Assembly (NCBI GenBank): GCA_017406745.1
Contig: JAFQXY010000004.1
Span: 1 to 51,241, forward strand
Source: Candidatus Saccharimonadota bacterium
GTDB lineage: Bacteria; Patescibacteriota; Saccharimonadia; Saccharimonadales; Saccharimonadaceae
Direction of reading: 5' to 3'
Length of the DNA stretch: 51,241 nt
Each line of letters starts with the position of its first letter. The stretch's first letter is position 1. The position numbers and the translations under genes were made by a program. Positions 1 to 51,241 of this stretch are shown here, one piece after another. Below the pieces are notes generated by a model, which saw only the letters and a program-made list of their open reading frames with translations, was not told the origin of the DNA and did not search any database.

Positions 1-3000
1 CAGCCAGTACCTTCTCAGACTCTACATCTACTGGTACAGCATACAATGGTAAATGGGGACTAAAACCAAGTAAGTACTATAATACCAGTACTAATACTAC
101 AGTAGACAATACAGACACTACCACTGGACTATTCTTCCCAGCTCCAACAGTTAGTGGGTTTACTATAGCAAAGACCAATTGTGCTAATAGTACGTCCACA
201 GTTACCAACCCAGACTGTCCTAATCTGCAGGATACTTACACCTTTAGCCTAGGCGCTAGAGCAGACTATACCCAAATAGCAGGTACTTATACTAATACCT
301 ATGTACTACAAGCAGTAGGTAATGCCATTACCTATGCCATTACTTATAGTGACAATAGTGGAGATAGTAGTGTAGCTAATCTCCCATACTTTAATGGCAA
401 TACATCTAATCATACCCAATCTGGTTCTACTAGTACCACTAATATAGTACTAAAAGGCACGGGTACTAATAACACAGATGATGCGACTCCCACAAGAACT
501 GGCTATACCTTCTCAGGTTGGTGTAATACCACTACTACAGAATCTGGTACCAAATGTAATGGCAATACTACTCCTACTTATACTGCAGGAGGTAACTATG
601 GTATAGATCAAACTACATCAAATGATACCACTCTTTATGCACTCTGGACACCAATAGATTATACTATTACCATCAACTCTGGTACTGGTATTAGTACCCT
701 TACTGCTACTAACTGGACCAATACTGGTACTGCCACCATATCTAAAACTTATCATATCAATGACACTATAGATTTATCTACCACCATTACTCCCAACTAT
801 AAGACCGGCTATAATGGTACCGGCTATACTAAAGCCAGTGGTGCAGGTTCTCTTAGTAGCTCTACCTTCACAGTAGGTGCAGGTAATGCTACTATTACTA
901 TTGATGCTACAGGACTAAATGAACCAGTCTGTACTATCCAAGGTGGTGCTACTAAAGTATATAACCGTACTGCTACTACCCTCACCGCTACAGACAACTC
1001 TGATTACTATGATACCAGCAGTGTAGATATCACCTATTCATTTGGCTATGCTAGTAATGGTACAGCAAATCTAGGTAACTTTACTACTGCACAAACTGGC
1101 TTTACACTATCAATTGCTGCCAATGCCTTCCGTGGTGCTAGATACTATGGTGTTGCTGTAGTAGTTACAGACAAAACAAATAGTAGTATTACCAATACTT
1201 GTACTAGTGGTACTGTAGATGCAGCCGTTACAGGTACCAATGTAGACAATAGAACCACTATGACTCTAGTAAACTCTAGGATTAACTTTAGCCCTTCTAC
1301 TGCAGATGGTTCACTTACTGGTACCCTTAGTGGTACCAGCCCAGTCTATGTTTACTATAAAGGTACCGCTACTTATAGTAGCCGTACAGGGACTACTGCC
1401 AGAGCCATTCCTACTGCTACTCCTCCAACTGGCTATGCCTTTGATGGTTGGGGTACTTCAGCTGGCGTTAAAGTCATTAATGCAGATGGTACACTTACAG
1501 GTGTTGCTGTATCAGGCTGGACTAATGAATCCAAACAATGGGTAAAGACAGGTACTTCCACCTCCGCTAGTACTGCGGCTAATCAGCTGTATGCGCAGTA
1601 TGTGGTGAGTTGTACCCCCATCAGTGGTTATATGCAAGATTTTACTGGTGCATCAAGCTATTGTGATTCTGGTACCCTTACAGACCGTAGGGATAATAAA
1701 ACTTATAATGTCGCTAAACTAGCAGATGGTAAATGGTGGATGACAGAAAACCTTGCTATAGATCTCACCGCCACTTCCTATGACGATCTCTATGGTACAG
1801 GTGCTAATGTGGGTAAAATGACCAATGCTACTAGTCAGGCTCTAGGCTATCTCAAAGGTAATACCACAGGCACATCCAGTGACCAATGGGCCATGGCAGC
1901 AGTAAAGAAAACCTGGACCAGTAGTTATAGCTACTCCCAGCCTTGGATTGCCGTAGATAGTAGTACTTCTGGTCTATGTAGTGATGCCTACTGTGTAAAT
2001 AGTAACAAATCATGGTCTAGTACTGATGTTACTCCAGCCACCATCAACGGTACCACCAGCATCGCCCAAGGCAAAATAGGTGTTTACTACAACTACTGTG
2101 CCGCCAGTGCCGGTAGTTACTGCTGGGGTAATGGTACAAGTACTACTGGCTCCCCCTCCAGTGACCCCAACACTAGCTCCCTCAGAGACATCGCCAGTGA
2201 CATCTGCCCTTATGGTTGGAGGTTACCTACCGGTGGTAGTTCTGGTGAATTCCAAAACCTCTACACCCAGTATAGTAGTAATGCCACCAATTTCCAAACT
2301 GCCCTCGTGACGCCCCTCTCTGGCTACTTCCATTCTGGTAAGGCCTACAATCAGGGTGACCGCGGCTACTTCTGGTCCTCTACTTGGGGCGGCAATACTA
2401 CCCATATGTGGCTCCTCACCATCAATTCTAGTAGTGTGAGTCCGTCAAATAGCAGTAATCGCTACTTCGGCTTCTCAGTTAGGTGCATTTATGATCCGCC
2501 AACCATGCAATCTGCCACCAGCTCATCCCTTGCCACTCTCATGCCTAACACTGGCGACACTGCTGTATTAGTAGATAATCGCGATGGCCAACAATACCGT
2601 GTAGGTAAACTCGCAGATGGCAAATACTGGATGTTAGAGAATCTAGGTCTAGATATAGTAGCTAAAAAAGATACCCTTACTTCCAGCAATACCAATGCTA
2701 CCACTGAGGCTCTAGGCTACCTCAAAAACGGTGGTGGCACCTCCAGCAATAAGTGGGCTATATCTGGCGTCAGTAAAACATGGACATCTAATTTACAGAA
2801 CTATTACAGTAGGCCCATGATTGCCGTAGATAGTAGTACTTCTGGTCTATGTAATAATGCCTACTGTGTAAATAGCGATTTATCATGGTCCAGTACTGAC
2901 GTTACTTCAGCCACCATTAATGGCGTAACCAGCATCGCCCAAGGCAAAATAGGCGTCTATTACAACTACTGTGCCACCAGTGCCGGTAGCTATTGTTGGG

Positions 3001-3380
3001 GCACCGACAATGGTGGCACAGACTACACTGGCTCCCCAGAGAGTGACCCCAACACCAGCTCTCTCAGAGACATCACCAGTGATATCTGCCCTCATGGTTG
3101 GAGGTTACCTACCGGTGGTAGTTCTGGTGAATTCCAAAACCTCTACACCCAGTATAGTAGTAATGCCACCAATTTCCAAACTGCCCTCGTGACGCCCCTC
3201 TCTGGCAGCTTCGCTTCTGGTAGGGCCTCCAGCCAAGGTTTCCGCGGCTACTTCTGGTCCTCTACTTGGGAAAGTACTAGCGGTATGTACAACCTCTTTA
3301 TCAATTCTAGCAGTGTGACTCCGTCCAATTACAATTATCGCTACGGTAGCTACTCAGTTAGGTGCTTACTGGGTTCCTAG
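1..3380 (+). CDS. Giant repeat-rich surface protein, C-terminal part (5' end outside window)
   Basis: The frame is open from base 3 to the TAG at 3378-3380, so the ATG at 1260 is internal and the gene starts before the window. The visible ~1,125 residues are rich in Thr, Ser, Gly, Asn and Tyr. Around bases 500-655 and 1430-1590 lie Listeria-Bacteroides (InlB B-repeat-like) modules with GYTFSGW / GYAFDGW and LYALW / LYAQYV. Two Fib_succ_major-type domains follow (about 1620-2490 and 2500-3377), each with DGKWWMTENL or DGKYWMLENL, DICPxGWRLPTG, GYFWSSTW and a final SVRC. These families are known in exported adhesin-like proteins; the Fib_succ_major fold is C-type-lectin-like. No sortase motif or C-terminal membrane segment is visible, so anchoring would lie upstream. 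Cell-surface binding is inferred. Confidence 0.85.
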   Translation, partial: ASTFSDSTSTGTAYNGKWGLKPSKYYNTSTNTTVDNTDTTTGLFFPAPTVSGFTIAKTNCANSTSTVTNPDCPNLQDTYTFSLGARADYTQIAGTYTNTYVLQAVGNAITYAITYSDNSGDSSVANLPYFNGNTSNHTQSGSTSTTNIVLKGTGTNNTDDATPTRTGYTFSGWCNTTTTESGTKCNGNTTPTYTAGGNYGIDQTTSNDTTLYALWTPIDYTITINSGTGISTLTATNWTNTGTATISKTYHINDTIDLSTTITPNYKTGYNGTGYTKASGAGSLSSSTFTVGAGNATITIDATGLNEPVCTIQGGATKVYNRTATTLTATDNSDYYDTSSVDITYSFGYASNGTANLGNFTTAQTGFTLSIAANAFRGARYYGVAVVVTDKTNSSITNTCTSGTVDAAVTGTNVDNRTTMTLVNSRINFSPSTADGSLTGTLSGTSPVYVYYKGTATYSSRTGTTARAIPTATPPTGYAFDGWGTSAGVKVINADGTLTGVAVSGWTNESKQWVKTGTSTSASTAANQLYAQYVVSCTPISGYMQDFTGASSYCDSGTLTDRRDNKTYNVAKLADGKWWMTENLAIDLTATSYDDLYGTGANVGKMTNATSQALGYLKGNTTGTSSDQWAMAAVKKTWTSSYSYSQPWIAVDSSTSGLCSDAYCVNSNKSWSSTDVTPATINGTTSIAQGKIGVYYNYCAASAGSYCWGNGTSTTGSPSSDPNTSSLRDIASDICPYGWRLPTGGSSGEFQNLYTQYSSNATNFQTALVTPLSGYFHSGKAYNQGDRGYFWSSTWGGNTTHMWLLTINSSSVSPSNSSNRYFGFSVRCIYDPPTMQSATSSSLATLMPNTGDTAVLVDNRDGQQYRVGKLADGKYWMLENLGLDIVAKKDTLTSSNTNATTEALGYLKNGGGTSSNKWAISGVSKTWTSNLQNYYSRPMIAVDSSTSGLCNNAYCVNSDLSWSSTDVTSATINGVTSIAQGKIGVYYNYCATSAGSYCWGTDNGGTDYTGSPESDPNTSSLRDITSDICPHGWRLPTGGSSGEFQNLYTQYSSNATNFQTALVTPLSGSFASGRASSQGFRGYFWSSTWESTSGMYNLFINSSSVTPSNYNYRYGSYSVRCLLGS
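2212..2324 (+). repeat. 113-bp perfect direct repeat, copy 1
   Basis: This block inside the first Fib_succ_major domain is identical base for base to 3094-3206, exactly 882 bp (294 codons) downstream. The flanking parts of the two domains have diverged, so the block has been duplicated or homogenised recently. Confidence 0.9.
3094..3206 (+). repeat. 113-bp perfect direct repeat, copy 2
   Basis: Second copy of the block at 2212-2324. It ends exactly where the hypervariable-looking C-terminal third of the domain starts (Y/S, H/A, D/F and other differences between copies). Confidence 0.9.
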
Positions 3381-3694
3381 TTGTTCTAGCGTTCGGGGTT
3401 CCGTTTTGCATGATTCTGTCCCCCCGCTTTATAACAAAGCTTGGGCGATCATCCGCCTAAACCCCCAATTCGCATAAAACCAACCCAAAATAATTTATTA
3501 ACTGAGCTAAGCGGGGCTAACTAAATAATTTACTTGCATAGAACGAACCCAATAAAAATAATAATTTTACAGGTCCAGAGTCCGGAACTGTCCGAGTGAA
3601 GTGTAGATGAATTTATACGACTATATTTATATATTATAAAGTCCTAGCACTCCAATTCGTCCGATAATTCCGGCGAAAACCTGCCTAAAATTCC
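3381..3694. other. Intergenic region with imperfect direct repeat
   Basis: No gene is seen between the surface protein and the convergent jag gene. An imperfect 19-bp direct repeat (17 of 19 identical) lies at 3472-3490 and 3536-3554, and a short GC hairpin (GGCG/CGCC) lies near 3443-3457. I could not assign an RNA or a clear T-rich terminator. Confidence 0.4.
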
Positions 3695-4150
3695 CTAAAC
3701 CTTCTCAATCACCAGCTTCCGCTCTCTTCCCTCCCCCTCAGAGTGTGTGGAAATATCAGAATAATCAGATGCCACCTTGTGCACTACTCGCCTATCCGCC
3801 GCATTCAAATCTAGTGTCATAGACTCACCGGTAGAACGCACTTTAGCTATCCACCCCTCAGCCTTTTCCGCAATTCTATCCGCACGGTGCTGTTTGTAAC
3901 CCGCAACATCTACATTTACGCGTGTTATTTCTGCCTCATGTGTCACCAGAGCCATAGATACTATATGTTGCAAAGCTCGTAAATTGTCTGCATTTCGCCC
4001 AATTAGTAGCGAGTTTAACGAAGTAGATGGTACAGATAACTGTATTACTTCGTCGTCCACTGTAGAATATATCGCCACATTTATCCCAAAAAAACTGAGT
4101 AAATCCTCTAGATATTTTGTGGCAAACCTTATTGATTCGTCTTTATTCAT
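3695..4150 (-). CDS. khpB: Jag/KhpB-type RNA-binding protein (KH + R3H)
   Basis: The 151-aa protein has the layout of Jag (SpoIIIJ-associated, KhpB). A central KH-like segment has the loop LIGRNADNLRALQHIV (about residues 49-64). A C-terminal R3H domain ends SEGEGRERKLVIEKV, with the R-x3-H-like segment ADRRVVHKVA around residues 117-126. The long N-terminal Jag_N domain of Firmicutes homologues is missing, as in many minimal genomes. The start codon overlaps the yidC stop by 4 bp, so it is translationally coupled as the last gene of rpmH-rnpA-yidC-jag. The family binds RNA and affects cell-envelope gene expression; the exact role here is not visible. Confidence 0.88.
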   Translation of the reverse strand: MNKDESIRFATKYLEDLLSFFGINVAIYSTVDDEVIQLSVPSTSLNSLLIGRNADNLRALQHIVSMALVTHEAEITRVNVDVAGYKQHRADRIAEKAEGWIAKVRSTGESMTLDLNAADRRVVHKVASDYSDISTHSEGEGRERKLVIEKV

Positions 4151-5313
4151 TTTTTCTCCTTTTTACTATCAGCATCCACCCGCGCATCAGACTTTCCACT
4201 ACTAGCACGCCCGCGTTTTTTTGCATCCCGCGCGCTAATCCGTGTTACTTTGGTACCAGTTTTTTTATTCTCTACTATTTCTGCTTCTTGGATTTTCTTC
4301 AGTTCTCGCGTCATCGCTCTATCTGTATTATCATCCATTTCGCGCTCTACTTTACCAAGGATAATTTTCTGTTGCAAAATCGTAATCATATTACTAAGGA
4401 AATAATAAAACGCTAGCGCCCCATGCAAATTTATCATAATGATAAACATCATAATTGGCATCATTTTGGACATCTGTCCAGATGTCATATTGCTAATATC
4501 GGCTTGGTCTAATTCTTTACCAGCCTCAGCTTCTTTAATCAATTCACGAAACTTCTTCTTTTTCTCACTTTTGCCACTTGGCATTTGTTGTTTACTTACA
4601 AAATACTGCGCCAAGGCTGCCGCAATCGCAATCACCAACATAAACACCGCACTCCAAGAGAACTTACTTGGTGATATTACATCGCTAGCCGTCGCAGTCA
4701 AATCTATCCCACCAAATAGCATCGGGTGAAAATCATACTCTGCTCTTTCTTCCACCGGTATCTCATCATTAGTTAAATCCGCCAAATATATTTCTTGTTT
4801 AGCTTCCAAATCCGCAATTTCAGACCCCTCATAAGCCACAATACTATATGCACGATTACTTAAATTATCTGTCACTGTAGGTGTAGCAATTACCCTAATT
4901 GCCGAAAAAATCGCAATAAATATTGGGAGCTGTATCAAAAGCACCAAAATAGACGCAAATGGCTTTATATTATATCTCTTGTATAAATCCATCGTCTGTA
5001 ATGATTCCATCTGCTTATTACCATTGCAATTTTTACGAATCTTGGTTAATTCTGGCTGAATTTTACGCATTAGTTTGGCTTGATTCAACTGCCGTTTTGT
5101 CAGTGGCCACATACATAATTTAACTAGCACTGTAAAGATAATTATCGCCCAGCCAAAATCATGTACCAAATCAAAAATCACAAATAATATATTTACGATC
5201 GGGCGTACTATTATTATATCTATCAAATTAAATGGTCCACCCACCGCAATAGAACCAGCAATAAACGCTATTACCAACCCCCAAATAATATATTTCTTCA
5301 CACTCTTATTCAT
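4147..5313 (-). CDS. yidC: Membrane protein insertase YidC/Oxa1 family
   Basis: 388 aa. An N-terminal membrane segment (about residues 8-27) is followed by the YidC core: a helix with GWAIIIFTVLVKLCMWPLT, then the cytoplasmic hairpin KRQLNQAKLMRKIQPEL, then further helices (FASILVLLIQLPIFIAIF, FSWSAVFMLVIAIAAALAQYFV, MMPIMMFIIMINLHGALAFYYFLSN). The hydrophilic-groove arginine would lie in a core helix; I could not fix it with certainty. The lysine-rich C-terminal tail (about 40 residues) is typical of proteins that touch the ribosome. The protein inserts membrane proteins alone or with SecYEG. It overlaps rnpA and jag by 4 bp each, the classic origin-side operon. Confidence 0.93.
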   Translation of the reverse strand: MNKSVKKYIIWGLVIAFIAGSIAVGGPFNLIDIIIVRPIVNILFVIFDLVHDFGWAIIIFTVLVKLCMWPLTKRQLNQAKLMRKIQPELTKIRKNCNGNKQMESLQTMDLYKRYNIKPFASILVLLIQLPIFIAIFSAIRVIATPTVTDNLSNRAYSIVAYEGSEIADLEAKQEIYLADLTNDEIPVEERAEYDFHPMLFGGIDLTATASDVISPSKFSWSAVFMLVIAIAAALAQYFVSKQQMPSGKSEKKKKFRELIKEAEAGKELDQADISNMTSGQMSKMMPIMMFIIMINLHGALAFYYFLSNMITILQQKIILGKVEREMDDNTDRAMTRELKKIQEAEIVENKKTGTKVTRISARDAKKRGRASSGKSDARVDADSKKEKK

Positions 5314-5666
5314 CTCTTTTTATTATAACACACTTTACTCTGCTCTACCAGCTCACCTAGCGTCTTTTCCAATTCCTTAAACGGCATATTGTAAATATCT
5401 CTAGAATATACCACGAATACATAATCTACACTTTTAGGAATATATTCCATATTTTTCCTTAACACCTCGTATACCCTACGCCTAATTGTATTGCGCACTG
5501 TAGCTCTTTTATCTACTTTTCTAGAAACCACTACAGCAAACCTCGTAAACCTCCGCGTATTTTCCACAAAAACCAATGACATTTTGCTAGTTCGCAAAGT
5601 CTTACCATACTGATAAGCATACCTCACACCCCCACGCGAGTGAAATCTATATTTCTTAGCCAACAT
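5310..5666 (-). CDS. rnpA: Ribonuclease P protein component
   Basis: 118 aa, a normal length for RnpA. The signature RNR helix is clear: KRATVRNTIRRRVYEVLR (about residues 53-70), preceded by FAVVVSRKV. The protein assists the RNase P RNA in maturing tRNA 5' ends. It lies between rpmH and yidC as in most bacteria. A hairpin in the rpmH-rnpA gap may lower readthrough relative to rpmH. Confidence 0.95.
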   Translation of the reverse strand: MLAKKYRFHSRGGVRYAYQYGKTLRTSKMSLVFVENTRRFTRFAVVVSRKVDKRATVRNTIRRRVYEVLRKNMEYIPKSVDYVFVVYSRDIYNMPFKELEKTLGELVEQSKVCYNKKR

Positions 5667-5699
5667 AATTTCATTATAACATTAAATATTAAGAGAATA

Positions 5700-5719
5700 G
5701 GGGGCAAAGCTTGCTCCCC
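5700..5719 (-). terminator. Hairpin between rpmH and rnpA (attenuator candidate)
   Basis: A GC-rich inverted repeat (GGGGGCAA / TTGCTCCCC with one bulge) lies in the 68-bp gap after rpmH. On the minus strand it is followed by an AT-rich but not pure T stretch, so partial termination is more likely than full. Confidence 0.45.
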
Positions 5720-5734
5720 TACTTAATCTTATAT

Positions 5735-5872
5735 TTATACAGCTAATTTAGCGCGCCCCTTTATCCGGCGCCTCGCTAACACTTTTTTTCCAGCTTTACT
5801 ACTATTCCTCTTCATAAAACCATGCTCAACTTTGCGTTGACGCTTATGTGGCTGATATGTTCTCTTTGGCAT
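5735..5872 (-). CDS. rpmH: 50S ribosomal protein L34
   Basis: This short gene encodes 45 residues: it starts [14 protein letters not shown], continues [11 protein letters not shown] and ends [16 protein letters not shown]. It matches the L34 family over its whole length (usual length 44-47 aa). L34 is a small basic protein of the large subunit. It is the first gene of the minus-strand cluster rpmH-rnpA-yidC-jag and is divergent from dnaA. Confidence 0.97.
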
Positions 5873-6092
5873 ATTATTCCTTATTTTTTTACTTTATTCA
5901 AATTCTTGTTATAGTATACCGCATTTTTCCACAATTTTCAAGGAGTTTTCCACAGCTATTTTTGGGAAGAATCCTAAAATGTGGATATTTTCACCCCAAT
6001 AAGCCAAAAATCATATTATAAAATATTTTTTTATCCCAAAAATCTGTGGAAAACTTTCAAATCAAGTGCTATAATATCTAAAAAGGAGGTCA
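5873..6092. promoter_or_regulatory. rpmH-dnaA divergent regulatory region with DnaA boxes
   Basis: DnaA-box-like 9-mers are seen at 5925-5933 and 5946-5954 (TTTTCCACA) and, inverted, at 5980-5988 (TGTGGATAT) and 6045-6053 (TGTGGAAAA). A perfect -10 TATAAT lies at 6070-6075 just before dnaA, giving a leader of only about 10 nt. The SD AAGGAGG (6083-6089) sits just 3 nt from the dnaA ATG, unusually close. The boxes near the -10 fit autoregulation by DnaA and may be part of a bipartite origin with 7452-7701. Confidence 0.7.
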
Positions 6093-7451
6093 ATGTACAA
6101 CGTTTGGAACAACGTATTAGCTGAAATTGAGCAAAAAATCACCCCTGCTAATTTTTCCACTTGGTTCCGTGATACTTCTATTGTTTCTATAGAAGACGGC
6201 TTAGTTATTATTGGTGTAAAAAACTCTTTTTACACCAAGCAACTCCGCAATCGTTATCTAGATATCATCACTGAATCACTCAAAAATAACGATGTAGCGG
6301 TTACCGAAATAGATTTCGAAGTCCAATCCAATTCCAAACCCAAAGTCCGTCCTCGCGAAATCACCACAAATGACACCCTAATCAAAAACCACACCAAAGC
6401 CCGCGAGTACGCCAAAAAAGCCAAAAACCCAAGTGGCCTAAATACTAAATACACCTTAAATAATTTTGTAGTTGGCTCTAATAACGACCTAGCCGCCTCT
6501 GCCGCCAAATCTATCATAGATCATCCAGGCGACCGCTACAACCCATTTTTCCTATATGGTGGACCGGGGCTAGGCAAAACCCACCTCGTCCAAGCTATCG
6601 GCAACGAGCTACTTCAGCGCAATCCCCATTTTAAAATCCTCTACACCCCTATTTCAGATTTTTATTCAGATTTTATTGATTCCGTCCGCAAAGGCAATGG
6701 TAAAGAGTTTTCGCATAAATTTCAAGAATTAGACTGTTTAATCATTGATGATTTTCAGTTTATTGTTGGGAAAGAAAAATCCCAAGAAGAATTTTTCAAC
6801 ATCTTTAATGCCCTCTATCAATTAAATAAGCAAATCATTGTCACTTCAGACCGTTTACCATCTCAAATCAAATCCGTAGACGAACGCCTTGCTTCACGCC
6901 TTACTATGGGTGGAGCTTTTGATATTCAACTCCCCAAATTCGAAGATAAATGCGCCATCCTCCGTTCCAAAGCCGAACTTATTGGCGCAGAAATAGAAGA
7001 TGAAGCTATTGAATATATCGCAGAAAACGTCAATACTAATATACGTGATTTAGAAGGTGAGTTTTCCACTATACTCCTAATGTCCGAGGTTCGCGGTTTA
7101 ACGCCACTCCAGTTAATCAATAATGGCTCTGTTAATGTTTCCCACTCCAGTGCCAAACTCCATCATACCTCCGCCAAACAAATCATAGATAAAGTTGCCA
7201 AATATTACCAAATCACCAGTAAAGAATTATGTTCTCGCACCCGTGTATCACATATTAAAACTGCCCGCCAAGTTGCCATGTTTATTTTAAGTAAAGACCT
7301 TAAGATGTCCACCACTAAAATTGCCAACGAAGTTGGCGTAAAAGATCACACCACCGTTATGCACGGTATCCGCAAAATCGAATCAGACCTCAAACTAAAC
7401 TTTAACCTCCGCGATCAAATCGCCGAAATAAAGGCAGATATTTATGAGTAA
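6093..7451 (+). CDS. dnaA: Chromosomal replication initiator DnaA
   Basis: 452 aa with all four DnaA domains. Domain I starts MYNVWNNVLAEIEQKI and includes FSTWFRDT; there is a short linker. AAA+ domain III has Walker A GGPGLGKTH (from about residue 156) and Walker B LIIDDFQF. The C-terminal domain IV has the DnaA signature with VGVKDHTTVMHGIRKI, which binds DnaA boxes. DnaA melts oriC and loads the replicative helicase. The start fits the family N-terminus despite the short SD spacing. The gene is followed by the DnaA-box-rich spacer and dnaN. Confidence 0.97.
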   Translation: MYNVWNNVLAEIEQKITPANFSTWFRDTSIVSIEDGLVIIGVKNSFYTKQLRNRYLDIITESLKNNDVAVTEIDFEVQSNSKPKVRPREITTNDTLIKNHTKAREYAKKAKNPSGLNTKYTLNNFVVGSNNDLAASAAKSIIDHPGDRYNPFFLYGGPGLGKTHLVQAIGNELLQRNPHFKILYTPISDFYSDFIDSVRKGNGKEFSHKFQELDCLIIDDFQFIVGKEKSQEEFFNIFNALYQLNKQIIVTSDRLPSQIKSVDERLASRLTMGGAFDIQLPKFEDKCAILRSKAELIGAEIEDEAIEYIAENVNTNIRDLEGEFSTILLMSEVRGLTPLQLINNGSVNVSHSSAKLHHTSAKQIIDKVAKYYQITSKELCSRTRVSHIKTARQVAMFILSKDLKMSTTKIANEVGVKDHTTVMHGIRKIESDLKLNFNLRDQIAEIKADIYE

Positions 7452-7701
7452 TCTTATTTATATTGTGCAAAATATGTGTAAAACTACGTGCAAACTACCG
7501 TGTATTTCACATGTAAAACTTTTTAAAACTCAGCCACCCCACACACCAAATTGTGTAAATCCAGACTTATTAACAATTTTATTCACACATACCCACAATT
7601 TTATTCACAACTACACTACCTCTATATTTAATCAATATTATCCACATTTCCACAGCACCTACTACTACAACTACAAATAATTTAATTGAAAGGAATGAAA
7701 A
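7452..7701. other. Putative replication origin (oriC) between dnaA and dnaN
   Basis: This 250-bp AT-rich spacer holds a perfect DnaA box TTATCCACA at 7638-7646, near-perfect boxes TTATTCACA at 7579-7587 and 7601-7609, and several weaker TGTGTAAA-type sites on the other strand (for example 7551-7559). An AT-rich stretch at the dnaN side (about 7665-7690) could be the unwinding element. A 78-aa open frame crosses the region but looks non-coding. Position and boxes match the common bacterial dnaA-oriC-dnaN arrangement. Confidence 0.8.
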
Positions 7702-8805
7702 ATGAAAATATCAGTGACTCAAGAAAAACTCGCCAAAGCCTTAAATAATGTTAGTCGCGTAGCTGTCGGGCGTGTTACGCTACCAGTATTAAATAATGTA
7801 CTCATTCGTGTAGATAATAAAAAGGTTTCACTTATTACCACCAACCTAGATATGGCTATCATAGATTTTTTGCCTGTATCAGATTCTGAAGATGGTGTTA
7901 TTACCGTACCAGCTAAATTATTAGCAGAGTTCATCTCCAATCTTCCTAAAGGTGAAGTTGTTACTATCGAATCCAAAAACACCAAAATCACTATCAAATC
8001 CGGTAAATATTCCTCCACTATCAATGGTTCTCCCGCTGATGATTTTCCAGAGCTCCCCGAAATTAACGAAGAAAAAGCCGTAGTATTCAAAATAGGCATA
8101 GATGAGTTCAAAAATAGTATCAATCAAGTGGTTATCTCCGCCTCCAACGACCTTACCCGTCCAGCCCTCACCGGCGTATTCTTCAACACTACCGACAAAA
8201 CCCTCTCTATCGCCGCCACAGATGGTTATCGTCTCACCGAGAAAAAACTCATTAAAAACGTCAAAAGTGAAGTAAGTGTTATAGTGCCAGCCACTTCACT
8301 CCAAGAAGTTCTAAGATCTATTAGTGAAGATATGGAAGAAGTGGAAATCTCTTTTAATGAAGATTTAGTACGCTTCCGCCTAGGTGAAGTCGAAATCATC
8401 TCTAAACTTATAGACGCCTCCTACCCAGAATATCAAAAACTCATCCCTAAAGACAACGATATTAAAATCATCCTCAAACGCGATGAGTTTATCCGTGTTA
8501 CTAAGCTTGCCTCACTCTTTGCTCGCCGTAGCGCCAGTGGCTCCATCACCCTAGAAGCTAAAACTCCAGATATCTTTTCGGTAAAATCTATAGCTTCTGA
8601 ACTTGGTGAAAACGATTCTATTATTACTACGGATGTCGCCAAAGACGCCAAAATTAATCTTAATTCCCGCTTTTTAAATGATGCACTCAATGTTCTAGAT
8701 GAGCCAGAAATTACCGCCGAACTCGGTAGTCGTACTTCTCCAATTATTTTACGCAACACCAAAAATCCTGATTATACCCATATTATAATGCCACTAAACA
8801 CATGA
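7702..8805 (+). CDS. dnaN: DNA polymerase III beta subunit (sliding clamp)
   Basis: 367 aa, the usual length of the clamp, in three repeated domains. Typical segments include KALNNVSRVAVGRVTLPVLNNVL near the N-terminus, FISNLPKGEV, ALTGVFFNTTDKTLSIAATDGYRLTEKK in the middle and the C-terminal NPDYTHIIMPL. The clamp encircles DNA and tethers polymerase III. An SD-like GAAAGGAA lies upstream of the ATG. The TGA overlaps the recF ATG by 4 bp, showing coupling. Confidence 0.96.
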   Translation: MKISVTQEKLAKALNNVSRVAVGRVTLPVLNNVLIRVDNKKVSLITTNLDMAIIDFLPVSDSEDGVITVPAKLLAEFISNLPKGEVVTIESKNTKITIKSGKYSSTINGSPADDFPELPEINEEKAVVFKIGIDEFKNSINQVVISASNDLTRPALTGVFFNTTDKTLSIAATDGYRLTEKKLIKNVKSEVSVIVPATSLQEVLRSISEDMEEVEISFNEDLVRFRLGEVEIISKLIDASYPEYQKLIPKDNDIKIILKRDEFIRVTKLASLFARRSASGSITLEAKTPDIFSVKSIASELGENDSIITTDVAKDAKINLNSRFLNDALNVLDEPEITAELGSRTSPIILRNTKNPDYTHIIMPLNT

Positions 8806-9800
8806 TTATTCAAAATATCAAACTTACCAATTTTCGCAACCATTCAAAGTATCACCTAGATTTTAAACCAGATACCACGCTTATTTTGGGTGCCAATGGT
8901 TGCGGTAAAACCTCTGTACTCGAGGCTATCTATATCCTTACCCGTGGTAAAAGCTTTCGCGCTACAGATCCAGAAATCATTAAAAAAGGCACACCCTTTT
9001 ACCATATTGAACTACAATATAACAACGGTCAAAAATCCACCGCCACTTACGATGGTACCACCAAAACATTTCTCATAGCAGACAAAAAAGCCCACCGCCT
9101 CCCCAGTAAACACAAACACCCCATTGTTTTATTTGAACCCCAAGACCTCAATCTTATTACTGGTTCACCCACTCGTCACCGTGATTATTTTGATAATATT
9201 TTTTCTCAATTAAATGAAGATTATGCCAGTCTTATTAATAAATACAAAAAAGCCAAAGAACAGCGTAATAAACTTTTAAAATCCGATGTTTGTACACCAG
9301 TTAATCTTTTTTCATGGAATCTATTGTTAGCCAAATATGGCACCAAGATTTTTAAATATCGTAATTTTTTTACCAATCAAATTAATCAATCATTAAATCA
9401 AGTTTATCACTCTATCGCAGAAAACTCAGATCAAATCCAAATTAATTACCTATCAAAAGCCAAAAACCTTACCGAATCAGAGTTCCTTAAAAAACTCGAA
9501 GAATCCAAAGAAAAAGATTTAATCTTGGGTTACACTACTTTTGGTATTAGTAGTGATGATTATAATTTTATCTTCAATAATAAAAATGCCAGCACTACCG
9601 CGTCGCGTGGTGAATCCCGCAGTATTGTATTGGCTCTAAAGTTTATAGAATCACATCTACTAGAACAAAAACTCCACGCTCGCCCCATAGTACTATTAGA
9701 CGATGTATTTTCCGAATTAGACAATTCTCGTCGCAAATGTTTGGTTAAAAATTTTAAAAACCACCAAGTGATTATCACAAGTGTAGAAGATATAAAATAA
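8802..9800 (+). CDS. recF: DNA replication and repair protein RecF
   Basis: 332 aa. SMC-like ATPase with N-terminal KLTNFRNHSKYHLDF, Walker A GANGCGKTSVLEAIY (about residues 30-44), the RecF segment FEPQDLNLITGSPTRHRDYFD, the signature-like region STTASRGESRSIVLALKF and Walker B RPIVLLDDVFSELD. The family helps load RecA at gapped DNA through RecOR. It is coupled to dnaN by a 4-bp overlap. The C-terminus is close to the end of the next convergent gene (9812). Confidence 0.94.
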   Translation: MIIQNIKLTNFRNHSKYHLDFKPDTTLILGANGCGKTSVLEAIYILTRGKSFRATDPEIIKKGTPFYHIELQYNNGQKSTATYDGTTKTFLIADKKAHRLPSKHKHPIVLFEPQDLNLITGSPTRHRDYFDNIFSQLNEDYASLINKYKKAKEQRNKLLKSDVCTPVNLFSWNLLLAKYGTKIFKYRNFFTNQINQSLNQVYHSIAENSDQIQINYLSKAKNLTESEFLKKLEESKEKDLILGYTTFGISSDDYNFIFNNKNASTTASRGESRSIVLALKFIESHLLEQKLHARPIVLLDDVFSELDNSRRKCLVKNFKNHQVIITSVEDIK

Positions 9801-9811
9801 ACTCCAAAAAA

Positions 9812-12070
9812 TTATCTTTCGGCAATATTACGATAATTATCCAAAAACGCCGTCACTGGTGTAACGTCGCCCTCAAAAAACTTCAAATCAGTATAGGCAG
9901 TAGAATCACCATCGTTTTGCCTTAAGGCCTCGGTGGCTCTTGCTAGTGATACATATCTCTGCGCATATTTGTAAGTCTGCCAATCCAAATTACTGCTAGA
10001 GTTTACAAATGCTTCCCCGCTAGCTATCTTCAAGCTATACTCATCTGCCCCCAAAAAGTTTTTTATCATAGATACCACATCAGACATATATGGTATACTG
10101 GATGTATTTTCTGTTATAGAATCCAAAATACCACCATCCACCATCCCTACAGGTGTTTCCCTCTCATCATTATATAAAATAAATTTTGCTAAATCGGAAT
10201 TAGGTTTAATTGTTCGTACCCCATCACTACCCAGTATGGTATTTTCCTCCACAAAAGCAATAAACCCAGGATCATTAAAAATATCATAAAGTGTAGAAGT
10301 GTCAAAAGTAGCTATCTCTGCACATCCAGCACTCCCTACCGCATTAATATTATCAAGTGTTTCACAATTTTCACCAAAACTGGTTAAATAACTATCTGAT
10401 TCATTATCAGCATAAGTTGTTGGTAGTAAATCACCCACTGCACTTGCTACTACTTTGGGTATAGTCATTATTCCGCTCCAATTATTAGAAGATTTTTTAG
10501 TGAGTAACGCCATTTTATATACAATAGACCCCAAAAATGTATTTTTAGAAGTAATATCAAATGGGCTACGGTTGTTTCTATCTACCTCTGCTTCTAAAGC
10601 AAGTATTCCAGCATTTACTTTGGCGTATTCTCGTACCGCATCAGCATCACCACTGGTGGCACCACTCTGTTTTGCTAATTTTTTTTCTAACTCCACCGCA
10701 CTATTTACAAAAAACTCTCCACCAGGTATACCGTTTATAGTATCAAAAGAATTATTCACTAGTGAGGAATCTATTGTAGGAGATATTATCTCTACATTAG
10801 TAGAATCACCTATAACATTTCCGTTATTAGAATACCACCCAATCATACCACTTCTTTTACCAGAATCACTAGTAGATACTAGTGTATTATTCATGATATC
10901 GCTATCTACCACCACACCCAATCTATTTGCCACTGTTCTTAATACTTTATCATTGGAATAATTTCCCACTTCTCCAGCATTCACCCTCTCCCCAGATAAT
11001 ACCGCATACATACTTGGCGATTCCATCATAGAGCCTTTTACCACCAATACTTCTCCAGTTTTTTCATCTACTACATTTTTTTCTACAGATTGATAAAAAA
11101 CATTATTCATTACTTCATTTATTTTTGATTCATTACCATCACCCGCCTTAGTTTTGCTGATATTTTCCATAATCAAAGCATAAAACAAACTACCTCTTTG
11201 CGCTCTAGTCATATTATCAGCAATATTCAAGGCTTCTGCTGTTTGCAGTGTAGAATCTACACTACTACTACTAGCACTCTTTGTTAAAACTCCGTTTATT
11301 AATTCATTGGCACTATTACTACTAGAACTCACGGTTGCTCCATCAGATTCATAATCATAATAAATATTTCCATTTTCATCAGTTTTTTCTACTCTAATTA
11401 CGCTGTTTATATTTACATTGCTTCCCTCACCCATAATAGAGTTTATTACCTGCTCCAAATCAGAATCTTCTGTATAATTATTGCGATTTGTACCTAGCTT
11501 ACGAAATACTTCTTGCCCCGCCTTATCATAATAATCCCCCGCCATATCATATGTTGACTCATTAAAAATCTCATAAAACACTGCATTGGTGGTTACCATA
11601 TCTACAAATTGATTATTTTCGCCAGAGATTATTTCGCCGTTATAATTTATCACTAGCCCACCATCGCGAGTGTTGCTTTCTACAAACTCATCACCATCAA
11701 AATACCCCACCACAGCCCCTTTTTCCTTTAATAAATTTGCAGTATTAGATGGCACTTTACCATCTGCCAATGCTTGCTGAAAAACCAAAGCCTTACTATA
11801 CACCGAATTAGTGTGTTGTACATTTGTAGCATTTACGATAGCTTCAGAAATTGCAGAAATCGCATAATTTCCCCCAGAAAATATCACCGCAAATACTATA
11901 ATCATCGCTGTCACAAAAGCCCCCGCACTAAAAATCCCTACTTTTTTCTTTTTACCGGTATTTAATTTTTTGCCAAGCACATGTGAAACCACCTTGTTGT
12001 TACCAAATGTATCATGGTTACCATCCAGTGCATTTTTTTCATTAATGCGTAAGACCTCTTCCGCAGACAT
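9812..12070 (-). CDS. Large membrane-anchored protein of unknown function
   Basis: 752 aa, family not recognised. The first ~43 residues are polar and end in a Lys cluster (TGKKKKVG). One hydrophobic helix follows (about 45-66, GIFSAGAFVTAMIIVFAVIF), then a ~680-residue Ser/Asn/Asp-rich region that would lie outside the membrane (N-in anchor). It has only two cysteines (GENCETLDNINAVGSAGC), which could form a disulfide. No catalytic motif is visible. It is transcribed towards recF and away from the rlmD-like gene, and appears monocistronic. The length, single anchor and composition suggest an envelope-spanning or pilus/secretion-associated protein, but that is a guess. Confidence 0.8.
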   Translation of the reverse strand: MSAEEVLRINEKNALDGNHDTFGNNKVVSHVLGKKLNTGKKKKVGIFSAGAFVTAMIIVFAVIFSGGNYAISAISEAIVNATNVQHTNSVYSKALVFQQALADGKVPSNTANLLKEKGAVVGYFDGDEFVESNTRDGGLVINYNGEIISGENNQFVDMVTTNAVFYEIFNESTYDMAGDYYDKAGQEVFRKLGTNRNNYTEDSDLEQVINSIMGEGSNVNINSVIRVEKTDENGNIYYDYESDGATVSSSSNSANELINGVLTKSASSSSVDSTLQTAEALNIADNMTRAQRGSLFYALIMENISKTKAGDGNESKINEVMNNVFYQSVEKNVVDEKTGEVLVVKGSMMESPSMYAVLSGERVNAGEVGNYSNDKVLRTVANRLGVVVDSDIMNNTLVSTSDSGKRSGMIGWYSNNGNVIGDSTNVEIISPTIDSSLVNNSFDTINGIPGGEFFVNSAVELEKKLAKQSGATSGDADAVREYAKVNAGILALEAEVDRNNRSPFDITSKNTFLGSIVYKMALLTKKSSNNWSGIMTIPKVVASAVGDLLPTTYADNESDSYLTSFGENCETLDNINAVGSAGCAEIATFDTSTLYDIFNDPGFIAFVEENTILGSDGVRTIKPNSDLAKFILYNDERETPVGMVDGGILDSITENTSSIPYMSDVVSMIKNFLGADEYSLKIASGEAFVNSSSNLDWQTYKYAQRYVSLARATEALRQNDGDSTAYTDLKFFEGDVTPVTAFLDNYRNIAER

Positions 12071-12093
12071 ATCTACATTATATATTATCTGGG

Positions 12094-12118
12094 CTTAAAA
12101 GTAAAATAATGATATAAT
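12094..12118 (+). promoter_or_regulatory. Promoter of the RlmD-family gene
   Basis: A perfect extended -10 (TGATATAAT, 12110-12118) lies about 35 bp before the ATG at 12154, with only a weak -35. Confidence 0.5.
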
Positions 12119-12153
12119 TATATCAAACCTTATTAAAGGACATCATTTTTAAT

Positions 12154-13317
12154 ATGCAAAATATAAAAATCACTAAACTTATTCCAGGTGGTCAAGCTCT
12201 CGGTACCACCCCAGATGGTAAAAAAGTTTTTTTCTGGAATGCTCTACCTGGGGAGATTGTTAAAGAGTACCAAATCACTAAAAACAAATCCCACTACGCC
12301 GAAGCTATTGCCACCAATATATTACACTCATCACCACATCGTATTTTCCCACAAGATAAATGCTATTTATCCACTTCCCCTTGGCAAATTATGGATTATG
12401 ATTATGAGTTATCCCAAAAATCCGCCTTGGTTCAAGAAATTTTTCGTGAGCATAGTATCATCATGGAGCAACCCCAGATTATAACAGACAACAACCCTTA
12501 TTATTATCGTAACAAAATGGAGTATTCTCTCTACTGGAATCATGATTTAAATACGATTCAACTTTCTTTTCATCAGCGCGGCTCTCATCGTAAAATACCC
12601 ATCACTAGTTCTTCCCTAGAACACCCAGAGATTTTTACTACTGCTCAGCAAATCGTAGATGATTTAAACGCTCGTCACGAAGAAGCTCGCAAATACCAAT
12701 CCATTTTATTACGCTGTAATCAATCTGGCGAAGTCTCTGGCGGACTTTATGAAAATGGTAAACCTCATCCAGTATTTCCTAATCTTACCGATGATATTTT
12801 GGGGCAAAAATATTCCTATTCACCAAATGGCTTTTTTCAGATCAACCTCCCTGTTTATGAACTAGCTCTTCAAGAAATCTGCCAACATATCACTACTAGC
12901 AAAGTCCTAGATTTATACGCTGGCGTAGGTACTATTGGTCTCTCTGTTGCGCGCGACAAAGAGCTTACATTGGTAGAAGTAGATAAGTTTGCCTTTCATG
13001 AATTATGTAGTAATATCACCAAAGCACCACACAATATCCACGCAATCTTGTCTAAATCCGAAGAAGCCCTTAACTATATACAGCCAAATATCACTGTTAT
13101 TCTAGACCCACCCCGCGCCGGTTGTGATGCAAAACTTATCAACAAACTCCTAGAAGTTACCCCACCTAAAATCATCTATCTTTCCTGCAACCCCGCCACC
13201 CAAGCTCGCGACATAAAGGTATTACTAGAGAAATATCAAATAGACACCATTAAAACCTTCAATTTCTTCCCCCGCACCCCACACATAGAGAATCTCGTCA
13301 TTTTATCACAAAAATAA
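12154..13317 (+). CDS. rlmD: 23S rRNA (uracil-C5) methyltransferase, RlmD/TrmA family
   Basis: 387 aa. An N-terminal TRAM-like beta domain (IPGGQALGTTPDGKKVFFWNALPGE) is followed by the SAM-dependent fold with DLYAGVGTIGLSVA, the DPPRAG motif and the catalytic loop YLSCNP with the nucleophile Cys near residue 345. The Fe-S cysteine cluster of E. coli RlmD is not evident (only one Cys in the expected N-terminal segment), so it is closer to the cluster-free RlmCD type. It methylates uracil at C5 in rRNA (U1939 and/or U747 in E. coli numbering); which site cannot be read from sequence. Single gene with its own promoter. Confidence 0.88.
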   Translation: MQNIKITKLIPGGQALGTTPDGKKVFFWNALPGEIVKEYQITKNKSHYAEAIATNILHSSPHRIFPQDKCYLSTSPWQIMDYDYELSQKSALVQEIFREHSIIMEQPQIITDNNPYYYRNKMEYSLYWNHDLNTIQLSFHQRGSHRKIPITSSSLEHPEIFTTAQQIVDDLNARHEEARKYQSILLRCNQSGEVSGGLYENGKPHPVFPNLTDDILGQKYSYSPNGFFQINLPVYELALQEICQHITTSKVLDLYAGVGTIGLSVARDKELTLVEVDKFAFHELCSNITKAPHNIHAILSKSEEALNYIQPNITVILDPPRAGCDAKLINKLLEVTPPKIIYLSCNPATQARDIKVLLEKYQIDTIKTFNFFPRTPHIENLVILSQK

Positions 13318-13350
13318 TCACAACTTTAAATACGTAGGCAAAGTTTATAC

Positions 13351-13386
13351 CTTAAAAACAGCTTATGGTATGATACAATAGAATGT
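13351..13386 (+). promoter_or_regulatory. Promoter of the restriction-modification operon, leaderless start
   Basis: An extended -10 TGATACAAT (13371-13379) ends only 7 bp before the ATG at 13387, with a weak CTTAAA at 13351-13356 (17-bp spacing). The transcript would start at or next to the ATG, and no SD is present. Confidence 0.55.
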
Positions 13387-14505
13387 ATGGAAGGTAATAC
13401 ATTTATTGACTTGTTCGCTGGGTGTGGTGGACTAAGCTTAGGTTTACATCAAGCCGGCTTTAAATGTATTTTTATGAATGAAATAGATCCCAAATGTTGT
13501 GATACCTATCTAAAAAATATGCCACTTAAAAATTATTTTTTGGGAGACATAAAAGAATTAAACAAACAATTAAAGCAATATGCCACATTATTTACCAATG
13601 TTGATCTCGTGTGTGGTGGGCCACCATGCCAAGGTTTCTCTACTGCAAATAGGCAAAGATTGCTAAATGACCCAAGGAACACCCTATACAAAGAATATTT
13701 AAAATTTCTTGCCTTTACTAAACCCAAGATTTTTATTTTAGAAAACGTTAAAGGTATAAAAAATAAAGTGTCTGAAATAAACGAAGATATAAGTAAAATT
13801 GTAGGAAAAGAATATAAAGTATCATATAGAATATTGGAAGCTAGTGATTTTGGTGTCCCCCAACATCGGGAAAGATTTATTATGATTGGGAGCCGGTTAA
13901 AGGTGAATCCAGATGAGATTTTTACAAATTTGTGCAATAATAAATATCCCCATTTTACACTCTATGATGCAATATCTGATTTACCAAAACTCCAACCCAA
14001 AACAATAAAAAATGACACCACTATAGAAAATGACCAGATTGGTTATAGATCTATCCAATATAACTACAAGGATACACCCTTTAGACGTTTTATTAATGGA
14101 AATACAAACACAAATCTCCTCCTAAACCACAAAAATCGCTACAACAACAATCGTGATATTGAGATTTTCCGCCGATTACCCCAAGGCTGTAATTCCCTGC
14201 ATGACTCAATCGCCGACATTATGCCGTATAAATCTAGAAATACCATCTTTAAAGACAAATACTATAAATTAGAATATAATAAAATCTGTAAAACCATAAC
14301 CTCCCATATGCGATACGACTGTAATATGTATATTCATCCCACGGATGCCCGCGGATTATCACCTCGAGAAGCCGCCAGGGTGCAAACCTTTCCAGATCAC
14401 TTTGAATTTACTGGCCCGCAAAATTACTGGTACCACCAAATAGGTAACGCTGTCCCCGTTAAAATGGCGGAAGCTATAGGAAAGGAAATCCTAAAATGCT
14501 TATAA
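13387..14505 (+). CDS. DNA (cytosine-5) methyltransferase, first of pair
   Basis: 372 aa with the ordered C5-MTase motifs: I (FIDLFAGCGGLSLGLHQAGF), IV (GGPPCQGFS with catalytic Cys81), VI (FILENVKG), VIII (QHRERFIMIGSR), IX (LSPREAARVQTFPDHF) and X (YHQIGNAVPVKMAEAI). The target-recognition region lies between VIII and IX (about residues 180-310). It methylates cytosine at C5 to protect one strand or site from a partner nuclease. It heads a three-gene operon; its end overlaps the second methyltransferase by 10 bp. Likely acquired defence cargo next to the tRNA-derived att scars. Confidence 0.95.
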   Translation: MEGNTFIDLFAGCGGLSLGLHQAGFKCIFMNEIDPKCCDTYLKNMPLKNYFLGDIKELNKQLKQYATLFTNVDLVCGGPPCQGFSTANRQRLLNDPRNTLYKEYLKFLAFTKPKIFILENVKGIKNKVSEINEDISKIVGKEYKVSYRILEASDFGVPQHRERFIMIGSRLKVNPDEIFTNLCNNKYPHFTLYDAISDLPKLQPKTIKNDTTIENDQIGYRSIQYNYKDTPFRRFINGNTNTNLLLNHKNRYNNNRDIEIFRRLPQGCNSLHDSIADIMPYKSRNTIFKDKYYKLEYNKICKTITSHMRYDCNMYIHPTDARGLSPREAARVQTFPDHFEFTGPQNYWYHQIGNAVPVKMAEAIGKEILKCL

Positions 14506-15569
14506 AACACCTCGAACTATTTGCTGGAATTGGCGGTTTCCGGAGGGGCTTTGAACTCTTGGAAAAAGACTATCAAGACATACAAACCAAATGTATAGGA
14601 TTTTCAGAGATTGACCCATGGGCAAAAAAAACATACAATGCTAATTATTCTACAGATTCGATAGATATAGGTGATATTGTAGAGTTTGCCTCAGATAAAA
14701 ACAATATAATTTCTCTGCCAGATTTCGACATCTTAACCGGTGGGTTCCCTTGTCAATCATTTAGCATGATGGGAAAAAAACACGGTTTCAAAGATGTTAG
14801 AGGTAATGTTTTTTTCCAAATTTTGGAAATCTTAAAGTATAAAGAACCAAAATTTGTTTTACTCGAAAATGTCCGAAATTTAAAAACTCACGACAAGGGT
14901 CACACTTTTGAAATTATCTTAGAATCCCTTCACAATCTCGGATACAATAATATTTTTTTTGATATATTCAACACTGGCTCTTTTGGCCTAGCACAAACCA
15001 GAAATAGAATTTATATATTTGCCTCCAAAAAACCACTACCGCCGAATTTTTGTTTTAATAGTAAAGTAGTGTATGATAGCTTCGCTCCTATCCTAAACAG
15101 CACATCATTACTCAAGCAAAAAACAACTTTAGATATACTAGAAAAAGAAGTTGAACAAAAATACTATCTTTCTGATGCCTTAAAAACAACAATATTATCA
15201 GATGGGACAAAAAAATTTAAATCAAAATCCGAAATCAACCTCCTGACCGCAAGGCCACTAACCGCGACAATGGTAAAAATGCATCGTGCTTGCCAAGATA
15301 ATTATTTTAGTAAAGATTTTATCGCAAACCCAAAAGAGTACATGGCAAAACCCCACACAAAAGAAGAAATTGCAAAAGAAGAAATTAGAAAAATCACACC
15401 AAAAGAAGCCTTAGCGCTCCAAGGTTTTGACGAAGAATTTTTTGCACGGGCCCAAAAAGCAGGGGTAAGCAACCACCAGCTATACAAACAAGCCGGCAAC
15501 GCTGCGAGTGTAAACACCGTGTATGCTATACTATATTATATATTTGTTATAAACAAAATAATGGAGTGA
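14496..15569 (+). CDS. DNA (cytosine-5) methyltransferase, second of pair
   Basis: 357 aa. Motif I is HLELFAGIGGFRRGFELL, motif IV GGFPCQSFSMMGKKHGF (catalytic Cys86), motif VI LLENVRNL, motif VIII AQTRNRIYIFA, motif IX ITPKEALALQGFDEEFF and motif X YKQAGNAASVNTVYAIL. The target-recognition part differs fully from that of the upstream enzyme. Two distinct C5-MTases in one operon suggest an asymmetric recognition sequence with one enzyme per strand. The start overlaps the previous gene by 10 bp, and the nuclease candidate follows after 6 bp. Confidence 0.95.
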   Translation: MLIKHLELFAGIGGFRRGFELLEKDYQDIQTKCIGFSEIDPWAKKTYNANYSTDSIDIGDIVEFASDKNNIISLPDFDILTGGFPCQSFSMMGKKHGFKDVRGNVFFQILEILKYKEPKFVLLENVRNLKTHDKGHTFEIILESLHNLGYNNIFFDIFNTGSFGLAQTRNRIYIFASKKPLPPNFCFNSKVVYDSFAPILNSTSLLKQKTTLDILEKEVEQKYYLSDALKTTILSDGTKKFKSKSEINLLTARPLTATMVKMHRACQDNYFSKDFIANPKEYMAKPHTKEEIAKEEIRKITPKEALALQGFDEEFFARAQKAGVSNHQLYKQAGNAASVNTVYAILYYIFVINKIME

Positions 15570-15575
15570 TAAAAG

Positions 15576-16685
15576 ATGCAATTTTTTGAATTAAACAGCG
15601 AAGATAAAATCGGATACAAAAACCTAACGGATGCTGATCTAAGGAGAAGCCCAACCTCACATCAAACACACATAGGGTTATTTGGTGATGTTCTTACTTT
15701 CTTGCCAAACGAAGTCGATATAGAAGATGCGCTGTTTGTATATAATAACTCCTGTGACGAAATGCCAGTTAGTTTTGACCGGATACAGCGCAAAAATGGC
15801 GAATATAATAGTCCAAAAATCAAATCTGGTGGGTTTGGCACAATTTCGGTAACAACTCATATTTACAATATAACAAATAGTAAACCACATAATATTAAAT
15901 GGTTCCTTGTGTGGTTTGGCTTAAAAAGTGAACAACCAGTTTTCTTTCTTATAGAGGAAAATAGTGAAGCCTATAATTATTTAGTTAATCTTGGATTAGA
16001 TTTATCAGACGGCGTCAAAGATCGTATCACTCCGTCTAATCCCATCTTCCAATCTGTAGCAAGATATGTTGAAGATATTGTAAATAAAAACGGCAAAAAC
16101 ATCATCCGAGAAGCAGAAGAACTCGCGCAGACTGGCGGAGTCACCGTAGCCGGCACAACTACACTACGCCCACGCAAGATAAGAGCATATAATATAGATA
16201 GGGCCAATAAACTACAAAAAATAATCGGCAAAAAAGGTGAAGAATATATAGATAAATATCTAGAGAATGAGCAACAAAATGGTGCTATCAGTAAATATAC
16301 TTGGTATAATAAAGATTTTGAAAGCGGACTTCCCTATGATTTTTCCATAGAAGAAAACGATGGAAATATTATCTATCTAGATGTGAAAAGCACCGCGGGC
16401 GCATTCAACCAAAAGATTTATTACAGTAACCAAGAAATTTCATTTATTGCAAACTCAAATTATGAATACAAGATATTCCGCGTCTATGATATTTACAACG
16501 CCCCAAAGCTCAAGATTTGCGACGATTTTAAAAGCTACGCTACTGCACTAAATCAATTACTCTCTAGCCTCCAAACTAATATCGAATCACAATCCGCCAC
16601 GGTTCAATTGGTAAAACTAGCCGTCCCTACAGACAGTACAGACTATTCATTTGGAAACGAGATCAACTTACCCGTCATTCAATAA
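15576..16685 (+). CDS. Putative type II restriction endonuclease (DUF3883/PD-(D/E)xK-like)
   Basis: 369 aa. The C-terminal part resembles DUF3883 nuclease-like domains: KKGEEYIDKYL (about residues 217-227), LPYDFSIEE (about 250) and a strand-loop IIYLDVKST (about 265-273). These give an E...D...DxK arrangement of the PD-(D/E)xK type. The N-terminal ~180 residues are unrecognised and could hold DNA recognition. It follows two C5-methyltransferases by 6 bp, which argues for the cleaving partner. Alternative: a modification-sensing or accessory protein. The family assignment comes from motif reading only. Confidence 0.68.
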   Translation: MQFFELNSEDKIGYKNLTDADLRRSPTSHQTHIGLFGDVLTFLPNEVDIEDALFVYNNSCDEMPVSFDRIQRKNGEYNSPKIKSGGFGTISVTTHIYNITNSKPHNIKWFLVWFGLKSEQPVFFLIEENSEAYNYLVNLGLDLSDGVKDRITPSNPIFQSVARYVEDIVNKNGKNIIREAEELAQTGGVTVAGTTTLRPRKIRAYNIDRANKLQKIIGKKGEEYIDKYLENEQQNGAISKYTWYNKDFESGLPYDFSIEENDGNIIYLDVKSTAGAFNQKIYYSNQEISFIANSNYEYKIFRVYDIYNAPKLKICDDFKSYATALNQLLSSLQTNIESQSATVQLVKLAVPTDSTDYSFGNEINLPVIQ

Positions 16686-16690
16686 ACCTA

Positions 16691-16709
16691 GCGGAAGCGA
16701 GAGGATTCG
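16691..16709. repeat. Degenerate tRNA-Ser 3'-end fragment (older att scar)
   Basis: 19 bp identical to the 3' part of tRNA-Ser (matching 48475-48493), immediately after the nuclease candidate's stop. The CCA-encoding bases are lost. It lies 96 bp from the perfect repeat at 16787, giving two tandem tRNA fragments that suggest more than one integration event. Confidence 0.7.
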
Positions 16710-16786
16710 CACCGAAGGTCCGAATCCGTAGGAGAATGTACGTAGGCCATAAAACAAAAATATACTCTTTGTAAGAGTACTTAATC

Positions 16787-16808
16787 TGGCGGAAGCGAGA
16801 GGATTCGA
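16787..16808. other. Attachment site repeat, left boundary of the island
   Basis: A perfect 22-bp copy of 48473-48494, i.e. of the tRNA-Ser 3' end from the T-loop to the encoded CCA. The adjacent bases are unrelated to the tRNA. This is the expected distal att of an element that entered a tRNA gene and restored its 3' end. Confidence 0.85.
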
Positions 16809-16982
16809 TTGGAGCGAAGCGACAACGAGTCCCGATTTTTGGGTTTTTGTGAAACAAAAATGTGTTATGATGTCGTAATTGGATATCGTAAAGGCATACC
16901 CTTACCTGTGATACGGAATGCACCAATTTCTTATTACTCTTTAGTATAGCATATATTCCAGAAGTCACAAATGCTTTTTCAC

Positions 16983-17015
16983 AAAAAAGCGCCGCAGATA
17001 GTCTTGCGACGCTTT
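16983..17015 (-). terminator. Intrinsic terminator of the serine recombinase operon
   Basis: Minus-strand stem of 10 bp (AAGCGTCGCA / TGCGGCGCTT, one G-T pair) followed by TTTTGTG, located 36 bp after the recombinase stop codon. Confidence 0.8.
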
Positions 17016-17050
17016 CCTAAGGTACGCTCACCCATTACGTGTAGGCATGA

Positions 17051-18328
17051 TTACATAGTTAGTTCTACCTGCTCACCATCAGAAAGATTAAACACAATCC
17101 TTCCGTCATTATAAACGGTAAGATGATCCACTAGCTCCAGCCATAATTTATCACTGTGCTTAAAGCCGGTTTGCCTACGCTCTTCTAACATCTGTACAAA
17201 CAACACCTTTACATCATCTTCCTTTAAGCATGGCGTTTTGCATGGCTCTCCATCATATTTATGATTGCAATACCAAACATTATATCGTTCCCCACTACTA
17301 CGCACTCGCCAAACTTTATGACCGTAAACTCCCCCACAATCACCACAAATAATTCGCCCAGCAAACGGATGGCGAGAGAAAAACTTTGCCCTTGTTTTGG
17401 TGCGTTTTTTTAATAATTCCTGCACCATATCAAAAGTGTCTGGATCAATAATTGCCTCGTGAGAATTTCTGACTCGCACAGACGGCACTTCTCCATTGTT
17501 CTTACGTACTTCCTTTGTTAGATAATCTACCGTGTAAGTCTTTTGGAGTAATGCTTCACCCTTATACTTTTCGTTACTAAGGATGCTTCTAATCGTGCTC
17601 ACGCTCCACTGAGTTCTACCTGCTGGAGTAAGTATTCCTTTAGAAGTAAGATGGTCTGCAATATTACGGATGGATTTACCAGCGATGTACATAGAATATA
17701 TTTCTCGTACTATGGTAGCTTCTTCCTCAACTATTTCCGGTCTGCCATCTGCACCTTTGCGGTACCCAAGAAAATGAGAATAGGCAAGGTGTATTTTACC
17801 ATCCTGCATACTTTTACGTTGTCCCCACCGGACATTTTCAGAGATAGAACGGCTCTCCTCTTGCGCAAGACTGCTCATGATCGTCAGCATCATTTCGCAT
17901 TTAGGGTCAAACGTATGCAGGTTCTCTTTTTCAAAAACCACCTCAACCCCTACAGCCTTTAGCTGCCTTACAATTGAAAGCGTATCAACCGTGTTACGCG
18001 CAAAGCGCGAGATGGATTTTGTAAGAATCAAATCAACACCACCATTCAATGCAAGGTCAATCATTTCGTTGAAGTTCTCGCGGTTCTTGGTATTTGTTCC
18101 GGTAACCCCTCTGTCTGCAAACACACCAACAAAAATCCAATCTGAGTTGCTGTTTATATAATTCGTATAGAATTCTACTTGAGCCTCATAGCTGTTTTGT
18201 TGCTCGTCCTGTTCTGTAGAGACACGCGCATAAGCGGCTACTCTTAATTTACGGACATTCCTTTCAAATATCTCGGTACCAAGCGGATGTACTGCCTCAA
18301 TAATTTCAATTTCTGGTTTCAGATTCAT
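17051..18328 (-). CDS. Large serine recombinase (second of pair)
   Basis: 425 aa. The N-terminal resolvase domain has VAAYARVSTEQDEQ with the catalytic Ser near residue 37, GVTGTNTKNRENF and ILTKSISRFARN. Then come a recombinase domain with TIRSILSNEKYKGEALLQKTY and a zinc-ribbon CGDCGG...CNHKYDGEPC around residues 328-365. These enzymes integrate or excise DNA between att sites through a 5'-phosphoserine link. Its start overlaps the upstream recombinase by 23 bp, so the two are co-expressed. Paired large serine recombinases are common in Firmicutes integrative elements. Confidence 0.93.
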   Translation of the reverse strand: MNLKPEIEIIEAVHPLGTEIFERNVRKLRVAAYARVSTEQDEQQNSYEAQVEFYTNYINSNSDWIFVGVFADRGVTGTNTKNRENFNEMIDLALNGGVDLILTKSISRFARNTVDTLSIVRQLKAVGVEVVFEKENLHTFDPKCEMMLTIMSSLAQEESRSISENVRWGQRKSMQDGKIHLAYSHFLGYRKGADGRPEIVEEEATIVREIYSMYIAGKSIRNIADHLTSKGILTPAGRTQWSVSTIRSILSNEKYKGEALLQKTYTVDYLTKEVRKNNGEVPSVRVRNSHEAIIDPDTFDMVQELLKKRTKTRAKFFSRHPFAGRIICGDCGGVYGHKVWRVRSSGERYNVWYCNHKYDGEPCKTPCLKEDDVKVLFVQMLEERRQTGFKHSDKLWLELVDHLTVYNDGRIVFNLSDGEQVELTM

Positions 18329-19640
18329 TCAGCCCCTCCTTTCTTCGGTGCTGTTTTAAACTTCTTTCCCGTGCTTCTTGCCGCATTTCTGGCGTCCAGC
18401 TATTCTTTCTGGATGCATATTCCCAATAAACATCTAATTCTGCTCCATCGCTAAACTCATAGGCCAGGTGGCAATGCTCTGTAACGATTATCCGTCTGAT
18501 CTTTTCGTCAATTAGCGCCTTGTCCAGCTCACTAGCCCCAAGAGCTTCTTTTGTTTTTTCAAGTAGAATATTCTCTGGTATTTTTTGCGCATGACAGAAA
18601 GTTGTTCCAAACTTATAGTACCTGCAACAAATCCAATATGGGTTCCTTTTATTTCCCTTTTTGCGGACATACTTAGAACCACACTCGCCACATTCAACCA
18701 TACCAGTAAATAAGTGCTCACTAGTTTCCCCATCCCTTGATGTAGAATGTCCATATATCTCTTTCCTGCGCATGATTTCCTTTTGGACGGCCTCATACGT
18801 CTCCTTGTTTATAATTGCCGGATGACTATTCTTCACAAATACCTTACGCAATTCTCCATGGTTAATAACCATTTTTTTGGTTCTGAAGTTTTCTCTATAT
18901 GATTTTTGTAGCATCTGACTTCCAGTATATTTTTCATTAATGAGAATTCCGCGAATGGCTCTATCCCACCAGCTACCGCCAAACGGTGCAGGGATGCCGT
19001 CTTCATTTAGATCGCGGGCTATTCGTATGTAGCCTTTCCCTTTTAGATACTCATCATAGATTCTCTGGACTATAGTAGCTTCGGCAGGTTGAATAGCAAA
19101 ATTACCATCTAGCCAATAGTAGCCGTAGGTATGCCCACCTGCCGGTTTACCCTGCTCATACAGCTTCCTAATCCGCCATTTCTGGTTTTCACTGGCTGAA
19201 CGAGCTTCCTCCTCCGCATACATAGCAAGTAGTGTAAGCAGAAGTTCTCCGTCTGGACTAATAGAGTGTAGGTTCTCTTTTTCAAAATAGCAGTCCACAC
19301 CAAGTGCTTTCAACTCACGAACCGTCTCGAGCAGGATTACGGTATTGCGAGCAAAACGTGTCACAGACTTGGTGATCACAAGGTCAATCTTCCCATCACG
19401 ACAGTCTGTTAGTAGTCTCTGAAACTCTGGCCTTTCTACTACGGTACCGCTAATCCCATTGTCTGAATACAACCCCACTAGCGTCCAGTTTGGATGAGCG
19501 GCAATGTACCGTTCGTAATACTCACGTTGCGCTTCCAACGAATGGAATGCCGCATCCTTATCCGAGGATACTCTCGCATAGGGTGCAACACGGACTATTT
19601 TTGTAGGTTGCGGTTTTGCTGGTATCTGTTCAATAATCAT
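18306..19640 (-). CDS. Large serine recombinase (first of pair)
   Basis: About 444 aa. I chose the ATG at 19640 because GAGGA lies 8 nt upstream; the longer frame to 19661 would start on a GTG inside the leader. The resolvase domain shows APYARVSSDKD, YSDNGISGT, VITKSVTRFARN and EEEARSASENQ. The recombinase domain has IRGILINEKYTGSQMLQKSY and a zinc ribbon CGECGSKYVRKKG...CCRYYKFGTTFC. The C-terminus is basic and helical. It is transcribed with the downstream recombinase and follows the HTH/zinc-ribbon gene at 19976, all sharing leader A. Confidence 0.92.
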   Translation of the reverse strand: MIIEQIPAKPQPTKIVRVAPYARVSSDKDAAFHSLEAQREYYERYIAAHPNWTLVGLYSDNGISGTVVERPEFQRLLTDCRDGKIDLVITKSVTRFARNTVILLETVRELKALGVDCYFEKENLHSISPDGELLLTLLAMYAEEEARSASENQKWRIRKLYEQGKPAGGHTYGYYWLDGNFAIQPAEATIVQRIYDEYLKGKGYIRIARDLNEDGIPAPFGGSWWDRAIRGILINEKYTGSQMLQKSYRENFRTKKMVINHGELRKVFVKNSHPAIINKETYEAVQKEIMRRKEIYGHSTSRDGETSEHLFTGMVECGECGSKYVRKKGNKRNPYWICCRYYKFGTTFCHAQKIPENILLEKTKEALGASELDKALIDEKIRRIIVTEHCHLAYEFSDGAELDVYWEYASRKNSWTPEMRQEARERSLKQHRRKEGLNESETRN

Positions 19641-19685
19641 GGAAATATCCTCACGCACCATCTATCACTCAGATCAGTTAAAATG

Positions 19686-19976
19686 TCAAGAGCCAATTTC
19701 TATTTTGCGCTGCCTTTTCCACCATTCTGCGCGACAACCGTCTGTGCAGAATTGACGTGTTGTCCGCCCACCCAAAAGTGGCCTTTTACAGTTTTTACAC
19801 AGTGGCGCATTGTGCTTTTCTTCCTTTGTCTTACGTCGCCCCAGCGCCACAAATCCCTTCCGGCGACAAACAGATTTTACAGTATTCATACGCAATCCAA
19901 GTGTATCTGCAATGAACTGGTATGAATAGTTTTCGCGCCGCAGCTCCGCGATTCTTTTAAGAGTTTTTTCTTGCAT
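19686..19976 (-). CDS. Small HTH plus zinc-ribbon protein partnered with the recombinases
   Basis: 96 aa. The N-terminal half is an HTH resembling sigma-70 region 4 (IAELRRENYSYQFIADTLGLRMNTVKSVCRRKG). The C-terminal half has a CKNCKRPL...QFCTDGCRAEWWKR zinc-binding pattern. Such proteins recur next to paired serine recombinases in Firmicutes elements, where they may direct or regulate recombination. The SD GGAAAGGAG is close upstream, preceded by leader hairpin A. It is the head of the operon ending at 17051. Confidence 0.8.
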   Translation of the reverse strand: MQEKTLKRIAELRRENYSYQFIADTLGLRMNTVKSVCRRKGFVALGRRKTKEEKHNAPLCKNCKRPLLGGRTTRQFCTDGCRAEWWKRQRKIEIGS

Positions 19977-20015
19977 AATAATGTCTCCTTTCCCTGCGGA
20001 TTAGGTTAGTATTGT

Positions 20016-20033
20016 TGGTGTCCCTTAATAGGG
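20016..20033 (-). promoter_or_regulatory. Leader hairpin A (repeated family)
   Basis: Minus-strand ATGCCCC-loop-GGGAC hairpin followed by ACCAACA and, some 25 nt later, by the SD of the HTH gene. It resembles leader hairpins B (22380-22398) and C (24240-24258). Confidence 0.55.
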
Positions 20034-20052
20034 GCATATCCTTTCATGGTTG

Positions 20053-20077
20053 CCCCCAGCTCACACGGAGCTGGGGG
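20053..20077 (-). terminator. Hairpin after the virulence-protein/GGCT operon
   Basis: Perfect 9-bp stem (CCCCCAGCT / AGCTGGGGG) with a 7-nt loop, 35 bp after the stop at 20112. It lacks a T tract, so it may act as a transcript end stabiliser rather than a complete terminator. Confidence 0.55.
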
Positions 20078-20111
20078 ACAAAGTGTATAAAGTACGAAAC
20101 AAGCTAACGGT

Positions 20112-20411
20112 TTAGGTTTTGCAGCGGATCATGAAGTCCCGTTCAATACAGGCCTGGATCAACTGCCCCTGCTTTTCCGTCTTGGGAGACACCAGGGTGT
20201 AACCCCGCTGCCCCCAGTGCCAGGAAAAGGCTTTGCGGTTCTTGTAAAAGACGGTACAGGTCACGGTTTCGCCTTTGGTTAAGCGAAACATGGTCTCAGT
20301 ACCGTCAAAGCAGCCGAGAGCAATCAAATCCATTTCATGGCCATCCTTCACTTTAAGTACTACGCAGTCTGCGTTATCCACAACCACCTCGGTGATTTCA
20401 GAAAGCATCAT
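20112..20411 (-). CDS. Small hypothetical protein of the amidoligase-associated cassette
   Basis: 99 aa, family not recognised. A beta-rich pattern (EVVVDNADCVVLKVKDG, TVTCTVFYKN) is followed by a motif SWHWGQRGYTLV and a basic tail ending RCKT. There is no signal peptide or membrane helix, so it is probably cytosolic. It overlaps the upstream 368-aa gene by 4 bp and is the last gene of the cassette starting at 22275, which implies coupled translation and a linked role. Confidence 0.7.
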   Translation of the reverse strand: MMLSEITEVVVDNADCVVLKVKDGHEMDLIALGCFDGTETMFRLTKGETVTCTVFYKNRKAFSWHWGQRGYTLVSPKTEKQGQLIQACIERDFMIRCKT

Positions 20412-21514
20412 TCCTTATCTGCCCTTTCTTGGTTTGCCAGTATTGTGTGATCTTCTCGTTCCAACTGGTTCGCCGGTGTCGTCTGGTTGGTCTGTCTTGT
20501 CTGACTACTCCGTACCGGCGGAGCCCCATATTTCCAAGCTCCGTTACCAGTAAGGTGACGCATCAAGATTTTACGAGTCTCTTTATACTCCTCACCTTTA
20601 AGACCCAAACGTACCAGAAACAGTCGCATAGTGTACTTATCGTTTTCCCCAATATAGATTTGCGGGATGACTCGCTTTTGCTCTTTTGCCATCCTTGCTA
20701 CCGCAGCGATAAACCGGCTGTAGGCGTCTGCTTCATGAGGATCACCAGTGAGGGTGAACCACGGAAAGCAGAGCTTGCCATCGTGTTTTTCTATGACAAG
20801 GTTATCCGTCTGGAAAGCCCGCTTAAACAGCGACTCCTTGTTGGCTACGATCTGCTCCAATCTGGCAATCGCATGAGAGTCATAGAGCTTCATTGGCAGT
20901 TGGATAGTAAGTGGGTTTTCTACGGAATCAAGTTCAAACCCTTGCTTTGCCAATTGATGAGTGACGTTATCTATTACCTCTTGGCTCACTAATTCCAGAC
21001 AATGAACACAGCCCACCTTGTCCACGATGTAGTTACCCACTTTGTAGGAAAAGCTGGGAGCGCCAAGGTAGCTAGCCTCACACTGGACGATTTTAGCCAG
21101 TGCTGCGACCAGTTCTTTCCTCGGTTTCCCTGCGACTTTGTAGTTAAGTTTCATTGTATTCGGCCTCCCCGTTCGTTCTGATGCAGAGTGAAGCGTTACA
21201 ACTCTGGTTTGGCACATTGGCAAGATGCGGCGTTCCTCATAGGGTGGCAAACCGTCACAAAAGATAATCAGTGCCTCAAGCAGATCCTCTAATTCATAGG
21301 TCTCTGGATAAGTCATCCAGCCTCTTTCATAACCCACAACCTCCTGCCCCGTAATTGGGGCGGAAATTGTGAGCTTGGAAATCCGGCCTTCATCTATGCC
21401 AAAGGGCGAACCCTCATCATAGACTTTAGCTTCAAAGACGTAGCCCTCTATAGAGCCCGCCACCCACAGGTTATCTTGCCAAGCCACCTTTACGGTGTAA
21501 GTCTTAGTACTCAT
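20408..21514 (-). CDS. DUF7678-like / 'virulence-related protein' fusion
   Basis: 368 aa. The N-terminal ~100 residues (WQDNLWVAGSIEGYVFEAKVYDEGS...GRISKLTI) resemble small DUF7678-type proteins. The middle (KLNYKVAGKPRKELVAALAKI to about residue 315) resembles the 'virulence protein' family of Clostridia mobile elements, ending in DKYTMRLFLVRLGLKGEEYK and LTGNGAWKYGAPP. That ending also closes the amidoligase core at 22925, so the two proteins share a C-terminal module. The last ~40 residues are low-complexity Thr/Gln/Asn. SD AAAGGAG precedes the start. It lies 11 bp after the gamma-glutamylcyclotransferase gene, in the same operon. Biochemical role unknown. Confidence 0.72.
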   Translation of the reverse strand: MSTKTYTVKVAWQDNLWVAGSIEGYVFEAKVYDEGSPFGIDEGRISKLTISAPITGQEVVGYERGWMTYPETYELEDLLEALIIFCDGLPPYEERRILPMCQTRVVTLHSASERTGRPNTMKLNYKVAGKPRKELVAALAKIVQCEASYLGAPSFSYKVGNYIVDKVGCVHCLELVSQEVIDNVTHQLAKQGFELDSVENPLTIQLPMKLYDSHAIARLEQIVANKESLFKRAFQTDNLVIEKHDGKLCFPWFTLTGDPHEADAYSRFIAAVARMAKEQKRVIPQIYIGENDKYTMRLFLVRLGLKGEEYKETRKILMRHLTGNGAWKYGAPPVRSSQTRQTNQTTPANQLEREDHTILANQERADKE

Positions 21515-21525
21515 ACCTACTCCTT

Positions 21526-22275
21526 TTAGGACGTTTCTCCAGTGAAAATAAAGTGAACGTACTTATCGCGATGATCCTCCAGATAAACTACCAGTTCGTA
21601 GTATTCCTCGCGGTTGGCTATGTACTGCACCGTCCGTACATCCAGCATATTGGTTTCCCCACTGTCACGGATCGCCATAATCTGCTCGCGGATGGTATCC
21701 GTCATAATGCCATTATCGTCATCACCGTCGTAGATGAATTCTTCCTCCGGCTCGGTATCGTTATTCATTTCCGTGTCAGATTCTTCGCTCATAACATCCG
21801 CTTTCTTTGTATCAAAAAGCAAATCAATGTCCCGCTCCCAGGCATGAAGGGTGGCTTCACGCAGGATGTTGCTATCCATCTTGGCATCCTTGTAGCCTTT
21901 CAGAATAGTCTGGTAGTAAAACTCGCTGGGTAACCCCTCATCATAGAGCTCAGTATTCATGATGTAAATCATGGCTTCCACTGTCTTACCATTCAGACTA
22001 ACCAGCCGCATTTCCTTGCGATACAGGCGCGGGTAGCCTTCGTAGACATCCAAGTTTTCCTCATCACGAGGCGTGATTGCCCAGATCAGCACCGGCACAA
22101 AAGAGCCATCACACGGCTCCACTGTAGCCACACTATTCGTTTTAGCACCATAGAATCTAAGGCAATAATCCATCAGTACTGTAGTGCCTTGCAGTTTTGC
22201 CATAGGGCAACGATGTTTCATTTGCGTAACATTGAGGTTGCTGCCGTAGGCAATGTAATAGCGTCTGTATTTCAT
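21526..22275 (-). CDS. Gamma-glutamylcyclotransferase (AIG2/GGCT-like) with acidic extension
   Basis: 249 aa; ATG at 22275 chosen because GGAGTGAT lies directly upstream. The GGCT fold is clear in the first ~120 residues: YYIAYGSNLN (substrate loop), VPVLIWAITPRDEENLDVYEGYPRLYRKE (with the acidic residues expected to include the catalytic Glu) and MIYIM. The family opens gamma-glutamyl-amide bonds by cyclising the glutamate. The C-terminal extension is acidic (SEESDTEMNNDTEPEEEFIYDGDDDN) and then resembles a small helical domain. It sits with an amidoligase, a pairing known from the literature on amidoligase operons; so it may remove or recycle a gamma-glutamyl tag. Confidence 0.83.
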   Translation of the reverse strand: MKYRRYYIAYGSNLNVTQMKHRCPMAKLQGTTVLMDYCLRFYGAKTNSVATVEPCDGSFVPVLIWAITPRDEENLDVYEGYPRLYRKEMRLVSLNGKTVEAMIYIMNTELYDEGLPSEFYYQTILKGYKDAKMDSNILREATLHAWERDIDLLFDTKKADVMSEESDTEMNNDTEPEEEFIYDGDDDNGIMTDTIREQIMAIRDSGETNMLDVRTVQYIANREEYYELVVYLEDHRDKYVHFIFTGETS

Positions 22276-22284
22276 AGTAATCAC

Positions 22285-22471
22285 TCCATTCTATTCGATA
22301 TTGTTAAGGTGCTTTTTATCTGTTGCCCAAACAGATACTTTTTATGGGCAAAACCTCCTTTCCGTTAGGTTGTTATATTGGTACCCCCAAGGGGGCATGA
22401 CGGTTTTGTTTGGCACTATTTTTATTTCTTTGGGTGTGGTATAATTATTCCAGTTTCGGTAAGGACAGATC
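22285..22471. promoter_or_regulatory. Divergent leader region: leader hairpin B and DUF2442 promoter
   Basis: On the minus strand it holds the hairpin at 22380-22398 (GGGGG/CCCCC), then AAAGGAGG, then two overlapping, mutually exclusive stems: TTGCCCA/TGGGCAA, and TATCTGTT/AACAGATA around 22317-22337. The GGCT start follows. On the plus strand an extended -10 TGGTATAAT ends at 22445, 26 bp before the DUF2442 ATG. Confidence 0.55.
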
Positions 22472-22774
22472 ATGATAACCTATATAGACAAAGAAACAGG
22501 TATAAAACGCTGCTGCGCTGGTGAGTCTAAACCTAAATGGATCGTTAAGAGCGTCACTCCAAAAGAAGACTGCACGCTTCTTTTAACATTTATCCATGGT
22601 GATAAAAAGCTCGTGAACATAAAACCACTAATTCAAAAAGGTGGTATGTATGCAAAGCTTAAAGACACCGCTTTATTCAATAAGGCATACATAGATAGCC
22701 CAACTGTTGCTTGGGACGATGAAACTGATATTGCTCCAGAATTTTTGTACGATATGGGCACGCCAATTGGCTAA
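22472..22774 (+). CDS. DUF2442-like small protein
   Basis: 100 aa. The segment WIVKSVTPKEDCTLLLTFIHGDKKLVNIKPLIQKGGMYAKLKDTALFNKAYID...VAWDDETDIAPEFLYD matches the DUF2442 pattern (beta-strands, then a strand carrying W-x-D/N). DUF2442 proteins are often linked to toxin-antitoxin-like pairs (DUF4160/DUF2442), but no DUF4160 partner is seen here. There is no strong SD (AAGGACAG). It is a lone plus-strand gene between two minus-strand units with its own promoter. Confidence 0.75.
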   Translation: MITYIDKETGIKRCCAGESKPKWIVKSVTPKEDCTLLLTFIHGDKKLVNIKPLIQKGGMYAKLKDTALFNKAYIDSPTVAWDDETDIAPEFLYDMGTPIG

Positions 22775-22790
22775 CACACATTTCATAATG

Positions 22791-22857
22791 TGATATAATT
22801 AATATAGAAATCCTGGCAAGGCGCAGTATGCACTTAGCGTGAGGGCTTTCTTTTTTG
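22791..22857 (+). ncRNA. Candidate small structured transcript 1
   Basis: An extended -10 TGATATAAT (22791-22799) is followed at once by a ~50-nt stem-loop unit (GAAATCCT paired with AGGGCTTTC; inner GCA-GTA-TGC) ending in CTTTCTTTTTTG. Layout and core AGTATnCACTnAG match candidate 2 at 24283-24366. It contains no ORF. It runs antiparallel to the amidoligase transcript and could be a small RNA or a promoter-terminator decoy. Confidence 0.5.
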
Positions 22858-22889
22858 TATCCCCAGCCCCCCAGTGAGGGCTGGGGATA
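22858..22889 (-). terminator. Strong hairpin after the amidoligase gene
   Basis: Perfect 12-bp inverted repeat (TATCCCCAGCCC / GGGCTGGGGATA) with an 8-nt loop, 36 bp past the amidoligase stop. On the minus strand it is followed by an A-rich, not T-rich, stretch. Confidence 0.6.
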
Positions 22890-22924
22890 TGTTGTCAATG
22901 TACTATTAGCCCACTCGGACAATA

Positions 22925-23977
22925 TTACCGTCCTTGGTCTTCTGAATCACATCTCTGCGGAAACCAAGCAATTTCATCCCCTTCATGGCCTCCTTCATCT
23001 GTTTCCGTCTCAACTCCATGATCACCGCTTCCGCATTCTAAATCGTGAGTATTTCTTCTTCTGTACTTGCAGTTCTCTTTTGAACCGTATCGCCAAGCAG
23101 CATTGCCAGACAGGTGCTCATAAAGATGCTTGCGGCAACTTTGGAACTCCTCCCCAGACAATCCAATTCGGACTAAATATACTCGCATGGCGAACTTCTC
23201 ATTTTCGTTCTGGACTTTACGGTATTGTGCAGACCTCTGCGTTAATGCTTGATGATTCATCGCAAGAGCAAACACTATGTAAGCCCGCACTTTACCAGCG
23301 TGCAAAGTGCTGTTGAAGCCTCTTAGCTCCACTGTGTGGTTACCATGGAAGAAGCAGTGTAGATTAAGGAATGAATACCTGCTGCGATGGTAATGAGTTT
23401 CTGGATTCTGCGAGAAGCCACTGTACCAGATTCTCTCCATATCTGCAAAGGTTTTAGGCTTTTCCTTGTTCATCTTCTTTACCAAGTACTCGTCCATCTT
23501 CTTACAGTAACTTTTCCGTTCTTCCCCAATCTGTAGCGCCTTATAAAACAAGTCGTTTCTGCTAGCCACTAGGTTGATAAAGTTGCGGAGACTCCGTGGT
23601 GTATGTGGTGCTCCATCTAAGTGAATATGAATACCACAGCTACCATTGGTAAACGCCCCAGCCTTTTTGAGCTTCCTTAGCAATTTTTGCAAAGTATCTA
23701 TATCCTCTCGGTAAGTGAGGATAGGGCTAACCATTTCTACACTGTAGGCCAGATCGTCTATGTTACAACGTTTTCCGTTCATGAGCTTCTGGTCATCAAT
23801 GCTACTGTCATACATGAAATTCCAAGTACGTCCATCCGGTGTGGTTACTGTATAAGTGTCATAATAATCTCCGCATATGGATATCGTGCCACCCATAAGT
23901 TTTGCTGCTACATCTGCAGCCGCCTTTCTGGTAATCCCCGTCATTTCCACTTCTATCCCAAACTTGCTACTGAGCAT
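22925..23977 (-). CDS. Amidoligase (Amidoligase_2 / COOH-NH2 ligase family)
   Basis: 350 aa; ATG at 23977 chosen because GGGAGG lies 10 nt upstream and overlaps the GTG of the longer frame. Signature segments are KFGIEVEMTG (residues 8-17), SCGIHIHLD with the metal-binding histidines, SRYSFLNLHCFF and TVELRGFNSTL, the pattern of glutamine-synthetase-like amidoligases. The family joins a carboxylate to an amine using ATP, probably modifying peptides or proteins. After the ligase core it carries the module EKFAMRVYLVRIGLSGEEF...LSGNAAWRYG, shared with the 368-aa protein of the neighbouring operon. The tail of about 45 residues is acidic and low-complexity. Its own leader (C) is upstream. Confidence 0.85.
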   Translation of the reverse strand: MLSSKFGIEVEMTGITRKAAADVAAKLMGGTISICGDYYDTYTVTTPDGRTWNFMYDSSIDDQKLMNGKRCNIDDLAYSVEMVSPILTYREDIDTLQKLLRKLKKAGAFTNGSCGIHIHLDGAPHTPRSLRNFINLVASRNDLFYKALQIGEERKSYCKKMDEYLVKKMNKEKPKTFADMERIWYSGFSQNPETHYHRSRYSFLNLHCFFHGNHTVELRGFNSTLHAGKVRAYIVFALAMNHQALTQRSAQYRKVQNENEKFAMRVYLVRIGLSGEEFQSCRKHLYEHLSGNAAWRYGSKENCKYRRRNTHDLECGSGDHGVETETDEGGHEGDEIAWFPQRCDSEDQGR

Positions 23978-24282
23978 TGCCGTGCCCACCTCCCTATACT
24001 TGGTGTGGCGCGGTAAACGTGTGGCTCTGCGATACCCGCAGAGTCCTCTGCGCCTATCGCTGCCACGGTTGTTTGCGGTAATCTAGGTGATTTTTCTCAT
24101 CCATCTACCAGTATTCTTCTAGTTGGCAAGGTGCTATGGGGCTCCGTTGCGTCCCCTACTACAGTTTGGTCTGCTTTATGACCATGGAATAAATTTGTAT
24201 ATGTGTGTATCTGCCTCCTTTATTTTAAGTTATTGTTTTGGTACCCCCGAGGGGGCATATTGATGGTTGCTGGATTAAGCTA
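23978..24282 (-). promoter_or_regulatory. Long amidoligase leader with hairpin C
   Basis: No gene is seen. On the minus strand the hairpin at 24240-24258 (GGGGG/CCCCC, two-nt loop, then GTACC) is followed by AAAGGAGGCAG at about 24207-24217, but the amidoligase start is 230 nt further on. A 9-codon-scale frame (MVIKQTKL) at 24186 might be a leader peptide. A second GGGG/CCCC pairing (about 24133-24162) resembles attenuation structures. Confidence 0.4.
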
Positions 24283-24366
24283 TTGACATTAACGAGTTAG
24301 TGCGTTAGAATATAATTAACGAAGTCTCCGAGGGTGAGTATTCACTGAGTACGAGGCTTCTTTTTT
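24283..24366 (+). ncRNA. Candidate small structured transcript 2
   Basis: Promoter TTGACA (24283-24288), 17-bp spacer, TAGAAT (24306-24311). The RNA forms a 7-bp stem AAGTCTC/GAGGCTT enclosing GTGA-GTAT-TCAC and ends in CTTCTTTTTT. No ORF is present. It parallels candidate 1 in order and core sequence, and lies divergent to the amidoligase leader. Confidence 0.55.
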
Positions 24367-24451
24367 CTTCTCTATGCGTGTTTAAAATCAAAATTGCTCA
24401 TCTGTTTATAGATAGTATGAAGTTTTCAAGGTGCAGCTTTCAAGGTGTTTA

Positions 24452-24494
24452 GGGTATGCAAGCAGAGTAACTGCATTATCCTGCTTGCATACCC
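24452..24494. repeat. Perfect 14-bp inverted repeat with 15-nt loop
   Basis: GGGTATGCAAGCAG / CTGCTTGCATACCC pairs perfectly. It abuts a further GC hairpin (24491-24522, CCCCAGCACCC / GGGTGGTGGGG). It lies after the stop of the replication-relaxation gene (minus strand) and probably ends that transcript, or is a protein-binding palindrome. Confidence 0.6.
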
Positions 24495-24560
24495 CCAGCA
24501 CCCCGTTTTAGGGTGGTGGGGAGCCAAAACTGTGTTGTCCTTTATGATTGAGCGGATGAA

Positions 24561-25601
24561 TTAACATAGCTCCTCCCGCCCAATCCACTGCCGGAGCACA
24601 TTCTCTAGCTCATTTGGCGTGATGATAAGGAACATTTTCGGTTGGTCTTTTATATTTTCTTTAATGTACTCTTTTAAGCGTTTCTTACGATTCTGATCTG
24701 GTACAATCCACAATACAAACGGGAACATCTTTGTCTCGCGCTGTTCTATACCAGTGTAGTAGTAGTTAAGATACACATTGCACTTACTCACTATCTGCGC
24801 TGGGGATTCCGTGCCAAGGTCTACTTCTACAAACCAGCGATCCTCATAGTTACTATAAGTAGTCACCGCAAAGAGATCCGGCTTTAACTGAATGATTCGT
24901 CCACTGTCATTAAAAGGTCTCCAACAAGGCGGTTCAGCATCCAACTGATCCAGTGAAAGATCGTGGCTATCACGGCAAAGCAAAGTTAACTGGACTGCCG
25001 TCTCCGCCACCGCCAGTATATGATTAAGGAACAGTGTGGAAGGTTCTTTGGGTCGCTTACGAGAATATTTATGTGGATCGTTCAGATGTAACAAGCGGTG
25101 CCCTGCATTGGTGAGATACCACACCTTACCAGACGACCCCGCCCTTACACCACCTATCCTCCGCTTCAAGGTATCTACCATACCTAGCTCCTGTAGGCGG
25201 TTCAGTGTACGGTTACAGGCCACGAAGTTGCCCCAGTCCGTTTTGCCATCGTAAAAGATGAAACGTTGGACTTGTTTGGATAGTAAAAACCGGTATTTCT
25301 TTAGCGTGTCCAGCACTGCTTTATCCCGCATGGACAGGGCATCCTGTATAGTGATTAACTGCTGGGTGGTCATACGCTGCCCCTGCCCTTGAGTTGCTAT
25401 CCCCTGTAAGGGGATAGAGTCAGCTCCCTTATCGCTCTTTTGTTCGCACGGTTCCGGCACTTGTGCAACAAAACCAGCTTCACGAACTATCGGGCGAACT
25501 ATCTCTGACGTCTGTTGCGGATCAACCTCACTAACAGGGGTAATCCGCTCTGGTATAGGTGTATCTGATAAATGATTGTTACTTGCTTTTTGCTCTTTCA
25601 T
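24561..25601 (-). CDS. Replication-relaxation family protein (Replic_Relax-like)
   Basis: 346 aa. A disordered N-terminus (~75 residues) precedes a winged-helix region (LDTLKKYRFLLSKQVQRFIFYDGKTDW...LNRLQELGMVDTLKRRIGG...VWYLTNAGHRLL). A nuclease-like core follows, with LKPDLFAVTT and WFVEVDLGTES, i.e. D...ExD spacing reminiscent of PD-(D/E)xK folds. The family is found on conjugative and mobilisable elements of Gram-positives and is linked to replication or nicking. It is transcribed 14 bp after the coupling-type ATPase, so the two likely act together in DNA processing and transfer. Confidence 0.8.
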   Translation of the reverse strand: MKEQKASNNHLSDTPIPERITPVSEVDPQQTSEIVRPIVREAGFVAQVPEPCEQKSDKGADSIPLQGIATQGQGQRMTTQQLITIQDALSMRDKAVLDTLKKYRFLLSKQVQRFIFYDGKTDWGNFVACNRTLNRLQELGMVDTLKRRIGGVRAGSSGKVWYLTNAGHRLLHLNDPHKYSRKRPKEPSTLFLNHILAVAETAVQLTLLCRDSHDLSLDQLDAEPPCWRPFNDSGRIIQLKPDLFAVTTYSNYEDRWFVEVDLGTESPAQIVSKCNVYLNYYYTGIEQRETKMFPFVLWIVPDQNRKKRLKEYIKENIKDQPKMFLIITPNELENVLRQWIGREELC

Positions 25602-25615
25602 ATGGTATTTCCTTT

Positions 25616-27796
25616 TTATGATTTCTTTCTTCGCCCTATTGGGGCGTCTGTGATATCGTGGTCATCTCTGGGTGGTGCCTTGGTCATCATTTGAATTAGC
25701 AGCTGCTCTGTTTCTTTGGCTGGTACCCCGCACCTCGCCATACTCTCTGCCTTTAGATCTGCCGCCATCCTAATAGCTGAAGGCGCTGGTAAGGTCTTGC
25801 CACTCACCCAGCCGGTAGCTCGTCCACCAGACTGAAAGTTGGTGTAAATCTGATAGCGTGGCAAAGTCATAAAGTCCAATGCGTCTAGGTCCGGTGCCTG
25901 TGCCGCCATATCCTTGGCGTCATCCGCATCCATCCCAAAGGCGATCTTATTGCGGCAATTAGCGTCTATGCCAGCCTTAATATCTGGCGGTAACTGCCCC
26001 CTATATTGGTGCGCCACCGTATACGCTACACCCAGTCCTCTCGCCTGTGCTAAGGCATCGCTAAAGGATGTAGGCAGAGCCAGATAATCTTGGAGCTCGT
26101 CAATGAAGATGGATACCATGTGCCGCTTCTCGGGGGCGACGTTGGCTCGTGCAAGCGCCAAACTCCAAGTCAGCCCTACAATAAGGCTCCCAAGCAGTCG
26201 CGCACTGTCCCCGCCTATTTGTCCTTTGTTTAGGGGTACCAACACGATCTTCCGTTTGGCAAATAAATCCATGAGGGAGAACTTCGGGTTAGACTGGCCT
26301 AGCACATTACGGAGCCCTGGCCTGTAGGTGATTTGCCGGAGCTTGTTTAGTACAGGCGCTACCTCTATCCTGCGTTCGCTGTCTTTCATGGCTTCAAAGT
26401 GCATCCAGAAAGGAGTCAGCGAAATTGGATCATGGATTTGCGTCGTAATTCTCTTTCTGAACTCCTCATCCATCAGCAGTTGCGGTAACCAAAGTAGATT
26501 TGCGCCTTTAATCTGTGCGAGTGTTAACAGTGCGCCAGATAGCACATCCTGTGTTCTTACTCCCCACGAGCTACTCCAGAGCTCTTGGAATACAGACAGT
26601 ATCGTATCTGTAGTAAGGGCAGGATCACTGTTATAAGACAGTGGGTTAAACCCTACCGGACAAGGATCACTTGGGTCTACTACGATTACATCGTCTTTCC
26701 GTCTATTTGGAATCCGCTCCAAAATTGATGTTACGAGGTCTGTCTTTGGATCTAGTACCAGTACACTTCTTCCAGCTTCAATATCTGCGAGAATCAAATG
26801 TAGCATCGCTGTACTTTTACCGCTACCAGTAGGGCCAGCAAGCACAGTGTGCTCCAACGCATCTTTAGGCGATATACTAAGCTTTCTTGCCACCGGCTCC
26901 ATAGACACAGCAAAGGTACGATTAGAATTATCACCCGAGGATTCTGTCGCTGGTTCCCTATACCACTTAGGTGGTAGCACTAACTTAGGATGAACCCTAG
27001 GCACACCAGACAATTCTTCTTCACCTGCCGGAAGTAACATAAAACATGCGGTTTCCTTAACGGATAGTCTCAGTGGCATTTGCCATGGCAGGCTAACTTG
27101 GTCTAAATGTTCTGGTTTCTCTTTCTCACTACGGATATGTACGCCAGCCGCATCCAGCGTTCTTAATGCCGAGATCATATTGTGAAGTCTGCTATCTGCA
27201 CCCTCACCAGCTACTCCTACCCGAATTACTGCTTCAAAACAGTACTGATCCGCCTTATCCTTAGCTGCACGACGTTGTTCTTGCGAAGCATTATGTACAT
27301 TTCCCAGCACCGCATTCAGCCAACTAGCGTTAGGGTCTGGTAAGTTTTTGGGGATCGTGCTGGGGGAATGCGCTCGCCCCAGCACGATCTGCATTACAGT
27401 GGCGGTGTCTGTCCTACCACCCGTCATAGCAGAGAGCGTAGCCCTTACCATGGCGGATGTTCGTTCGTGATTTAAGGTAAGTACTGGCTTGGTGATCTTC
27501 AGTTTCCGTGCCGTATTAACGGACTCAAACTCTGTATCCTTCACACCTACAAACTGTACATCAGTATGTGCAGAGAATGCTTCAATGAGCCGTCCAGCAG
27601 ACCAGTTTAATGTACCAAGATAGTAATGAACCTGTCCGTTTTTAGCCCGCACCTCCCAGATCACTGGCCCACGGGAAGTGAGCGCGGCGATGTGGGTCAG
27701 TACATTATAAACGGTATCTAACTCATACGGTCTTTGGAGGAACACTTCGTGCCATACCAGCTCTCTGTTATTCAGCCTATCTCGCTTAATAGTCAT
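25616..27796 (-). CDS. VirD4/TraG-like conjugation coupling ATPase
   Basis: 726 aa with ATG at 27796 (GGAGG 7 nt upstream; it overlaps the small membrane gene by 11 bp, whereas the longer frame reaches 27844). Walker A GPTGSGKST lies near residue 321, followed by VLVLDPKTDLV; Walker B is SIFIDELQDYLAL near residue 560. A C-terminal TraM-recognition/TraG-D-like part has NKIAFGMDADDAKDMA. The N-terminal ~300 residues have no clear membrane helices; the small two-helix protein encoded just upstream could supply the anchor. The family pumps relaxase-DNA to the secretion channel. No VirB4/VirB6-like gene occurs in the island, so it would rely on a helper channel. Confidence 0.87.
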   Translation of the reverse strand: MTIKRDRLNNRELVWHEVFLQRPYELDTVYNVLTHIAALTSRGPVIWEVRAKNGQVHYYLGTLNWSAGRLIEAFSAHTDVQFVGVKDTEFESVNTARKLKITKPVLTLNHERTSAMVRATLSAMTGGRTDTATVMQIVLGRAHSPSTIPKNLPDPNASWLNAVLGNVHNASQEQRRAAKDKADQYCFEAVIRVGVAGEGADSRLHNMISALRTLDAAGVHIRSEKEKPEHLDQVSLPWQMPLRLSVKETACFMLLPAGEEELSGVPRVHPKLVLPPKWYREPATESSGDNSNRTFAVSMEPVARKLSISPKDALEHTVLAGPTGSGKSTAMLHLILADIEAGRSVLVLDPKTDLVTSILERIPNRRKDDVIVVDPSDPCPVGFNPLSYNSDPALTTDTILSVFQELWSSSWGVRTQDVLSGALLTLAQIKGANLLWLPQLLMDEEFRKRITTQIHDPISLTPFWMHFEAMKDSERRIEVAPVLNKLRQITYRPGLRNVLGQSNPKFSLMDLFAKRKIVLVPLNKGQIGGDSARLLGSLIVGLTWSLALARANVAPEKRHMVSIFIDELQDYLALPTSFSDALAQARGLGVAYTVAHQYRGQLPPDIKAGIDANCRNKIAFGMDADDAKDMAAQAPDLDALDFMTLPRYQIYTNFQSGGRATGWVSGKTLPAPSAIRMAADLKAESMARCGVPAKETEQLLIQMMTKAPPRDDHDITDAPIGRRKKS

Positions 27797-28025
27797 CTCG
27801 GTTCCTCCATTTGTGGATACGATAGGAAATGACCGCGATCCCAATCACGCTCCCGATAATAATCAGCGGCACTCGGATAGAAACGAGATACATCACTGCT
27901 ATTCTGAGCAGCATGACGCAGATAAAGAACAGAATAACAGTCTCCATGAACTTTCCGAAAAACCCGCGATCCGTGTCGCTCTCGTCGCTGTCTGCGTGTA
28001 CGCTTTTTGTACGCCTTTTGCTCAT
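27786..28025 (-). CDS. Small two-helix membrane protein next to the coupling ATPase
   Basis: 79 aa. A polar, charged N-terminus (SKRRTKSVHADSDESDTDRG) is followed by two hydrophobic helices (about residues 29-49 and 51-68) and a basic tail. SD AAGGAGATG precedes the ATG. It overlaps the ATPase start by 11 bp and starts 4 bp after the methyltransferase stop. No family recognised; coupling to the ATPase suggests that it anchors it at the membrane. Confidence 0.72.
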   Translation of the reverse strand: MSKRRTKSVHADSDESDTDRGFFGKFMETVILFFICVMLLRIAVMYLVSIRVPLIIIGSVIGIAVISYRIHKWRNRDDY

Positions 28026-28028
28026 ACA

Positions 28029-28754
28029 TCACATCTCCTTCCTTTCGCTATCATCAGCAGTGTTACTGCTATCGGGCTGATGGTCTTCGTCTTCATCATA
28101 GGCGGCATCACAATCTTCGTTCTGTTCAAAGGAGTACTTAGGCACTGGATAGCCAGGGATAAAAATATCCGCACCGCCCTTTGTCTCGTCTCCCCAACAG
28201 AACCATCTTTCTGCACTGGCAGGACGCCTCCGGCAAAAGAGTTCTAGGTATGGACCAGGTGATACTCGTTCAATTGTGCTGATTATCTCCCTTGGTTTTT
28301 CACTATGGGTTGAGCTAACTGGGTAATGTCCCCAATTTGGCTGGTTCTTTGCTTTTACCGGTGCTTTACCACGAGTACAGAACAAACAAGATTCGCTGGC
28401 ATTTCTTAGGTAATAGCCAAGCCCCATACGCAGTTTAATCCAGTGGTAGATAGAACGATAGGTGAAGCCCCATGCTTTAGCCACTTCAATTCCCTCATCA
28501 ATATTGCTGTTTGTTACCCACAACCAAAGATGCGCATTTTCATCCGCCAGATCAGCTACCGGCATGGCTTTGATACGCTCCAAAGACATGAGATCGTAGT
28601 GCCGGATTGCCCCGATACTACCCCGCTCGTTCTTACACCAAGGGGGGTCTGCCAGTACCGTCTTAAACTTAGGGACAACAGGAATATTCTCGGGAATCCG
28701 GTAATTCACTGGCGCTCGTTCTTCAATGATGTGCTTCATAAGTTTTTGTGACAT
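28029..28754 (-). CDS. MT-A70 family adenine DNA methyltransferase
   Basis: 241 aa. The catalytic DPPW (FKTVLADPPW, about residues 32-41), HLWLWVTNSNIDEG, WGFTYRSIYHWIK and SEKPREIISTIERVSPGPYLELFCRR mark the MT-A70 N6-adenine methyltransferases. The Asp-rich tail is likely unstructured. No nuclease partner is adjacent, so it is probably a solitary enzyme that protects the element on entry or marks transfer or replication sites. SD AAAGGAGC precedes the start. It is first in the run to the coupling ATPase. Confidence 0.9.
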   Translation of the reverse strand: MSQKLMKHIIEERAPVNYRIPENIPVVPKFKTVLADPPWCKNERGSIGAIRHYDLMSLERIKAMPVADLADENAHLWLWVTNSNIDEGIEVAKAWGFTYRSIYHWIKLRMGLGYYLRNASESCLFCTRGKAPVKAKNQPNWGHYPVSSTHSEKPREIISTIERVSPGPYLELFCRRRPASAERWFCWGDETKGGADIFIPGYPVPKYSFEQNEDCDAAYDEDEDHQPDSSNTADDSERKEM

Positions 28755-28889
28755 ATTTGCTCCTTTCTTCGGTTATTAGCTTTTTTGTAAAAATGGCTAT
28801 ATCATGGTCTTATTATTGCCATTTTGAGCTTTTCTGTTCTTGTATGTGTGTTTGTGCGATTGTAGCATAGGACGCTTTCTTTTCACCCG

Positions 28890-28938
28890 ACGATTTTCGC
28901 GAAAGCGAGCCACTGTGGCTCACTTTTGCGAAAATCGT
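28890..28938. repeat. 49-nt near-perfect palindrome (candidate oriT, operator or terminator)
   Basis: A 23-bp stem (ACGATTTTCGC...CGAGCCA with its complement; only two G-T-type mismatches) and a 3-nt loop. Outer bases TTCACC/GGTGAA (28882-28887 and 28949-28954) also pair. It sits in the 232-bp gene-free gap between the methyltransferase and the TetR-like gene. There is no clean T run on either side. Confidence 0.75.
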
Positions 28939-28987
28939 TGTAAAAACAGGTGAATGTTCGTGGGGTAATTCGCGAGATCTATGCGTT

Positions 28988-29551
28988 CTAACTGTAAACG
29001 GCAACTATTGTCTGGCCAGTATCACAGGCTTTGATAAGAGCGGCTAAACGTGAGCGATACTGCGACAATTCTGCTTCACGACAGCCGTACTTCGCCCAAA
29101 CAAGGAGCATGGAAAACATCTTCAAACAAAACACTAAATATAACGCTTCAATATTGGCAGGACGGACGTTTACCCATCTGCTGGTAATTGCTTCATGTAG
29201 TCTATCTGCCAGTAGTTTCTGCAGAAGATAGAAATGACCAGCTAATTCTATCTGTAGCCATATGGAGTGTTTTTTTGCACACGAGAGGAAGCGAATTGAC
29301 AGGAGTTCTGGCGAACACTGATGATCTACTGCTGCACCGAACTCGTCTGCGACCCGTTGCATATTGGTTGTGAGAAAGTCCCTTTTGCAGTGACGTTTCA
29401 CGACCGAATACGGAACCCCAGAGTGGCGGCTTAGTTCGCGTCTGTTGATGTGCATTTCGCCGCCAGATTTGGTTAGTAGATCTAATAATCCAAAGGCCAT
29501 TAACTGATTGTTTGTTTTCCAATTGTTTGTGGTCTTTTTTGTTTTTACCAT
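28988..29551 (-). CDS. Putative TetR-like transcriptional regulator
   Basis: 187 aa. Residues ~33-58 read MHINRRELSRHSGVPYSVVKRHCKRD, which fits a TetR-type HTH (RELA..SGVS.GTVYRHF). The rest is helical, as expected for a ligand-binding/dimerisation domain, but I see no subfamily match. SD TAGGAGGA precedes the start. It lies upstream of the large palindrome at 28890-28938, which could be its operator or mark its transcript end. Assignment is moderate. Confidence 0.58.
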   Translation of the reverse strand: MVKTKKTTNNWKTNNQLMAFGLLDLLTKSGGEMHINRRELSRHSGVPYSVVKRHCKRDFLTTNMQRVADEFGAAVDHQCSPELLSIRFLSCAKKHSIWLQIELAGHFYLLQKLLADRLHEAITSRWVNVRPANIEALYLVFCLKMFSMLLVWAKYGCREAELSQYRSRLAALIKACDTGQTIVAVYS

Positions 29552-29680
29552 AGTCCTCCTACGTATTGTTAATGTTTATACTTATATTTTCCAACATAGG
29601 CACATGTGCCAGAAACTATTTAGCATGACGCAGAGAAAAGGTACATTTGACAGGATAGAGAAAGTGTGCAGCTTAAACTT

Positions 29681-30031
29681 TTATTCCCTTTCTCTGGCCT
29701 TCGTATGATGCTTTATAGTGGCTTCGTTTAGCTTGTTGTAGGTGTGCATGGCGTCCAAATACAGCATCAGACTTCTCTCTGTACCGTTTCTGATAAGACG
29801 ATAGAGTTCCTTTTGCTCACGGCGTGTGAGCGTGTGGTTTTGGCCATGGGAACCTATATCCTTTGCAGAATCGTTAGGAGGGGTTTTGCTGCTCCAGCAG
29901 AAATAGATGATACCACCCAGCAGAAAAAGCAGGCCTAAAATAAGTGCGGTGATGCCGCTTATCATGCTGTAATATTCCGCCAGCATGGTTACATCAGTGG
30001 GAGGAACAGCTGGTAGCATATTATTAATCAC
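29681..30031 (-). CDS. Small single-span membrane protein of the transfer region
   Basis: About 116 aa from a GTG at 30031 (alternative ATG at 30019). A strong SD (GGAGGGGGGTGAT) lies just upstream and the start overlaps the previous gene's stop by 8 bp, so I reject the longer frame to 30148. One membrane helix (SGITALILGLLFLLGGIIYFCW) precedes a polar helical tail with TRREQKELYRLIRNG and LMLYLDAMHTYNKL. No family recognised. It is coupled to the 98-aa helical protein. Confidence 0.65.
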   Translation of the reverse strand: MINNMLPAVPPTDVTMLAEYYSMISGITALILGLLFLLGGIIYFCWSSKTPPNDSAKDIGSHGQNHTLTRREQKELYRLIRNGTERSLMLYLDAMHTYNKLNEATIKHHTKARERE

Positions 30032-30320
30032 GGTAATCACCCCCCTCCATAATGTCTGCAGCGGCGCGGAGGGTGAAGGATCTGACAAGGATGCGATAGT
30101 CATCCTTTCCGCCCGGAGCCCTTCTTTGACATTCAGCTTCTGCGGCACTGAGGAACGTAACGTAATCCAAGGCTTCTTTGGTGATCCAGGCGTTGATGCC
30201 TTGTTTTACCATTATCAGTTCCGCGTTGCCGATCATCCGCGTCATTGCTTTGGTGTTGCCTCGCGAACCCTGGAGGTTGTGCTCCATGCTTTGGAGGGTA
30301 TTCTTCTTGTAGTCATACAT
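30024..30320 (-). CDS. Small helical protein of the transfer region
   Basis: 98 aa from ATG at 30320, chosen for the SD AAAGGAGA 8-10 nt upstream; the longer frame to 30527 is not supported. The sequence is helical and charged (YDYKKNTLQSMEHNLQGSRGNTKAMTRMIGNAELIMVKQGINAWITKEALDYVTFLSAAEAECQR), with no cysteine pair or membrane helix. It may be an accessory DNA-binding or relaxosome-type protein, but no family is recognised. It is co-transcribed with the membrane protein ending at 29681. Confidence 0.65.
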   Translation of the reverse strand: MYDYKKNTLQSMEHNLQGSRGNTKAMTRMIGNAELIMVKQGINAWITKEALDYVTFLSAAEAECQRRAPGGKDDYRILVRSFTLRAAADIMEGGDYRD

Positions 30321-30432
30321 TGGTAACATCTCCTTTGTAATCCCAGCTGGCTGGGTGATTTGCACGTGGCAGGAGCTTTCCTTGCCGTTTGCACCTGGAA
30401 TGTAACACAAACAAAAACCCTGGAAAAGCAAA

Positions 30433-30470
30433 GTTGAAGCCTGTTGAAGGTATTTGTGCGAAAGTTGAAG
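30433..30470. promoter_or_regulatory. Three phased GTTGAAG repeats
   Basis: GTTGAAG occurs at 30433-30439, 30443-30449 and 30464-30470, i.e. starts 10 and 21 bp apart, putting all three on one face of the helix. This lies between two divergent transcription units (30320 minus, 30644 plus) and looks like an operator or iteron-type site. Confidence 0.5.
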
Positions 30471-30586
30471 AATCCCCGAAATAATTGAAAACAAAGGACT
30501 TTTACAAGATTTGTGCTGGAAACACACGGTTGCTACTAAAATTGAGCTTCCAGAGTAGTTCTGGGGTGCTCTTCTGTTGTGCCACC

Positions 30587-30615
30587 TTGCAAATCTACCC
30601 TTGATACACTATAAT
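30587..30615 (+). promoter_or_regulatory. Promoter of the Sel1-repeat gene
   Basis: TTGCAA (30587-30592), 17-bp spacer, TATAAT (30610-30615), followed by GAGGAGGG before the ATG at 30644. Confidence 0.75.
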
Positions 30616-30643
30616 TATGTGGAAGACGAGAGGAGGGATAGTA

Positions 30644-32551
30644 ATGGCGAAGCTACCTAAGCAGAGTGATCCCAAGGGCTATATCCACGATAAAATGCTA
30701 GATGCGCTTAAAGACGCCAGAACGATAGATGATCACATAGAAGCTGTAAGGGGCTTAACTGGAGAAGTCTACACCATTGAGTATGCCAAGGCGTTTTTGA
30801 TCCACCTGGCTATAACTGCTTTAGGGGTTAGCAATGATTCTGATATCGTACTGGCTTCATGGGGTTTGCTGCATGGTTACGACAGTAAAGGCATTGGTGG
30901 CGTTGAAAATAGAAGGAACAAATATATCCAAACTACCGGTTACGAAGGTGTTGAGAATTATCACTCGGAGATTAGTAGGGATCTTACTGAAAAAGAACTA
31001 ACAAATCTCCGATCTGGCTTGGCAGGTAAGGAAAGAACAGGATATAGGCAGATTATTAGATACTATTTCAAAATGATAGATACCTTGGGTAGCGAGGAGG
31101 AAGCTACTAAGGCACTGTTTAAAGGCGCAAAAAAAGAGAGAATGACACCAGATGAAAAGAGTGTCATTCTCCCAGAGCCGTTTTATTTAAAACCAGAGTT
31201 TAAAGCTACACTTGCACAGCCGAATGAGGAAGAACAGGATCTTGTAGTTGAATCCGAGATCAGTGAAGATACCCAAGCTGCAGATGCAAAGGAAGAGAAA
31301 GATAAGAGTGAATTCCAGCAATATATAAAAGAGAAGCTAGGGCGTGAAGAACCTATTAATATTAAGCGGGCTTTAATGATGCTGTCATTAATTGCAGTAG
31401 CAGTGGTGGCTGTGATTACCATACAGCATTTTATGGAAAATCCAATTCAGAATGAGGATGCTGAAAGTTCATTAGGATATGAAGCCATAGATAACGAAGA
31501 TAAACTTCCGATGTACTTTTCATCTGGTGTAAATACCAACGAAAATGCCGGCCTTTATAATAAGCTTAAGGAGGAACTGCAAATAAAAGAAGTCACAGCG
31601 GATAGTATTGCTCAATATGTAAAAAAAGCCACTACAACGAAAGACCCGAAAGATGAGTTTGTCGCAGGTGCATATTTGCTTTTAGATAAGCAATATGATG
31701 AGGCGGCAAAGTGGATTTCATCTGCTGCGGACAAAGGCTTTACAAATGCGAAATCTTTTTTAGGACACTTGTATTTAAATGGTCTAGGTGTAGAAAAAGA
31801 TAAGGATAAAGCTTTTGCGCTTGCAACTGAGGCTACTGCAGAAGCGGATGATGATTATTTTGGGCAAACATTACTGGGCCAATGCTATCAGCTTGGATTT
31901 GGCACTGAAGTAGATTACAAAAATGCTGCCTACTGGTACAAGAAAGCTGTGGCGCTAGATTTTCCATACGCAAAATATTGTCTGGGTACTCTGTACGAGT
32001 CTGGCAATGGTGTAGCAAAAGATAATAAGAAAGCCTTTCAGCTGTTTTTAGAAGCATACGAGGGCGGGGTAAGCTTAGCGGCATTCAATATTGCCTTTAA
32101 TTACATTGACGGAGAATATGTAAATAGAGACCCAGAAACCGGCATGGAGTGGCTACGTGTTGCAGGGGAAGCAGGAGTACCCATGGCTTGGGTTTTTAGG
32201 GGAAACTACTATTATTACGGAGTGGGCGTTGAACAGGATTACAATGAAGCTTTTAAATGCTATATGAATGCACTGAACCAAGGGGATAATGTCGCAGAGT
32301 ATTACATTAGTAAACTTTACTTGGATGGCCATGGTACAGATCAAAATATAGAATTGGGGTTGCAGTATCTTACTAGCTATGCAAGTCGTGGTTATACAGA
32401 TGCCCAAATTGAACTTGCCGTATACTACCATACTGGAAAATATTGTGAAAAGAATGATAACTTAGCACTCTATTGGCTAAAGCTGGCCAGCGAATCTGGG
32501 GATAAAAATGCAGATATCTATTTGAAAGAGTTTTTCCCAGAAGAAAACTGA
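30644..32551 (+). CDS. Membrane-spanning Sel1-like repeat protein
   Basis: 635 aa from ATG 30644 (GAGGAGGG 7 nt upstream). The N-terminal ~230 residues are soluble and helical. One membrane helix follows (about 245-265, LMMLSLIAVAVVAVITIQHF). The C-terminal part has about eight Sel1-like repeats, e.g. YDEAAKWISSAADKGFTNAKSFLGHLYLNGLGV and YKNAAYWYKKAVALDFPYAKYCLGTLYESGNGV. Sel1 repeats are TPR-like protein-binding solenoids, here probably facing outward. Monocistronic with a consensus promoter. Partner and function unknown; the membrane topology recalls the J-like TPR protein at 46285. Confidence 0.82.
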   Translation: MAKLPKQSDPKGYIHDKMLDALKDARTIDDHIEAVRGLTGEVYTIEYAKAFLIHLAITALGVSNDSDIVLASWGLLHGYDSKGIGGVENRRNKYIQTTGYEGVENYHSEISRDLTEKELTNLRSGLAGKERTGYRQIIRYYFKMIDTLGSEEEATKALFKGAKKERMTPDEKSVILPEPFYLKPEFKATLAQPNEEEQDLVVESEISEDTQAADAKEEKDKSEFQQYIKEKLGREEPINIKRALMMLSLIAVAVVAVITIQHFMENPIQNEDAESSLGYEAIDNEDKLPMYFSSGVNTNENAGLYNKLKEELQIKEVTADSIAQYVKKATTTKDPKDEFVAGAYLLLDKQYDEAAKWISSAADKGFTNAKSFLGHLYLNGLGVEKDKDKAFALATEATAEADDDYFGQTLLGQCYQLGFGTEVDYKNAAYWYKKAVALDFPYAKYCLGTLYESGNGVAKDNKKAFQLFLEAYEGGVSLAAFNIAFNYIDGEYVNRDPETGMEWLRVAGEAGVPMAWVFRGNYYYYGVGVEQDYNEAFKCYMNALNQGDNVAEYYISKLYLDGHGTDQNIELGLQYLTSYASRGYTDAQIELAVYYHTGKYCEKNDNLALYWLKLASESGDKNADIYLKEFFPEEN

Positions 32552-32693
32552 GTATACATTAAATTATACTCTTCTTAGGCCAAATCATTATAGTTTAGCG
32601 TATGTGATAGACATACTTTGCCAAAAACGAATAACAATCAATACCTCATATAATAGAACCATAGCATATTTAAAACATAATCCCGTGTTTTGT
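32552..32693. other. Intergenic region before the IS110 element
   Basis: AT-rich 140 bp with no ORF; a possible weak inverted repeat after the Sel1 gene stop but no clear terminator. Confidence 0.4.
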
Positions 32694-32699
32694 CTATGT

Positions 32700-32905
32700 T
32701 ATAATTAATGGGATATCGTGGGCCGATTCAACAAACCTAACACTAGATGTTTGCTCGTAGACTTCGGCCACGACCTCCCCGCATGATTGTTAATAAGGAA
32801 GGTTAATAGCTAATATTTTATAAACAATGAGACTACAACTGCGGGAGAGTGCTTCGTGGATTCCCATATATCACTACATAAAAGTAACAAAAAAGGAGGT
32901 TTGCT
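32700..32905 (+). ncRNA. Putative IS110 bridge RNA region
   Basis: The non-coding left end of IS110-group elements is known to encode a bridge RNA. Here a -10 TATAAT (32700-32705) precedes a stem-loop whose arms TCGTGGGCCGA and TCGGCCACGA pair with one bulge (about 32717-32774), then further loops up to the SD AAAGGAGG of the transposase. Confidence 0.5.
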
Positions 32906-34096
32906 ATGTTGTATATTGGAATTGACGTGGCCAAAGAAAAACATGATTGCTGCATTATAGATGATTGCGGTGATTTATTAACGTCATTTAAAATAAGAAA
33001 CTCTCTGAGAGGATATGAAGAAATGCTCCAGAGAGTTCTTACTTTATCTGCCAATAAAGCAGACATCATATTTGGGCTAGAGGATACCGGACATTACGAT
33101 AACACCCTAGTTAATTATTTACTCCGTAAACACTTTCAAGTAAGAACCGTTAATCCAATACTAACAGCTCAGCAGAAACGTTCTGTTACGCTTCGGAAAA
33201 CTAAGACTGACAGTATTGATGCTAAACAATTGGCCCATTTCTTAAAGAACGGAGTAGGCTTTAAACCCACCACCATTATACCACAGGATGCTTTGGAGCT
33301 AAAACAGCTTACCAGATATCGCTTAAATCTAATACAAAAACGCACTGTAGAGAAAACTTCAGTTAGGAGATTGGTACATATTATGATGCCGGAACTAGAA
33401 CAGTATATGACGAATACCGCTTCTATGACCGTTTGTGAAATGCTATATCACTATCCTAGTCGCGCACATATACGTAAATGTCATACGAAAACTCTCGGTA
33501 AGTTATTAAAAGTCGTTTCAAAGGGAAATTACGGCGAATTAATGGCTAGAACTATCAAAAATGAATTGAGAAACTCTATTGGAATAGACTCTGAAGCAGG
33601 TTCCTATGAATTAAAAAATACCATACAGCGTATTTTTCAATTAACCGAAGAAATAAAAGAGATAGATAAGAGATTAGCGACACTATTACAGAAGACTAAC
33701 TCTGTAGTACAAACTATACCTGGTATAGGGGTAGTAGTTGCGGCCACAATAATAGGCGAGATTGGCTCAACTCTAAGGTTTAAGAATCCGGGGCAACTTT
33801 TAGCATATGCTGGTCTATCGCCAACAGTTTATCAATCTGGTAAATATATCAATAGGCGAGGAAAGATGGAAAAAAGAGGATCAAAATATCTTAGGCATGC
33901 CCTTTTCTTAGCGGCTAGAGGGGCATATTTATATTGTTCTGAATTCAGAATTTATTATGACAAGAAACGAAGTGAAGGTAAGCATTATTATGTCGCACTA
34001 TCACATGTGGCAAAGAAGTTAATCAGAGTAATATATGCATTGGAAAAAACTGGTCAACCATATAGACCAAACATGCTCACGACCACAGTTAGCTAG
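32906..34096 (+). CDS. IS110-family transposase (DEDD + serine)
   Basis: 396 aa. The N-terminal RuvC-like DEDD domain has MLYIGIDVAKEKHD (Asp6), IIFGLEDTGHYDN and KTKTDSIDAKQLAHFL. After a helical linker, the Tnp_20-type domain has IPGIGVVVAATIIGEIG, LLAYAGLSPTVYQSGKYI (with the serine proposed as nucleophile) and GSKYLRHALFLAAR. Length is normal and the frame is intact. SD AAAAAGGAGG is adjacent. IS110 enzymes insert through an RNA-guided, circular-intermediate route. Confidence 0.95.
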   Translation: MLYIGIDVAKEKHDCCIIDDCGDLLTSFKIRNSLRGYEEMLQRVLTLSANKADIIFGLEDTGHYDNTLVNYLLRKHFQVRTVNPILTAQQKRSVTLRKTKTDSIDAKQLAHFLKNGVGFKPTTIIPQDALELKQLTRYRLNLIQKRTVEKTSVRRLVHIMMPELEQYMTNTASMTVCEMLYHYPSRAHIRKCHTKTLGKLLKVVSKGNYGELMARTIKNELRNSIGIDSEAGSYELKNTIQRIFQLTEEIKEIDKRLATLLQKTNSVVQTIPGIGVVVAATIIGEIGSTLRFKNPGQLLAYAGLSPTVYQSGKYINRRGKMEKRGSKYLRHALFLAARGAYLYCSEFRIYYDKKRSEGKHYYVALSHVAKKLIRVIYALEKTGQPYRPNMLTTTVS

Positions 34097-34227
34097 ATGG
34101 TAGTTTCATTTGACAATATTTGCTCATTATTGTAGAGAAACTACCATAAAACCACTTGACTTATCATAGAAGGTCTAAGAGGTGGGGTTACAGTGTAGGC
34201 CACACGAACCATTACTCAAATAAGAGG

Positions 34228-34253
34228 AAGAGCCTGCATTACTGCAGGCTCTT
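34228..34253. terminator. Hairpin terminator after the 34261 gene
   Basis: Perfect 11-bp stem (AAGAGCCTGCA / TGCAGGCTCTT) with loop TTAC, just after the minus-strand stop at 34261. Confidence 0.75.
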
Positions 34254-34260
34254 AGTTTGC

Positions 34261-34845
34261 TTAGGGTTCAGTAATTAGCTCAAATGCGCCACCCTCATCC
34301 TCTCCAAATTCACAACTTCTTAAAAGCTTGGAGTCTTTGTATTCGTAGACGATAAGGTCCATGTCCTTGGAACTTTTACCGATATTTCTAATTTCGTAGG
34401 TATCGGGCTCAAAGGTTTTCTGCCTTGGGCTTTTCACTATGATCCGAGCGTCCAGAGGAAAACTCTTAAGAAAAATATGCTCATCGTCTGAGTTCTCCTC
34501 ATTCTCGTTAAATTTGAAAGCTATAAAGGCCAAATAGGTCTTGGCGAGATCAATCCTTACCAATTCCCAGCCATGATATTTCCCCGTTATAACCTGGGTA
34601 TAGTTTTGTGCAAACATATAGTCGCAATCATCATTACCCACGCCTTCAAAGACAAATAGATCATTAGATTTACTTCTACAGGTGAATTCAAATGATACAC
34701 TTAACTCCCCAAAGTCACTCCGTTCATATCTGCCCCAATTACATAGGTTTTTGACGTCTTCGATCGTCCACTTATCGTCTAACAGGCCACAGATGTACTT
34801 TTCGTAAACCCTATCATCGCCCCAAAAGTACCGCTTGAACATCAT
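34261..34845 (-). CDS. Hypothetical cytosolic protein
   Basis: About 194 aa from the ATG at 34845 (TGGGGGT 8 nt upstream; a start at 34860 is also possible). No family recognised. The sequence is acidic and aromatic, with beta-type patterns (ELSVSFEFTCRS, GWELVRIDLAKTYLAFIAFKF, DARIIVKSP) and no membrane helix. A single gene with its own hairpin terminator lying between two insertion sequences, so it may be a passenger gene. Confidence 0.7.
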   Translation of the reverse strand: MMFKRYFWGDDRVYEKYICGLLDDKWTIEDVKNLCNWGRYERSDFGELSVSFEFTCRSKSNDLFVFEGVGNDDCDYMFAQNYTQVITGKYHGWELVRIDLAKTYLAFIAFKFNENEENSDDEHIFLKSFPLDARIIVKSPRQKTFEPDTYEIRNIGKSSKDMDLIVYEYKDSKLLRSCEFGEDEGGAFELITEP

Positions 34846-35013
34846 TTTGTATACCCCCATTAATGATTAAGATTATTGCATCATCGCCCGTCTATTTCTA
34901 GACAAGCGAAATCTGCAATAATCCGGAGTATGCAAAACCATAAGCTATTAAGTCGCGATAGAGTATAAATTACTCTATAATTCCATTATAGCATATTTTG
35001 TAAAATTTGTCAA

Positions 35014-36173
35014 TTATAGTGCACTAACTCACTACATCGTTTACACTTTTTGTTTGTAAAATAGTTATTCCCATTGTAGCACAATATTCAGCTGGAGTGA
35101 GATAATTAAGGGCTTGATGCGGCCTGTAAAAGTGCCAATCGTTTAGCCATTTATCTGCTTCTTCCTGGCGTTCTTCAACGGTCATACGTTTATCCTTACT
35201 CTCATCAAGACATTCTTTCTGGTATTTACCAATAAAGTTCTCTATGTGTGGCTTATCTTTAGGCGTATGTGGTCTAGCAAATAATTGGCGTACATTATGC
35301 GATTTTAATAGATCAAATGTAGCGCCAAAGTTTTCACTACCATTATCACAGACGACAGTGATGTTGGTGCCGAATCTGTCCAACACCTTCTGCATAGCAA
35401 TACTACCATTTATGGCAGTTGGCCTAGAGCAAATATGAATAATGGCTTCTTTAGTATAAGTATCAATGGCACAAAGAGCATATTGTCTGCAACTGCTATT
35501 ATTGATGTGCTTCATGTCAAATTCAATTATACGACGAGGTTTATCTGGTTTTGTATAGTATTTAAGGCGTTCTCTGGCTTTTCTAGTCTGCCAACTACGC
35601 TTGCTAGCTTTTGAATAATCCTTATGCAGTCGTACGAGCTTTGAGAAGAACATATTGTATTTTTTAATGATCCTACCAACAGTAGCAGCGGATAGTTCAA
35701 TAGCATAGTCTCTAAGTAGCAATACAGATATTTTTGTTGCTGAAAAAGTAGGATATTCTTTTCGTATTTTACGGATAACATTTACAACTTCTGCACTATA
35801 CTGAACATTTCTAAAGTGCTTTGGTCTTCTACTCCTAGTTTCTAGTGTAGCTAAATTATTATTTTTGAATCTCTTCAACCATTTATGAACGAATGTTCTA
35901 GATACGCCAAAATATCTAGCTGTTAAGCTAACGTTTCTTCCGCTTCTATTAAAATAATAATCTATTACTTTAAGGCGAAGTTTTGCTTCTCGTGACAATT
36001 TATGTGGATAGATATTCTCTAAAGCCTTAAAATTTGGTATGATAGAAGTACAGATCGTGGACGTGCCAACAATTCCGTTTGACATAGTCTCCTCCTTTGT
36101 AGTTAATTTGTTTATATAACTATTTTATCAAAGGCTGGAGTGTTCACGATCTGTTTGAGTTTCAGCATTATAG
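35014..36173 (-). mobile_element. IS481-like insertion sequence
   Basis: The transposase gene is bracketed by imperfect inverted repeats: 35015-35031 and 36156-36172 match at 13 of 17 positions when one is inverted. Total length is about 1.16 kb. The left repeat overlaps the transposase stop codon. Confidence 0.7.
35024..36085 (-). CDS. IS481-like transposase (DDE integrase core)
   Basis: 353 aa. The N-terminal HTH has LTARYFGVSRTFVHKWLKRFKNN. The integrase core shows the DDE triad in IIEFDMKHIN, ITVVCDNGSENFG and KPHIENFIGKYQKECLDE, then a C-terminal HFYRPHQALNYLTPAEY. The frame is intact, so the element could be active. A GAGGAGAC SD is present before the ATG. Cut-and-paste DDE chemistry is known for the family. 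Confidence 0.93.
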   Translation of the reverse strand: MSNGIVGTSTICTSIIPNFKALENIYPHKLSREAKLRLKVIDYYFNRSGRNVSLTARYFGVSRTFVHKWLKRFKNNNLATLETRSRRPKHFRNVQYSAEVVNVIRKIRKEYPTFSATKISVLLLRDYAIELSAATVGRIIKKYNMFFSKLVRLHKDYSKASKRSWQTRKARERLKYYTKPDKPRRIIEFDMKHINNSSCRQYALCAIDTYTKEAIIHICSRPTAINGSIAMQKVLDRFGTNITVVCDNGSENFGATFDLLKSHNVRQLFARPHTPKDKPHIENFIGKYQKECLDESKDKRMTVEERQEEADKWLNDWHFYRPHQALNYLTPAEYCATMGITILQTKSVNDVVS

Positions 36174-36278
36174 CTGTGTTTTACGCATCTCATGTGTATT
36201 AGTTTACTCCTCTCTACATACCCACCCCGTTATTCTTGCTCTCATTAATAAGCAATATTCGAAATATGAAATAACCCT

Positions 36279-36306
36279 TTGACAACCCCCTCATTCAGAG
36301 TATAAT
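36279..36306 (+). promoter_or_regulatory. Consensus promoter of the 81-aa protein gene
   Basis: TTGACA (36279-36284), 16-bp spacer, TATAAT (36301-36306). Confidence 0.85.
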
Positions 36307-36339
36307 AATAGCATCCTAAAACCAACCGGAGGTATCACC

Positions 36340-36585
36340 ATGGACGAAGTCAAAAAGGTCATCAAAAAGCGTGCGCCCAGAAAGGTCGCCCCAGAAAAGC
36401 AAATCGCCGCCATAGACCGTAAGATCGCTAAGATCAAAGAAGATGCAGACAAGAAGATCGCAGCTATTGAAGCAGAAAAGGAAGCCCTGCTGAAACCCAT
36501 TAAAGCCAAGAAGCTTTTGGAAGAAGCCGCCAAAACCATGGCTCCCGAAGAAATTGCCGAGAAACTCGGCATCACCATTGACTAA
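36340..36585 (+). CDS. Small Lys/Ala-rich coiled-coil protein
   Basis: 81 aa; SD CCGGAGGT 9 nt upstream. A basic start (VKKVIKKRAPRKVAPEK) leads into a heptad-like helix (IAAIDRKIAKIKEDADKKIAAIEAEKEALLKPIKAKKLLEEAAKTM) and ends EIAEKLGITID, an HTH-like turn. It resembles small proteins of Clostridia mobile elements and may be nucleoid-binding or regulatory. Consensus promoter and strong terminator make it a well-expressed single gene. Confidence 0.78.
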   Translation: MDEVKKVIKKRAPRKVAPEKQIAAIDRKIAKIKEDADKKIAAIEAEKEALLKPIKAKKLLEEAAKTMAPEEIAEKLGITID

Positions 36586-36602
36586 ACATTAGCCTAACTA
36601 CA

Positions 36603-36646
36603 ACCAACACCGCTCTGGCTTCAGCCTCTGCGGTGTTGGTTTTTAT
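36603..36646 (+). terminator. Intrinsic terminator after the 81-aa gene
   Basis: Perfect 11-bp stem (ACCAACACCGC / GCGGTGTTGGT) with a 16-nt loop, followed by TTTTATT. Confidence 0.88.
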
Positions 36647-36684
36647 TATTCAATGATGAATTCCCTCTTATACAATGCTCGATA

Positions 36685-37524
36685 TTATTGTTTTATTTTA
36701 TTACATGGATGCTGGACTATAAAATCAAGGACGCAATTTGCAGCCTCCTCCCATTTAACATCTAACATCATGTCATGGCACAATCCATCTAATATAAATG
36801 GTTTCCTTTTATACATTTCTGCAGTCTTTTTAATTGATTCTTCGGGAAAATAGCTGTCGTTTCTTGATCCCATAACAAGTATCGGGAATGATTGTGGTAT
36901 ATCATAGTTATTGGAGTATTTTATCAAAAATAGTTCAAACGGGACAAATAAAGGTTCTCGTTGTAATAACTTGCTATAGCGATCCAATTCTACAGCATTA
37001 ATATTGCCTCCTGAAAAGAACGCTGATTTTAGTAGTGTTTCGCCCGCAAAGGCTTTTCCAGAGCAAGCAATTATGTTGGCTAACCTAAAACATTGAATGA
37101 ACCAACTTCCAATAAAAGTCTTTAAGATTGGCATTTTGGGGGCAGTTGCGGAGGCAAAAAGAGTCGCACTAGATATTCGGTCGTAATGTTGTCCAAGCAT
37201 TTTTTGGACAACAGCTCCACCCATAGAATGACCAACAATGTGAGGCCTAAAGCCACTTTCATCTGTTATGAAATCTATGGCATCTTCTACATCGTCCACA
37301 TAGTTCTTTATGATAGAAAAGCCTTTATCACTTTTACCATGCTGTCGGTATGAAATGGCATAAGAAGCGAAACCTTGCTCTGAAAAAAACGGTAGAAATT
37401 TTTCCCAACACCATGCAGCATGGCAAATGCCATGACAAAAAAGAATTGATCCGTTTGAACTTTTAGGGATATCTGAATATAATTCAAGTTTCCCTGCAGT
37501 TCCTTTTATCATTCGAGTGTCCAT
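36685..37524 (-). CDS. Alpha/beta hydrolase
   Basis: 279 aa from ATG 37524 (GGGGGAG 6 nt upstream; the longer frame adds 11 unlikely residues). The oxyanion-loop strand ILFCHGICHAAWCWEKFLPFF, the nucleophile elbow VGHSMGG (catalytic Ser) and the late LVMGSRNDSYFPEE (catalytic Asp) and LDGLCHDMML (catalytic His) form a full triad. Substrate cannot be told; lysophospholipase- or ester-hydrolase-like enzymes share this layout. No signal peptide. Monocistronic. Confidence 0.87.
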   Translation of the reverse strand: MDTRMIKGTAGKLELYSDIPKSSNGSILFCHGICHAAWCWEKFLPFFSEQGFASYAISYRQHGKSDKGFSIIKNYVDDVEDAIDFITDESGFRPHIVGHSMGGAVVQKMLGQHYDRISSATLFASATAPKMPILKTFIGSWFIQCFRLANIIACSGKAFAGETLLKSAFFSGGNINAVELDRYSKLLQREPLFVPFELFLIKYSNNYDIPQSFPILVMGSRNDSYFPEESIKKTAEMYKRKPFILDGLCHDMMLDVKWEEAANCVLDFIVQHPCNKIKQ

Positions 37525-37652
37525 AATGCTCCCCCATTTACACAAAGTACTAAACACTAACGAATTTCGTTCGAGATATGTTATTTGTACTATTTTATCA
37601 TGCCTGTCAAGTAATCAACGCTGTTGGGTAGCTAGACGAACCAAACCACCTG

Positions 37653-37797
37653 TGTTATAATCAGTAAGTTAGTGTATAACTAAAGCATATTATAAGTTTT
37701 ATTTTCTATCCACTTACCATTATTCTATCAATACTCCTTTTCAACCTTGATGACCATATCGTTCACAACCCCACTTTTGGGGTCGTGATAGTATGGT
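37653..37797 (+). promoter_or_regulatory. Promoter and structured leader of the Fib_succ_major-like gene
   Basis: An extended -10 TGTTATAAT (37653-37661) is followed by a ~160-nt leader. It contains a long imperfect hairpin (37753-37797; ACCATA/TATGGT closing, ACCCC/GGGGT inner stem) that ends 24 nt before the ATG. SD GAGAGGAGG follows the hairpin, so folding could affect access to it. Confidence 0.55.
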
Positions 37798-37821
37798 TAT
37801 CCGTTAGAGAGGAGGCTTACA

Positions 37822-38385
37822 ATGAGTTACATTTTCGCAAAAGACATTGGGCGACTTCAAGAGATCGAAGATTTTGAACGCCAAACTAGGGGTAATTGGC
37901 AAAAACAAGGCATATACCTTAAGAAAATCGGGTTAATTGTCGCACCAGAAGATTATTATGATTGTTATAGGCATAGACATTATTTTACGTGGGGAGAAGC
38001 TTTACGTGCTGACGGCGGGACAGGAATGTTGTATGATAGATGGCGTTTACCAACAATTCGGGACTGGAAAAAGATCCACCGGTACTTTAAACCAAATAGC
38101 CCCGAAGCGTTACAAAGAATGGTAGACGAATTGCATTTGGATTATACAGGATATATTAGCGATAGTGACATGATTGAGTATTTTCAATCCCCTAAAAACT
38201 TCCAAAACAATCCCCAGAACATTTACCTGTATGGATCAGAGGGGTACTATTGGACTAGATCGATTTATGGAAAGCTGGCCGGTGATTTTGCAAAAAACTA
38301 TTTAATCATAAAAGATTTTCGTGGCGGAACAGATTATGACTGGCGTTTTAAAATGTTTCGCATCCGTTGTGTCAAGTATATTTAA
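37822..38385 (+). CDS. Small Fib_succ_major/DUF1566-like domain protein
   Basis: 187 aa. The C-terminal two-thirds repeat the landmark order of the surface-protein domains: DRWRLPTIRDWKKI, GYYWTRS and a final FRIRCVKY (compare GWRLPTG, GYFWSST, SVRC at 2200-3377). This suggests the same C-type-lectin-like fold. No signal peptide is present, so it is cytosolic or exported by other means. Single gene with a structured leader and strong terminator. It could be a recognition module or cargo; function unknown. Confidence 0.72.
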   Translation: MSYIFAKDIGRLQEIEDFERQTRGNWQKQGIYLKKIGLIVAPEDYYDCYRHRHYFTWGEALRADGGTGMLYDRWRLPTIRDWKKIHRYFKPNSPEALQRMVDELHLDYTGYISDSDMIEYFQSPKNFQNNPQNIYLYGSEGYYWTRSIYGKLAGDFAKNYLIIKDFRGGTDYDWRFKMFRIRCVKYI

Positions 38386-38408
38386 CTGAGGATAAAACAA
38401 TATTGCTT

Positions 38409-38436
38409 GCCTAGGGCATTTGCCCTAGGCTTTTCT
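38409..38436 (+). terminator. Bidirectional-type terminator between convergent genes
   Basis: Perfect 10-bp stem (GCCTAGGGCA / TGCCCTAGGC) with a 2-nt loop, then TTTTCTCT. It separates the plus-strand gene from the convergent recombinase gene. Confidence 0.85.
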
Positions 38437-38441
38437 CTACT

Positions 38442-39014
38442 TCAAAACAATTCCATCCCCAGATACGCCCGATCCAAATCATCTTGCGCCACGCCCAAAT
38501 ACCGTTTGGTTATCTCATAGCTGCTATGGTTATAGATGTCCATAATGACTACCGGCGAAACAGCTTGACTCGTCCAGGCATGATACCCCCAAGTCTTCCG
38601 CAAACTATGGCAGGATATCTTCCCTGCCAACCCCATCGCCGTTGCTGCTTCCCTAATAATCCGCCAAGCTTGCACTCTGCTGATCGCCCGCCCATCTTTC
38701 CGGTTGTTCACAAACAAGAAAGCACTGCGCCTGTAAGGAAAATACAGGCGCAGTGCTTTTATAACCTGCTTGTGTATAGCTATGGTCTTTTGCTTTCCGG
38801 TCTTCTTTTCCACTATCGTCATATGGCTACGGAAGCTATTATGTACCTCATCGTATACATCTTCCCATCGGAGCCTCAGTAAATCACTAATGCGTAGAGC
38901 AGTGTAAGTTCCCATCACGATTAGCAAATAGTTGCGGAACTTCCCTCGCTTCAGAAAGTAATCCCCCATCGCTTTAAGCTGCTTCTTGTCTCTGATCGGT
39001 TCCGTTACTGCCAT
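38442..39014 (-). CDS. Minimal tyrosine recombinase (catalytic domain only)
   Basis: 190 aa from ATG 39014 (AAGGAG 10 nt upstream). It holds only the catalytic domain: first Arg in YTALRISDLLRLRWEDV, Lys in VEKKTGKQKTI, box II HSLRKTWGYHAW, NHSSYEITKRYLG with the tyrosine nucleophile. The N-terminal core-binding (SAM-like) domain is missing, as in short Firmicutes-type integrases. It is the only tyrosine recombinase in the island, and tRNA 3' ends are usual targets for that class; but it is far from both att repeats. Confidence 0.9.
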   Translation of the reverse strand: MAVTEPIRDKKQLKAMGDYFLKRGKFRNYLLIVMGTYTALRISDLLRLRWEDVYDEVHNSFRSHMTIVEKKTGKQKTIAIHKQVIKALRLYFPYRRSAFLFVNNRKDGRAISRVQAWRIIREAATAMGLAGKISCHSLRKTWGYHAWTSQAVSPVVIMDIYNHSSYEITKRYLGVAQDDLDRAYLGMELF

Positions 39015-39243
39015 ATTATCTAGCTCCTTCCCATGGTTTGGCTTAGTATACCACGCCACAGATCGTGAGCAATGTAACATTTTGTATCTTCGGATAAATT
39101 ATTTCCATGCTCTAATACCTCAGAATAGTCCAAAACCCTCAAACCGTCCCTCAGTGTGCACAATGTCTATAATCAAATTAGGGGTTTTTGTTGGATTTTG
39201 CTGATTTTTCTCAAATTATTTGTTCAATTTCAGCAATTCTTCC

Positions 39244-39272
39244 TTGATAATACTCTCTCGCTGTGTTAAACT
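39244..39272 (+). promoter_or_regulatory. Promoter of the ATPase/chaperone operon
   Basis: TTGATA (39244-39249), 17-bp spacer, TAAACT (39267-39272). The leader to the ATG at 39353 is ~75 nt with SD AAAGGGGGTGA. Confidence 0.6.
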
Positions 39273-39352
39273 GGTAATAATTGATACATCCTGTTACATT
39301 CGCTTTTCTGCAACTATTCATTAGTCTACAAGTCAAAGGGGGTGAGCCTCTC

Positions 39353-41776
39353 ATGGGTAACATACTGGACGTCTACAGCAAACTGAGGTTCAATACTACG
39401 CACCCCGCAACCGTTGATTTCATTGGAAAAGGTAACATCTGGATTAACAACACTTATGACCAAGGCGTTATTCGCCTTGCTCGCTATATCATTCATCAAG
39501 CCCTACTGAACACTGCTCCAAGCCAACTCACGATCCTAGGATATGATAGCGATCTTTCCGGTGTATTTGCTCCATTTTCCGCTCTGTCCACCGGTGAATC
39601 AAAACAATTAGAAATTATTACGAGTGAAGCAATCTTTACTAGTCGTCTTAATGATATTGCCCAGCAGGTACAGGCCGTCCAGAATGTCATTCAAGGGAGA
39701 AACGAATCACTAATGGATTTCCGCCGATCCACCCAAAGGCCAGTGGAGGGGTACCAGCTTGTTGTTATTTCTCTAGATATGGGGCTCATCTCTAATGAAT
39801 TGCGAGCTAAACTGGCCTTACTAATGCGTAGTGGCCCAGCCTACGGCGTTTCCTTCCTTGTTATTTCTACCACTCTAATGTCTATCCAGACCGCCAGTGG
39901 ACGGGATATCGAGCTGTCTGTTGACGCCATCGCTCATAACATCACGGTATTGGAAAGCACAGGTTTTAATACCGTTTCAATAACCGGAAAAGATGATGAA
40001 ACCTATACTCCTCCTGTAGCTGAAACAATCATAAGGGATTGCGAAGCTCTTATTATTCGCTCCAGAACCGCCCAACTCCCCATCGTTCACTTTGACGAAC
40101 TGCATGACCTCTCCAAGATGTGGTATGGCAACTCCACAGACGGCTTAACCTTTACCGTAGGCAAATACGGCATCAACGATATGGAAATAACCATTGGAGA
40201 TGAAATCAACCAAAGGCATAATGCCGTAATTACTGGTGCGGTTGGGCAAGGCAAATCCAATCTAATCTCTGTGATTATTCATAGTCTCTGTTTGCGTTAC
40301 TCGCCACAAGAGTTACAGTTATATTTGTTGGATTTTAAAGAGGGCGTCACCTTTAAGGCATTTTCTAATATCGGACAAGATGAGTATTTACCCCATGCCA
40401 AGACACTTGGACTGGAAAGTGATGTTAGCTTTGGCATGGCAGTTCTGGAATCCCTCCATAATGAGTATCAACGACGGATAAAGATACTCAAGGATAACAA
40501 CGTGAAAAGCATCCGAGACCTGCGTCATACTTTCCCAGAGCTTATCATCCCCAGAATCGTTGTGGTTATAGATGAATTTCAGATGATGTTTGGTGATGAC
40601 GTCCAAACTGGCCAAAGGATTGCTGAATCGCTGGAAAAAGCTGTACGCTTATTTCGAGCCGCAGGGATACATTTTATCCTAGCCTCACAAACCCTTAACG
40701 GGAATATTGTGGTCGCTCAAAATCTCGGCAATATTTTTAGCCAGATTCCCATTAGGATCGCCTTAAAAAACACTCAGTTTGAATCCCAACAAACACTGTC
40801 CATCAATAATACAGCGGCAGCATTCTTGCGTCCGCGAGAGGCCATCGTCAATCTAGATTATGGCGAGGTTTCACAAAATCGTAAAACCATCATAGCTTTT
40901 GCAGATGAAACCCTCCTCAAACCCATACGGAAAGACTGGTGGGAAAAAGTACGCACGGAAACGATCGCTCCCTACGTCTTTGAAAGCGAAAGAAGAGTAA
41001 CTGTCTCTAGCGGAATCCAAGCAATTCATGTATTCCGTCATGGAGCAGATGCGCCAACGGCTCTACTCGGTGACAAAATATCTATTGATGGTACACATAT
41101 AGCTATCCCCATGCCCGCTGAGCCAGGTCGCAACATTGCGCTAATTGGTACTCCAGATAATAAGTGCAATCAAGCAACCGGTGTTATGCAGAGCATTGCC
41201 GTGTCGCTTGCTATGCAACATCCCAAGGGGAACGCAAGATTCCTCTTCTGCGATTTTGAGAATAAGCAGCCCTACGAAAAACGATTCCCAGATTTTATTC
41301 GGATCATGGAAAATGCTGGTTTCTTTATAGAAACAATTCCGCAAAGCAAATTTGAAAGCACAATCAAAGAGTTAAGCAACGATTCCGCACAAGATGCCAT
41401 TTATATTTTTGCCTCGGCGCTGGACAGATGGGAATATGAAAAAGATCCGTATGGCCAAGGATCAGTGTTAAAAACCTTTGTAGAGAATGCTCCATCTCAT
41501 AATATGCATTTTATTGGTTGGTGGATTAAAGCTTCTTCTTATACAGCACAGGTTGCCGGTTATGGGGGCACAGACGCATTCAATACCAAAGTTTTCTTTA
41601 GGCTGGATGAGCGTGCCATACAATCACTTACTGATCCTTTTGTAAAATGGAGTGCCCAAACAAATAGAGCATTAATCAGTGATCCTATAGAGTTTTCTAA
41701 TGAAATCACTTTTATTCCCTATAGCCCCATAAGGCAAGACGATGTTACGAGATTCAAAACTCAAATTTGGGAATAG
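39353..41776 (+). CDS. FtsK/EssC-like ATPase with three ATPase-type modules
   Basis: 807 aa from ATG 39353 (AAAGGGGGTGA 8 nt upstream). The middle module is a complete FtsK/SpoIIIE ATPase: Walker A GAVGQGKS (residues 295-302), LYLLDFKEGV, Walker B IVVVIDEF (Asp407-Glu408) and GIHFILASQTLNG. The first ~250 residues look like a degenerate copy (VVISLDMGLIS in place of Walker B, then GVSFLVIST). The last ~230 are another (IALIGTPDNKCNQATG in place of Walker A, FLFCDFENKQP, DAIYIFASALDRWEYE). One active plus two degenerate modules recall the EccC/EssC motor of type VII secretion. No membrane helix is present, unlike those motors. It heads the operon with four WXG100-like genes. Confidence 0.85.
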   Translation: MGNILDVYSKLRFNTTHPATVDFIGKGNIWINNTYDQGVIRLARYIIHQALLNTAPSQLTILGYDSDLSGVFAPFSALSTGESKQLEIITSEAIFTSRLNDIAQQVQAVQNVIQGRNESLMDFRRSTQRPVEGYQLVVISLDMGLISNELRAKLALLMRSGPAYGVSFLVISTTLMSIQTASGRDIELSVDAIAHNITVLESTGFNTVSITGKDDETYTPPVAETIIRDCEALIIRSRTAQLPIVHFDELHDLSKMWYGNSTDGLTFTVGKYGINDMEITIGDEINQRHNAVITGAVGQGKSNLISVIIHSLCLRYSPQELQLYLLDFKEGVTFKAFSNIGQDEYLPHAKTLGLESDVSFGMAVLESLHNEYQRRIKILKDNNVKSIRDLRHTFPELIIPRIVVVIDEFQMMFGDDVQTGQRIAESLEKAVRLFRAAGIHFILASQTLNGNIVVAQNLGNIFSQIPIRIALKNTQFESQQTLSINNTAAAFLRPREAIVNLDYGEVSQNRKTIIAFADETLLKPIRKDWWEKVRTETIAPYVFESERRVTVSSGIQAIHVFRHGADAPTALLGDKISIDGTHIAIPMPAEPGRNIALIGTPDNKCNQATGVMQSIAVSLAMQHPKGNARFLFCDFENKQPYEKRFPDFIRIMENAGFFIETIPQSKFESTIKELSNDSAQDAIYIFASALDRWEYEKDPYGQGSVLKTFVENAPSHNMHFIGWWIKASSYTAQVAGYGGTDAFNTKVFFRLDERAIQSLTDPFVKWSAQTNRALISDPIEFSNEITFIPYSPIRQDDVTRFKTQIWE

Positions 41777-41803
41777 GCCATTATCAATGAACGGGAGGAT
41801 ACT

Positions 41804-42061
41804 ATGTCCATGGTACAACAACTCATCTCTGCCGTAACAAATGCAGAGCGTCAAATTGACGACCAAATGTCTAAACTCCGCTCCTATGGTGCAGAGATTG
41901 ACCAAGTAACTCAACGTGTCCAAGCAGACTTTAGCGGTAGTCAGCGAGATTATGGCCAGAAAATGCTGCAGCAGCTTTCTACTACAAAGAGGCAAGTTGA
42001 TGAAACCATGGCACGCCTCCAAACCGCCAAAGAAAAGCTGACACAAGTTAGAATGATCTGA
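41804..42061 (+). CDS. WXG100-like helical-hairpin protein 1
   Basis: 85 aa. Two predicted amphipathic helices are joined by a turn around residues 42-51 (FSGSQRDYG), the place where ESX/WXG100 proteins carry W-x-G. No cysteine, signal peptide or membrane helix. SD GGGAGGA precedes it. It is the first of four consecutive small genes directly after an EssC-like ATPase, the position of type VII secretion substrates. The WXG motif itself is absent, so membership of the superfamily is inferred from size, fold pattern and context. Confidence 0.75.
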   Translation: MSMVQQLISAVTNAERQIDDQMSKLRSYGAEIDQVTQRVQADFSGSQRDYGQKMLQQLSTTKRQVDETMARLQTAKEKLTQVRMI

Positions 42062-42075
42062 GGAGGCAATGGAAA

Positions 42076-42336
42076 ATGGCTAGTGTACAAGAACTAATTC
42101 GCGAAGTTCAATCTATCAAGGCTTCATCTGATCAATTAGCTAATATGGTTGGCGCGGCAAATACAAGCCTAGCCACACAGTCTTCGTCTATCGCACATTT
42201 AGTTCAAGGGAGCCGCACAGGACAGGATGCAGTTATGGCATTAAGCGTTGCTTCTCGTTCTCTTTCGGCAGCCGCTTCATCAATAAAAGCCTTAAGCCGT
42301 TCCTGCGACGATTGTATCCGTGATTTGTCAAGTTAA
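42076..42336 (+). CDS. WXG100-like helical-hairpin protein 2
   Basis: 86 aa. Helix (VQELIREVQSIKASSDQLANMVGAANTSLA), a turn with LVQGSRTGQD near residue 45, then a Ser/Ala-rich helix ending CDDCIRDLSS; the pair of cysteines is unusual for WXG100 proteins. SD GAGGAGG lies 14 bp upstream of the ATG region. It is 14 bp after protein 1 in the operon and does not share close sequence identity with it, only the helix-turn-helix plan with G-x3-G in the turn. Confidence 0.75.
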   Translation: MASVQELIREVQSIKASSDQLANMVGAANTSLATQSSSIAHLVQGSRTGQDAVMALSVASRSLSAAASSIKALSRSCDDCIRDLSS

Positions 42337-42342
42337 AATCTC

Positions 42343-42627
42343 ATGTGGGTAATTAATCATGAAAAAGAGCGCGAGAAAATCTATCTCCGCAATGATACTG
42401 GTAGCAGTATCACCAATATTTCTCATGAGAGCAACGAGGTCCAAAACATTGTGTCTCATATCAGCTATGCGATGAGTGGGGCACCCTCTGGCTCTGATGC
42501 CGAACTAACCGGACGAGCCAAGCAAGCGCTTCATTCCCTTTCACAGTGTTTAGAACAGCTTTACAGAGCACAAAACCTCATAGAGCAGTTAAAGACGATG
42601 GAGGAAATCCCCGATGGGCTATATTGA
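42343..42627 (+). CDS. WXG100-like helical-hairpin protein 3
   Basis: 94 aa. A charged start (NHEKEREKIYLRND) leads to a helix with NEVQNIVSHISYAMSG, a turn APSGSD (about residues 49-54) and a second helix (RAKQALHSLSQCLEQLYRAQNLIEQLKTM). There is no good SD; it starts 6 bp after the stop of protein 2, so it may depend on coupling. Its 3' end overlaps protein 4 by 14 bp. The N-terminus is more polar than in the other three. Confidence 0.7.
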   Translation: MWVINHEKEREKIYLRNDTGSSITNISHESNEVQNIVSHISYAMSGAPSGSDAELTGRAKQALHSLSQCLEQLYRAQNLIEQLKTMEEIPDGLY

Positions 42628-42874
42628 ACAGATCTGCCAAGAATTACAACGAGCAGATGACTCTACCAGCAAGGTTATAGCCAGCTTGGAACGAGAACGC
42701 AATGGAATTAATATGTTGATGGACAGGGTTCAACGAGCATTCGGGGACACGCGCGAGGGGCAAGCCCTAGTGCTTACTTTGAATACGGCAATGAAGTTTC
42801 TTGTTGACGCAGATAGTTCTCTCTATCAATTACAGTCTTTAATTAAGCAAAATATCGGTAGAATTAGAAACTGA
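42614..42874 (+). CDS. WXG100-like helical-hairpin protein 4
   Basis: 86 aa. Helix (YIEQICQELQRADDSTSKVIASLERERNGINMLMDRVQRAFG), turn GDTREGQ near residue 45, helix (ALVLTLNTAMKFLVDADSSLYQLQSLIKQNI). The turn G-D-x2-E-G aligns with the G-x3-G turns of proteins 1-3. GGAGG lies 9 nt before the ATG, inside gene 3. Next in the operon is the Hsp70 gene, 20 bp on. Confidence 0.75.
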   Translation: MGYIEQICQELQRADDSTSKVIASLERERNGINMLMDRVQRAFGDTREGQALVLTLNTAMKFLVDADSSLYQLQSLIKQNIGRIRN

Positions 42875-42894
42875 TCACTCCGGAGGAAAAAACT

Positions 42895-44466
42895 ATGGAT
42901 GGCATGGTATACGGGATAGACCTGGGTACAACCAATTCGGCAATCGCCGTCTACGAAAAAGATGAGTCTCGCATCCTAAAGAATATGGATGGCGACGAGA
43001 TTACACCCTCGGTTGTATTTTTCACTGGACTTGATTCTAGTGGCAACGATGATTCCCTTGTGGGAATACAGGCGAAAAACTCTGCGGCAACCGCACCAGA
43101 ACAAGTCGTGCAGTTTATTAAACGCTTTATGGGTTTTCATGGCGACGCCTATAACTTTACCGCCCCCAGCGGAAAAACTTATACACCAGAAATGATTTCA
43201 GCGCTCATTCTCCGTAAGGTTTGCAAAGATGCAGAGCAGTATGTAGGTGAAGGCAGCGTACAGAATGTTGTAATCACTGTTCCTGCCTATTTTGATGATG
43301 CACGGCGCACTGCCACCAAACAGGCAGGCAAAATAGCAGGACTAAACGTACTTCGTGTCATCAATGAACCAACTGCCGCCGCTATCGCTTTTGGTTTAGA
43401 TATTAATGAAAGCGGCAAAGTCCTCGTATATGATCTTGGTGGCGGCACGTTTGATGTAACCATCATGGATATCAATGATGGCAATTTTGATGTGGTGGCT
43501 ACAGGTGGCGACGCCCAACTCGGTGGCGTTAACTTTGACCAAAAAGTACTAGCGCTGATTCTTCGCAAGCTTGCAGAACAGGGTTGCGAAATTGACGACG
43601 AAGACGATGCGCTCATGGCGGATATCCGAGAAAAAGCGGAGAAAACTAAACTACAACTATCCAATGTAGAAACGGCAAGGCCGGCTTTCATGGTTGATGG
43701 TAAGACATACCGCACTGAGATTACCAGAGAAGAATTTGAAAAGGAATCTGAACCTTTAATGCAACGCACGCAGTTTCTACTCAATGAAGTGATGACGGCA
43801 GCAACCTTATCATGGGGCGAGATAGACCACCTCTTAGTAGTTGGTGGGTCTACCCGTATGCCTATGGTTAAAAAAATGTTAGAAAACCTATCCGGCAAAG
43901 AAGTCGTGTACAAAGTTGACCCCGATACCGCTGTTGCAAGAGGAGCGGCAATCTTTGCCAGCACACTAGAGGGTGATTCTGACGGTAATGCTTCCCCTGG
44001 AAAAGAACTGGAGCCCTACTCTAGTATTTCCCAGAAGATTAGTATTTCCGATGTAACATCTCAGTCTCTCGGCGTTGTAACGTTAGATGGCAACAACATG
44101 AACCACCATGTAAATACTGTAATTATCCCTAATAACACCAAAATCCCAACTAAAAAATCGGTGGTTGTCTATACCGTAACAGATAACCAAACCCACATAA
44201 GGGTTGAGGTCACCGAGGGTAATGACCCCGAGCTAGAGTTTGTTCGAGTTATCGGAAGTAGCACCCTCTCAATCCCGCCCTACCCCAAGGACTCGCCAGT
44301 AGAAATTATCTATGCCTATGATCCAGACCAAACCATCTATATTGAAGTCATAGATAAAGTAACCAATATAAGTCTTGGTGCCTTCCAAATAGATCGCGCA
44401 TCCAACATGACCGAAGAAGAAGTTAAAAATGCTACAAGCATTGTGGGGCAAGCAACTGTAGATTGA
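42895..44466 (+). CDS. Hsp70 (DnaK-like) chaperone lacking most of the lid
   Basis: 523 aa. The ATPase domain is intact: phosphate 1 GIDLGTTNSAIAVYE, VITVPAYFDDARRTATKQAGKIAGL, INEPTAAAIAFGLD, phosphate 2 VLVYDLGGGTFDVTIMD and the adenosine motif LLVVGGSTRMPMV. A beta-type substrate-binding domain follows (ISISDVTSQSLGVVTLDG, IIPNNTKIPTKKS). Housekeeping DnaK is ~600-640 aa; here the helical lid is reduced to ~20 residues, so release from substrate would differ. SD GGAGG is 8 nt before ATG. It is followed by GrpE-like and J-like genes, so it is a dedicated machine of the operon. Confidence 0.92.
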   Translation: MDGMVYGIDLGTTNSAIAVYEKDESRILKNMDGDEITPSVVFFTGLDSSGNDDSLVGIQAKNSAATAPEQVVQFIKRFMGFHGDAYNFTAPSGKTYTPEMISALILRKVCKDAEQYVGEGSVQNVVITVPAYFDDARRTATKQAGKIAGLNVLRVINEPTAAAIAFGLDINESGKVLVYDLGGGTFDVTIMDINDGNFDVVATGGDAQLGGVNFDQKVLALILRKLAEQGCEIDDEDDALMADIREKAEKTKLQLSNVETARPAFMVDGKTYRTEITREEFEKESEPLMQRTQFLLNEVMTAATLSWGEIDHLLVVGGSTRMPMVKKMLENLSGKEVVYKVDPDTAVARGAAIFASTLEGDSDGNASPGKELEPYSSISQKISISDVTSQSLGVVTLDGNNMNHHVNTVIIPNNTKIPTKKSVVVYTVTDNQTHIRVEVTEGNDPELEFVRVIGSSTLSIPPYPKDSPVEIIYAYDPDQTIYIEVIDKVTNISLGAFQIDRASNMTEEEVKNATSIVGQATVD

Positions 44467-44479
44467 GAGGAAAAACACT

Positions 44480-45010
44480 ATGGTAGATCTTGAAAATTCT
44501 ATTCCTAATACCGATGAAGCGCATTCCGAAGAACCAGCTATCTTTGACACCAAATTGAAGAAGTCTACTACTGATTATACTCTTATAGCAATCAAAGAAC
44601 TCCAAGAGCAGATCAGCGGACTACAGGATTTATTTGTTCGCCGCCTAATGGATGACAAACAGAAAGCAGGGCTGATACAGACGCTTCAAGATGGCGCAAA
44701 CTTTGCTTTTATTGAACCGTTTTTGTCAGACATCATTCTATTATTAGATCGTCTGGAAAAGGCGGAGGATGATTTCTCGCAGTCAATTAAGGACGAGCTA
44801 GTTGACATCCTAGAACGTCGTGGGGTGAAACAAATAGAAGTCACGGATACATTTAATCCCGCACTCAACAAAGCAGTAAAAGTGATAGAAGCTCCCGACA
44901 TTGATTTGATTTACGTGAAGAGAATAATCCGTAATGGATATACCTTTTTGGGCAAAGTAATTCGCGCTACAGAGGTCGAGGTGGCCAAACCGATGAAAAC
45001 TAATCCTTAG
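44480..45010 (+). CDS. GrpE-like nucleotide exchange factor
   Basis: 176 aa. A helical N-terminal part (KELQEQISGLQDLFVRRLMDDKQKAGLIQTL) corresponds to the coiled coil. The C-terminal segment from DILERRGVKQIEV through FNPALNKAVKVIEAPD to GYTFLGKVIRATEVEVAK follows the GrpE beta domain (GVEPI...FDPNLHEAV...GYKLNGRVIRPAMVKV). GrpE proteins swap ADP for ATP on Hsp70. Its place 13 bp after the Hsp70 gene supports the call. The coiled coil is shorter than usual. Confidence 0.83.
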   Translation: MVDLENSIPNTDEAHSEEPAIFDTKLKKSTTDYTLIAIKELQEQISGLQDLFVRRLMDDKQKAGLIQTLQDGANFAFIEPFLSDIILLLDRLEKAEDDFSQSIKDELVDILERRGVKQIEVTDTFNPALNKAVKVIEAPDIDLIYVKRIIRNGYTFLGKVIRATEVEVAKPMKTNP

Positions 45011-45026
45011 TAGGAGGCATAAGCAA

Positions 45027-46226
45027 ATGACTAATTTTTACAATGAATTTGGATTTGATCCAGGGCTGTCTATTGATCAAATTCAGAACGAATTAAACAA
45101 GCTTGAAGCCACATGGAAACGACGTGAAATCACCAATCCAGAAAAGGCGACTACCATGCTTGCATTGATTATTCAAGCACGTGAAGCCTTTGAATCCGAA
45201 TCATCCAAGCGTAGATATGACCGATTGATAGATGAAGCTTCAAAAGAGTCGAACTCACCCAATACTGATGCTGATAACATTGAACAGTTTAAAAGGTGGG
45301 TTCATGAAGCAGAAAACTATTACAGCAATACTGAGTATGACCTTGCGAAAAGCGCTATAGAAAAAGCCCTACAGTACTATAACCCACGCGACGATGACGA
45401 TAGTTTTTATTCCTTAGCCGCAGTCGTCTATAACGAAAACCGTAATTATCAAGTTGCGCTAGATTACATCAACAAAGCTATCATCATCAATCCGCAGAAT
45501 TTCATGCACTATGTAAACAAGGGGCAAATATATGAACGGCTGGCAGGCGAAGAGACACATAGACAGCCCGTGGATACGTTATCAACTCAATACTATGCCG
45601 AATCCCGCAAGGCATGGCACATCGCCGAAAAAAGAGTTGAGTCTAATGGAGCTCAAACAGATAGAGCAGTCGTTTATGGCGTACTTGCGCATTCTTATTA
45701 TTATCGTAATCCGAAAGATAAGGACAAGGCCGAGAAGTATGCATTACGCGCCAATGAACTAGGAGGAGACCGCTGGAATAACGCAGATCGCGTTCTTTCT
45801 GAAATCGAAAAAGAACGAAAAGCAGAAGAAGCTAGGCAGGAAGAAGAAAGAAAAGAAAGAATCTACAGGCAAGCATTGAGCCGCACAAGTTCTTCTGACA
45901 TTTTTGTGATTAAGGCCGCGATTGAAGAGTTGCGATCCTTAAATGGATGGAGAGATTCAGACTATCAGATTGATTTAATTTGTCAGAAAATCTATAATGA
46001 CACTATCAAGCTTGCAGAAAGCAATGACGCTAGAAAGGTCAAAATCGCTATTGAAAGGTTTAATGCAACGAAAGGATATAGAGACTCCGAAAAGCAAGCC
46101 GAAACACTTACTATGTGGCTTAGAAGAGCCAATCAAAAATGTCAATATTGTGGCGGTGATTTTAAGGGCTTTATTAAAAAGGAGTGTGTACAATGTGGTA
46201 GGGCAAAGGATTACAGTTTCGTGTAA
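45027..46226 (+). CDS. J-domain-like/TPR protein with C-terminal zinc ribbon
   Basis: 399 aa. Residues ~4-68 follow a J-domain, but the key HPD of the loop is replaced: ATWKRREITNPEK (NPEK at 37-40). This is followed by TPR-like repeats (WVHEAENYYSNTEYDLAKSAIEKALQYY, DDSFYSLAAVVYNENRNYQVALDYINKAIIINPQN), a charged coiled coil (EIEKERKAEEARQEEERKE) and a C-terminal CQYCGG...CVQCGRAK zinc ribbon. HPD is needed for Hsp70 ATPase stimulation, so it may bind Hsp70 without canonical activation, or use a co-adapted interface. SD GGAGG. Paralogue at 46285. Confidence 0.78.
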   Translation: MTNFYNEFGFDPGLSIDQIQNELNKLEATWKRREITNPEKATTMLALIIQAREAFESESSKRRYDRLIDEASKESNSPNTDADNIEQFKRWVHEAENYYSNTEYDLAKSAIEKALQYYNPRDDDDSFYSLAAVVYNENRNYQVALDYINKAIIINPQNFMHYVNKGQIYERLAGEETHRQPVDTLSTQYYAESRKAWHIAEKRVESNGAQTDRAVVYGVLAHSYYYRNPKDKDKAEKYALRANELGGDRWNNADRVLSEIEKERKAEEARQEEERKERIYRQALSRTSSSDIFVIKAAIEELRSLNGWRDSDYQIDLICQKIYNDTIKLAESNDARKVKIAIERFNATKGYRDSEKQAETLTMWLRRANQKCQYCGGDFKGFIKKECVQCGRAKDYSFV

Positions 46227-46284
46227 TAACCGAAAGTTTACTACATTTCACAAGACATCTCACTGGACAATAGGGTAATAAAAC

Positions 46285-47925
46285 ATGACAGATTACTATA
46301 AAGTGCTAAATATAGACAGAGAAAAACATCTGGATGAAATAGACGCTGAACTCATACGCCTGGAAAGCATCTGGAAACGTCGTGAAATAACCAGTCCAGA
46401 AAAATCAGCTATAATGCTCTCGTACATTTTCCAAGCAAGGCAAGTATTCTCTTCGGACGCAACTCGTTCTAAATATGATAAGGAACTTGAAGCAAGCAGG
46501 CAGGAGTTTTCGTCGGATGATTTTAACTCCAAGCGTGAACAGTCCTTAAAAAAATGGATAGATCAAGCGAATTCTTATTATAGCAAACAACAATATGATC
46601 TTGCAAAGGTCGCAATAGAGAAAGCTTTATCTATTACGACTATGGAGAGCGATGATGATTCACTTTTTGTTTTAGCAGCTGAAATATTTTGCGCCAATAA
46701 TAATTATGATGTAGCGATAGAATACATTAATCAAGCAATTGTTTCAGCACCTAATATATCAAAATACTATCTAATCAAGAGTAGATTATACTATGCAAAA
46801 GGCTTTGAAGACGTTGCAATTAATCTCTGTCATGAGGCTGAAAAAATTGCTATAGAAAATGGCGACAATAAAGGCAGGGCTCAAATATACGGATTTATGG
46901 CCGGTATATATCTTTCACACCAACATGGAGAGGAATATATTGTTCTTGCAGAGAAGTATGCAAATATGGCCAATCAATGCGGTGGTGACCCATCTGGAAA
47001 TGCAGATAGAGTGATCCAATTTATACAAGAGGATCGAAAAAGAAAAAAGGATGAGGCCGAGAAAGCTGAAAGGATACGCAGGCAAAAGGAAGAAGACGCA
47101 GAGAGAACCCGTAAATATGAAAAATACTTTAATGCAGTTAAGTTATTAAATAATGAGGCCGCTGATAATGAACAATTGTTTGATGCAATTAGATTGTTAG
47201 AGTCACTTGGTGATTGGAATGATTCGCCTTATAAACTTGAACTGCTAAAGCAAAAAATATATGACAACGTCTTGACGGCACTAGAGAAAAATTGCTGTGT
47301 TGGTTCCGACAAAATTGTCATGATAGAAGAAGCGATCTATCAATTAGAACTACTCAATGGATGGAAAGACTCAGCCGCTAAAATCGCTTCCCTAAAAAGA
47401 GAGGTTGAGATACTCAAGAAAAAGGAGGAAGAAGAGAACAGCAAACGTACATTCTTGGCTGAAAAGCGGCAAAGAATGCTGAAAATAGCTCTAAGAGTGT
47501 TTCTTATCGTGTTGGTAATATCGGCTATCACCGCAGGCGTTGTCTGGCGCATAACATATCTCAATAATCATAAAGCAGGCGATAATCTATATTGGTCTGT
47601 GCAAGGCAGCAGGCTTACGATCAAAGGAAAGGGGGATATGTTCAATTATGACAACAGGCCGCCGTGGTACAATACTAAAGCTGAAATTAAAACGATAGTA
47701 ATCAAAAATGGAGTCACAGGTATTGGATCTCGTGCTTTTAACGGTACATTTGATAGTATAGAAATCCCAAGCACTGTGACACACATAGAGAAATTGGCCT
47801 TCGGCAGCGTGCAAGCTACACACCAAAGCGATGTTTTCTACCACGGGACTAAAGAACAGTGGATCGAAATTACAAAAAACATTACACCAGCTCGACTAGA
47901 GCACTTTATCGTTCACTACAAATAA
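46285..47925 (+). CDS. J-domain-like/TPR membrane protein with BspA-like outer domain
   Basis: 546 aa. The first ~250 residues parallel the upstream gene (SIWKRREITSPEK at 28-40, again without HPD; TPR-like repeats). A charged coiled coil (DRKRKKDEAEKAERIRRQKEEDAERTR) follows, then a membrane helix (about residues 400-425, ALRVFLIVLVISAITAGVVW). An extracytoplasmic end reads WSVQGSRLTIKGKGDMFNYDNRPPWY and IEIPSTVTHIEKLAFGS, which resembles BspA/LRR_5 repeats. It would place a co-chaperone-like part at the inner face and a binding domain outside. Weak SD (AGGGTAATAAA). Confidence 0.8.
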   Translation: MTDYYKVLNIDREKHLDEIDAELIRLESIWKRREITSPEKSAIMLSYIFQARQVFSSDATRSKYDKELEASRQEFSSDDFNSKREQSLKKWIDQANSYYSKQQYDLAKVAIEKALSITTMESDDDSLFVLAAEIFCANNNYDVAIEYINQAIVSAPNISKYYLIKSRLYYAKGFEDVAINLCHEAEKIAIENGDNKGRAQIYGFMAGIYLSHQHGEEYIVLAEKYANMANQCGGDPSGNADRVIQFIQEDRKRKKDEAEKAERIRRQKEEDAERTRKYEKYFNAVKLLNNEAADNEQLFDAIRLLESLGDWNDSPYKLELLKQKIYDNVLTALEKNCCVGSDKIVMIEEAIYQLELLNGWKDSAAKIASLKREVEILKKKEEEENSKRTFLAEKRQRMLKIALRVFLIVLVISAITAGVVWRITYLNNHKAGDNLYWSVQGSRLTIKGKGDMFNYDNRPPWYNTKAEIKTIVIKNGVTGIGSRAFNGTFDSIEIPSTVTHIEKLAFGSVQATHQSDVFYHGTKEQWIEITKNITPARLEHFIVHYK

Positions 47926-47964
47926 GTGTAATTAAAACATAATACACTACAAGGAGGATATACG

Positions 47965-48183
47965 ATGATTACCTACAAATTAAATGGGGCTTGGGGCAAC
48001 GAGGTCCCCGACGAAAAACTGACAAAAGTGCTGTCTGATCTCGGTATCAAGTTAGAAGTGGAAGCAAGGACTGATGGACTTTCCAATGTCCAAATCGCTA
48101 TTGATGACAAAAAGGTTATGAAAGGAAAGAAAAGAGCTACTAAAAAGACTGTTGCAACCAAGGTATCTGATGTCAACAATTAA
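47965..48183 (+). CDS. Small basic protein at the operon end
   Basis: 72 aa. First half beta/alpha-like (MITYKLNGAWGNEVPDEKLTKVLSDLGIKLEVEARTDGL), second half Lys/Thr-rich (MKGKKRATKKTVATK). SD AAGGAGG. No family recognised; no membrane helix. It follows the J-like membrane protein by 40 bp and precedes the operon terminator, so it is probably part of the operon. Confidence 0.7.
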   Translation: MITYKLNGAWGNEVPDEKLTKVLSDLGIKLEVEARTDGLSNVQIAIDDKKVMKGKKRATKKTVATKVSDVNN

Positions 48184-48395
48184 ACACAGCCCAATTTTGG
48201 ATCGTAAATCTTGATATACTATTTCGTAATATGAATGAACAATCGTTCCAAAAGTCACATCTGAAAGAAATAGTACAGAAAAGTTAGCGTTCCAAATTGG
48301 TGCATAAGCAAAATACCCCAAAAATCCACTATCAGTCCATTCCAAAAAATTGGTGCAACATTTAACCGCCATTTTCAGCCAAAAGCACAAAAAAG

Positions 48396-48436
48396 GTGGG
48401 TCACCCCTAGAATTACCAGGGGTGACCCATGATTTT
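48396..48436 (+). terminator. Terminator at the end of the chaperone/secretion operon
   Basis: Perfect 12-bp stem (TGGGTCACCCCT / AGGGGTGACCCA) with a 9-nt loop, followed by TGATTTTT. The 48184-48395 spacer before it shows no gene. Confidence 0.88.
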
Positions 48437-48472
48437 TGACGCCAAGTGATATCCAAATTCGACGTCCTAATG

Positions 48473-48494
48473 TGGCGGAAGCGAGAGGATTCGA
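48473..48494. other. Attachment site repeat, tRNA-proximal boundary of the island
   Basis: The 22-bp sequence equals 16787-16808. It spans the T-loop to CCA end of tRNA-Ser and marks the right boundary of the ~31.7-kb island. Confidence 0.85.
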
Positions 48495-48562
48495 ACCTCC
48501 GGTACGGTTGCCCGCACACACGCTTTCCAAGCGTGCGCCTTAAACCACTCGGCCACACTTCC
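48473..48562 (-). tRNA. tRNA-Ser(GGA)
   Basis: 90 nt with encoded CCA. Acceptor GGAAGTG pairs with CGCTTCC; anticodon loop TTGGAAA gives GGA; a long variable arm and T-arm GAGGTTCGAATCCTC are present, as in class II serine tRNAs. Its 3'-terminal 22 bp are repeated at 16787-16808, making it the integration target of the island. Confidence 0.97.
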
Positions 48563-48643
48563 GTCCAAACCAATTATAACACATATTTTCCCAAAAAACA
48601 CCTCTTTTAAATCAGTAAAAAATATAATATAATTCAGTTAATT

Positions 48644-49405
48644 ATGAGTGAAACGGTGATTGAACTAAAGGGCCTTACCAAGCGCTACGGATACGGCGAC
48701 ACAGAATCTTTTGCCCTCAAGGACTTTGACCTCACCGTCAAACGTGGTGAGTTTATCATGATTATGGGTCCATCTGGTTGTGGCAAAACTACTCTACTTA
48801 ATATCATCGGTTTGCTAGATCGCCCCACCTATGGCGAATACGAGCTAAACGGCGAAGACGTCGCCGGCATTAGCGCGCGTCGCCAAGCCCACCTTAGGGC
48901 CAAAAAAATCGGCTTTGTTTTTCAAAACTTCAATCTCATAGAAGATATCTCCATATTAGAAAACGTCGCTCTCCCCTTAGTTTACATAAAACAGCCTAGC
49001 ACTATTAGGCTAAAAAACGCCTCCAACGCCTTAGATCGCTTTCATCTTCAAGAAAAAGAGTACTACTTCCCGGGGCAACTCTCTGGTGGTCAGCAACAGC
49101 GTGTTGCTATTGCCCGCGCCATCGTTGCAGACCCAGAAATTATTTTGGCAGACGAGCCCACCGGCAATCTAGACTCCCGCAGTAGCCATCTAGTAATGGA
49201 GGAACTAAAAGCCATCCACGAAGAAGGCAACACTATCATCATGGTCACCCACAACCCTACCCTCACCGTCTATGCCACTCGCGTCATCAATATGCTAGAT
49301 GGCCACATAGATACAGATATTAAAACCGTAGAAGACCACAACCTCCCCCAGCCAGTCAGTGTCAAATTTAATAAAAAACACAAGAAAAAACGGAGGAAGC
49401 ACTAA
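48644..49405 (+). CDS. ABC transporter ATP-binding protein (MacB/LolD type)
   Basis: 253 aa. Walker A GPSGCGKTT (about residues 42-50), Q-loop FQNFNLIEDISILENV, ABC signature LSGGQQQRVAIARAIV, Walker B IILADEPTGNLDSRSS and the H-loop TH. The C-terminal tail is Lys-rich. A -10 TATAAT at 48623-48628 (or 48628-48633) leaves almost no leader. It is one base from overlap with the permease gene. The MacB/LolCDE group does not transport through a wide pore but drives envelope processes such as export or resistance. Confidence 0.93.
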   Translation: MSETVIELKGLTKRYGYGDTESFALKDFDLTVKRGEFIMIMGPSGCGKTTLLNIIGLLDRPTYGEYELNGEDVAGISARRQAHLRAKKIGFVFQNFNLIEDISILENVALPLVYIKQPSTIRLKNASNALDRFHLQEKEYYFPGQLSGGQQQRVAIARAIVADPEIILADEPTGNLDSRSSHLVMEELKAIHEEGNTIIMVTHNPTLTVYATRVINMLDGHIDTDIKTVEDHNLPQPVSVKFNKKHKKKRRKH

Positions 49406-50634
49406 TGGCCTTATTATTCCGCACTCACTTACGTCTCGCACGCACCTCTATCCGCGAAAACCGTACTCGCTCTTTTCTCACTTGCCTAGGTATTGCTATT
49501 GGTATTGCTAGTATTATTTTAATTCTCAGTCTTACTGGTAGTATTTCCCGTCTTATCAGTAACGAAGTCTACGATATCGGCACAGATCTCATCGTAGTCC
49601 GCCCCTCCACCACCAAAGACGAAGTCACCACCATTATAGAGGAGCTCACCACGGCCAATTCTTTTCAAACTAGTAATCTTAGCCTAGGCGATGTCACCAC
49701 TATTAAGGGGCTCAGCGCTGTCACCGCCGCCGCCCCCATCGCCACCACTTCTAATACTATCACCGTAGACGATAACACTATTCCCTCTGCCACCATCCTT
49801 GGCACCACGCCAGATTTTATTAAAATAGAACCATTAGCCATATCTACTGGCGCTTTCCTCAGTAACAAAAACCCAGACACCTCCATTGTCTTAGGCCACT
49901 CCATCTCTATTGATCTTTTTAATACCCCCAATTCCGTAGGTAAAACCATTGAGTTCTACGGCAAACGCTTTATCGTAGTAGGCGTGCTAGAACATATAGA
50001 AGAAACCATCAATTTTGACAACATAGATTTTGACCACACTATTTTTATGAACATGAGTGCCCTATCCGAAGCAATTCCCTCTGCCCAAATCCAGCAGATT
50101 AATGTCAAAGTAGACTCTACAGACACCCTTTCTGCTATCGCCGAGTCTATCGAAGCCGCCCTCACCATCAATAATTCTGGTGATACCAATTTCACCGTAT
50201 CTTATGGTGGCCAAATCGCCCATCCAGCCAGCTCACTACTTAATATTGTAACAGGTATGCTTACCTTAGTGGCTGGTATTTCCCTAGTAGTAGGTGGCAT
50301 TGGCGTAATGAATATCATGTTGGTATCTGTAGCCGAACGCACCCACGAAATCGGTATCCGCAAAGCCGTCGGCGCCAGCAGTTATAATATTCTCATGCAA
50401 TTTATTTTAGAATCTTTAATTCTCTCTATCTCTGGCGGATTCCTCGGTATTTTACTTGGCTACACTTTTGCTTTTCTTATCTCTATAATTACACCATTTA
50501 CCCCATATATCAGCTGGGAAGCCATCGCTATCACCTTTCTCACTACCGTAGCAATTGGGCTTATCTTTGGCGTCTACCCTGCCCTCAAAGCCGCCTACAA
50601 ACGCCCCATTGATTCCCTCCGCCACTTTAGATAA
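49405..50634 (+). CDS. ABC transporter permease (MacB/FtsX type)
   Basis: 409 aa. One N-terminal membrane helix (LTCLGIAIGIASIILILSL) after a basic start, a ~220-residue extracytoplasmic MacB-type domain, then three C-terminal helices (LLNIVTGMLTLVAGISLVVGGIGVMNIMLVSV, ILMQFILESLILSISGGFLGILLGYTFAF and AIAITFLTTVAIGLIFGVYPALKAAY). RTHEIGIRKAVGAS is the coupling motif of the family. It forms the transporter with the ATPase upstream, whose stop overlaps its start by 1 bp. Confidence 0.93.
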   Translation: MALLFRTHLRLARTSIRENRTRSFLTCLGIAIGIASIILILSLTGSISRLISNEVYDIGTDLIVVRPSTTKDEVTTIIEELTTANSFQTSNLSLGDVTTIKGLSAVTAAAPIATTSNTITVDDNTIPSATILGTTPDFIKIEPLAISTGAFLSNKNPDTSIVLGHSISIDLFNTPNSVGKTIEFYGKRFIVVGVLEHIEETINFDNIDFDHTIFMNMSALSEAIPSAQIQQINVKVDSTDTLSAIAESIEAALTINNSGDTNFTVSYGGQIAHPASSLLNIVTGMLTLVAGISLVVGGIGVMNIMLVSVAERTHEIGIRKAVGASSYNILMQFILESLILSISGGFLGILLGYTFAFLISIITPFTPYISWEAIAITFLTTVAIGLIFGVYPALKAAYKRPIDSLRHFR

Positions 50635-50780
50635 TGACGTATAAAGCAAATAATGAAACTCAAATAATTCATTAAAATCATATCAAATTAATAAATTGAT
50701 AAAAATTCATTAAGATATTGATTTAAGCTGTTTTACTTGTTATTTTAAAATCGCAAGATTTTTCGTATATTTTTACAAAT
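50635..50780. other. AT-rich intergenic region
   Basis: Very AT-rich with several ATTCATTAA-type short repeats; no gene seen. Confidence 0.5.
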
Positions 50781-50783
50781 ATG

Positions 50784-50960
50784 TGTTACAATAAAAGTAT
50801 ATTCAGATCACCCATAATGCGTAAGCATTAGAACATTATATATGTATTATATTTGCGGTGTTCGTAAGCAGGCATGACCCTATGAAGGGCTTTTGGCTTA
50901 CGAAGACTGTCTAGTGCTGTTTTTGCGAGTTATGGGCGATCTGAACCTTCGTAGGGTCAT
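50784..50960 (+). ncRNA. Structured 5' leader RNA / attenuator candidate
   Basis: Extended -10 TGTTACAAT (50784-50792). Long-range pairing 50803-50817 with 50930-50944 (15 bp, one mismatch) closes a region holding a GTAA tetraloop stem (50817-50830) and a 9-bp stem 50861-50869/50896-50904. A competing 14-bp pairing 50874-50887/50947-50960, followed by TTTT, would be a terminator or pseudoknot. Confidence 0.6.
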
Positions 50961-50974
50961 TTTTATGAAATAGC

Positions 50975-51036
50975 GTATGACCTCACGAGAACCAAATATT
51001 AATAATCTGAGAGGAGTAAACCCATGCAGGTCATAC
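50975..51036 (+). promoter_or_regulatory. Stem that encloses SD and start codon
   Basis: GTATGACCT (50975-50983) is the perfect complement of AGGTCATAC (51028-51036). The stem locks the SD GAGGAG (51011-51016) and ATG (51024) into its loop and pairs codons 2-5. Confidence 0.55.
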
Positions 51037-51241
51037 AACAATTCAAAAACTATATCAAAGTAAATCACTATATAACGAGTGCTGGAATAACATCTTCTTT
51101 CCTTCTTGTTCTGCTCATCCTTGCAATATGTATACCACTATACAAGGATGAGTTAAACACAAAGGCAACTACTGGTACCAGTACGCAGGCTACTACCTCT
51201 CTGGCCTTGAGTTCTGGTGCTAGTAGTACTGCCAGTATAGA
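51024..51241 (+). CDS. Exported Ser/Thr-rich surface protein, N-terminal part (truncated by window end)
   Basis: The first 72 codons are in the window. A basic start (MQVIQQFKNYIKVNHYI) is followed by a hydrophobic stretch (SSFLLVLLILAICIPLY, about residues 25-41) that fits a signal peptide or N-terminal anchor. The sequence then becomes Thr/Ser/Ala/Gly-rich (ATTGTSTQATTSLALSSGASSTASI), in the same style and codon use as the giant surface protein at 1-3380. SD GAGGAG is 8 nt from the ATG. Likely another member of that surface protein family; the structured leader upstream suggests regulated expression. Confidence 0.8.
   Translation, partial: MQVIQQFKNYIKVNHYITSAGITSSFLLVLLILAICIPLYKDELNTKATTGTSTQATTSLALSSGASSTASI

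Follow-up and report, generated by a model that had tools for sequence, protein, structure and literature searches.

A surface-type protein gene with two FISUMP domains

The window analysed here, a stretch of 51,241 nucleotides, is contig C33 read from its first base, and belongs to a genome assembly of 693 kb in 40 contigs (85% complete) whose source is a Saccharibacterium, probably of a gut or rumen clade. The contig start falls inside an open reading frame (ORF) which ends in two FISUMP (Fib_succ_major) domains, A and B, with the following features:

3..3380, plus strand: 5'-truncated ORF of 1125 aa, a large repetitive surface-type protein with the two FISUMP domains at its end
1620..2489, plus strand: FISUMP domain A, internal
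2212..2324, plus strand: 113-bp block, copy 1, identical to 3094-3206
2325..2474, plus strand: variable region (VR) A, followed at 2475-2486 by the conserved tail TCAGTTAGGTGC
2499..3377, plus strand: FISUMP domain B, C-terminal
3094..3206, plus strand: 113-bp block, copy 2, identical to 2212-2324
3207..3353, plus strand: VR B, followed at 3354-3365 by the tail TCAGTTAGGTGC, then LLGS and the stop codon

The assignment to FISUMP follows from the match of the ORF to TIGR02145 (95.9 bits; curated cutoff 41.65), while domain B scores 25.1 bits with PF09603, under the Pfam cutoff of 33.9. The TIGR02543 repeat is also matched in the ORF, and nucleotides 42-648 of the window share ~80% identity with a gene on contig C31 of the same genome, which is the target of a complete diversity-generating retroelement (DGR). 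Domains A and B are related by direct repeats at 1946-2128/2819-3001 (87% identity), 2145-2388/3027-3270 (92%) and 2396-2486/3275-3365 (76%). VR B lies at the C-terminus of the ORF, VR A internally, and the tail TCAGTTAGGTGC that follows each of them would occupy an IMH-like position.

An AlphaFold2 model computed from a five-row alignment reached a pLDDT of 31.8, which is poor for the question of whether FISUMP adopts a lectin fold, and a profile search of the PDB by sequence yielded chance matches only, none of them meaningful. A megablast search of phage records revealed no similar DNA, and RNA folds downstream of the VRs gave nothing decisive. A separate FISUMP-like gene of 187 aa is located at 37822-38385 of the window, without repeats or obvious signs of a VR.

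Codon pattern of the variable regions

The earlier note had described an identical 113-bp block after which the two domains diverge mainly at first and second codon positions while the third base is kept, and had read this as the product of adenine-directed mutagenesis by a DGR. The block indeed ends exactly at the first variable codon, and the divergence that follows spans ~50 codons, domain A being longer than domain B by one codon. Over the 49 aligned codons, A and B differ at 10/18/8 first/second/third positions, whereas the 167 codons upstream exhibit 41 changes at positions 1 and 2 and 45 at position 3 (Fisher p=0.003; sites were handled as independent in this and all other Fisher tests). 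The conservation of the third base holds as a tendency but not as a rule: several of the eight third-base differences are C/T or G/C exchanges and thus fall outside adenine mutagenesis.

A third copy of the domain is present in the same genome:

Contig C25, L010:8278-9216, minus strand: third FISUMP domain copy

Its comparison with the window domains yields 15/14/5 differences by codon position for A (p=8e-6) and 18/13/7 for B (p=7e-4), and when A, B and the C25 copy are listed together, one or more of the three have an A in most of the variable VR columns. Compared with the upstream codons, third positions of the VR diverge less for A and C25 (5/49 vs 56/168; p=0.001) and for B and C25 (7/49 vs 59/167; p=0.005), while the difference for A and B is not significant (8/49 vs 45/167; p=0.19). 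Conversely, divergence at positions 1 and 2 is higher in the VR than upstream in all three pairwise comparisons, with p from 7e-5 to 7e-3. Since copying from a common template raises divergence at positions 1 and 2 and at the same time lowers it at position 3, while selection on the loops alone would only raise the former, the pattern argues for templated rewriting.

Retroelement cassettes and templates in the genome and its genus

As a check, the earlier note had named a DGR reverse transcriptase (RT) and a template repeat (TR) in the genome. Two RTs (RVT_1 genes) are indeed present, each beside a TR/VR pair; the TR of the window VRs is absent from the 85%-complete assembly. The cassettes are arranged as follows:

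Contig C31, L009:3379-4458: RT1, behind a target gene with VR1 and TR1
Contig C24, L008:6729-7877, minus strand: RT2, preceded by an accessory ORF as well as by a FISUMP VR that lies at the contig end
Contig C24, L008 about 6380-6600, plus strand: TR2, on the strand opposite to RT2 and the VR

Both RTs contain the motif IGxxxSQ (SIGAMTSQ and VIGNLTSQ), which is the DGR form of this RT motif. TR1, which reads SGSNFWLLSPNNRNSNGNANEYNLNSNGNLNNNNVNNTNGVRPA, and VR1 mismatch at 27 of 41 A positions and at 1 of 102 other bases; for TR2 and the assembled part of VR2, the corresponding figures are 11/34 and 1/99. Both cassettes are thus DGRs, comprising RT, TR and VR with A-specific mismatches as well as an accessory ORF adjoining the RT, and both look intact; neither Pfam nor NCBIfam has a family that their accessory ORFs match. 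Of a third RT, a short remnant is left on contig C26 (L078:1852-1923), which is 91% identical over 23 aa to the RT2-type RT of congener G034 and stands behind a FISUMP VR, the two together spanning L078:1501-1923. The remnant is the trace of a deleted third DGR cassette.

As an aside, TR and RT are on opposite strands in the C24 cassette, and the same holds for nearly all FISUMP cassettes seen in congeners (L048, L049, L052, L054, L055, L061, L062, L063 and L066; the exception is G059/L068, with a direct arrangement), so that transcription of these TRs must run towards the RT gene. Cassettes with inverted parts are listed in PMC6642488.

We looked for the TR of the window VRs with (i) the VR and (ii) the predicted TR as BLAST queries, and with (iii) an 18-base core allowing up to two mismatches; in the 85%-complete assembly, each of these searches yielded just the three VRs A, B and C25 and no TR. 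The predicted TR for this family reads about LSGNFNSGKANNQGNRGNFWSSTW..NINSSSVNPSNNNNRNN.NSVRCLLGS. TR2 of C24, considered as the window template, belongs to another FISUMP family (SIRCVAKS) and is ~76% identical to the predicted TR over 93 bases. Since neither an RT nor a TR lies within reach of the window gene in the assembly, the rewriting would have to occur in trans, and since the assembly is only 85% complete, the cognate TR has either escaped sampling or been lost. Contig breaks fall within target genes that share long repeats, so that a cassette could easily stay unassembled. Contig ends inside DGR-type target genes were observed for C5, C7, C11, C18, C19, C21, C24, C25, C26, C31, C33, C34, C35 and C37, and the repeats common to these genes seem to fragment the assembly.

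A template predicted solely from the copies of the own genome, with A placed at the variable columns, was then compared with 174 congeneric genomes. Many matches are true TRs, rich in AAC/AAT and located beside RTs 47-50% identical to RT2, and these TRs agree with the prediction (predicted LSGNFNSGKANNQGNRGNFWSSTW... vs, e.g., LSGNFNNGSANNQGSNGNFWSSTY...NNNNRNNGNSLRCLLGS* in a congener). Pooled over seven congener TR/VR pairs on the FISUMP domain, mismatches amount to 144/428 at A and 9/1100 at other bases. In congener G004, the TR lies on contig C15 and the VR on contig C17 (28/60 A vs 1/165 other mismatches), a target away from its cassette being consistent with action in trans.

The congener templates may also stand in for the cognate TR in a test whose sites are picked from them and not from the window: a column counts as an A column if 80% or more of 13 congener TRs have A there. 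Domains A and B then differ at 22/47 A columns and 11/102 others (p=3e-6), A and the C25 copy at 26/47 and 6/102 (p=5e-11), and B and the C25 copy at 24/47 and 14/109 (p=1e-6). Window domain B mismatches the nearest congener TR at 29/58 A and 30/136 non-A positions; as expected, the non-A mismatches fit a diverged template, though not cleanly.

The genome contains ~20 FISUMP domains, fragments included, on 16 contigs, as compared with only two complete DGRs. By their VR tails the domains fall into the families LLGS (window A, B and C25), VRTS, VRSS/KSE, VAKS (with TR2), LRTS and the GVRPA type (C31). The seven VRTS copies exhibit a clear fingerprint, in that 37 third positions of the VR are constant and 14 variable, while more than half of positions 1 and 2 are variable with A nearly always in the column; the fingerprint of VRSS/KSE is weaker. 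TRs were found in the assembly for the VAKS and GVRPA families only, the dedicated TR search having been confined to the LLGS family and, by 3' end, the VRTS family; for VRTS this search by 3' end found no TR in the assembly. Among 110 near-complete congeners, 62 possess an RT and 48 do not, and FISUMP domains are present in 171 of the 174 congeners. G107, G083, G095 and G130 (95-99% complete) have no RVT_1 gene and yet carry FISUMP VR-like domains. In G107, the single RT-less congener tested for the fingerprint, the C13-C9 comparison yields 16/15/4 in the VR vs 15/13/40 upstream.

Origin of the variable regions and relation to known systems

Taken together, the codon pattern of the VRs, the RTs with A-biased TR/VR pairs in the same genome, the congener TR/VR pairs and the A-column test bear out the DGR reading of the earlier note, and the sequence evidence makes it very probable (roughly 0.9) that the second halves of both FISUMP domains are VRs of a DGR. 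Counting against it are the searches of the assembly that found no TR for these VRs, the few A/B differences that adenine mutagenesis would not yield, and the non-A mismatches to the nearest congener TR. A DGR RT would reverse-transcribe an A-rich TR, whose loop codons are AAC/AAT, with random bases placed opposite template adenines during synthesis, and the cDNA would then replace its counterpart in the target gene. Loop residues would thereby be scrambled and the remaining bases, third positions included, reset to the template, with the conserved 3' tail (TCAGTTAGGTGC...) serving as homing boundary. RT and TR would act in trans on the window gene, and their cassette would either lie in genome sequence that the assembly does not cover or have been deleted, as happened to at least one further cassette of this genome; with such a deletion, the window VRs would be frozen. 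We infer that a DGR acts in trans on the window gene, that its VRs may be under current DGR activity, and that the VR loops may bind, recognising a host or partner cell at the surface.

Whether the VRs are still being rewritten concerns a sub-case of the DGR explanation which bears on present activity only: diversification by a DGR in the past, with TR and RT since deleted and only ordinary mutation, duplication and gene conversion acting now. The missing cognate TR, the RT remnant behind another FISUMP VR on C26, the VR-like domains in the RT-less congeners G107, G083, G095 and G130 with the fingerprint kept in G107, and a degree of third-base drift between the two window domains all speak for it. 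Indeed, the remnant, the RT-less near-complete congeners, the nearly universal FISUMP domains and the G107 fingerprint render loss of a cassette plausible. On the other hand, the assembly lacks 15% of the genome, contig breaks lie within target genes, which is where cassettes sit, and the two other DGRs look intact, so that we would put the odds of a frozen state slightly below even.

The alternatives to DGR diversification fare considerably worse. Gene conversion among the ~20 FISUMP copies, acting as an archive of silent cassettes, could shuffle existing variation into an A/B mosaic, and the many paralogues as well as the identical block adjoining the VRs are in its favor. The TR match in the G004 alignments begins ~25 bases before the first variable codon, so that the 113-bp identity reaches farther upstream than congener TRs, which speaks for gene conversion between the two domains, or their recent duplication, in addition to retrohoming. 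However, conversion moves blocks, and would not limit changes to the first two positions of codons derived from AAN, while the VR differences are scattered single-codon changes. Gene conversion can act alongside a DGR; as the sole cause of the pattern we consider it improbable. If the domain had simply been duplicated and its lectin-like surface loops placed under ordinary diversifying selection, with no retroelement involved, this would account for the gathering of amino-acid-changing substitutions in one segment, but such selection would not reduce third-base divergence in that same segment and does not predict differences on columns that are A in congener templates. With DGRs in the genome, and congener DGRs targeting the same domain, selection alone appears highly improbable.

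As a class, FISUMP targets and DGRs in CPR are already known. Fib_succ_major/DUF1566 domains were identified as DGR targets in human microbiomes in 2014 (Ye 2014, PMC4159848), and in these systems, as in the window, a surface protein ends in a domain of this family and TR/VR differences are A-directed. They differ in that those targets were found with their DGRs, whereas the cognate TR of the window is not in the assembly, and in that the window combines two tandem FISUMP domains in one gene of a Saccharibacterium. DGRs are enriched in CPR, and those of their VRs which are annotated adopt lectin folds (Roux et al. 2021, PMC8144416); the DGRs of Patescibacteria/CPR (DGR clade 2) are likewise cell-encoded with C-terminal VRs, but their targets are usually without recognisable conserved domains, in contrast to the recognisable FISUMP domain and repeat regions seen here. 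Remote targets and multiple VRs per TR have also been described (PMC7517822, PMC6642488). In cyanobacterial DGRs with remote variable proteins (Vallota-Eastman et al. 2020, PMC7517822), many scattered paralogous C-terminal VR domains are similarly served in trans by few DGRs; there, however, TR/VR homology ties the remote targets to a resident DGR, while no resident TR was found for the window VRs. In the open-access literature, to which our search was limited, we found no genus described in which fingerprinted FISUMP VR domains persist in RT-less genomes.

It is tempting to speculate, although we deem it rather unlikely, that the genus keeps its FISUMP arrays as a DGR-written repertoire of binding loops which outlives the retroelement, with cassettes repeatedly gained and lost, recombination reshuffling the array between such episodes, and the window pair representing an orphan family. 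An array of this kind would resemble an antigenic-variation archive. In any case, a reduced (0.7 Mb), epibiont-type genome here gives a large surface-protein family over to targeted hypermutation, which would fit with host or partner cells being recognised in a variable manner. Having more VR families than resident DGRs, it represents a clear case in which DGR loss and use in trans are testable within one genus, for which 174 genomes have been sequenced.
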